Source: Bacteroidales bacterium (GTDB taxonomy: Bacteria > Bacteroidota > Bacteroidia > Bacteroidales > UBA1715). Taken from it: DNA of 36,548 nt. The notes under the pieces are model-generated. The model searched no databases. It saw only the letters and a program-made list of their open reading frames with translations, and was not told where the DNA came from. The position numbers were made by a program, and so were the translations under genes. The stretch lies in assembly GCA_027858745.1 (NCBI GenBank), contig JAQICB010000125.1, positions 1 through 36,548 of the forward strand. The letters are read 5' to 3'. Positions 1 to 36,548 of the stretch are shown in pieces; within the stretch, counting starts at the first letter, position 1; every line of letters starts with the position of its first letter.

Positions 1-417
1 TTATCAAGGCAAATTATTGAATAATAGCGAGCTATTGTGAAATAATTTAACGCAGAAAAACTGTTTTTTATGCAAAGCATACTTTTCCCGCTTATAAACA
101 GCAATCTTCAGCTCAAAAATAATTTAAAATAATCCGTTATTATTTCATTATTTTTGATTGAACCTCACTATTTATAAGCGTTCTGAACCTAAAAAATTAT
201 ATCGAACTCAGGGTAATAGTTATTTTGCGAGAGTAATGCTTTTTTATGATCTTTTACTTGTCGTGAAATTATTCATGAAATTGTATGAACATCTCACATT
301 GTAATGCAAAATGAAATAATAAAAGACAATCTCATTCGTAACATCTAATTTTAATTAATTTCATATGCCAACGGGGGGTGAAATAATTAGCATAGGGGGG
401 TACGTTTTAGGAAAATC
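1..417. other. Non-coding region downstream of hemE
   Basis: I see no supportable gene here. The track has no ORF of 60 codons or more, and no tRNA-like cloverleaf is apparent. A short inverted repeat, AATAGC-GA-GCTATT, lies at 23-36. It could be the 3' hairpin of a gene to the left of the window, but no T-run follows. Two runs of six G (373-378 and 395-400), 16 nt apart, stand out in otherwise very AT-rich DNA. They lie just past the hemE stop, so they would fall in the 3' untranslated region of the heme transcript. Confidence 0.5.
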
Positions 418-1455
418 TCACCGTCCCCAATCAGTATCCTTCACCCAATCTACAATAAACTTTGCTTTTACATCAGATAATCCGGGCATAAATCCGTGAC
501 CGAGATTGAAAATCCAGTTTTGGTTGGTTCTTCCGAATGCTTTATACGATTCGAGAGTTTTACATATATCATCTTCTGATGCATATAAAAGGCGGGGGTC
601 GATATTTCCTTGTATGCCAATTTCGGGATGTAATAATCTTCGGGCTTCATCTAAGGGTGTTTGCCAATCAATACTCACAAAATCGCCATGCTCGGGGGTC
701 AGCTCTTGTAAGCCGATACCAATTCCTTTCGGGAAAAAGACAAAAGGCATATGTTCTTCACGTGCCTTGCGAACCATGCGTGATACATGAGGTAAGACTA
801 ATTTTTTATACAGATTAAAGGGAATAAGTCCGGCATGTGTGTCGAATAGTTGAAACATATCAATATTGTGGTCTGTTTGTGCCGACATATATTCTATTGA
901 GATGTCTGTAATAATCTGAAGTAAGCGATCAGTTTCCTTCGGATGTTGATAGATAAACTGTATTGCATCAGGAAAATCTGCTTTTTTATGAAAGCCTTGC
1001 AGCATGTAGAGTAAGACCGTAAAAGGAGACCCGCAAAAACCGATTAATGCAGTATTGTCATCTTTTTTTTCTTGAATTGCGTCAATAACATTATAAATAT
1101 ACTGCAATTTCTCTGTATCGGCTTTAAGTAATGATGAAGGTGAATTCGTTGAAAGCAGTGATTTTGAAAATTCAGGACCAGAATCGGGGAATTGCACATC
1201 CAGTCCTAAAGCCTGAGGAATTACTAAAATGTCTGAAAACATAATTGCTGCATCAACGCCTAAGTCTTCAATAGGCATAAGTGTAACATCCGCAGCAAGT
1301 TGCGGATCACGCATGAGTTCTCGAAAAGAATATGATTCTTTTAATGCACGATACCGCGGTAAAATTCGTCCCGCCTGTCGCATAAACCACACCGGAGGGC
1401 GTTCTGTTGCTTCGCCGCGAAGTGTGCGTTTGAGTATATTATCATTATTTGTCAT
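418..1455 (-). CDS. hemE: Uroporphyrinogen decarboxylase
   Basis: This cytoplasmic enzyme decarboxylates the four acetate side chains of uroporphyrinogen III to give coproporphyrinogen III in heme synthesis. The 345-residue length is normal for the family. The N-terminal signature PVWFMRQAGR (residues 21-30) supplies the arginines that bind substrate carboxylates. The conserved GFCGSPFTVLLYML, GIQGNIDPR and GHGFMPG segments follow. It is the last gene of a minus-strand run hemB-hemL-hemE. Its ATG overlaps the end of hemL by 11 nt, which suggests translational coupling. No intrinsic terminator is obvious after the stop. The identification is secure. Confidence 0.96.
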   Translation of the reverse strand: MTNNDNILKRTLRGEATERPPVWFMRQAGRILPRYRALKESYSFRELMRDPQLAADVTLMPIEDLGVDAAIMFSDILVIPQALGLDVQFPDSGPEFSKSLLSTNSPSSLLKADTEKLQYIYNVIDAIQEKKDDNTALIGFCGSPFTVLLYMLQGFHKKADFPDAIQFIYQHPKETDRLLQIITDISIEYMSAQTDHNIDMFQLFDTHAGLIPFNLYKKLVLPHVSRMVRKAREEHMPFVFFPKGIGIGLQELTPEHGDFVSIDWQTPLDEARRLLHPEIGIQGNIDPRLLYASEDDICKTLESYKAFGRTNQNWIFNLGHGFMPGLSDVKAKFIVDWVKDTDWGR

Positions 1456-2758
1456 ATAATTCTTGTTTTACTGATTGTAAAGCAACTTTATGAGCAGAAA
1501 TGGTTTTTTCAATATCTTCAGGAGAATGAGCTAATCCGAGGAATGCCGCTTCGTATTGTGAGGGAGCGTAATAGATTCCCTCATGTAATGAAGTCCTGAA
1601 AAAGTGCATATACGCATCAATATTGCATGTCGATACGTCCGTAAAGGAATTCACGGCGGGATGATCGGTGAAAAATTGCGTAAACATAGAACCAACACGG
1701 TTAAACACAATAGGAATACCGACCGCTGAAATATTTTCACGAATGCCGGCTTCGAGTATTTCAGCAGATTTTTCGAGTTGCTCGTACCATTCAGGATGAG
1801 TATTAAGTAGGTGTAGAGTGGTGTACCCAACAGCCATGGCAAGCGGGTTCCCCGAAAGTGTACCCGCTTGATACACCGGCCCCTTAGGAGCCAAATGTTC
1901 CATTATTTCTTTTTTTCCGCCGTATGCACCTACCGGCATACCGCCGCCGATAATTTTCCCGAAACAGGTTAAGTCAGGGGTAATATTAAATCGTTTTTGA
2001 GCACCGCCCGAAGAGAGACGAAATCCGGTCATTACCTCATCAAAAATAAGAAGAGCACCATACTGTGCACATAATTTTTGAACTGCTTCTAAAAAGCCGT
2101 TTTGTGGCACAATCACCCCCATATTTCCGGTTACCGGTTCTATTATCACCCCTGCAATATCTTCGGGATATTCCCGAAAAAGGGATTCAACAGATTCAAT
2201 TTCATTATATTTTGCGAGTAATGTATCTTGTGCAACACCTTCTGTTACCCCCGGTGAATTGGGATTTCCGTGCGTAAGAGCACCAGAGCCGGCCTGAATT
2301 AAAAAACTGTCGCCATGACCATGATAGCAGCCTTCAAATTTTATAATTTTATTACGTTTAGTATATCCGCGTGCGAGACGAACTGCACTCATTGTTGCTT
2401 CGGTACCTGAATTTACCATACGCACTAAATCAACAGACGGAACCATGCGGGTAACTAATTCTGCAATGCGGGTTTCTATTTCTGTTGGTGCACCAAAACT
2501 AATACCTTTGTGCATAGTTTCGTTGAGGGCAGAAAGCACCTCATCGTGTGCATGTCCCAATATTGCCGGTCCCCACGAAGCAACATAGTCAATAAATGTA
2601 TTTCCGTCAATATCAGTTATTTTAGAACCTTTAGCTGAATCAATAAATAAAGGATCAATGCCGGTGTTTTTGAATGACCGTGCCGGAGAGTTTACCCCGC
2701 CCGGAATATACTTTTGTGCTTCCGTAAAAGCCCGTGAACTGTGAGAATTGCTAATCAT
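1445..2758 (-). CDS. hemL: Glutamate-1-semialdehyde 2,1-aminomutase
   Basis: A PLP-dependent class III aminotransferase-fold enzyme that converts glutamate-1-semialdehyde into 5-aminolevulinate, so this organism makes heme precursors by the C5 (glutamyl-tRNA) route. At 437 residues it has the usual family length. Visible motifs are VNSGTEATMSAVRLAR (about residues 115-130), the YHGHGD loop (145-150), the IFDEV segment with the PLP-contacting Asp (238-242), and the Schiff-base lysine in FGKIIGGGMPVGAYGG (K268). It lies 9 nt downstream of hemB and overlaps hemE by 11 nt, so the three are very likely one transcript. Glutamyl-tRNA reductase (hemA) is not in the window. Confidence 0.96.
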   Translation of the reverse strand: MISNSHSSRAFTEAQKYIPGGVNSPARSFKNTGIDPLFIDSAKGSKITDIDGNTFIDYVASWGPAILGHAHDEVLSALNETMHKGISFGAPTEIETRIAELVTRMVPSVDLVRMVNSGTEATMSAVRLARGYTKRNKIIKFEGCYHGHGDSFLIQAGSGALTHGNPNSPGVTEGVAQDTLLAKYNEIESVESLFREYPEDIAGVIIEPVTGNMGVIVPQNGFLEAVQKLCAQYGALLIFDEVMTGFRLSSGGAQKRFNITPDLTCFGKIIGGGMPVGAYGGKKEIMEHLAPKGPVYQAGTLSGNPLAMAVGYTTLHLLNTHPEWYEQLEKSAEILEAGIRENISAVGIPIVFNRVGSMFTQFFTDHPAVNSFTDVSTCNIDAYMHFFRTSLHEGIYYAPSQYEAAFLGLAHSPEDIEKTISAHKVALQSVKQELYDK

Positions 2759-2767
2759 AAAAAAAAT

Positions 2768-3736
2768 TTATACTAATTTTGAAATAATATCTTGTGTGTG
2801 ATAACTTATTATTATATCCGCCCCTGCTCGTTTCATAGATTGGAGCATTTCCATAACCAATGATTCTTCGTCTATCCATCCTTGCAAGCCAGCAGCTTTC
2901 ACCATTGAATATTCACCACTTACGTTATATGCAGCAACAGGTACATGTACTTGTTCCTTAATCGTTTTTATCACGTCGAGGTAACTCAGTGCCGGTTTTA
3001 CCATCACAATATCAGCACCTTCGGCAATATCCAATTCCACTTCCCGGATAGCTTCGCGAACATTCGGCGGATTCATTTGATATGTTTTTCTGTCGCCAAA
3101 CTGTGGTGAACTTTGTGCTGCATCGCGAAACGGACCGTAAAATGCAGAGGCATATTTCGCCGAATATGACATAATTGGTATTTTCTCAAAATTTCGGGTA
3201 TCTAATTCTCGACGGATAGCACCAATGCGGCCATCCATCATATCACTCGGAGCAATCATATCAACTCCTGCCGAGGCTAAGGAAACGGACTGCTTCTTGA
3301 GTGTCTGTAGAGTCAAATCATTATCCACATCACCATCCACAATTGTTCCGCAATGTCCGTGAGTAGTGTATTCACAATTGCATACGTCAGCTATGACAAA
3401 TAAATTGGGTACCTGTTTCTTTATAAGTCGAATGGCGTTTTGAATGAGACCATCCTCTTCGCATGCACACAACCCGGTATCATCTTTTTTATCCGGAATG
3501 CCAAATAATATAATTGAGGTAACACCGCTTTCATACAATCGCTTACATTCGTCAATTACAGTGTCTGTTGAAAACTGAAAAATTCCCGGCATAGAGGAAA
3601 TTTCGCGGGTGATGCCCGAACCAAAATGAATAAAAACAGGCATAATCAAATCGCTACGATGCACATGATGTTCTTGCACCATATTCCGAAGCGTTGCATT
3701 GTACCGTAATCTGCGAAGACGTGTATTTGGAAACAT
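2768..3736 (-). CDS. hemB: Delta-aminolevulinic acid dehydratase (porphobilinogen synthase)
   Basis: Condenses two 5-aminolevulinate molecules into porphobilinogen. The 322-residue TIM-barrel protein keeps both active-site lysines: K194 in YSAKYASAFYG and K247 in VMVKPALSYLD. It also has the cysteine-rich metal loop CNCEYTTHGHC (C119, C121, C129), which marks the zinc-dependent subclass rather than the Asp-rich magnesium-only class. It sits directly upstream of hemL, whose product feeds it substrate. A 48-nt gap separates it from the nuclease-like gene upstream, so it may share that transcript or have a weak promoter of its own. I see no exact TANNTTTG in the gap. Confidence 0.96.
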   Translation of the reverse strand: MFPNTRLRRLRYNATLRNMVQEHHVHRSDLIMPVFIHFGSGITREISSMPGIFQFSTDTVIDECKRLYESGVTSIILFGIPDKKDDTGLCACEEDGLIQNAIRLIKKQVPNLFVIADVCNCEYTTHGHCGTIVDGDVDNDLTLQTLKKQSVSLASAGVDMIAPSDMMDGRIGAIRRELDTRNFEKIPIMSYSAKYASAFYGPFRDAAQSSPQFGDRKTYQMNPPNVREAIREVELDIAEGADIVMVKPALSYLDVIKTIKEQVHVPVAAYNVSGEYSMVKAAGLQGWIDEESLVMEMLQSMKRAGADIIISYHTQDIISKLV

Positions 3737-3784
3737 AAGGTATTATTTTTGGACTAAAATAATAAAAAAATAGAACTGAGCCGA

Positions 3785-4765
3785 TTATTTCAGCTTTTTT
3801 TGCATGCGAAACATAATTGGCAAATGGTCACTATATCCCCCGAGATAATATGAACCACGATATGTTCGTCGTGGTGCTGTTTTTCCGTTTTTGAACTCTT
3901 GCAACATAAAATCATGCGAAATGATTGAAAAATAATAGCTGTGATTTTGTGACATGGTTTCTGATATATAACAATGGTCCAATTCATTCCACACGCTTTT
4001 ATACACATATGTTCCTTCATGCAATGAATCAGTAACTTTTATTATTTTATTTTCAGAAAGACTTGAAATTAATAATTGTGGAGCATCGTTATGAGGATAA
4101 TCATTAAAATCTCCCAAAATAACAATTTGGGCATGAGGTTTATTGTCATACACCGTACTAATTGCATCTATCAATACATTCATTGCCGCAATTCGTTTGT
4201 ATTCGCTTTGAGCCGTACCGCCGTATCGAGAAGGAAAATGACACATAAATACATGTATGGTATCATTCCACTCACGTATAATACCGGTAACATGCAAAAT
4301 ATCGCGTGTTCGCAGTTGTGGCTGTTTTTTAAATCGCACCGGCAGAGCTGTATCGTGCAATACTTGAAACGTTTCCGGATTGTACGCCATTGCTACATCT
4401 ATTCCCCGACGATCCTCCGATTCGTGGTGAATAATGCTGTATCGCATTTTCGACAATACTGTTTTTCCCACCAAATCACGGAGACATTTTTTATTTTCAA
4501 TTTCAGCCACACCAATTATATCAGGCGGATTCCATTTGCCGGCAGCGATAATAACTTTTGAGAGATTGTTGAGTTTTTGGTAATATCTCCATGTATTCCA
4601 TTCTTTAGAACCTTCAGGTGTAAATTCACCGTCACGAACCTGTGGGGAATTTATAGTGTCAAACAAATTCTCGACATTATAAAAAAGTAGAGAAAAAGGA
4701 GCATTCTGTTGAGCAGAAGCACTCAGACTTAGTATGAGAAGCCAAAAAATAAGTATATTATTCAT
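3785..4765 (-). CDS. Secreted endonuclease/exonuclease/phosphatase-family protein
   Basis: The protein has the metal-dependent EEP fold (DNase I-like). Catalytic-type motifs are NVENLFDT (from residue 30), AEIEN with the metal-binding Glu (87-91), GDFND (218-222) and the C-terminal SDHLP (312-316). An N-terminal signal peptide (MNNILIFWLLILSLSASAQQ) suggests export to the periplasm or outside. The track starts the ORF at 4786. I prefer the ATG at 4765 because it begins the signal peptide cleanly and overlaps the preceding stop by only 8 nt. Substrate cannot be read from sequence: DNA, RNA and phosphoester or lipid substrates all occur in this fold. It lies between a surface lipoprotein gene and hemB on the same strand. 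Confidence 0.85.
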   Translation of the reverse strand: MNNILIFWLLILSLSASAQQNAPFSLLFYNVENLFDTINSPQVRDGEFTPEGSKEWNTWRYYQKLNNLSKVIIAAGKWNPPDIIGVAEIENKKCLRDLVGKTVLSKMRYSIIHHESEDRRGIDVAMAYNPETFQVLHDTALPVRFKKQPQLRTRDILHVTGIIREWNDTIHVFMCHFPSRYGGTAQSEYKRIAAMNVLIDAISTVYDNKPHAQIVILGDFNDYPHNDAPQLLISSLSENKIIKVTDSLHEGTYVYKSVWNELDHCYISETMSQNHSYYFSIISHDFMLQEFKNGKTAPRRTYRGSYYLGGYSDHLPIMFRMQKKLK

Positions 4766-6173
4766 TACTAAAAAATTCATATGCACCGAGGTCAGGTTTT
4801 CCGTCTTCTATGCGCGACTGTTCTCGAATATCAAGTGGTACATCGGTAGCAATTTCTATGTTGCCGGTATCTTGAGCTTGCGATAAGGTGTCGAGCGTAA
4901 AAATATCTTCATGTATATTTCGAAATAAATTTTCTGTGGCATCATATTCAAAGCTCTCAGTGAAATATTCTGCTAAATCACCGGTAATATCCTGTTTTAC
5001 CAAACAATTGGAAAACGAAACCGGTAATGACTCTTCATTGAGAGACGAGATTTCAATTTCATTTTTCATTTTGCCAACAATAATTGAATTGGCACAGGAA
5101 AAGGATTCTAACAGAAGAGAGCTTTCGGTAGATAAATTATAATTACTAATGTTTACCGACGGTACATAATTTCTGCCACTGATTGTTCCCGTATTTACAA
5201 TAGTTATATGTTTAAACGAATATGTGCCGCCTTGCAATGCCATAATGTAGTTGTTTGCCTGAGCAAGGACACAATTTGAGCTTTCGATAGATGCATTTTG
5301 TGCAAAAATAACATTCGACGACATTCGTCTGATAATAGTATTGTGCAGAGAAAGAGAAACCTGAGATTCTTCGGTACCATAAATAAGCAACCCGTTTACC
5401 CCATTTTGAATAATTGCATAATTAATAGTGTTATTTGTACTTGTTTTGGAAAAAATAATACTTCCCCATTGCCCGGGTAACATTTCAAAAGCTTGTTCTA
5501 TGCGGTTCGACGAAAATGTAACCGGTTTATCATGTGTCCCGTTTATGAGTAATGTGCCATTAATAATAAGATTGGCGTATTTATGTAAATACACCCGCAC
5601 TCCCGCCTCAATTGTGAGGGTGTCGCCTTGGTTAATTACCAACGAATCTTTTATTATGTATGGTTTCGCCGACGATAAGGTAATGCTTCCCGACGTTTCT
5701 GAACCACAATAAATAACATCTTGACCACTCACCGTAATCGGGATAAAATCGACGTTTGTATTATATGAAATAATGAGGGAATCTGTTGTTCCAACAAGAG
5801 TGTCAACCGTATTTTCATCTAATAATGCTTGTAAAAATATATAGATGCTGTCGTCTGCAGCAATGTGGATGTTCGAAAATGTTGAACTCGAAACCCCATT
5901 CACATTTAATAAAAACTCGGAACTATCAGCATGCAAAAGACGTATAGATTCAATAGAAATATCATTGGAATGCGGATTATAGATTTTTATATTACGAGTA
6001 ATACTTCCGGTTTGGGTAAAAATTGTGTCGAAAGAAATTTCAGGTTCAGAAAAATTTAATTTTTTTTCTGCTGATGTTATGATATCATCTTTTGTGCAAG
6101 AACCAAGCCCTGATAATAGGACTAAGGTTAATATAGTCAGGTGATTGTAGATTTTGAAAGAGTAGTTTGACAT
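4758..6173 (-). CDS. Lipoprotein with right-handed beta-helix domain
   Basis: A 471-residue predicted surface or periplasmic lipoprotein. The signal peptide ends in a lipobox (LGSC, lipid cysteine C26). Residues of about 40-150 look like an Ig/ASH-type beta domain (NIKIYNPHSNDISIESIRL). From about 170 the protein shows repetitive short strands typical of a parallel beta-helix, including ILINGTLLINGT-like turns and WGSIIF. It ends in DLGAYEF, a motif often seen at the end of such Bacteroidota proteins. Beta-helix proteins often bind or cleave polysaccharides, but no catalytic residues can be assigned. It is the first gene of the minus-strand run ending at hemE, and its stop overlaps the nuclease-like gene. 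Confidence 0.75.
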   Translation of the reverse strand: MSNYSFKIYNHLTILTLVLLSGLGSCTKDDIITSAEKKLNFSEPEISFDTIFTQTGSITRNIKIYNPHSNDISIESIRLLHADSSEFLLNVNGVSSSTFSNIHIAADDSIYIFLQALLDENTVDTLVGTTDSLIISYNTNVDFIPITVSGQDVIYCGSETSGSITLSSAKPYIIKDSLVINQGDTLTIEAGVRVYLHKYANLIINGTLLINGTHDKPVTFSSNRIEQAFEMLPGQWGSIIFSKTSTNNTINYAIIQNGVNGLLIYGTEESQVSLSLHNTIIRRMSSNVIFAQNASIESSNCVLAQANNYIMALQGGTYSFKHITIVNTGTISGRNYVPSVNISNYNLSTESSLLLESFSCANSIIVGKMKNEIEISSLNEESLPVSFSNCLVKQDITGDLAEYFTESFEYDATENLFRNIHEDIFTLDTLSQAQDTGNIEIATDVPLDIREQSRIEDGKPDLGAYEFFSNE

Positions 6174-6195
6174 ATGTATGGATAAAAAATTTATA

Positions 6196-6203
6196 CAAAT
6201 TTA
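6196..6203 (-). promoter_or_regulatory. Candidate -7 element upstream of beta-helix lipoprotein gene
   Basis: On the minus strand this reads TAAATTTG, an exact match to the Bacteroidota -7 consensus TANNTTTG, about 22 nt upstream of the start codon at 6173. No good -33 TTTG lies at the expected distance, so only half of the promoter signature is present. If real, it would head the lipoprotein-nuclease-hemBLE transcript. Confidence 0.4.
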
Positions 6204-6234
6204 TATAAGAATACGGTTTCTCATTCATAAATAT

Positions 6235-6266
6235 TTTGTATTTTTTCAATTAAATAAATATCTTTG
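6235..6266 (+). promoter_or_regulatory. Promoter of the SiaB-like/SiaC operon
   Basis: A full Bacteroidota-type promoter: TTTG at 6235-6238, a 20-nt spacer, then TATCTTTG at 6259-6266 (exact TANNTTTG). The predicted transcription start is near 6272, leaving a leader of about 20 nt before the GTG start at 6294. It is divergent from the minus-strand lipoprotein/heme block. Confidence 0.65.
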
Positions 6267-6293
6267 TTAGAATATAAGAAAAAATAAATAATC

Positions 6294-7409
6294 GTGGCAA
6301 GCGAAAAACTTGAAGATATAACATATAGTTTTAAATTGTTTGAGGGTATGCAGAAAGACAATCTCGGATATATTTATCGAGGTCTGTTTACTCAAAACAT
6401 TACTGATAATATTATTTCTCTTGCAGAGAATAATTTAGAAACTAGTGGTGAATCTTCAAAAATCAAAAAGAGAGTTTTTTCTATAATGGTAGAGTGCTTG
6501 CAAAATGTGACACGACACCAAACGCCGAAAGATTTACCTGTAGAAGATCCGGAACAAGCAGGAATTTTTGTGATTCAAAATCATAATCAGGCATATCAAA
6601 TAACATCAGGAAATGTTATTGAAAAAGGCTTAATTCCAGGATTACAAGGTATGCTTGAGCAAATTAACAGTTTAGAAAAAGAAGAATTAAAAGCATATTA
6701 CAAGAAAATTTTAGAAGACGGGAGTATTTCTGATAAAGGTGGTGCAGGTTTAGGGCTTATAGAAATGGCTCGAAAATCAGGTAACAAATTATTTTTTGAT
6801 TTTAAAGATTTAAGCTCGCAGCTGTCGTATTTTTATCTTCATACTGCTATTTCAAAAGATTCAGAAAACACTTTTGATTCTATAGATTTGAATAATATTA
6901 AAAATTTGCATGAAATTATTATTCAAAAAAATATCATGCTTATTTTTAATGGTTGTTTGAATCAAGATAGCCTTATTAGTTTATTGTCTATAATCGAAAG
7001 TCAATCGATTGGAGCAGTTGAGGTTAAAAAGAAATTATTTAATATTATGGTTGAAATGCTCCAAAATATTGTAAAACATGGAGTGAAAAAGGGAGATGAA
7101 TTAGGTGGCAATCCCGGAATTTTCTTTTTGTCAGAGAATAAAAATTCATATACATTAAGTACGGGAAATTATATTTCAAAAGACATGGTAAAGCCATTTT
7201 CAGAAAAATTAGATCATGTCAATTCCTTAGAGGGAGACGATTTAGACATGTTCTACACAAAACGCTTGCTGAATTTTGATATTGACAGCAGCAAAGAAGC
7301 CGGACTCGGAATCATTGATTTACGTATGAAAAGTGGCAGCAAATTGTTATATTCTTTTTCAGACATTAATGATTCTATTTCGTTTTTTTCATTACAAGTA
7401 ACTATATAA
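6294..7409 (+). CDS. Tandem SiaB-type (DUF6272) GHKL protein kinase
   Basis: The protein contains two homologous copies of the SiaB-like kinase domain, roughly residues 1-187 and 200-371. Each has an N-box-like helix (MVECLQNVTRH, N71; MVEMLQNIVKH, N258), a TSGNVIEK/STGNYISK strand and a glycine-rich lid (GGAGLGLIEMARKSG; EAGLGIIDLRMKSG). SiaB proteins are normally about 180 residues with one domain, so this is an internal duplication and fusion in which both halves look intact. SiaB phosphorylates SiaC in a partner-switch pathway, and a SiaC homologue follows 2 nt downstream. The start is GTG. The usual phosphatase (SiaA) and diguanylate cyclase (SiaD) are not in the window. Family placement is by motif recognition, not a search. 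Confidence 0.78.
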   Translation: MASEKLEDITYSFKLFEGMQKDNLGYIYRGLFTQNITDNIISLAENNLETSGESSKIKKRVFSIMVECLQNVTRHQTPKDLPVEDPEQAGIFVIQNHNQAYQITSGNVIEKGLIPGLQGMLEQINSLEKEELKAYYKKILEDGSISDKGGAGLGLIEMARKSGNKLFFDFKDLSSQLSYFYLHTAISKDSENTFDSIDLNNIKNLHEIIIQKNIMLIFNGCLNQDSLISLLSIIESQSIGAVEVKKKLFNIMVEMLQNIVKHGVKKGDELGGNPGIFFLSENKNSYTLSTGNYISKDMVKPFSEKLDHVNSLEGDDLDMFYTKRLLNFDIDSSKEAGLGIIDLRMKSGSKLLYSFSDINDSISFFSLQVTI

Positions 7410-7411
7410 CT

Positions 7412-7792
7412 ATGAGGCCATTAATTATTGAAAAAACAGATGAAACTCCGGAAATAATTTTAAATCCGGACGCGAATACCTATAAAATATCGTATCGTTC
7501 GTTGCCTGAAAATGCGAATGGCTTTTATGCTCCCGTTTTTCAGTGGCTCGAAGAGTTTGCACAATCGCCGATAGAAGATATTCAATTTGTTTTTGAATTG
7601 GAATATTTTAATACAGCGTCTGCGAAACAAATTGCGAAAATTTTACTTATTCTTGAAAAGATTTATCAAAAAACTGATTTGGAAATCGTGTGGCGATACA
7701 AAAAAGAAGATGTAGATATGATGTCGTCAGGTATTCGCTATTCTAAATTATTGGATGTTGAGTTTTCTCTTGAAGAGGTTCCTGATAATTAA
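7412..7792 (+). CDS. siaC: SiaC-family regulatory phosphoprotein (DUF1987)
   Basis: A 126-residue small cytosolic protein with the SiaC pattern: RPLIIEKTDETPEIILNP at the start, SLPENANGFYAPVFQWLEEF in the middle, then FELEYFNTASAK. Thr68 in that last motif matches in number and context the threonine phosphorylated in Pseudomonas SiaC, as I recall it. In the known system unphosphorylated SiaC binds and activates a diguanylate cyclase. It starts 2 nt after the tandem kinase gene, so the two are translationally linked and are probably kinase and substrate. The output partner in this organism is unknown. Confidence 0.85.
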   Translation: MRPLIIEKTDETPEIILNPDANTYKISYRSLPENANGFYAPVFQWLEEFAQSPIEDIQFVFELEYFNTASAKQIAKILLILEKIYQKTDLEIVWRYKKEDVDMMSSGIRYSKLLDVEFSLEEVPDN

Positions 7793-7935
7793 AATAATAT
7801 ATGCTGTATGTGTATATAACGTCGGGTCGATACGATTTTTCGGAAATCTTCAGTTGTGTGTAAAATGCTGATTTTCTCTTTGATTTATCCGACCAAAAAA
7901 AATACGTCGAGTTGACGTTTTATAAATTCGTATTC

Positions 7936-8910
7936 ATGAGCACATATTTTTTTACCGATTGTATATCCGATGATTTAAAACGATTTAATTCTTTATTTAA
8001 AAAAGAAGTCCGTTCAAAAAATAGTCTTTTCTCTCTCATTACTTCGTATATTTTAAGAACAAAAGGGAAGCAACTTCGTCCGACTCTTGTTTTTTTAACC
8101 GCAAAAATGTGTGGCGGTATTACCGAAGCAAGTTATTCGGGAGCGTGTATGGTTGAGTTAATGCATACAGCAACTCTTATTCACGATGATGTGGTTGATG
8201 ATGCGATAAAACGTCGCGGTTTTTTTTCAATTAATGCTCTTTGGAAAAATAAGGCAAGTGTTCTTATGGGTGATTATTTTTTGGCAAAAGGTCTGTTATA
8301 TGCTCTTGAACGAAATCATATTTCCTTATTGCATATCATTTCAACTGCGGTGAAAGAAATGAGTGAAGGTGAAATTTTGCAAATAGAAAAAAATAGGTCG
8401 TTTTCGAATAATGAAGAAACATACTATGAAATAATCGAGAAAAAAACCGCAAGTTTATTTGTTGCAGCTATGAATGCAGGAGTCGAATCAACTGCTCTTG
8501 CAAGTGAGCAAACAAAAGAGAAGGTGAGCGAAATGGCTCATTTTATGGGACTTGCTTTTCAAATAAAAGATGACCTTTTAGATTTTTCTAAAACTTCATT
8601 GACTGGTAAGCCAACATGGAATGATTTGAAAGAGCAAAAAATGACTCTGCCTATTATTTATGCATTAAGCCAAGCTCCGCATAAAGAACAAAAACATATC
8701 GTAAAACGCTTCTACAATAAAAAGTATACGACAGCGGATTATAAGGAAATTATCAGTTTTATTTCTCAATACAAAGGATTTGAATATGCCGAACGTAAAA
8801 TTGAAGAACTCTGTTCAAAAGCACAACAAATAGTTGAAACATTCGAAGAATCGGAAGCCCGTGATGCCTTTCTTAACTTGATATCGTATATTTCTACTCG
8901 TGAAAAATAA
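7936..8910 (+). CDS. Polyprenyl (octaprenyl-type) diphosphate synthase
   Basis: A trans-isoprenyl diphosphate synthase of about 324 residues that elongates allylic diphosphates with IPP, probably for the menaquinone side chain. Both aspartate-rich motifs are visible: HDDVVDDA (residues 84-88) and KDDLLD (212-216). KGKQLRPTLV and GDYFLAKGL are also present. The track begins at a TTG at 7912, but I prefer the ATG at 7936, where the conserved N-terminal region starts. Chain length cannot be assigned with confidence. The 143-nt gap upstream separates it from the siaC homologue. Confidence 0.9.
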   Translation: MSTYFFTDCISDDLKRFNSLFKKEVRSKNSLFSLITSYILRTKGKQLRPTLVFLTAKMCGGITEASYSGACMVELMHTATLIHDDVVDDAIKRRGFFSINALWKNKASVLMGDYFLAKGLLYALERNHISLLHIISTAVKEMSEGEILQIEKNRSFSNNEETYYEIIEKKTASLFVAAMNAGVESTALASEQTKEKVSEMAHFMGLAFQIKDDLLDFSKTSLTGKPTWNDLKEQKMTLPIIYALSQAPHKEQKHIVKRFYNKKYTTADYKEIISFISQYKGFEYAERKIEELCSKAQQIVETFEESEARDAFLNLISYISTREK

Positions 8911-8926
8911 TAAAAACATCATTCGA

Positions 8927-8959
8927 TTGTGGAAAACAACGAAGATATATTTATCTTTG
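8927..8959 (+). promoter_or_regulatory. Promoter of the bactofilin operon
   Basis: TTG at 8927-8929, a 22-nt spacer and TATCTTTG at 8952-8959 (exact TANNTTTG), giving a predicted start near 8965 and a leader of about 14 nt before the ATG at 8979. This suggests that bactofilin-AtpZ-4TM is transcribed separately from the polyprenyl synthase. Confidence 0.6.
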
Positions 8960-8978
8960 TACTTCAAAAAATAGAACT

Positions 8979-9377
8979 ATGGCAAAATCAAACGAAACAA
9001 ATAGTATTTCAACAAACATGATTACAAACGGTACTAAAATTACCGGCGATATATCATGTGACAGTGATATTCGTATAGAAGGAGAACTCGAAGGTAGTCT
9101 TGTCGCAAAAGGAAAATTGGTGATAGGAAATTCAGGAAGAATTAAAGGAGAAGTAACCTGTCAGAATTGCGATGTAGAAGGTGCTCTTAATGGAAAAATA
9201 ATTACGCACGAATTATTATCTCTTCGTGAAACAGCAAAAATTACCGGCGATATTTATACCAAAAAATTGGCAATTGAACCGGGAGCTATTTTCTCCGGAA
9301 CATGTTCAATGAATGATTCCATTTCTGATAATGAAATGGCAAACAAAAAAGATATTGCAGGAAAAGAAAAAAAGTAA
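8979..9377 (+). CDS. Bactofilin (polymer-forming cytoskeletal protein)
   Basis: A 132-residue bactofilin with the DUF583 right-handed beta-helix core from about residue 13 to 115. The repeating short strands are plain to see: NGTKITGDISCDSDIRIEGELEGSL, then KGKLVIGNSGRIKGEVTCQNCDVEGALNGK and further turns. Bactofilins polymerise without nucleotide and scaffold envelope or cell-shape proteins. The disordered charged tail (after about residue 115) overlaps the next gene. Bactofilin next to AtpZ is a recurrent Bacteroidota arrangement. Confidence 0.92.
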   Translation: MAKSNETNSISTNMITNGTKITGDISCDSDIRIEGELEGSLVAKGKLVIGNSGRIKGEVTCQNCDVEGALNGKIITHELLSLRETAKITGDIYTKKLAIEPGAIFSGTCSMNDSISDNEMANKKDIAGKEKK

Positions 9378-9579
9378 AAAAATAATTTTTAATGCTCTTA
9401 AATATACAAACATCGCTTTTCAGATGATTGTCGTTATTGGAGCAGGAACATATGGTGGGGTTAAATTAGATGAGTTTTTTGAGACTAATAATCAGGTGTT
9501 TACTATAATTCTATCCTTGTTTTCTGTTTTTGCTGCTATTTATATTGCTATTAAAGATTTTATTAATATTCACAAATGA
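9331..9579 (+). CDS. AtpZ/AtpI-family membrane protein
   Basis: A small protein of about 82 residues with two transmembrane segments (NIAFQMIVVIGAGTYGGVKLDEF and FTIILSLFSVFAAIYIAIKDF). The glycine-rich first helix followed by G-x-x-LDE is the AtpZ hallmark. These proteins usually accompany F-type ATP synthase and help c-ring assembly or magnesium/calcium supply. The track starts at 9313. I chose the ATG at 9331, though a TTG at 9355 is also possible. The 5' end lies inside the bactofilin gene and the 3' end overlaps the next start by 4 nt. The ATP synthase genes expected downstream are missing here. Confidence 0.8.
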   Translation: MKWQTKKILQEKKKSKKIIFNALKYTNIAFQMIVVIGAGTYGGVKLDEFFETNNQVFTIILSLFSVFAAIYIAIKDFINIHK

Positions 9580-9953
9580 AACGTTCCGGTATTATTGCAC
9601 ACAGTGTACTTACTATTATTTTGTGTGGTCTTATATCCGGGCTTTTTTATACAGATAATATAGATTTTTCTCTTTCTCTGGGTATTGGTAGCATTTTGTT
9701 TTTTTTTCTTATTCATATTGCTTCAATACTTATCATTTCTGCTTCTGAACGACACAATCCGCATAAAAAAATCATGATGACAATTATAACGCATTCCGCA
9801 AAATTTTTGCTGAGTTTGGGATATGTAGTTGTTATGTTGCTCGTGTATGCACCCAATAATTTTCAGATGGGGGTGTTTTTAGCAATACTTTATTTATGTT
9901 ATGTTTTTACAGAGATGATAGTCTTTATAATAGTGTCTCGTGCTAATCAATAA
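9576..9953 (+). CDS. Four-TM membrane protein, ATP synthase subunit I-like position
   Basis: A 125-residue hydrophobic protein with four predicted membrane helices (about residues 7-26, 32-54, 68-88, 97-120) and a short basic loop ERHNPHKKI. It overlaps the AtpZ gene by 4 nt (ATGA), so the two are co-translated. A protein of this size and topology commonly sits between atpZ and atpB in Bacteroidota and is treated as an AtpI-like or hypothetical subunit. I cannot confirm the family from sequence alone. A radical SAM gene, not atpB, follows 15 nt downstream. Confidence 0.7.
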   Translation: MKRSGIIAHSVLTIILCGLISGLFYTDNIDFSLSLGIGSILFFFLIHIASILIISASERHNPHKKIMMTIITHSAKFLLSLGYVVVMLLVYAPNNFQMGVFLAILYLCYVFTEMIVFIIVSRANQ

Positions 9954-9968
9954 AAAATAATAGTTAAT

Positions 9969-10982
9969 ATGAGTAACATTTCATATACTTTTTGGTACGG
10001 TTTGGCTTTTGTACGTTCACTTTCGCTCGCTCGAATACGAAATATAATACATCTGCAAATTACTTTTATTCTGTCTCGGGTGTTTAAAAAATATATTTTT
10101 TCGTCATTTCCTTCTTCCGTGAGTATTGAACCGACCAATACCTGTAATTTACAGTGTCCGGAATGCCCTACCGGAAACAAAACCTCACCCATTCCCAAAG
10201 GGAATATGAGGATAGAAACTTTTGAACGTATTATTGCAGAAATACAGAAGCATACTTTTTTTATTAATTTATATTTTCAGGGCGAACCATTTTTGCATCC
10301 TGATATGTGTTTGTTTATTTCTCGTGCTCATAAACAGTGTATGATGACTTCAACATCTACCAATGCTCATTACATTACCGAAAAAAATGCTGAAGATATT
10401 GTTCGTTCCGGTTTGACTCATATTATTGTTTCATTAGACGGCTTCGATCAGCAATCGTATGAGGTGTATCGAAAAAAGGGAGATTTTAATGCGGTTACAT
10501 CCGGTTTGCAAGCCTTGTCGTTTGCAAAAAAGAAATTGAAAAGCAAGTATCCTCTTATAGAAGTGCAGTGTTTGTTATTTAAACATACAGAGCAGTATGG
10601 GAATACTTTAAAACAGATAGCACATTCTCATGGAGCCGATAGGGTTGTGTTTAAAACCGCTCAATTTTATTCTGCTGAAAATATGTATATGATGCCTGTT
10701 CAAAAAAATAATAGTCGCTATATATATAATCAGGAAAACCAAACGTTAGAATTACGAAAAAAACCTAATAATAAGTGTTGGAGAATGTGGAGCTCTGTTG
10801 TGTTTACGTGGGATGGAATCGTTCTTCCTTGTTGTTTTGACAAGTATAATTCTTATGCATATGGCACAATTGAGCAATCTTCTTTACAGTCAATTCTTAC
10901 TTCGAAAAATGCACGTACTTTTAAGCGACAAGTCCATACAAATCGTACCGTTTTTTCGATATGTAGGAATTGCACATCATAA
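9969..10982 (+). CDS. Radical SAM protein with SPASM domain
   Basis: A 337-residue radical SAM enzyme. The [4Fe-4S] SAM-binding motif is C59-NLQ-C63-PE-C66, preceded by SIEPTNTC as in the MoaA/SPASM group. YFQGEPFLHPDM and IVSLDGFDQQSYEVYRKKG are further barrel strands. The C-terminal region has CWRMW, DGIVLPCC and CRNC, the cysteine set of a SPASM auxiliary cluster; the protein ends two residues after the last cysteine. Residues 1-45 are basic and moderately hydrophobic and could sit at the membrane. The substrate is unknown. Proteins of this subgroup often lie in polysaccharide or lipid modification loci, and here an exopolysaccharide priming transferase follows. Confidence 0.88.
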   Translation: MSNISYTFWYGLAFVRSLSLARIRNIIHLQITFILSRVFKKYIFSSFPSSVSIEPTNTCNLQCPECPTGNKTSPIPKGNMRIETFERIIAEIQKHTFFINLYFQGEPFLHPDMCLFISRAHKQCMMTSTSTNAHYITEKNAEDIVRSGLTHIIVSLDGFDQQSYEVYRKKGDFNAVTSGLQALSFAKKKLKSKYPLIEVQCLLFKHTEQYGNTLKQIAHSHGADRVVFKTAQFYSAENMYMMPVQKNNSRYIYNQENQTLELRKKPNNKCWRMWSSVVFTWDGIVLPCCFDKYNSYAYGTIEQSSLQSILTSKNARTFKRQVHTNRTVFSICRNCTS

Positions 10983-11050
10983 ATTGTTATTAGGATATAC
11001 TATTTCTAAACGGAGATTTAGTATTTTTGTAAAAATATTGGGGGTATCTT

Positions 11051-12466
11051 ATGAATAAAACGCGTCAAACTTTATTATATATTTTCTTTGATTTTTTGTC
11101 TGCAACATGCTCGTGGACTGCCTTTTTTCTACTACGTAAAGGTTTTATTGACCCAACTTTTGGTAATATTAAACCGGAAATCACTCTTGATTTGAATTAT
11201 TATTATGGCGTTTCGGCAATACCCCTTATGTGGCTTTTATTGTATTATTTAAATGGTTATTATAAAAACATATATAAAAAATCCAGATTAAACGAACTTA
11301 CCCAAACGTTTTTAATAACCCTTCTCGGAAGCATTATCATCTTTTTTTTCCTTCTTCTCGATGATATTGTAGAAACGCATCAAACGTATTACAAATCATT
11401 ATTATTTTTATTTACTACTCATTTTGTATTAACCTATATACCTCGAGTTATTATAACGAGCATTACCAATGCAAAAATTCATAATCGAAAAATTGGATTT
11501 AACACCTTAATAATTGGTAGCAATGAGAAAGCGCTTAATCTGTATAATCGCTTGCAAAATAAAAGAAAGTCTACCGGATATAAGTTTGTGGGTTTCGTTA
11601 ATGTTATCGAACAGAATTCGTACATATTACACGATTATTTGCCTCATTTAGGATATATTGATTCGGTGGTGGAAATAATACAAAATAATGATATAGAAGA
11701 AGTTATTGTTGCGATTGAGTCGAAAGAACATCAATATTTAGAGAAAATTTTGTATTCTTTAGAAGGGGTGAAGATTATTATAAAAGCTATTCCCGATAAT
11801 TATGATATTATTTCAGGACGGGTAACCCTCAGCTCTATTTATGACGAGCCGCTTATTTCTATAAGTCACGACCTTATGCCATCGTGGCAAGAAAACACAA
11901 AGCGTGTAATGGATGTTTGTGTGTCTGGTTTTGTGCTTATTTTTGGTATGCCGTTTTATGTAATAGTTGCTCTTTGTGTTAAATTATCATCTTCCGGTCC
12001 GGTCTTTTATAAGCAAAAACGAATAGGTCTTCATGGAAAGTCATTTTATATTTATAAATTTCGTTCGATGTATGTAAATGCGGAGTCGAATGGTCCCGAA
12101 CTTACGCAAGAAAACGATACAAGAATTACTAAAGTTGGTGAATTTATTCGGCGATTTCGAATTGATGAAATACCACAATTTTTTAATGTCTTAAAAGGAG
12201 ATATGTCTCTCGTGGGTCCACGTCCGGAACGAGAATATTTTATTCAGAAACTTATACAACATGCACCACATTTTATTCACCTTCAGCGGGTCAAACCCGG
12301 AATAACTTCGTGGGGACAAGTGAAGTATGGATATGCTAAAAATATTGACGAAATGTTGGAACGTTTGCAGTACGACATTATTTATATAGAAAACATGTCT
12401 TTGTACGTAGATGTGAAAATTCTAATTTATACCATTAAAATAGTACTTTTAGGAAAAGGATTATAA
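11051..12466 (+). CDS. Exopolysaccharide polyprenyl glycosylphosphotransferase
   Basis: A WbaP/WcaJ-type initiating transferase that moves a sugar-1-phosphate from a nucleotide sugar to undecaprenyl phosphate, starting a capsule or exopolysaccharide repeat at the inner membrane. The 471 residues have the full architecture: four N-terminal membrane helices (up to about residue 140), a Rossmann-like CoA-binding-type domain (TLIIGSNEKALNLYNRL), a fifth membrane segment near 290-310, and the catalytic domain. That domain shows KRVMDV, FYKQKRIG, YKFRSM, RRFRIDEIPQFFNVLKG and SLVGPRPE. The stop codon abuts the opposing DUF4294 stop. Which sugar is used cannot be told. Confidence 0.92.
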   Translation: MNKTRQTLLYIFFDFLSATCSWTAFFLLRKGFIDPTFGNIKPEITLDLNYYYGVSAIPLMWLLLYYLNGYYKNIYKKSRLNELTQTFLITLLGSIIIFFFLLLDDIVETHQTYYKSLLFLFTTHFVLTYIPRVIITSITNAKIHNRKIGFNTLIIGSNEKALNLYNRLQNKRKSTGYKFVGFVNVIEQNSYILHDYLPHLGYIDSVVEIIQNNDIEEVIVAIESKEHQYLEKILYSLEGVKIIIKAIPDNYDIISGRVTLSSIYDEPLISISHDLMPSWQENTKRVMDVCVSGFVLIFGMPFYVIVALCVKLSSSGPVFYKQKRIGLHGKSFYIYKFRSMYVNAESNGPELTQENDTRITKVGEFIRRFRIDEIPQFFNVLKGDMSLVGPRPEREYFIQKLIQHAPHFIHLQRVKPGITSWGQVKYGYAKNIDEMLERLQYDIIYIENMSLYVDVKILIYTIKIVLLGKGL

Positions 12467-13051
12467 CCTGCCTTGTTCAATCATAGTAACAATCCGTTCA
12501 ATCAATGCATCTTCGCCGATTGGGTCGTATTCTGCTTTTAAAGATTCTCCAAACAATCGAGCAACTTGTTGCCACATAAAAGCAGACACACCACCTCGTA
12601 AATCTTTAATCACATCATATGAGGATTGGTCTAATTCTCTGTCTACTAGTTTTATTAAAATTTGCCCTTGACGTATGGTGAGTTTTTTTAATTCTTCGGC
12701 ATACATCTCCATTAATTCTTCTTGTCTTTCTTTTACATACTTTTTTTCGTCTCGTTTTTTAGATTTGTTTTGTAGCTCCAATTGAATTTCTATCATTGTT
12801 CGCCGTGCAATAAGTGAGTATGGATATACTTTTTTCACATCCCTAACCAAACGTCGATATCGTAAATATTCATCGTGATTATCGAACTGTAAAGGAGGAA
12901 ATATATATACTTTATCTAATTGAACTACCGCTAATGTGTCTCCGTCAACAACAATTGCGGGTAATACATAAACCGAAGACACATTTACGTTTTGTGCATT
13001 ACTTGAGAAGAATAATCCAAAAAATAAGAATAAAGAAAAAATGTAATTCAT
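12461..13051 (-). CDS. DUF4294 domain protein, exported
   Basis: A 196-residue protein with a signal peptide (cleavage near SSNAQ, about residue 19) and the DUF4294 core, a domain I know only from Bacteroidota. Conserved-looking segments are DEYLRYRRLVRDVKKVYPYS and LTIRQGQILIKLVDRELDQSSYDVIKDLRGG. The middle is highly charged and helical (residues 85-130). Function is unknown. It is a single minus-strand gene between two plus-strand blocks, converging on the glycosylphosphotransferase (stop codons adjacent) and diverging from coaX. Confidence 0.8.
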   Translation of the reverse strand: MNYIFSLFLFFGLFFSSNAQNVNVSSVYVLPAIVVDGDTLAVVQLDKVYIFPPLQFDNHDEYLRYRRLVRDVKKVYPYSLIARRTMIEIQLELQNKSKKRDEKKYVKERQEELMEMYAEELKKLTIRQGQILIKLVDRELDQSSYDVIKDLRGGVSAFMWQQVARLFGESLKAEYDPIGEDALIERIVTMIEQGRL

Positions 13052-13070
13052 ATCTTTTTTATTTAAAATG

Positions 13071-13078
13071 CAAATATA
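13071..13078 (-). promoter_or_regulatory. Candidate -7 element for DUF4294 gene
   Basis: On the minus strand this reads TATATTTG, an exact TANNTTTG, 19 nt upstream of the ATG at 13051. No clear -33 TTTG is at the expected spacing. It lies in the divergent gap shared with coaX. Confidence 0.45.
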
Positions 13079-13101
13079 CTAGTTTTCACTATATATATTA
13101 T

Positions 13102-13129
13102 TTTGTCTTTGAAAAAAACTGTATAATTG
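13102..13129 (+). promoter_or_regulatory. Candidate promoter of coaX and the envelope cluster
   Basis: TTTG at 13102-13105, a 16-nt spacer, and TATAATTG at 13122-13129, one mismatch from TANNTTTG. The predicted start is about 10 nt ahead of the coaX ATG at 13146. It would head the coaX-to-PpiD gene run. Confidence 0.35.
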
Positions 13130-13145
13130 CATAATATTTACCAAT

Positions 13146-13868
13146 ATGGAAATAGTAATAGATGCAGGAAATACACGTGTTAAAGTATATTTTTTTTCAG
13201 AAAAAAAAATAGTTCGTACGTCCGTATTCAATTATTCTGAAATGGATTTTTTAATACAAGCAATAGCCAAATTTCCTGATGCCCCCATCATTCTTTCTGA
13301 TGTCTCAGGTGCTATGCCGTCTGATATACTTCGTAAAGAAGGCTCACGTATCTTTACGTGTACCATCTCACTCGATTTGCCCATACATATAGAGTATCAA
13401 TCAAAAAACACCTTGGGTTTTGATAGAGTTGCTGCAGCTGTCGGAGCCGTAAGCATTCGTTCGAACAGTCATAAAATAATTGTAGATGCAGGAACGGCTC
13501 TAACAATTGATTATGTCGATAATAAGAATACATTTAAGGGCGGTGTTATTTCTCCCGGAATGGCTATGCGCTTTTCTTCTTTACACGAAAAAACAGGAAA
13601 ATTACCACTTTTTTCACCATCAAATCAGATTAACGTGTTCGGTACATCAACCCAAGAAGCTATTCAATATGGCGTTGTTCAAGGTATGGTGTTCGAAATA
13701 TCTCAATATATTGCATCTTACAGCACAATATTTCCGGATATTGATGTGTTTTTATGCGGTGGAGATAGTTTTTTCTTTGAAAAAATGTTAAAAAAAACCA
13801 TCTTTGCAGAACCAAATCTAAATGCTTTGGGCTTGCATTCAATATATAATTATAATGTTACAACGTAA
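13146..13868 (+). CDS. coaX: Type III pantothenate kinase
   Basis: Catalyses the first step of coenzyme A synthesis, phosphorylating pantothenate. This type has an ASKHA fold and needs a monovalent cation. At 240 residues the length is normal. The N-terminal phosphate motif IDAGNTRVK (residues 5-13), the pantothenate region NTLGFDRVAAAVGA, the second phosphate motif IIVDAGTALTIDYV and GGVISPGMAMRFSSLHEKTGKLP are all present. It leads a long co-directional cluster of envelope genes, an order I recognise as common in Bacteroidota. Its 3' end overlaps the next gene's preferred start by 14 nt. Confidence 0.95.
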   Translation: MEIVIDAGNTRVKVYFFSEKKIVRTSVFNYSEMDFLIQAIAKFPDAPIILSDVSGAMPSDILRKEGSRIFTCTISLDLPIHIEYQSKNTLGFDRVAAAVGAVSIRSNSHKIIVDAGTALTIDYVDNKNTFKGGVISPGMAMRFSSLHEKTGKLPLFSPSNQINVFGTSTQEAIQYGVVQGMVFEISQYIASYSTIFPDIDVFLCGGDSFFFEKMLKKTIFAEPNLNALGLHSIYNYNVTT

Positions 13869-15123
13869 ACTACTTTTTTTACTCGGAATAATAACATGCC
13901 TGAGTGGCTTTTCTCAACGAGAAACAACATCACCATATAGTCGATATAATTACGGAGATTTATTTTCAAATAGTCTGACCGGTGATATGGCTTTAGGTGG
14001 AAGTGGGATAGCTCATCAGCATCCTCGGTTTATCAGTTTCAAAAATCCGGCAACCCATATCTCAGTTCCTGAAGAACGCTTTGTGTTTGAGGTAGGTGCA
14101 GGAACAAACACTCGTCTGCTCGAACAGTCCGGCAATTCTTCGCAAACTAATAGTATAGGTGTTGAATATTTTGCTTTCTCTTTTCCAATACTAACAGATA
14201 CCTGGGCCAGTTCAGTTGGTCTTTTGCCATTTTCAACGGTAGGTTACGAAATTTTTGCCGGAAATGATGAAACCTCGTTTACGTATTCCGGAACCGGAGG
14301 GATAAACCAAGCCGTGTGGGGAAATGCATTCCAATTAGTTGATGATGTTACTGTTGGTTTTCATGCCCGGTATTTATTTGGTAAAACATATCATCAATCA
14401 ATTATTTCATTTCCGTATCCGGCATTTTCTACCGAAAAAAAGCAGACGCTTCAAACTAAAGGTCTTATTTGGGATTTCGGATTGCAATATTCATACGATA
14501 TTTCAGAAACATCAATATTACAATTTGGCGCAACATATCGCGACAAACAAACTCTCCAATATAAACAACAAGATTTTTTCGCTTCATTTGTTAGTTTAGA
14601 CCAACAACCCAAAACATATCAAGATACTATTACAAACAATGAAATTGCGGATGTACGAACAGATATTGCTCAAAAAATTGGCATCGGGTTCGGGTATTCA
14701 ATTAAAAACACCTTGCAATATAATCTAGATATTGAAATAGAAAAATGGGATAATGTATATGTATATGGACAACATAATCCTGATATTGATATGACCTATT
14801 CTCTGCAAACGGGAGTTGAGTATACACCTGATTATTCCGGTCAATCGTATTTTAAAAAATTGCCATACAGACTCGGATTTCACTATTCGCAATTGCCTAT
14901 TTATGAAAAAAATAATACTTCCACCATACAACCTATTGATTTTGGTATTAGTTTTGGCACGGATTTTATACTTAAACAAACAGGGAATAGTTTATCAACA
15001 GCTTTTATTGTCGGGAAACGTGGCGATTTTACGGTTACTGATGCTATTCAAGAAACATATGTTATGGCAAAAATCACTGTTCGCCTTTATGAACACTGGT
15101 TTTTCAAACAAAAAATTGATTAA
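13855..15123 (+). CDS. Putative outer-membrane beta-barrel protein
   Basis: A 422-residue exported protein. The signal peptide MLQRKLLFLLGIITCLSGFSQ is followed by TTSPYSRYNYGDLF and ALGGSGIA, a start typical of Bacteroidota FadL/PorV-like outer-membrane barrels. The rest alternates polar and hydrophobic residues in many short strands and ends in an aromatic-rich strand (VRLYEHWFFKQKID). I start it at the ATG at 13855 rather than the track's 13822, because the upstream codons are inside coaX and precede the signal peptide. No substrate can be assigned. Its place between coaX and a TPR/LptC pair suggests an envelope assembly or transport role. Confidence 0.72.
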   Translation: MLQRKLLFLLGIITCLSGFSQRETTSPYSRYNYGDLFSNSLTGDMALGGSGIAHQHPRFISFKNPATHISVPEERFVFEVGAGTNTRLLEQSGNSSQTNSIGVEYFAFSFPILTDTWASSVGLLPFSTVGYEIFAGNDETSFTYSGTGGINQAVWGNAFQLVDDVTVGFHARYLFGKTYHQSIISFPYPAFSTEKKQTLQTKGLIWDFGLQYSYDISETSILQFGATYRDKQTLQYKQQDFFASFVSLDQQPKTYQDTITNNEIADVRTDIAQKIGIGFGYSIKNTLQYNLDIEIEKWDNVYVYGQHNPDIDMTYSLQTGVEYTPDYSGQSYFKKLPYRLGFHYSQLPIYEKNNTSTIQPIDFGISFGTDFILKQTGNSLSTAFIVGKRGDFTVTDAIQETYVMAKITVRLYEHWFFKQKID

Positions 15124-15135
15124 AAAAAATTGAAT

Positions 15136-16464
15136 ATGAAACGATTAGCTTTTTTACTGATAGGAATTATCAGTTACGGAACACAAGTATTTGCACAAAA
15201 TTCAGAAACGTACGATTATGGTACTGGTGCCGATAGCATTGCTTGTTTGGAGAATTTATCAGTATACCAAAATAGATATAGAAATGAAGTCGACGCATCA
15301 AACTTCACAAAAGAAACCATTGATGCATGGCGAAGAGCTTTTTTTGGATGTCCTCAAAGTTCAAAAAATATGTATAGCCCTCATGGGATAAATATTTTTG
15401 AATCATTGTATAAAAAGACAGATGATAAAGAATTGCAACAAGCCTATCTCGACACTATTCGGTTAATTTACGACCGTCGTATAGATGCTTTTGGCGAAAA
15501 ATATAAGTATATTGGTTTTAAAGGAGCTGATTTATTTATGTTCGATAAATATTTGTATGAAGAAGCATTTGAGCTTTGTAAATTGTCGGTTGATTCACTC
15601 GGAAATGATGCTGATATAAAACCAATGATTGTTCTTATGCAGAATGCCTTAATTAAAGTTGGTCGTAATACAATGACAAAAACAGAAGCAATTCAATTAT
15701 ATCAACAACTCGATGAAATATTCAAATATAATTCTGAAAAAGGTTCAAAATCTTATGCTGCTTGGAGAGAAAAATTGGAGTTGATTTTCTTGCAATTAAA
15801 ACCGGAATGTTCTGATCTTATTGCTGTTTTTGAACCTCAATACAAAGAGAATCCTGAAGATGTTGAGAATCTTAAAAAAATTACTGATTATCTTTCCAAG
15901 GATTGTGCTGATGCAGAGTTGTATTTGCAAGCATCTGTGAGTCTCGATAAATTAGAGCCATCTGCACAATCGAAGAAAAATATAGCGGAAATGTATGTTT
16001 CAAAGGGAAATGTTTCCGAAGCTATAGATTATTACAAACAAGCAGTAACTCTTGAAGAAGACTCTGAAAAAAAGGCTGAATTGTATTATCGTATGGCAAA
16101 TATTATGATTTCCAGCCCTCAAACAAGTGTTGCCTATGCGCGAAAAGCATTGGATAACAACCCTAATTTTGGGAAAGCATATTTGCTTATTGCTCGTCAG
16201 TACGCTGCTGCAGGAGATGATTGTGGAAAAGGTAAAGAGTTTCCCACAGTTGAACAGTGGAAAGCATTGTGGGTAGCAGAAGATATGTGCATAAAAGCTA
16301 AGTCGGTTGACCCTTCTATTGCTTCTGATGCGAATAGAGATATTGCAAAGTATCGCGGAAATTTCCCTGATGTAGAAACAATGTTTGGATATAACATTAC
16401 AGAAGGTTCCGAGCAAACTATTTCGTGTTGGTTTACTGCTACTACAAAAGCGAAAGCAAAATAA
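15136..16464 (+). CDS. Exported tetratricopeptide-repeat protein
   Basis: A roughly 442-residue protein with a signal peptide (MKRLAFLLIGIISYGTQVFAQ) and helical repeats. The clearest TPR units are in the C-terminal half, for example AEMYVSKGNVSEAIDYYKQAVTLEED, ELYYRMANIMI and ARKALDNNPNFGKAYLLIARQYAAAGD. An N-terminal part of about 200 residues is also helical but less regular. The function is probably protein binding in the periplasm. The track begins at a TTG two codons upstream; the ATG at 15136 fits the signal peptide. It lies 3 nt before lptC. The C-terminal Lys/Ala tail is a minor oddity. Confidence 0.82.
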   Translation: MKRLAFLLIGIISYGTQVFAQNSETYDYGTGADSIACLENLSVYQNRYRNEVDASNFTKETIDAWRRAFFGCPQSSKNMYSPHGINIFESLYKKTDDKELQQAYLDTIRLIYDRRIDAFGEKYKYIGFKGADLFMFDKYLYEEAFELCKLSVDSLGNDADIKPMIVLMQNALIKVGRNTMTKTEAIQLYQQLDEIFKYNSEKGSKSYAAWREKLELIFLQLKPECSDLIAVFEPQYKENPEDVENLKKITDYLSKDCADAELYLQASVSLDKLEPSAQSKKNIAEMYVSKGNVSEAIDYYKQAVTLEEDSEKKAELYYRMANIMISSPQTSVAYARKALDNNPNFGKAYLLIARQYAAAGDDCGKGKEFPTVEQWKALWVAEDMCIKAKSVDPSIASDANRDIAKYRGNFPDVETMFGYNITEGSEQTISCWFTATTKAKAK

Positions 16465-16467
16465 TAT

Positions 16468-17088
16468 ATGATATTCAGATATAAAAATATTTTTTCAAGC
16501 ATCATTGTGGTATCCATAATGATGCTTTTTTCTTGTAAAAATGAAATGAAAAATATTGTAAAAATGTCTGAAATTCAGAAAATGCCTGAGCTTTCGGGAA
16601 GCGAAGTGTATATGAGTCAAACTGAGTTCGGAAAAAAAACGCTGTCAATCTATACGCCTCAATTGTTAAAATATTCGCAGGAAAACTCTCTTTACAGCAG
16701 TCCACGTACACTATTTCCGGAAGGAATTCGCGTTGTTCACTTTAGCATATATCCCGATACTCTTACAATGATTCGAGCCGATTATGCTATTCTATATGAA
16801 AATGAAGAAAAGTGGGAAGCAAAAAATAATGTTATAGCCCAAAATGCAAAAGGTGAAGTATTACGAACTGAGTATTTAATTTGGAATCAAAAAGCAGGGA
16901 AAATATTCTCCGATAAGCAAGTTCAGATTACAACTGAAGATGATATTATAGAAGGAACCGGTTTTGAAGCCGATGATAATTTTGAAAATTGGGAAATACA
17001 GAATGTGACAGGTATATTTACCTTTAGTGATGCACAAAGTGCCGATTCGGTTGCCACAGATTCTCTGAAAGTTCCCGACAGTAATTAA
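16468..17088 (+). CDS. lptC: LPS export ABC transporter periplasmic protein LptC
   Basis: Links the inner-membrane LptBFG transporter to the periplasmic LptA bridge for lipopolysaccharide export. It has 206 residues with a hydrophobic N-terminus ending in a lipobox-like FSC, so here it may be a lipoprotein, as is usual in Bacteroidota. The beta-jellyroll core is recognisable by YPDTLTMIRADYAILYENEEKWEAKNNVIAQNAKGEVLRTEYLIWNQ-type strands and KIFSDKQVQITTEDDIIEGTGFEAD. The Ser/Asp-rich tail is probably disordered. It is placed between the TPR gene and a small membrane protein. Confidence 0.9.
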   Translation: MIFRYKNIFSSIIVVSIMMLFSCKNEMKNIVKMSEIQKMPELSGSEVYMSQTEFGKKTLSIYTPQLLKYSQENSLYSSPRTLFPEGIRVVHFSIYPDTLTMIRADYAILYENEEKWEAKNNVIAQNAKGEVLRTEYLIWNQKAGKIFSDKQVQITTEDDIIEGTGFEADDNFENWEIQNVTGIFTFSDAQSADSVATDSLKVPDSN

Positions 17089-17100
17089 AAAATATATGCG

Positions 17101-17298
17101 ATGCGTACACAACGAATAATGGAATATATTTGGCTGCTTTTTTCAGTGGCATCACTCATTAGTCTTATAGACGCGTATGAAAAAGCCGGTGTGTCGAGAG
17201 ACTTTTGGTTTTTTATCGTGTTTTTTATTATTTCATTTTTTATGTATCTTTTCAGAAAAAAACAACGAATACAATCTCGAAATAATAGTAAAAAATGA
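17101..17298 (+). CDS. Small two-TM membrane protein
   Basis: A 65-residue protein with two hydrophobic helices (about residues 8-24 and 34-52) and a very basic tail RKKQRIQSRNNSKK, so its C-terminus should face the cytoplasm. It begins 12 nt after lptC and its stop overlaps the next ATG by 4 nt (ATGA), which supports real translation. I do not recognise the family. Its position suggests it works with LptC or the CBS-domain protein that follows. Confidence 0.65.
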   Translation: MRTQRIMEYIWLLFSVASLISLIDAYEKAGVSRDFWFFIVFFIISFFMYLFRKKQRIQSRNNSKK

Positions 17299-18563
17299 TT
17301 CTTTCCGGCAGTATTATTATTGTATCTATATTTTTTTCCGCCTTTTTTTCTGGAATTGAAATAGCCTTTTTTAGTTCCAATAAATTAAAAATAGAAATTG
17401 ATTCCCAAAAAGGTAAACTATCGGCTTTTATCATCTCATTTTTTCTTCGAAATTCGAATATGTTTGTTACCACATTACTTATTGGAAACAATATTGCATT
17501 AGTTATATATGGGATACTAACAGCCGCAATTCTCGATCCTATTTTGCAACAATTTATTTCGGTTGAGGTTGTGGTAATGCTCATCCAAACCATCTTGTCG
17601 ACATTGCTAATAATATTTACTGCCGAATTTTTGCCGAAAGACATCTTCCGAGTTTATGCAAACACGACATTAACCATATTTGCAGTTCCGGCCTTTGTTA
17701 TGTTTATATTATTGTCACCAATTTCTGTTATTGCGACTGTTTTGTCTCGAATTTTTTTGTTGTTTTCCAATATTAAAAAGGATGAGTACAAAAATTTTAT
17801 AGTATTTGGGAAAGTCGATTTAGTTCATTTCTTGACAAATGATGCAAAAGACTCGAATCCTGCTGTATATGATAAAAATAATTTTAAGATTTTTTTGAAT
17901 GCATTAGAATTTTCTTCCGTTAAATTACGTGAATGTGTAAAACCCCGAACCGAACTGATTGCAGTAAGTGTGAGCGATTCTATTGAAAATACTATCCCCT
18001 TATTTGTTGAGTCAGGATATTCTAAAATTCTTGTTTTTTCTGAATCTATTGATAATATCATCGGATATATTCATTCGTCCGATATATTACAAAATCCGGC
18101 TTCTATTCAGGAAATATTACGCGACACGCCGTGCGTACCCGAAACAATGAGTGCAAAAAAAATGTTGACTCAATTTATTAATGAAAAACTAAGTGTTGCG
18201 GTGGTTGTCGATGAGTTTGGGGGAACAGCAGGTATTGTTACTGTAGAAGATATTATTGAAGAAATTTTTGGTGAAATTAGAGACGAGCATGACCTTGTTG
18301 ATCTTGTAGAGCGTAAGATTAATGATTCTGAATATATATTTTCGGGCAGACAAGAAATAGACTATTTGAATGAAACGTATAATCTTAATATTAGTGAATC
18401 TGAAGAATATGAAACTCTCGCAGGATTCTTTTTGCATCATCACGAAAAGTTCCCAGTTGTTAATTCATCAATTAATATCGAAAACCTTAAATTAAGCATC
18501 TTAAAAATCACCGGAACGCGCATAGAGCTTATGCATGTAAAAATATTACAAGATACTCATTAG
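17295..18563 (+). CDS. CNNM/HlyC-CorC family membrane protein with CBS pair
   Basis: A 422-residue protein annotated in many genomes as hemolysin-like, better described as a CNNM-type (DUF21) divalent-cation transport protein. The DUF21 membrane domain (about residues 1-170) has several helices and the ILSGSIIIVSIFFSAFFSGIEIAFFS-type start. A CBS pair follows at about 216-335 (VKPRTELIAVS, ILVFSESIDNIIGYIHSSDIL, VVVDEFGGTAGIVTVEDIIEEIFGEI). The CorC_HlyC domain ends the protein (about 345-420). Magnesium or cobalt handling is the likely role. It is tightly coupled to the small membrane protein upstream. Confidence 0.9.
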   Translation: MILSGSIIIVSIFFSAFFSGIEIAFFSSNKLKIEIDSQKGKLSAFIISFFLRNSNMFVTTLLIGNNIALVIYGILTAAILDPILQQFISVEVVVMLIQTILSTLLIIFTAEFLPKDIFRVYANTTLTIFAVPAFVMFILLSPISVIATVLSRIFLLFSNIKKDEYKNFIVFGKVDLVHFLTNDAKDSNPAVYDKNNFKIFLNALEFSSVKLRECVKPRTELIAVSVSDSIENTIPLFVESGYSKILVFSESIDNIIGYIHSSDILQNPASIQEILRDTPCVPETMSAKKMLTQFINEKLSVAVVVDEFGGTAGIVTVEDIIEEIFGEIRDEHDLVDLVERKINDSEYIFSGRQEIDYLNETYNLNISESEEYETLAGFFLHHHEKFPVVNSSINIENLKLSILKITGTRIELMHVKILQDTH

Positions 18564-18579
18564 ATTTTCGTATTTTTTA

Positions 18580-18587
18580 TATCTTTG
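18580..18587 (+). promoter_or_regulatory. Candidate -7 element upstream of ppiD-like gene
   Basis: TATCTTTG, an exact TANNTTTG, 45 nt upstream of the ATG. No -33 TTTG is at a suitable distance. It may give the foldase gene an extra transcript in addition to read-through from the envelope cluster. Confidence 0.4.
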
Positions 18588-18632
18588 TGCATTCAAGAAA
18601 TCAATCTCAAAAACATATTAATTTAATCAATA

Positions 18633-20756
18633 ATGTCAACAATACAAAAATTAAGAAGTAAAACAGGTTTAATTACCATTTTTATTGGAGCGGCTCTTTT
18701 AGCATTTGTTGTAACCGGACTCGATCCGCAGATGTTTTCCTCAATAACGGGAAATCAAAATGTAATAGCTGAAATTAACGGTAAAGAATATCCGTACGAA
18801 TCATATGCAAAAGTATTGAATCGTTTACAGAGCAATCTTGACCCCAATTCTTCGGAAATACAAAAAGAGGCTGTATATCCTCGTGCATGGGATGCTTTTG
18901 TGGCTCGTCATGTATACGATGATATTTATCATGAAATTGGATTGGGAGTGTTTAATCCGTGGTTAAATATTATTGGCGTTTCACAAACAGAGTTCGAAGA
19001 TATTATGGTTGGTGAAAATATTGCCCCCGAAGTGCGAAATGCGGAGATATTTAAAAATCCTCAAACCAATCAATTCGATAAAGAAATTTTGATTAATACA
19101 CTTTCTAATCTAAGCCAGATTCGTGATGAATATCCGGAATTTTATATGCAATGGCTTGATTTTGAGACCGGAATGCATCAAAAATTGCTTGAAACCAAAT
19201 TAAATAATTTGGTCGCGAAGTCTTTTTATCCTACAGCTTTAGAAGTGGAAATGCAGATTGCTGAAAAGTCGGAAAAAGTTGATTTTGAGGCGGTGAAAAT
19301 CGAGTATTTTTCTATTTCCGATTCTTTATTCACGGTGAGTGATTCTGAAATTAAAGATTATTTCGATAAACATAAGCACGAAGAGCAGTATCAACAAGAA
19401 CAAAGTGTTAGTTTTGATTATGTTACTTTTCCTATTCAACCCACTCAAGAAGATGTTGAGAATACTAAACAAAACGTTGCTGATTTGCGTGAAGGCTTTA
19501 TTAAAACACAAAAAGAAAGAAGCTTTTTAAATGTTAATTCAGACATAAAATTCAATCCTCAATATTCGAAACCGGGAGAATTGTCGGAAGGTATAGATGA
19601 ATTTGCTTTTTCTCAAGAAGAAGACAGTGTGACCGATGTGTATTTTGAGACGAATATGTACAAAATTGCAAAAATTTCTGACATAGCATATGCTGCCGAT
19701 TCTGCACGTGTTCGCCATATTTTACTAACAGGACAGGATGCTATGACGGTTGCTGATAGTTTAAAAACCTTGTTGGAAGAGGGAAATGCAAATTTCACTG
19801 AATTAGTTCGCAAACATTCTGCTGACAGTGCATCAATTCCTAATGGCGGAGTGTATGATTGGTTTACAGAAGGGCAAATGGTACAGGCTTTCCAAGATAG
19901 TAGTTTCTTCGGTGAGGTTGGTGAATATTATCTTGCTCCCACACAATTTGGTGTGCATATTATAGAGGTCTTAAATCAAGGTCCAAAGTCTAAACGCGTA
20001 CAGGTTCAATTTTTAGCTCGTGAAGTAATATATTCATCTGAGACCCGAAAAGATGTATATAGTAAAGCACGCTATTTTGCTTCGGAAAATGTATCAATTG
20101 AGCAATTTAATCAATCAGTAATTGATAATCCCGAAATTGCAAAACGAACAGCAGTGAAAATAGATCCAAATCAACGGTATGTGCCTGGTTTGGAAGATTC
20201 ACGAGATGTTATTAGATGGGCATATGAAAGTCGAGAAAATGCCGGTCAAGTATCTAATATCTTTAATTGTGGAGATGCATTTGTAGTTGCTGTTGTAACC
20301 GATGTGTATAAAGAAGGTGTTGTGGCTCTTGATGAAGTAAAAGATGATATTACACAAATTTTATTGCACGGTAAGAAAACAGAGTATGTGGCCAAAAAAA
20401 TAGCAGCTCTCCCTGAATCTGCATCTATAGACCAAATAGCAGCTGAATTTAAATTAAAACCGGTACCTGTTAAAGATGTGACATTTGCACAGAATGCTGC
20501 TGCAGGAATTGGTACCGAACCGAAAGTGATTGCAACAGCAACACAATTGGAGTCGGGAACTATTTCGGAACCTATTGAGGGTAGTCGGGCTATATTTGTC
20601 GTAAGTGTGACCAGCAAAACGGAAAACACATCTCTTAACCCTGATCAAGAAAAGCAAATGATAATCTCGTCTCGTCGAATGATAATTATTAATTCATTAT
20701 TCGATTATTTAAAAGAAAAGGCTGATATTGAAGATAATCGAATGCGATTTTTATAA
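18633..20756 (+). CDS. PpiD-type peptidylprolyl isomerase/foldase
   Basis: A 707-residue inner-membrane-anchored periplasmic chaperone. A single N-terminal membrane helix (TGLITIFIGAALLAFVVTGL, from about residue 11) is followed by a SurA_N-like chaperone region (NVIAEINGKEYPYESYAKVLNRLQ). A parvulin domain lies at about 357-450 (ARVRHILLTGQ, FTELVRKHSADSASIPNGGVYDWFTEGQMVQAF, YYLAPTQFGVHIIEV). A further C-terminal region ends in DYLKEKADIEDNRMRFL. It should help outer-membrane proteins fold as they leave Sec. It is the last gene of the cluster and a strong terminator follows. Confidence 0.92.
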   Translation: MSTIQKLRSKTGLITIFIGAALLAFVVTGLDPQMFSSITGNQNVIAEINGKEYPYESYAKVLNRLQSNLDPNSSEIQKEAVYPRAWDAFVARHVYDDIYHEIGLGVFNPWLNIIGVSQTEFEDIMVGENIAPEVRNAEIFKNPQTNQFDKEILINTLSNLSQIRDEYPEFYMQWLDFETGMHQKLLETKLNNLVAKSFYPTALEVEMQIAEKSEKVDFEAVKIEYFSISDSLFTVSDSEIKDYFDKHKHEEQYQQEQSVSFDYVTFPIQPTQEDVENTKQNVADLREGFIKTQKERSFLNVNSDIKFNPQYSKPGELSEGIDEFAFSQEEDSVTDVYFETNMYKIAKISDIAYAADSARVRHILLTGQDAMTVADSLKTLLEEGNANFTELVRKHSADSASIPNGGVYDWFTEGQMVQAFQDSSFFGEVGEYYLAPTQFGVHIIEVLNQGPKSKRVQVQFLAREVIYSSETRKDVYSKARYFASENVSIEQFNQSVIDNPEIAKRTAVKIDPNQRYVPGLEDSRDVIRWAYESRENAGQVSNIFNCGDAFVVAVVTDVYKEGVVALDEVKDDITQILLHGKKTEYVAKKIAALPESASIDQIAAEFKLKPVPVKDVTFAQNAAAGIGTEPKVIATATQLESGTISEPIEGSRAIFVVSVTSKTENTSLNPDQEKQMIISSRRMIIINSLFDYLKEKADIEDNRMRFL

Positions 20757-20777
20757 AAAAAATATTTTATAATATTG

Positions 20778-20807
20778 AAACCTGTCATGAAAGTGGCAGG
20801 TTTTTTT
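20778..20807 (+). terminator. Rho-independent terminator after the ppiD-like gene
   Basis: A stem of AAACCTGTC (20778-20786) pairs with GGCAGGTTT (20795-20803), nine pairs including one G-T, across an 8-nt loop, and runs into a T7 tract. This is the clearest terminator in the window. It separates the envelope cluster from the histidine kinase operon. Confidence 0.88.
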
Positions 20808-20925
20808 ATATATGCAAGGACGAAATAAAGGGTTGTCAGTTGCTTGCCTGTTATATATAGTATAAAGAATGTGCACGAAAACTATTAATTATTCGTTTGT
20901 TGTTCAATAAAATGTTCTCAGTAGT

Positions 20926-22194
20926 TTGACAAGTACGCAAATTATCTTATTTTTTGAAATATTAAAAAGATGTATTGTGCCCAATTTTCTCCAACATACG
21001 CAGATATCAGATACTGATGAGATTTTCAATAATTGCGGTGTCCCTATTTGGTACGAAGATGCATCTGAATTGTATTCAGAATTGACTCATATTGAAAATA
21101 CTTTCGGGTCTATTCCGCAATATATTAAATATCATCCCCACATTATTCCGCAATTAATCGATACCATTAAAATAATTGAAGTAAACAACGATGCCCTTTC
21201 ATTTTTTAATGCCGAAAAAAAAGAATTATGTCAAGGTATTCGCAATTATTTTAATAATGAAACATATAATCGTTTCTTTCAAATGATTATGCATTTATAT
21301 GCAGGGAATCTTTCATATACCTATATAACATCGAAATTTTCGAAAAAAGGCAGAAAGTTCATTACTCAAGTAACAGTTACAATTCCCGAAAAATACAGAC
21401 ATAACTGGTCGCGTATGATTGTGACTGAAATGGATGTCTCGCATTTTATTAAAAGTGAGGTGCAGCTTAAACGAAAACTCGAATCGTATGAGCAAATAAT
21501 TGACAATAAAAATAATTTTGCGTCTATTGTTTCGCACGAACTTAAAAATCCTTTTAATACGATATTAGGTTTTTCTGATTTGTTGTTAGCTAATTTTAAG
21601 TCGTTATCCTCAAAAAAAATATTTGAGTTTATTCAATATATTCATGAGTCTGCACACCAAAGTTATCAATTGTTTGATAATTTGCTCGAATGGACAAGTA
21701 GTAATATTTTTCAAGCTTCGAGACGTTTCTGTGTAGTTCAAGATATAGTTGATGATGTTTTGAATACGGTAAAAATGGCATGTGTATCCAAAGAAATTCT
21801 TATAGAGAAAAGTATTCCTGAAGAACAAAGAGTATTTGCCGATGTCAATATGCTTTCGTTTGTATTACGAAATGTTATTACGAACTCTATTAAATTTTCA
21901 TATTCAAAATCGAGTATATCAATCACATCGTATACCAGAGATGCTCAGGTATATATTGAGGTCGAAGATTCCGGAATAGGAATGGATGCCGACACGCAAG
22001 GCTCATTATTTGTAGATGATGATGCTGTTCAATCTCGGAAAGGCGTTTGTGACGAATCGGGCACCGGTATAGGTTTGCAGCTTTGTAAAAGATTTATGGA
22101 AAAACAGTCAGGAAAAATTATATTTGATACCCGGCCACATAAAGGTACAAAAGTGACTCTTATACTTCCCGAAAAAGAACGCATATATGTCTAA
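20926..22194 (+). CDS. PAS-domain sensor histidine kinase
   Basis: A 422-residue kinase with no membrane segment, so it senses a cytoplasmic signal. The N-terminal PAS-like part (about residues 35-180) has the VPIWYEDASELYSELTHI and VNNDALSFFNAEKKEL pattern. The dimerisation/phospho-acceptor helix contains FASIVSHELKNPFNTILGFSDLL, with H204 as the phosphorylated histidine. The ATPase domain has the N-box (NVITNSIKFSY), G1 (DSGIGMD) and G2 (GTGIGLQLCKRFME). The first plausible start is TTG at 20926; no in-frame ATG occurs near the N-terminus. No response regulator is nearby. It overlaps the next gene by 8 nt. Confidence 0.9.
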   Translation: MTSTQIILFFEILKRCIVPNFLQHTQISDTDEIFNNCGVPIWYEDASELYSELTHIENTFGSIPQYIKYHPHIIPQLIDTIKIIEVNNDALSFFNAEKKELCQGIRNYFNNETYNRFFQMIMHLYAGNLSYTYITSKFSKKGRKFITQVTVTIPEKYRHNWSRMIVTEMDVSHFIKSEVQLKRKLESYEQIIDNKNNFASIVSHELKNPFNTILGFSDLLLANFKSLSSKKIFEFIQYIHESAHQSYQLFDNLLEWTSSNIFQASRRFCVVQDIVDDVLNTVKMACVSKEILIEKSIPEEQRVFADVNMLSFVLRNVITNSIKFSYSKSSISITSYTRDAQVYIEVEDSGIGMDADTQGSLFVDDDAVQSRKGVCDESGTGIGLQLCKRFMEKQSGKIIFDTRPHKGTKVTLILPEKERIYV

Positions 22195-22621
22195 AGATTC
22201 TCACCGTGCTCAATTAAAAATTACTGCTTTCATCAATCGTCATCATGTGTTAACGCTTGCAACTACTGTTGAAAATATACCCTGGTGTGCTCATTGTTTC
22301 TATGTTTTTGATGAAGAAGCACGCAGTTTTTATGTGTTGAGTGACGAAAAAACAATGCATGCGCAGCAAGTGTCTCAAAATAATAAGGTGTCAGGAGCTA
22401 TTGTTTTAGAGAGTCGAACCGTAGGAAAGCTGCAGGGGCTTCAGTTTCAAGGCACAATGCATGAATGCACCGGAAAAGCCCTGTCGCATGCAAAAAAAAT
22501 GTATATTAAGAGTTTTCCATATGCAATACTAACAAATACGACCGTTTGGAGTATACATATGGAATATGCAAAATACACCGATAATAGATTAGGATTTGGA
22601 ACAAAACTTATTTGGGAATAG
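22187..22621 (+). CDS. Pyridoxamine 5'-phosphate oxidase-like flavin-binding split-barrel protein
   Basis: A 144-residue protein resembling the YhbP/PPOX-like split barrel. The signature is an N-terminal helix, then HHVLTLATTVENIPWCAHCFYVFDEEARSFYVLSDEKTMHAQ, where the Thr/Ser-rich loop would bind the FMN phosphate, followed by VSGAIVLESRTVGKLQGLQFQG. Such proteins bind FMN, F420 or heme, and the ligand here is uncertain. The ATG overlaps the kinase stop (ATGTCTAA), and the 3' end overlaps the epimerase start by 26 nt, so the three are one operon. Confidence 0.8.
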   Translation: MSKDSHRAQLKITAFINRHHVLTLATTVENIPWCAHCFYVFDEEARSFYVLSDEKTMHAQQVSQNNKVSGAIVLESRTVGKLQGLQFQGTMHECTGKALSHAKKMYIKSFPYAILTNTTVWSIHMEYAKYTDNRLGFGTKLIWE

Positions 22622-23645
22622 GCCAATTGTTGTAACCGGTGCCTCCGGCTTGGTGGGAGCACATCTCTGCTTTTCTTTGCTTCGGCACGGATGTATTGTG
22701 CGAGCTGTTGTGCGAAATGAGCAATCACAGAAAAAGGCAGAATCTTTTTTTACTCTCTATGACCGTGAGTCTTTGCTCGATTCTCATATTACCTGGGTAT
22801 ATGCTGATGTTACTCATCCACTTGAAGTTGCTGAAGCGATTGAAGGAGCAGAATATGTATTTCATTGTGCTGGTTATGTGTCATTTAATTTATCTGATAT
22901 TTCAGAATTATATGAAATCAATACTATTGCCACTCGATATGTTGTGGATGCGTGTTTGAAATATGCCGTAAAAAAACTCTGTTATGTAAGTTCTATTGCT
23001 GCTCTTGGCACTCCGGCCGAACATGAATTGTTGGATGAAACAAGAGAATTTAATAAATCTCCACAACAATCGCCGTATGGATATTCTAAATATCATGGAG
23101 AACTGGAAGTTTGGCGAGGTATTGCTGAGGGCTTGCCTTCGGTAATTGTAAACCCGTCGGTCATAATTGGTCCGGGACAATGGTTTCAGAGTAGTGGGGA
23201 GCTTTTTTCCACCGTTTCGCAGGGTATGATGTTTTATACTTCGAGTGTGAGTGGTTATGTGAGTATTCACGATGTTGTTGATGCGATGATAACACTCATG
23301 AAGTCGGATGTGCAAAATGAACGATTTATTGTTTCGGCACAAGATATTGATATACGTACGGTTTTTAGTACCATAGCCGAAACCTTGAATGTGCGTAAGC
23401 CAACTGTTTTTATGCCTAAGCTTCTATTTAAGACCTTTGTGGTATTATATTCATGCTGTGTGCGATTAATCGGTAAAACACCACGCATCTCTCTTCAAAC
23501 AGTTGAAACCGCTTATTCTAAAATGTATATTGACAATTCAAAAATAAAAAAATATAGAGGCGAAGATTTTCGAGATGTGCTTCACGAACTTAAAACAACC
23601 GCCTTGTTTTTTGCACAGCACTGCGATTCATCATCAAAAAAGTAA
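22596..23645 (+). CDS. NAD-dependent epimerase/dehydratase (extended SDR)
   Basis: A 349-residue extended short-chain dehydrogenase. It has the nucleotide-binding GASGLVG (about residues 15-21), the strand VYADVTHPLEVAEAIEGAEYVFHCAG, the catalytic Ser region YVSSIAALGTP and the YGYSK catalytic Tyr-Lys pair near 160. The substrate-recognition half (FMPKLLFKTFVVLYSCCVRLIG) is more hydrophobic than in sugar epimerases. A 3-beta-hydroxysteroid-dehydrogenase or dihydroflavonol-reductase-like substrate is therefore as likely as a nucleotide sugar. The start is TTG at 22596 inside the PPOX-like gene; no ATG gives a full Rossmann motif. Confidence 0.85.
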   Translation: MEQNLFGNRPIVVTGASGLVGAHLCFSLLRHGCIVRAVVRNEQSQKKAESFFTLYDRESLLDSHITWVYADVTHPLEVAEAIEGAEYVFHCAGYVSFNLSDISELYEINTIATRYVVDACLKYAVKKLCYVSSIAALGTPAEHELLDETREFNKSPQQSPYGYSKYHGELEVWRGIAEGLPSVIVNPSVIIGPGQWFQSSGELFSTVSQGMMFYTSSVSGYVSIHDVVDAMITLMKSDVQNERFIVSAQDIDIRTVFSTIAETLNVRKPTVFMPKLLFKTFVVLYSCCVRLIGKTPRISLQTVETAYSKMYIDNSKIKKYRGEDFRDVLHELKTTALFFAQHCDSSSKK

Positions 23646-23665
23646 AATAAACTATCATAAAATTT

Positions 23666-23693
23666 TTTGTTTTAACACTTTTTCCTAATTTTG
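23666..23693 (+). promoter_or_regulatory. Promoter of the DUF177-rpmF-plsX-fabH operon
   Basis: TTTG at 23666-23669, a 16-nt spacer, then TAATTTTG at 23686-23693, an exact TANNTTTG. The predicted start is about 11 nt ahead of the ATG at 23711, giving a very short leader. Confidence 0.6.
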
Positions 23694-23710
23694 CCACCTA
23701 AATTTTCTGT

Positions 23711-24232
23711 ATGAGCGGTCAAAACAAATTATATACGATACCCTTACAAAAGACAGAAAAAAGTGTGCAAGAGAGTGCATTTGTGATAAACACAGCGTTC
23801 ATTGAACAATATAATATAGAAGAGGTAGAGGATGCCAAGGTGACAATACATGTGATGGTGAAAAATCATAATTATATGCGCACGGCAGATCTTACAATGA
23901 AAGGCTCAGTTACAGTTTTGTGTGATAGATGTTTGGAGCCGTATGAAATGACGGTGAGGCATACAGAATCATTCATTATTAAAGTAGATGAATATGGTGA
24001 GATGGATAGTGACGATGAAAATGTGATTATTATTTCATCTGACGATATACAATTAGATATGAGTAATTTGTTTCGAGAAATGATAATTGTATCTTTGCCT
24101 CTTAAAAAAGTTCATCCCACAGATTTGTGTGATGCAAACATGGAAAAATATATTATATCGGATCAAAAAGTACAGAATAGTAACGAAATAGATTCCCGAT
24201 GGGAATCCTTGAAAAATTTGTTTGATAATTAA
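23711..24232 (+). CDS. DUF177 (YceD-like) protein
   Basis: A 173-residue homologue of YceD, which bacteria commonly encode directly before rpmF. In known cases it is linked to 23S rRNA accumulation. The family's CxxC knuckle is present in VLCDRCLEPYEM (about residues 74-85), followed by the acidic strand SFIIKVDEYGEMDSDDENVIIISSDDIQLDMSNLFREMIIVSLPLKKVH. The classical C-terminal cysteines of E. coli YceD are reduced here to a single one in DLCDANMEK. It sits 12 nt upstream of rpmF. Confidence 0.85.
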   Translation: MSGQNKLYTIPLQKTEKSVQESAFVINTAFIEQYNIEEVEDAKVTIHVMVKNHNYMRTADLTMKGSVTVLCDRCLEPYEMTVRHTESFIIKVDEYGEMDSDDENVIIISSDDIQLDMSNLFREMIIVSLPLKKVHPTDLCDANMEKYIISDQKVQNSNEIDSRWESLKNLFDN

Positions 24233-24244
24233 AATAATAATACA

Positions 24245-24436
24245 ATGGCACATCCAAAACGTAAAACGTCGAACGCTCGTAGAGATAAAAGACGTACGCA
24301 TTATAAAGCAGAAATGCCAACTTTAAGTAAATGCCCGGAAACAGGGACTATACATCGTCGTCATACTGCGTATGAATATGAGGGAAGCGTTTATTATAAC
24401 GGTAAACTTGTATTTACTAAGAACGAATCTGAATAG
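24245..24436 (+). CDS. rpmF: 50S ribosomal protein L32
   Basis: A 63-residue L32 with the conserved basic start MAHPKRKTSNARRDKRRTHYK. The zinc ribbon of many L32 proteins (two CxxC pairs) is missing: only C30 in KCPETG remains, and the usual second pair is replaced by YEYEGSVYY. This is the cysteine-poor form, which I recall from Flavobacteria as well, so it should not depend on zinc. It lies between the DUF177 gene and plsX, the standard bacterial order. Confidence 0.95.
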   Translation: MAHPKRKTSNARRDKRRTHYKAEMPTLSKCPETGTIHRRHTAYEYEGSVYYNGKLVFTKNESE

Positions 24437-24454
24437 TAAACAAAAATCAATAGC

Positions 24455-25396
24455 ATGAGAATTGGTATCGATGCTATGGGGGGTGATTATGCCCCTAAAG
24501 AAGCTGTTTTAGGTGCAGTCAGTGCAAGCAACGACTTGCAGAACAAGTGCTGTGTGGTGTTGTATGGTGATTCTGTGCAAATTGAGAGCATTCTTAAAGA
24601 GCAGAATTTTTCAGCAGACAGTATTGAGATTGTTCACACAACCGAAGTTATTGGTATGGGAGAACATCCTGCAAAATCTTTTCAACATAAAAAAGATTCA
24701 AGTATAACGGTTGGTTTCAGAGATTTATATTCAGGAAAAATTGATGCATTTACAAGTGCAGGTAATACCGGTGCAATGATGGTTGGTACGATGTACACAA
24801 TTAAATCAATCCCCGGAATTATGCGTCCGTGTATAACGAGTCCTATACCTAAAATTTCCGGAAGACCTCACGGAACATTACTCGATGTCGGATTAAATTC
24901 CGATTGCAAACCTGATGTGTTATACCAGTATGGTATTTTAGGTAATTTGTTTGCAAAATATTATCATGAAATTGAGTCACCGAAAGTATGTTTACTGAAT
25001 ATTGGTGAGGAAGAAGAAAAAGGTAATTTATTAACCAAAGCTACTTTTGAGCTTATGAAAGATGGAGTTCATTTCGATTTTCATGGAAATATTGAAAGTA
25101 ATGATTTATATACCGATATGGCAGATGTGATTGTTTGCGATGGTTTTACCGGTAATATCGTGCTTAAACTACTTGAATCTGTATATAAAATAACGCAACA
25201 ATTACAGTTTTCTCATTCATATTTAGACCTCTTTAACTACGAAAATCATGGCGGAACGCCGGTGTTAGGAGTGAATGCTCCTATAGTTATCGGACACGGT
25301 GCTTCAAATGCGGTCGCATTCAAAAATATGATTTTACAAACCTATCACATTACAAATTCTGATTTAACAAATAAAATTAAACAAGCTTTTCAATAA
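24455..25396 (+). CDS. plsX: Phosphate acyltransferase PlsX
   Basis: Makes acyl-phosphate from acyl-ACP for phospholipid synthesis; a soluble, peripherally membrane-bound enzyme. At 313 residues it has the normal size. The N-terminal IGIDAMGGDYAPKEAVLGAV, the FTSAGNTGAMMVGTM loop, LDVGLNSDCKPDVLYQYG and the C-terminal VIGHGASNAVAFKNMI motifs are all present. Its stop codon shares one base with the fabH ATG (TAATG), so the two are co-translated. This is the common rpmF-plsX-fabH arrangement. Confidence 0.96.
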   Translation: MRIGIDAMGGDYAPKEAVLGAVSASNDLQNKCCVVLYGDSVQIESILKEQNFSADSIEIVHTTEVIGMGEHPAKSFQHKKDSSITVGFRDLYSGKIDAFTSAGNTGAMMVGTMYTIKSIPGIMRPCITSPIPKISGRPHGTLLDVGLNSDCKPDVLYQYGILGNLFAKYYHEIESPKVCLLNIGEEEEKGNLLTKATFELMKDGVHFDFHGNIESNDLYTDMADVIVCDGFTGNIVLKLLESVYKITQQLQFSHSYLDLFNYENHGGTPVLGVNAPIVIGHGASNAVAFKNMILQTYHITNSDLTNKIKQAFQ

Positions 25397-26385
25397 TGGG
25401 AACATTACACGCTGCTATCACAGGCATTCACGGTTGGGTACCTGAAGATATCATTACAAATGATTATCTTGAACAAATTGTTGACACAAACGATGAATGG
25501 ATTACATCTCGCACTGGAATTAAAGAGCGGCGGATTTTAAAAGATCCTTCGAAAGCTACTTCAGATATGGCTGCTGAAGCAGTAAAAGGTTTGCTTGAAA
25601 AAACAAAGACTAACCCAGAGGATGTCGAACTTATTATTGTTGCTACTATTACTCCAGATATGATGTTCCCTTCGTGTGCTGCGTTGACAGCAACTAAGGT
25701 GGGAGCAAAAAAAGCTTTTGCATTTGACTTAAATTCTGCGTGTAGCGGTTTTTTATTCGGTTTAGAAACGGCTGCACAATTTATTGAATCGGGGCGTTAC
25801 AAAAAAGTTGTATTAGTTGGTGCAGATAAAATGACTTCAATTACTGATTATACAAACAGAAATACATGTATTCTTTTTGGTGATGGTGCCGCTGCGGTAC
25901 TAATTGAACCAAACCATGAGGGGAATGGAGTGATAGATGCAAATCTTCATGTTGATAGCACCAATTGGGAACATTTATGTTTAAAAGCCGGTGGTTCACT
26001 TAACCCCGCAACGCACAAAACGGTTGATGCAAAAGATCATTATACTCATCAAGAAGGACAACCGGTATTTAAAATTGCCGTAAATGGTATGGCAGGTTCT
26101 GCTCGTGATCTTTTGGAACGTCATTCTATGACCGGTGATGATGTGAATTTTTTAATTCCTCACCAAGCTAATAAACGTATTATCGATGCAACACAAAATC
26201 ATTTGGGATTAAAATCGGAACAAATGTGTATTAATATTCAAAAATATGGTAATACAACTGCTGCAACAATTCCTTTGTGTATGTGGGAATTTGAGGAGTC
26301 TTTTACAAAAGGAGACAATCTTATTCTTGCCGCATTTGGTGGTGGCTACAGTTGGGGAGCTTTATATTTGAAGTGGGCATTATAA
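25396..26385 (+). CDS. fabH: 3-oxoacyl-ACP synthase III
   Basis: Initiates fatty acid synthesis by condensing acetyl-CoA (or a branched starter) with malonyl-ACP. The 329-residue protein keeps the full catalytic triad: C116 in NSACSGFLFG, H256 in LIPHQANKRI and N286 in YGNTTAATIP. The SRTGIKERRI and FGDGAAAVLIE segments are also typical. Start-unit preference cannot be read reliably. It ends the operon; no clear hairpin terminator follows in the short gap to the glycosyltransferase. Confidence 0.96.
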   Translation: MGTLHAAITGIHGWVPEDIITNDYLEQIVDTNDEWITSRTGIKERRILKDPSKATSDMAAEAVKGLLEKTKTNPEDVELIIVATITPDMMFPSCAALTATKVGAKKAFAFDLNSACSGFLFGLETAAQFIESGRYKKVVLVGADKMTSITDYTNRNTCILFGDGAAAVLIEPNHEGNGVIDANLHVDSTNWEHLCLKAGGSLNPATHKTVDAKDHYTHQEGQPVFKIAVNGMAGSARDLLERHSMTGDDVNFLIPHQANKRIIDATQNHLGLKSEQMCINIQKYGNTTAATIPLCMWEFEESFTKGDNLILAAFGGGYSWGALYLKWAL

Positions 26386-26454
26386 TTCTTATAAATGGGT
26401 TTTTACGAAAAATAAATTCAGACCCTGTATGAGATATTCTTTTTTTTGAGTATA

Positions 26455-27585
26455 ATGGAAGCGGAAATTCGTATTTTACATATTATTCCGAATCTTCGAA
26501 AAGGTGGAGCCGAAAGACTTGCTATTACAATTTGTAACGAACTTGCAAAGCGTGAGAATATAAATGCTCGTCTTGTTACCTTCTCGTCTTTAAACGAATA
26601 CCCTGATTATGTTAATGAAGATTTATGGGATGTAGTGCCGGCATCTTATGTGCCTTCTCTCACCAAAAAAGCACAGCGTAATATTGCCGAACTACAAACG
26701 TATATCGAGAAATTTAAGCCCGATATTATTCACACACATTTATGGATAAGCGATTTTGTGACCCACCATATTCAGTATCCGCAGGCAAAGTGGTTCTCGC
26801 ATTTGCATGATAATATGTCTCAATTACAAAAATATCTTATACCTTTTTCCAAACAAAAAATCACGAATTGGTTTGAGCGTAAAATTCTCATAACCAAATA
26901 TATTGAGACAGATACTCGGTTTATTGCTATCGCACATGATTCATATGCTTTTGCCCAAAAAAATCTGCCGCCTGTGTTGCGACAAAACGTTATTTTATTG
27001 CACAATGCAGTTGATATAGAGCATTTTGCTAGGACACATAATCAAGAAAAATGTGCCGGCAAAAAAATTAATTTATTGAGTGTTGGGAGTCTTGTGGCAA
27101 AAAAAAATCAATCATTTCTTCTGTCAGTCGTTGAATATCTGCATCAAAAACAGATTTCTTGTGAATTGCATATTCTTGGAGAAGGACCCGACAGGAAAAA
27201 AATAGAAGATTATATCGAAAAAAAATCATTGCATAATTCAGTTATTTTGCATGGAAATAAAAATGTGGAGGACTTTTACAAAGAAGCCGATGTGTATGTG
27301 CATGCTGCAACGTACGAACCCTTTGGTTTAGTTATTATAGAAGCAATGGCAGCTGGCTTACCGGTTGTGTGCCTCGATGGTAAAGGAAATCGGGATATTA
27401 TCCGACATGGAAAAAACGGCTATATTGTCTACGACAAACAGGTTTCGGAATTTGCTGAATATATAATAGCACTCCACCGGAATTCGAACATATATTCCGC
27501 AATTTCCAAAGAAGCACTCATCACCGCGTCGGAGTACAATATTCCTGATTATATTGATAAATTATTGGAGATATATCAATCATAA
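26455..27585 (+). CDS. Glycosyltransferase family 4 protein
   Basis: A GT-B-fold glycosyltransferase of 376 residues. It has the N-terminal LHIIPNLRKGGAERLAITICNEL motif and the C-terminal Rossmann half: INLLSVGSLVAKKNQSFLLSVVEYL, LHILGEGPDRKKIEDYI and YEPFGLVIIEAMAAGLPVVCLDGKGNRDII. The EPFGLVIIEA segment is the conserved EX7E nucleotide-sugar site of retaining GT4 enzymes. No membrane segment is seen, so it is cytoplasmic or membrane-associated and probably adds a sugar to a lipid-linked glycan. I use the ATG at 26455 rather than the TTG three codons earlier. Donor and acceptor are unknown. Confidence 0.9.
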   Translation: MEAEIRILHIIPNLRKGGAERLAITICNELAKRENINARLVTFSSLNEYPDYVNEDLWDVVPASYVPSLTKKAQRNIAELQTYIEKFKPDIIHTHLWISDFVTHHIQYPQAKWFSHLHDNMSQLQKYLIPFSKQKITNWFERKILITKYIETDTRFIAIAHDSYAFAQKNLPPVLRQNVILLHNAVDIEHFARTHNQEKCAGKKINLLSVGSLVAKKNQSFLLSVVEYLHQKQISCELHILGEGPDRKKIEDYIEKKSLHNSVILHGNKNVEDFYKEADVYVHAATYEPFGLVIIEAMAAGLPVVCLDGKGNRDIIRHGKNGYIVYDKQVSEFAEYIIALHRNSNIYSAISKEALITASEYNIPDYIDKLLEIYQS

Positions 27586-27597
27586 TGTGTATTTTTG
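27565..27597 (+). promoter_or_regulatory. Promoter of the GH8 gene
   Basis: TTG at 27565-27567, a 22-nt spacer and TATTTTTG at 27590-27597, an exact TANNTTTG. It overlaps the last codons of the glycosyltransferase gene and would start transcription about 20 nt before the ATG at 27623. The glycanase can therefore be expressed independently. Confidence 0.55.
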
Positions 27598-27622
27598 TCG
27601 CATCCTAAATAAAAATATTCAG

Positions 27623-28861
27623 ATGAAAATTGTATCACTACTTACTCTCGTATTGTGTATGTCTACACAATTAAGTTTTGCTCAAACGCAAGCAAAATAT
27701 CCTTTTCCACAAAATGTGCAATATGCACAGGGAAATCAATCCAGACATATTACCGACACAGAAGCAATGAAGGCATATATTGCTTGGAAGCAAAAATTCA
27801 TTCGAGAATGCGGTGAAAATGAAGCACGGGTTGTAAAAGAGGACTCTACCATAACCGTTTCAGAAGGTATTGGCTATGGTTTGGCAATAACCGCATATGC
27901 AGGAGATAAAATTTTATTCGATAAATTATTGAATTATTATATGGCACGGCTTAACGAACGTGGGCTGATGAATTGGATATATACCGATTGCGAAACCGGA
28001 AATAATAAGAAAAACGGTGCAACAGATGGCGATCTTGATGCTGCTATAGCATTGCTTGTTGCAATGAAACAATGGCCAAGTGATGTTACCTATGCCGGTA
28101 TTGCCCATGCAATAATAGATAGTTTGCAAATACATAATTTTCTTGTGTGTGAAGGTATTATCGTTCAAAAACCCGGTGACGATTTTGGTGGCTGCAACTG
28201 TACCAATCCTTCATATTATTCCCCAGCCTATTATCGTGCGTTTGCACAATTTAAAGAAGACCATGCCGATATGCAGGCAGTAGCATTTTGGCTTCAGGCA
28301 GCAGAAGACAGTTACGTTACTCTAAACCGAAATACAAATCCTCACACGGGATTGGTCTATGCGTGGACAAATCATAAAGGAGGAGATCCACAAAACTGTT
28401 ATTACGAAGTAAGTGGTTCGGGTGTATATAATTCATACCAATACGATGCCTGCCGGACACCATGGCGAATAGCAACTGATTATTTGTGGTGGGGCACCAA
28501 AGAAGCTGAAGTGTGGACACAAGATATAACAACATTTATAGAAACACCTATTTATAATCAATTTTCCAAAGATGGCGAAATCTGGTATGGAGCCGGAGGA
28601 ATAGAAAATGTGGTAGACAATTATTGGCATAATGGCTTACGTCGGATAAATCCTGATGCCCCTACTTACGGACACCGTCACTCAGTTCCTTTTGTTGGTT
28701 CCTTTGCATTAGCATCTATGTCATCTTCGTACGAAACTACAGATCGGTTTATGAAAGAATTTGCTTCAGTTCCCGCAGAACGATATTACGAATCGTGCTT
28801 ACAGGTATTGTACATGTTTCTGGCAAGTGGCAATTTCTGGAATCCATATGGCGTGGAGTGA
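27623..28861 (+). CDS. Secreted glycoside hydrolase family 8 enzyme
   Basis: A 412-residue exported glycanase. The signal peptide is MKIVSLLTLVLCMSTQLSFAQ. The GH8 (alpha/alpha)6 barrel shows VSEGIGYGL with the acid E81, NGATDGDLDAAIALL with the binding/catalytic aspartates D135 and D137, and YNSYQYDACRTPWRIATDYLWWG with D275 in the position of the usual base. Known GH8 activities are endo-glucanase, xylanase, chitosanase and lichenase, and I cannot choose. There is no carbohydrate-binding module or type IX sorting tail. The track start at 27554 lies inside the upstream gene; the ATG at 27623 begins the signal peptide. Confidence 0.9.
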   Translation: MKIVSLLTLVLCMSTQLSFAQTQAKYPFPQNVQYAQGNQSRHITDTEAMKAYIAWKQKFIRECGENEARVVKEDSTITVSEGIGYGLAITAYAGDKILFDKLLNYYMARLNERGLMNWIYTDCETGNNKKNGATDGDLDAAIALLVAMKQWPSDVTYAGIAHAIIDSLQIHNFLVCEGIIVQKPGDDFGGCNCTNPSYYSPAYYRAFAQFKEDHADMQAVAFWLQAAEDSYVTLNRNTNPHTGLVYAWTNHKGGDPQNCYYEVSGSGVYNSYQYDACRTPWRIATDYLWWGTKEAEVWTQDITTFIETPIYNQFSKDGEIWYGAGGIENVVDNYWHNGLRRINPDAPTYGHRHSVPFVGSFALASMSSSYETTDRFMKEFASVPAERYYESCLQVLYMFLASGNFWNPYGVE

Positions 28862-28875
28862 TATGATAATATCAC
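28858..28875 (+). terminator. Hairpin at the end of the GH8 gene
   Basis: GTGATAT-GATA-ATATCAC is a perfect 7-bp stem with a 4-nt loop that includes the GH8 stop codon. No T-run follows directly; a T6 lies about 15 nt further on. It could act as a weak terminator or protect the 3' end of the mRNA. Confidence 0.35.
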
Positions 28876-29231
28876 ATGCATAATTTGTGGATTTTTTCAT
28901 TTCATATTTGAAAAGAGTATTACTTCAATATTTTATGTGTCTGAATGTGAGTTTAAATGGTATTCTTACATAGCAACCAATATATGTTTTATATATCTGT
29001 GAGAAAGTAAATAGAAAAAACCGCACTAAATTTCTCTCTGAAAACCTAAAAATTTTCTTTTTTTTAACAAATTATTAATCTGCGGATTTATGGAATAAGT
29101 AGATTCTTAGATAAAAGAGAAAAAATATTTATATATTTGAGTTTAATTATAGAAATTGCTAAATAAGTTTAGTGATTTTTTAAAATTAACAAGAAAAAAA
29201 GAATTATCAGAAACCACTAAACTAGAAACGA
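28876..29231. other. Long AT-rich intergenic region before the orphan OMP gene
   Basis: More than 350 nt without a gene. I see no tRNA, repeat array or riboswitch fold that I recognise. The only feature I can name is the -7 promoter element at 29132-29139, listed separately. It leaves a leader of about 88 nt before the 29233 ATG, longer than other leaders in this window. Confidence 0.5.
29132..29139 (+). promoter_or_regulatory. Candidate -7 element for the orphan OMP gene
   Basis: TATATTTG, an exact TANNTTTG match. No -33 TTTG lies 17-23 nt upstream. The distance to the start codon (about 94 nt) leaves room for leader-mediated control, but none is visible. Confidence 0.4.
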
Positions 29232-29232
29232 C

Positions 29233-29871
29233 ATGAAAAAATTAACTAAACTACTTATTGTATTAATTTCATTTACATTTTTACAACCTTTAATTGCTTC
29301 TGAAAACAAAGCCAAAAAAAAAGATGATCAAAGTGGACCTTTTATAAATGTTGCTGCAACTTTTCCATCCATACTTTATGGAACACCTCTTATTTTTGAG
29401 AAAAGTGATCTTAGTAGCGATGTTAACAAAATAGGTTTTGCATTAGAAACGGGTAACTTATTTCAGATTGCAGAGATTGGTTCATTTGGAGCATTCGGAG
29501 TTAAAGCTACTTGGTTTGGTTTAGGTTTCAATAAATATGAATTAAGCAGTAACTCGTATCAAATAGTTTCTCTTAAAGCTCTCAAACCAGGGTTATTCTA
29601 TACGCAAATAATTGATAAAAATATATCTGTTGATGTTGCTTTTCAATTTGCACCATCGCTTTTATACGATACCGGTTCAGAAATTTTTATGCTAGGAATA
29701 GGGAAATCTACAGGTATAACCCTTCGATATAGTACTTTTGCAGTAGGTCTTTCATATGATTTCGGAACAATTACCGATGTTGATTTTATCGGAAAGGTTA
29801 CCGCTGACAACGAAAAATTAGTTAAATATAGAACAAATAGTCTTGCTGTAAGAGTAGGATTTAAATTCTAA
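29233..29871 (+). CDS. Predicted outer-membrane beta-barrel protein, unknown function
   Basis: A 212-residue protein I do not recognise. It has a signal peptide (MKKLTKLLIVLISFTFLQPLIAS), a short charged linker (ENKAKKKDDQSG), then about ten alternating amphipathic strands, ending in LAVRVGFKF. A terminal aromatic residue of this kind is the usual outer-membrane insertion signal. It resembles small eight- to ten-stranded barrels. It stands alone on its transcript, with long flanking gaps and an insertion sequence 150 nt downstream. Confidence 0.65.
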   Translation: MKKLTKLLIVLISFTFLQPLIASENKAKKKDDQSGPFINVAATFPSILYGTPLIFEKSDLSSDVNKIGFALETGNLFQIAEIGSFGAFGVKATWFGLGFNKYELSSNSYQIVSLKALKPGLFYTQIIDKNISVDVAFQFAPSLLYDTGSEIFMLGIGKSTGITLRYSTFAVGLSYDFGTITDVDFIGKVTADNEKLVKYRTNSLAVRVGFKF

Positions 29872-30019
29872 TAAAAATATTTTATGGATTGCTCAGCCAA
29901 CTGAATTTGTTCACTCAAAACGGATAATTATGAGTTTCTTAGTTTGACTAACTATTTTTTTTAGCGGTAATAAATGTTTTTTGTAGTCCATATTTTTCAG
30001 CAAAAATGGAAGTTAATAA

Positions 30020-30022
30020 GCT
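30020..30022 (+). repeat. Left target-site duplication of the IS element (GCT)
   Basis: GCT directly before the left inverted end at 30023 repeats as GCT at 31301-31303 directly after the right end. A 3-bp duplication is usual for IS3-family insertions. Confidence 0.7.
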
Positions 30023-30057
30023 TGGATATGCAACAAAATAATGGACATAAAGTTAAG

Positions 30058-30891
30058 TTATGCAACATTTAATTGATTAATAAATAATTGTTCAAATTCT
30101 AAAATTGTTTTGTAACCAATAGCAGAGTGTCTTCTATTCCTATTATACCAAGTTTCTATATATTCAAAAATTGAAAGTGTGGCATCTTTTCTAGTAAGAT
30201 ACTTGTTTTTATACACCCATTCTATTTTTAAGCTTTTAAAGAAACTCTCAGCAACCGCATTATCCCAACAGTTACCTTTTCTACTCATACTTTGTTGTAT
30301 TAGTCCATTATAATTGTTTAACAAGTCTGTAAATGCACTACAGGCATATTGTATGCCTCTGTCTGAATGAAAAATAAGCTCTTTGGATATTTCATTGTTT
30401 TTAACAGCCATTTTCCATGCAGCAATACTTGTATTGTAAGCACTCATGTCTGAACTCATAGACCAACCAACAATTTTACGATTAAATAGATCAATAATTA
30501 CAGTTAAATAAAGCCATCCTTGATTAGTTCTAATATAAGTAATGTCTGATACCCACACTTGATTTGCCCTTTCTACATGAAAATTTCTATTCAGTAAATT
30601 TGGTGCAACCGGATAGTTATGCTTCGAATCGGTCGTTAATTTAAATTTCCGAGGTTTTCGAGCCATTATTCCTACATTACTCATTATTCTAGCTACACGT
30701 GGACGAGAAACGGTATATCCTAATTCTATGAGTTCTTTTGTCATCCGCGGAGAACCATATGTATTATGACTTGCTTTAAATATATCCTTTATTTGCATTA
30801 ACAATACTTCATTTTCTAACCATCTCTTTGACGATTTAGCCTTTAACCATTGGTAATAGCCACTTTTACTTACTTTAAATACTTCACACAT
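30058..30891 (-). CDS. IS3-family transposase OrfB (DDE integrase domain)
   Basis: The catalytic part of the transposase. The track gives 277 residues from its first ATG, but the reading frame is open further upstream to the slippery site near 30972, where it continues OrfA as a fusion (QEIFRFIKQHKKAFPVEKMCEVFKVSKSGYY). The rve integrase core has the DDE triad D116 (WVSDITYI), D177 (FHSDRGIQY) and E215 (AVAESFFKS). The HTH_21-type region SHNTYGSPRMTKEL precedes it. The stop codon lies inside the left inverted end. The functional transposase is most likely the OrfAB fusion. Confidence 0.93.
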   Translation of the reverse strand: MCEVFKVSKSGYYQWLKAKSSKRWLENEVLLMQIKDIFKASHNTYGSPRMTKELIELGYTVSRPRVARIMSNVGIMARKPRKFKLTTDSKHNYPVAPNLLNRNFHVERANQVWVSDITYIRTNQGWLYLTVIIDLFNRKIVGWSMSSDMSAYNTSIAAWKMAVKNNEISKELIFHSDRGIQYACSAFTDLLNNYNGLIQQSMSRKGNCWDNAVAESFFKSLKIEWVYKNKYLTRKDATLSIFEYIETWYNRNRRHSAIGYKTILEFEQLFINQLNVA

Positions 30892-30923
30892 CTTCTCAAC
30901 AGGAAATGCTTTTTTATGTTGTT

Positions 30924-31256
30924 TTATAAACCTAAAGATTTCTTGTCGCTCGTGGAGAAGATGCTGATTGCCTTTTTTAATATGTCACGTTCTAACTGAG
31001 CATCTTTAAGCTCTTTTTTTAATCGTGTTATTTCTCTTTCTTTATCTGTCATTTTTGGAGTTCCTCTTCCTGGAAAACAGTTGTGCTTATATGACTCATA
31101 TTCTTTACGCCATCTGTACAACATGTTCTCATGAACACCTAATTCTTCGGCAATTTCCGATACACTTCCTCGTGCATAACTCAGCTCAACAGCTTTTTGT
31201 TTAAATTCTGAGTCGTACGTTTTTCGTTTTGTCATTTTTCTGTCTTTTTTAAGCAA
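30924..31256 (-). CDS. IS3-family transposase OrfA (helix-turn-helix)
   Basis: A 110-residue DNA-binding protein with the IS3 OrfA pattern: TYDSEFKQKAVELSYARGSVSEIAEELGVHENMLYRWRKEYES, an HTH_Tnp_1 domain, then a leucine-zipper-like helix (KEREITRLKKELKDAQLERDILKKAISIFS) for dimerisation. It overlaps the extended OrfB frame. The first start gives an MLKKDRKM lead; the later M at residue 8 (MTKRKTYDSEF) is equally plausible. Confidence 0.92.
   Translation of the reverse strand: MLKKDRKMTKRKTYDSEFKQKAVELSYARGSVSEIAEELGVHENMLYRWRKEYESYKHNCFPGRGTPKMTDKEREITRLKKELKDAQLERDILKKAISIFSTSDKKSLGL
30972..30978 (-). promoter_or_regulatory. Programmed -1 frameshift site of the IS (A6G)
   Basis: On the minus strand the sequence reads TT-AAAAAAG-GC. 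In the OrfA frame the A AAA AAG heptamer codes for LKK. A -1 slip continues as GNQHLLHERQEIFRFIKQ into OrfB, which matches the expected N-terminal extension of IS3 OrfB. A-AAA-AAG is a well-known slippery heptamer of this family. Confidence 0.75.
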
Positions 31257-31300
31257 AGTTACAAACTTAACTTAACGTCCAGTCAAATGTAGTACATCCA

Positions 31301-31303
31301 GCT
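31301..31303 (+). repeat. Right target-site duplication of the IS element (GCT)
   Basis: Second copy of GCT, directly after the right inverted end; the partner of 30020-30022. Confidence 0.7.
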
Positions 31304-31381
31304 TGAGAAATTTTATGGGGCATTTGTATATGATACATCTTGTGCAAAGTGAAGAGAAAAAAATGGATACTTAAATTGTGA

Positions 31382-31414
31382 AACAGAGCTTTTATTTTAA
31401 TAAAAAACTCTGTT
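31382..31414 (-). terminator. Long hairpin downstream of the purD-DUF6427 unit
   Basis: AACAGAG at 31382-31388 pairs with CTCTGTT at 31408-31414. Inside it TTTTATT can pair with AATAAAA, so the stem can reach about 14 bp with a small internal bulge. It lies 45 nt past the DUF6427 stop on the minus strand. Before the IS inserted, it would have stood between two convergent genes, so it may stop transcription from both sides. A strong T-tail is lacking on either strand. Confidence 0.45.
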
Positions 31415-31458
31415 CAATCGAATGTCATAATCATTCCCACTAATTGTCAATTGAGCTG

Positions 31459-32439
31459 TTAATTCGCAACCATCTGTAACAATACAATACTGCCAATTAT
31501 AAGGATAAAAAGAAGTTCTTGCCAAAATCGTGAACGAATATTTTCGAGATAATTGGAAATGATAAAGCTTGCCGAAGGAATAATAAAAAAGAAGATTTCT
31601 TTATTTGCCGCAGGAACGCTAAAAAATATAATGGTGGTAAGAATAATGAAAAACAATAAAAGCGTATAATATTTTCGGGTCGAAATTTTTCTGATTGTAC
31701 CTGAAAAAAGATACCCCAATGCGCGTAAAAAAAGTATTGAAATGATTCCGATAAAAATGTAGTGTGGATAGCCGAATTCGAATGAGGGATGCCATACCGT
31801 AATATTATATTGGATAGTTTTTACTAAGTCGGGAACAGAATCGCGAACGAAAAAAATTGAAAAAATTATTAGTATTGGTGTTGCCAATCCGAAAATTCCT
31901 GCAGCCCATTGACGCCAATTAAAGGGTAACAACACGGTTAATGCGATAAAAATAAAGAGACCGAAAAATAGAGCGTTGGCATAAAATAAACTTGCAATAG
32001 CGATGCACACTCCGGCTTCGAATACCGGTTGAAGAGCTCGCTCGTTTTTGTATATTTTAAAAAGGAAATATATACCGAGCAATATAAATAAAAGTGCAAA
32101 ATGAAGCGGATTGTATTGTTTAAGCACTAAAAAACTCCCTGATAATAAGAAAAATAGAAAGATGTTGATGGACGTGCGTTTTTCAATTAATCGGAAAGAA
32201 TTATTTATTTGAGAAAGTATAAAGGCATTGAGCAATATTGTTGCCAAAAGAACACCGTTACATGCAATAGTTGATGAGCATACCGATTGCAATAAACTGT
32301 ACAACGGCATCGGATTGGCATCGTAGTATACTTCTGTGATTGTTGGCTCAATAATAAAAGATGCCCATATACCCAATAAAAAGAGTGGATATAAAATAAA
32401 GGTAACCGGAGAGTTTTTTTGTAAAATTGAATAAATCAT
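31459..32439 (-). CDS. DUF6427-family polytopic membrane protein
   Basis: A 326-residue very hydrophobic protein with about nine or ten predicted membrane helices. The N-terminal MIYSILQKNSPVTFILYPLFLLGIWA, the VYYDANPMPLYSLL loop and the KQYNPLHFALLFILLGIYFLFKIY segment match what I recall of DUF6427, a Bacteroidota membrane family often adjacent to purD. Function is unknown; the overall look is of a glycosyltransferase-like or O-antigen-type membrane protein without a visible catalytic motif. It overlaps the purD stop by 4 nt, so it is co-translated with purD. Confidence 0.75.
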   Translation of the reverse strand: MIYSILQKNSPVTFILYPLFLLGIWASFIIEPTITEVYYDANPMPLYSLLQSVCSSTIACNGVLLATILLNAFILSQINNSFRLIEKRTSINIFLFFLLSGSFLVLKQYNPLHFALLFILLGIYFLFKIYKNERALQPVFEAGVCIAIASLFYANALFFGLFIFIALTVLLPFNWRQWAAGIFGLATPILIIFSIFFVRDSVPDLVKTIQYNITVWHPSFEFGYPHYIFIGIISILFLRALGYLFSGTIRKISTRKYYTLLLFFIILTTIIFFSVPAANKEIFFFIIPSASFIISNYLENIRSRFWQELLFILIIGSIVLLQMVAN

Positions 32440-33713
32440 ATGTCTAAATCAAATCCGATATCTGTTCGGTAATTCATTTTTTCGAAGCTAATGCGAGAAA
32501 TTGTATTGTATGATTCACGTAATGCTTCGTCTTTCGTCTTTCCGTATGATGTAACAGCCAATACACGACCACCTGCCGTAACAAGCTCATTGTGTTCGTT
32601 GCGTTTTGTTCCTGCATGGAATAGTAAGCTGTTTGTCGGGCTTTCTAAACCGTCCATCTTTTTGCCTTGTTCGTAGGAACCCGGATAGCCACCGGAAACT
32701 AACATTACAGTTGTTGCCGTTTCGGGCTTTATGCGTATAGATTTTTTCGATAATTTTTGTTCGCCAGCAGCAATGCATAGTTCAAGAAAATCTGATTCTA
32801 TACGCGGAAAAACCACCTCGGTTTCGGGGTCACCCATACGTACATTATATTCAATTACTTTTGCTGTTTCGTTTTCTACCATGAGTCCAATAAAAATAAA
32901 TCCACAGTATGGAAGCGTATCTTTTTGCAGACCGGTAATAGTTGGTTGTATAATATCATGTTCTATATGGGTACGAAGTTTTTCTGTTGCAAACGGAACC
33001 GGCGAAACAGCACCCATTCCTCCGGTGTTTAGTCCGGTGTCGCCTTCGCCAATACGTTTGTAATCTTTTGCCTCGGGAAGAATTAGATAGTCTTTTCCGT
33101 CGGTTAATACAAAAATCGACATTTCAATGCCATGTAAACATTCTTCGATAACAACTTGTTTGCTTGCCTCACCAAATTTACCCTGCAACATGTTTTGCAA
33201 TTCTTGTTTTGCTTCTTGAATTGAGTCAAGAATTAAGACTCCTTTGCCGCCTGCAAGACCGTCAGCTTTAAGTACATATGGTGGCTTTTGTGCGGTCAAA
33301 AAAGAATACCCCTCCTCAATATTTTCGGGATTAACCGTAATGTGAGCTGCGGTAGGAATTGCGTGACGATTCATGAATTCCTTTGCAAATTGCTTGCTGC
33401 CTTCTAGTTGTGCTGCTTGTTTTTGGGGACCGATTACGGGAATATGAGCAATTTTGGTATCCTGTATAAAAAAATCATGAATACCTTGTACTAAAGGGTC
33501 TTCGGGTCCAACAATGACCATAGAAATAGCATTGTCTAATACCGCTTTTTTTATGGCATCAAAATCAGTAGGCGAAATTGAAAGATTAATTCCCATATCA
33601 GCAGTTCCGGCATTTCCCGGAGCAATGAAAAGTTTGGATAATAAAGGGCTTTGTGTTAATTTCCATGCAAATGCATGTTCCCGTCCTCCGGATCCAATTA
33701 ATAAAATATTCAT
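32436..33713 (-). CDS. purD: Phosphoribosylamine-glycine ligase
   Basis: Catalyses the ATP-dependent joining of phosphoribosylamine and glycine in purine synthesis. At 425 residues it has the normal length. It starts with the NILLIGSGGREHAFAWKL dinucleotide-like loop, has the ATP-grasp signatures YVLKADGLAGGKGVLIL and GEGDTGLNTGGMGAVSP, and the metal site EYNVRMGDPETEVVFPR. The C-terminal VTAGGRVLAVTSYGKT region is also present. It is the first gene of a two-gene minus-strand unit with DUF6427. Confidence 0.97.
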   Translation of the reverse strand: MNILLIGSGGREHAFAWKLTQSPLLSKLFIAPGNAGTADMGINLSISPTDFDAIKKAVLDNAISMVIVGPEDPLVQGIHDFFIQDTKIAHIPVIGPQKQAAQLEGSKQFAKEFMNRHAIPTAAHITVNPENIEEGYSFLTAQKPPYVLKADGLAGGKGVLILDSIQEAKQELQNMLQGKFGEASKQVVIEECLHGIEMSIFVLTDGKDYLILPEAKDYKRIGEGDTGLNTGGMGAVSPVPFATEKLRTHIEHDIIQPTITGLQKDTLPYCGFIFIGLMVENETAKVIEYNVRMGDPETEVVFPRIESDFLELCIAAGEQKLSKKSIRIKPETATTVMLVSGGYPGSYEQGKKMDGLESPTNSLLFHAGTKRNEHNELVTAGGRVLAVTSYGKTKDEALRESYNTISRISFEKMNYRTDIGFDLDI

Positions 33714-33737
33714 GCTATTGTTTCTGTTTTTTTATTA

Positions 33738-33745
33738 CAAATATA
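33738..33745 (-). promoter_or_regulatory. Candidate -7 element for purD
   Basis: On the minus strand this reads TATATTTG, an exact TANNTTTG, 24 nt upstream of the purD ATG at 33713. A -33 TTTG is not evident. I see no PurR or guanine-riboswitch-like structure in this short gap. Confidence 0.45.
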
Positions 33746-33836
33746 ATGCGAATATACATATTTTTCTTTCGTAATTATGGTAAATTATAGCGAATTTATA
33801 AAGTCTTTTGTATGTTTGCATACAATATGTAAATCA

Positions 33837-36329
33837 ATGAAATTTCGAAAACAGTCACTATATATATCATTCCTTATTGTCCTTCCCTTTGTGTTTGGAC
33901 TGGTGAATTGTGCTCGTGAATCCCACCCTACAGGAGGTCCGGTGGACACACTTGCTCCTCGGGTAATTTTAGAAAAGCCTCGGAATGAAGCTTCGTCTTT
34001 GTACCCAAAAAAAATTAAATTATTTTTTAATGAACATGTGCAATTAGCTTCTGTTGAGCAAAATTGTATTATTTCTCCTGTTTTTGATGAGCAACCTAAT
34101 ATAAAAGCACGCGGAAAAAAAGTTATTATTTCTGTTCCAACCGACGAACTCGTTGAGAATACAACCTTTACTTTTAATTTTTCGAATGCAATTGTGGATA
34201 AAAATGAAGGAAATGTTCTTGAAAAATATGTGTATGCATTTTCTACCGGTCCGGCAATTGATTCTTTGCGAATTTCCGGAAGTGTTATGAATGTTGAATC
34301 GCGGGCTATGCCTGAAAATGTGTTTGTGGTTTTGTATGAAGATGATTCAGATTCTGCTTTTTATTCGCAACGGCCTTTGTATATTACCCGTGTGAGTGAA
34401 CAAGGTGATTTTGCTTTTACCAATATTCGTTCCGGAAGGTATACAATGTATGCTATTGCTGATAAGAATAATGATTATATGTTTAATATGCCCTCTGAGC
34501 AGATTGCTTTTTTGGATGAACAAATTAAACCCTATGCAATTGTGCGCAATGATACTATTATTGTGAAGCACGATTCTTTAAATGCTGTAGATAGTATTAC
34601 CAAAGATTCGATACAGATTGTGCAAAAAACAAGGTTTTATCCTGATTCTATACAGTTGTTTTTGTTTAAAAATGAGGTCTATAATCAGCGTATTGAAGAA
34701 TGGGAACGACTTTCACCGTATCTTTTTTCAATGAGGTTTGCTCGTCCGTTTCGTGAAGATGAAGTTGAGGTCGCTATTCCCGGTCGTACCGAACAGAGCG
34801 ATTTTATTCTTGAGTCTGTCGGGCAAGATAGTTTGTTGGTATGGTTTGTTGATACGTCTTTGGCTTATGCCGACAGTATTCGTATGATTGTGAATATTCC
34901 TCAGGATAATTTTGCCGACACGCTTGCTGTTTTTTCTTCAAAAGAAATCCCCCCTAGTTTAAATTGTAATGTCAATAATCTGAAAACGATAACGCTTCAA
35001 CAAGATGATTCGGTGTTTTTGACTGCGAATCGACCGATAGCGTCAGTGCAAGATTCCATGTATGTCTTTTCTCTTCACGATACTATTGCGTACCAAAATC
35101 GTCGAGGTCAGGTGTTTGACTCTGCCGATATGGTGCAAGCTTCTGTTCACCAACATTCGCCATATGTATTTCCGAAAAATTCCGAGTATTATTACGAACA
35201 TCAACAGATAATTTCTCAGAAAACCGGAACAGCTCGTTTTGCATTATATTTTGCACATAATCTTGTGCAGAAGGATTCGGTACTGCTTACAGTGGATGAA
35301 TTTCCGCAGGCTGAGAACTGGTATATTTCTGAATATGACGAAGTTTCGCGAGCCTTGTTGTGTTGGATAACAGATGATAATATAGCTGCTCTGAAAAACC
35401 CACGTATGACCGTGCGTTTCCTCAATGAGCATGGAGATGTTCACCGTCAAAAAATATCGTTTTCTCCTATTTTTTCTGCTGAAGAACGATATAGGAATGT
35501 GCGAATCCCTCGTCCGGTGATACATGTTTCCGAAAGTCAGCAAAAAGAGTTATTCATTGATGAATGTATTCAAATAGTATTGAATAATTCGATTGATATG
35601 TATACAGACAGCGTAATTTCTCTTTTTAAAGTCAAAGATTCTTTACAAAAATCCTGTATAACACGTATAGTGAGAGATGAACAATCTGTCCGCACTTTGT
35701 TGGTGTATCATACTGCCGAATTACATGAATCGTATGCTTTGCAAATAGGGAAACATGCCATTCGTGATGTGTATGGAGGATTAAGTAAAGAAACGACAAT
35801 ACTTATTCAAACCCAACAAGAGAAAAAAACATATTCATATATACCGATTCCCTATGAATTTTCTTTATCAGATGACCTGCGAACTATATTAATTTCAGCA
35901 GCATGGGAACCACAAAAAAAATATAAACTTTCATTACCATATGGTTTTGCTCAAGATGTATTCGGTGCACAATCTGACACCGTTTCTATTGAAGTGATGT
36001 GTCAAAATCAAGAGGAGTCGGGCAGTTTACAAGTAACAATAGATTCTATTCCGCAACTTGCGTGTGTGCTTCGTTCAGAAAAGTCCAATGCCATTGTATA
36101 TGCACCCTTTCAAACCAACGGAACCGTCGATTTTCGATCACTCCAGCCCGGGGTATATTCCTTGTCCTGTTTTGTTGATGTAAATCAAAATGCTCAGTGG
36201 GATGGTGGTTCTTTCGAACAAAAACGACAACCTGAAGTGCGTTATTTTTATCCCGAAACAATAACAATTGAAAAAAACAGACTCAAACAAGTTTCGTGGG
36301 ATTTGAAAAAAATGTTCAAAAAACAGTAA
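33837..36329 (+). CDS. Large Ig-like (Big_5) domain lipoprotein
   Basis: An 830-residue exported protein. After the signal segment MKFRKQSLYISFLIVLPFVFGLVNC comes ARESHPTGGPVDTLAPRVILEKPRNEAS, the hallmark start of a Bacteroidota family with an N-terminal bacterial Ig-like domain (about residues 35-140; KIKLFFNEHVQL, TFTFNFSNAIVDKNEGN). A further set of beta strands and a C-terminal domain ending in FRSLQPGVYSLSCFVDVNQNAQWDGG follow. The cysteine is probably lipidated, though Asn at -1 is not ideal for a lipobox. The track starts at 33777; I prefer the ATG at 33837. Surface or periplasmic location is inferred; no enzymatic motif is visible. It is divergent from purD. Confidence 0.82.
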   Translation: MKFRKQSLYISFLIVLPFVFGLVNCARESHPTGGPVDTLAPRVILEKPRNEASSLYPKKIKLFFNEHVQLASVEQNCIISPVFDEQPNIKARGKKVIISVPTDELVENTTFTFNFSNAIVDKNEGNVLEKYVYAFSTGPAIDSLRISGSVMNVESRAMPENVFVVLYEDDSDSAFYSQRPLYITRVSEQGDFAFTNIRSGRYTMYAIADKNNDYMFNMPSEQIAFLDEQIKPYAIVRNDTIIVKHDSLNAVDSITKDSIQIVQKTRFYPDSIQLFLFKNEVYNQRIEEWERLSPYLFSMRFARPFREDEVEVAIPGRTEQSDFILESVGQDSLLVWFVDTSLAYADSIRMIVNIPQDNFADTLAVFSSKEIPPSLNCNVNNLKTITLQQDDSVFLTANRPIASVQDSMYVFSLHDTIAYQNRRGQVFDSADMVQASVHQHSPYVFPKNSEYYYEHQQIISQKTGTARFALYFAHNLVQKDSVLLTVDEFPQAENWYISEYDEVSRALLCWITDDNIAALKNPRMTVRFLNEHGDVHRQKISFSPIFSAEERYRNVRIPRPVIHVSESQQKELFIDECIQIVLNNSIDMYTDSVISLFKVKDSLQKSCITRIVRDEQSVRTLLVYHTAELHESYALQIGKHAIRDVYGGLSKETTILIQTQQEKKTYSYIPIPYEFSLSDDLRTILISAAWEPQKKYKLSLPYGFAQDVFGAQSDTVSIEVMCQNQEESGSLQVTIDSIPQLACVLRSEKSNAIVYAPFQTNGTVDFRSLQPGVYSLSCFVDVNQNAQWDGGSFEQKRQPEVRYFYPETITIEKNRLKQVSWDLKKMFKKQ

Positions 36330-36447
36330 ATTTTGTTCTTTTTTGTGCGAATCAATATTTCCAATCTTCTGCGAGTGCTTTTATTGTCTTGCTTTCAGTT
36401 AAATGACTAAAATAATAGGGTATTTTTTATGCGAATTGTTATAAATA

Positions 36448-36475
36448 GTGTAAAAAATATTGTGTACTTTTACAC
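36448..36475. promoter_or_regulatory. Inverted repeat ahead of the last gene
   Basis: GTGTAAAA at 36448-36455 and TTTTACAC at 36468-36475 form a perfect 8-bp inverted repeat with a 12-nt spacer, 44 nt upstream of the ATG at 36520. Spacing of about two helical turns centre to centre would suit a dimeric regulator. A promoter or mRNA hairpin is an alternative. No exact TANNTTTG is seen here. Confidence 0.35.
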
Positions 36476-36519
36476 ACAATTTCGAAAAAAATAGTTTAGC
36501 CTAAATAAAATGTATTAGT

Positions 36520-36548
36520 ATGAAAAAGACTCTTTTAATTTCAATTTT
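36520..36548 (+). CDS. Start of a probable exported protein (cut by window end)
   Basis: The final 29 bases read MKKTLLISI, which has the shape of a signal-peptide beginning (two lysines then hydrophobic residues). The gap of about 190 nt after the preceding gene and the inverted repeat upstream are consistent with a new transcription unit. Nothing can be said about its function. Confidence 0.4.

Follow-up and report, generated by a model that had tools for sequence, protein, structure and literature searches.

What becomes of a SiaB kinase when two copies of its domain are joined in one chain, and what would such a kinase control in a genome that encodes neither SiaA nor SiaD beside it? In Pseudomonas aeruginosa, SiaB is established as a dimer that phosphorylates SiaC on Thr68 and is antagonized by SiaA; SiaD is switched on by the unphosphorylated form of SiaC (PMC7278518; PMC7647112). 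The question is raised by a gene pair in the window analyzed here, a 36,548-nt contig (36.5 kb; C49) from the 2.9 Mb draft assembly of a Bacteroidales bacterium (169 contigs, 98% complete). Based on the letters alone, an earlier note had described the first gene product as two SiaB-type GHKL domains in a single chain, followed directly by a SiaC partner.

Profile searches bear this description out. Pfam DUF6272 (PF19788) matches the kinase ORF twice (E 6.6e-72, 239.9 bits against a cut-off of 26.6), and a Pfam scan of the tandem at E up to 1 returned nothing besides this family. The whole protein scores 261.5 bits against the NCBIfam SiaB-family kinase profile NF038262, and each half alone exceeds the cut-off of 85 (154.7 bits for residues 1-189 and 115.2 bits for the second half). 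The adjoining protein matches the SiaC family PF09345 (E 2.3e-31, 108.4 bits, cut-off 24.5), and the start and phosphosite that had been proposed for it are both confirmed (Table 1). Against the P. aeruginosa-type equivalogs, the tandem scores 125.6 bits (NF038264, cut-off 225) and SiaC 58.3 bits (NF038265, cut-off 150), both below the cut-offs. The only convincing solved structures by sequence are the P. aeruginosa SiaB–SiaC complex (6KKO) and SiaC. An AlphaFold2 (AF2) model of the tandem, built from 49 sequences (pLDDT 83, pTM 0.80), has the SiaB chains of 6KKO as its top Foldseek matches (TM 0.82-0.84 by target). By homology, the window protein would be a covalent version of the Pseudomonas SiaB dimer. 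Its N-half contains every SiaB motif (the N-box Glu and Asn, the GN motif and the glycine lid), and the C-half contains all of them except the first two lid glycines. The N-box and lid motifs quoted earlier for both halves are thus present as given, but the lids differ, reading GGAGLG in the N-half and KEAGLG in the C-half.

Table 1 Coordinates of the SiaB–SiaC pair, its surroundings and features of related loci
Feature	Location	Coordinates	Strand	Remarks
Tandem SiaB-type kinase, two DUF6272/GHKL domains	Window	6294..7409	+	371 aa, GTG start; profile matches, AF2 model, Foldseek
N-half SiaB domain, residues 13-186	Window	6330..6851	+	E67/N71 N-box, TSGN motif with N107, canonical lid GGAGLG 149-154
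C-half SiaB domain, residues 201-371	Window	6894..7406	+	E254/N258 N-box and N292 retained, lid KEAGLG 334-339 (first two Gly gone)
SiaC (PF09345), 126 aa	Window	7412..7792	+	ATG start 2 nt past kinase stop; Thr68 in YFNTASAK
Bacteroidota-type promoter-like motif TTTG-N20-TATCTTTG	Window	6235..6266	+	Pattern scan; ahead of both genes
Bactofilin gene, then two small membrane-protein-like ORFs	Window	8979-9953		Close to the SiaB/SiaC pair
IS-like pair, rve/HTH_21 transposase and small upstream ORF	Window	30058-31256	-	IS3-like by domain content
SiaB-SiaC fusion, then free SiaC	L034 (own genome, C115)	9476-10799		Fusion of 291 aa, phosphosite Ser
Exporter, lipoprotein and secreted gene	L146 (own genome, C124)	1432-5990		No adjoining SiaB/SiaC
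SiaB domain C-terminal in 639-aa ORF	L048 (G047:C34)	5132-7051		722-aa open frame
Two tandem SiaB genes in series	L050	7491-9738		
Two tandem SiaB genes in series	L094	7938-10202		
Two tandem SiaB genes in series	L101	7938-10204		
Single-SiaB exporter operon, example	L134	810-8969		
Single-SiaB exporter operon, further examples	L135, L136, L137			
Proteins following SiaB-SiaB-SiaC fusions	L084, L087, L091, L111, L115, L130			

The earlier note had also credited SiaC with a full promoter. A promoter-like motif, TTTG-N20-TATCTTTG, was indeed found, but it stands ahead of the kinase gene, and with a gap of only 2 nt between the genes it is presumably common to both. The same box occurs in the nearest relative, the genus-mate L054, and a complete motif of this kind lies within 200 nt upstream of 9 of 91 tandem genes, compared with 1.4 expected from mononucleotide shuffles. 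Beside the pair, the window's family retains a divergent lipoprotein gene and an endonuclease gene, with a polyprenyl synthase gene in three genera. A conserved output gene adjoining the pair was sought in this family and none emerged; the neighbors that are kept look housekeeping. The bactofilin gene near the pair has a counterpart of sorts at L154, where a bactofilin-like ORF lies near a SiaB-SiaC fusion, and the window also carries an IS-like pair.

How widespread is the two-domain form? Of 60 related genomes in our close sample, 34 encode DUF6272, and most of these carry at least one two-domain ORF of about 370-400 codons. Within the window's own family, such an ORF is present in all 14 genomes (its own and 13 relatives). 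A search of GTDB species genomes, for which GGAGLG (as GGAGLGLI) was one of two patterns, gave 488 relatives, from which 80 loci were kept, all in Bacteroidota, going by their record titles, except one labeled Chlorobi. Sorting the ORFs of these and other loci yielded 78 two-domain proteins and 13 SiaB-SiaB-SiaC triple fusions in addition to single-domain forms; one locus was counted in two rows, and the 91 tandem rows correspond to 90 distinct tandems. Across the phylum, only 9 of 148 sampled genomes match at all, and a full-length tandem occurs in the window's genome and one other. The tandem form is therefore common in the order and rare across the phylum, and its frequency within the order rules out a rare oddity. 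Pseudomonas fits the view of known SiaB as a single-domain protein; in this order, by contrast, the two-domain form is widespread. The genome survey that the earlier note had proposed thus finds two-domain versions to be common (80 further loci), and the literature that we searched contains no description of two-domain SiaB, nor of any SiaB or SiaC protein of Bacteroidota; one publication notes DUF1987 as widespread.

Several unusual arrangements accompany the common form. At three loci, two tandem SiaB genes lie in series and give four kinase domains per operon. In L048, a SiaB domain forms the C-terminal part of a long ORF with no recognized domain in its first 450 residues. A single search of viral contigs returned no relative, and a phage origin was rejected. 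That the fused gene is an assembly error or a pseudogene is refuted: the draft state of the source, with its 169 contigs, is all that speaks for such an artefact, while open two-domain frames are found in all 13 same-family relatives and on 80 further contigs, and the same neighbors recur in most of the family.

To trace the origin of the two halves, we built a tree of 91 domains, in which P. aeruginosa SiaB was entered only as the stretch matched in the solved-structure search. All N-halves fall on one side of a branch with SH-aLRT support of 95, all C-halves on one side of another with support of 90, and single-domain SiaB proteins stand apart from both groups. Because the N- and C-halves occupy separate branches, the halves diverged before the species did, with one old fusion as their source; the tree, together with an identity of only 32% between the halves, rules out a recent duplication. 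For the same protein pairs, the C-halves are the more divergent in 97% of comparisons (mean path 2.30 vs 1.61 for N-halves), corresponding to evolution about 1.4 times faster, and they lie farther from canonical single SiaBs (3.33 vs 2.50).

The asymmetry extends to the lid. GGAGLG is present in 91 of 91 N-halves, a constancy that is partly ascertained because the motif was a search pattern; the halves differ in the same way in tandems that were retrieved by profile only. Nearly every C-half lacks the first two glycines, which are mostly replaced by Lys-Glu or Lys-Lys, and the following GxG is retained in 81 of 91 and lost in 10 (variants include DLS, NLG, CFG and PLG). The N-box Glu and Asn are 99-100% conserved in both halves alike. 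The two halves are not equivalent, and their asymmetry in lid sequence and in rate is old.

The tandem kinase is tightly linked to SiaC. Of 78 tandem genes, 61 have a co-oriented SiaC gene directly downstream, within 20 nt in 54 of these, and 13 more tandems carry SiaC fused at the C terminus, so that SiaC is adjacent or fused in 74 of 91. Among the 61 linked SiaCs, 52 have Thr and 9 have Ser at the phosphosite. In the SiaC tree, proteins from tandem loci are split from those of single-SiaB loci with a branch support of 96, and a repeat with 62 rows gave the same split (support 95/82). SiaB and SiaC also share an identical distribution: of the 60 genomes, the 34 with SiaB are precisely those with SiaC. 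In the window's genome, SiaC matches outnumber SiaB genes by five to two. In the sister genus g4 (G004, G009), the tandem is the only SiaB left and the adjoining SiaC has been lost; G004 keeps two SiaCs, of which one falls in the single-type clade and the other in the tandem-type clade, and therefore one tandem kinase either serves both or leaves one unphosphorylated.

Covalent attachment of SiaC takes two forms. The triple fusions (L084, L087, L088, L090, L091 and others) share the tandem kinase clade and SiaC branch of the window pair but differ in the attached SiaC and in the predicted ion-channel protein that often comes next; a model of one (pLDDT 88, pTM 0.76) confirms the SiaB and SiaC folds. 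Separately, a shorter SiaB-SiaC fusion is encoded in the window's genome at L034, and others of this type occur in two same-family genomes (L154, L159), with a very divergent fused SiaC domain.

In P. aeruginosa, the switch is completed by SiaA and SiaD. Neither SpoIIE nor GGDEF genes are found on the 36.5 kb window contig, and the absence of a SiaA that had been remarked on thus holds for the contig; elsewhere in the genome, nine SpoIIE phosphatase genes are present. The lack of SiaD is more thorough than had been claimed, with no GGDEF protein in the 98% complete genome and none in any of the 34 SiaB/SiaC genomes (0/34), whereas the same search was positive in 8 of 14 control genomes. As a result, a diguanylate cyclase output is ruled out, and the cyclase drops out of the list of outputs (cyclase, sigma factor or other) that the earlier note had considered. 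SpoIIE genes number 2-49 in the 34 SiaB/SiaC genomes and 0-2 in the other 26. SpoIIE numbers follow those of SiaB and SiaC; within the 34, SiaB and SpoIIE numbers correlate (Spearman 0.87, with p-values to be read with caution because the species are related), and the counts may reflect general signaling richness and shared ancestry. A SpoIIE gene lies within 6 kb of the tandem in only 24 of 91 cases, and the SpoIIE proteins close to tandem genes bear TPR, propeller or YfiR-like sensor parts. In nearly all of the 34 genomes, the best SpoIIE match is a protein of about 415 aa, whose gene adjoins an efp-like gene in G000 and G004; this efp-linked phosphatase is of the GAF type.

Compared with P. 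aeruginosa SiaABCD, the window system shares the SiaB and SiaC folds and motifs, Thr68, the kinase-SiaC gene order and the presence of SpoIIE phosphatases in the genome; it differs in its two-domain kinase with unequal halves, and in having no linked SiaA and no SiaD or other GGDEF protein in the genome. The Bacteroidales single-SiaB modules, seemingly likewise undescribed, belong to the same protein families and bacterial order, but have one kinase domain, another SiaC branch, and a linked phosphatase and exporter. Similarity to RsbW/SpoIIAB with RsbV/SpoIIAA extends to the GHKL fold, the partner-switch logic and a STAS-like substrate, while the Pfam families are different and the structures match less well (TM by target about 0.5-0.7).

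Related loci offer leads on the output. Single-SiaB loci have a highly conserved gene order of sensor-SpoIIE, SiaB, SiaC, an exporter of about 1030 aa (TerB-like start, ABC ATPase and ABC-2 membrane domain), a lipoprotein-like protein and a small secreted-like protein. This operon is apparently a partner switch wired to an ABC-2 exporter, and its gene neighborhood makes the TerB-ABC-2 exporter an effector candidate for single-SiaB modules. The window's genome keeps the exporter, lipoprotein and secreted gene at a site where SiaB and SiaC do not adjoin them (L146). Members of a single cluster of proteins of about 550-665 aa come after 6 of the 13 triple fusions; the two members scanned (L084 and L087) both end in an Ion_trans_2 channel domain, making the channel protein a candidate effector of the fused switch. 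At further loci, rpoD lies near a tandem SiaB or a lone SiaC gene, on the same strand (L118, L123, L125, L127, L129, L132) or on the opposite strand (L061, L064, L082, L086, L092, L093, L099, L100), and L158 also belongs to this set. These rpoD-linked loci often include degQ, dapF or uvrB, and the proximity may reflect either ancient synteny or a connection in function. None of the exporter, channel and rpoD arrangements applies to the window neighborhood.

Taken together, we consider it likely that the window protein is a covalent SiaB pair with a catalytic N-half and a docking or regulatory C-half, which phosphorylates SiaC in a partner switch free of c-di-GMP. In this mechanism, a single gene fusion would have fixed the SiaB dimer early in the lineage. 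The N-half, with every canonical element intact, would be the catalytic half, and the C-half, which keeps the fold, the N-box Glu/Asn and usually GLG under an altered lid, would most likely act as a partner in the dimer, dock the substrate or sense ATP. The tandem would phosphorylate SiaC proteins on Thr68 or the equivalent Thr or Ser, and the phosphate would be removed by SpoIIE-type phosphatases that bear a variety of sensor domains and are encoded at other sites in the genome. Unphosphorylated SiaC would then bind an effector other than a diguanylate cyclase.

This division of labor accounts for the asymmetry with the fewest assumptions, and two active heads are possible. GHKL anti-sigma kinases work without the first lid glycine, and since C-halves also retain the N-box Glu/Asn, the C-half may be active too. 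One head might then act on the adjacent SiaC and the other on a SiaC encoded elsewhere, each with its own substrate or input, a prospect that we regard as possible but on the unlikely side. The GN motif and GLG kept alongside the N-box in most C-halves fit such an arrangement, as do the excess of SiaC matches over SiaB genes in the window's genome and the sister genus g4, where the sole tandem faces SiaCs of two clades in G004. Yet almost no C-half retains the lid GG, 10 of 91 have lost GxG, the C-half evolves faster, and a single active half could serve several SiaCs. The opposite extreme, a dead pseudokinase C-half that is nothing but a fixed dimer partner, with the fusion a neutral ratchet that brought no new function, seems unlikely. 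It would account for C-halves in which GxG is wholly gone, and SiaB is dimeric anyway (PMC7278518), but the near-complete conservation of the C-half N-box exceeds what a mere scaffold would be expected to show.

A further alternative has the tandem or SiaC acting on a sigma factor (sigma-70/RpoD or ECF) in the manner of RsbW/RsbV. In its favor, the SiaC fold is that of anti-sigma-factor antagonists (PMC7647112). In 17 loci, no more than 7 kb separates rpoD from the tandem, in various arrangements; six of these loci have rpoD immediately upstream in the same orientation. In G050, rpoD adjoins a lone SiaC, and divergent ECF-like sigma genes adjoin the tandem in three loci. However, the rpoD loci come from few lineages (rumen Bacteroidales and Salinivirgaceae-like genomes), and a shared old uvrB-rpoD-degQ-dapF neighborhood, absent from the window and its family, may explain them. 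In addition, the tandem matches no Pfam family except DUF6272, and in Pseudomonas, SiaB and the effector do not bind each other (PMC7278518). We consider a sigma-factor switch improbable.

The window pair is a real, old, order-wide variant of the SiaB/SiaC switch, undescribed in the literature searched, that would operate without c-di-GMP. A bolder and, in our estimate, rather doubtful extension would see a network in which an asymmetric two-headed hub kinase serves several SiaCs of two branches, each head having its own substrate, with many sensor-SpoIIEs as inputs and exporters or channels as outputs. As far as the searched literature shows, SiaC-type switches have been characterized from a single organism, with c-di-GMP as the sole output. 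The bacteria described here lack any diguanylate cyclase and nevertheless contain this kinase and phosphoprotein, often as multiple copies accompanied by tens of phosphatases, and the kinase has turned into an asymmetric covalent pair. SiaC targets beyond the cyclase thereby become directly testable, and the triple fusions and the genus without an adjacent SiaC are natural experiments on the role of each head.
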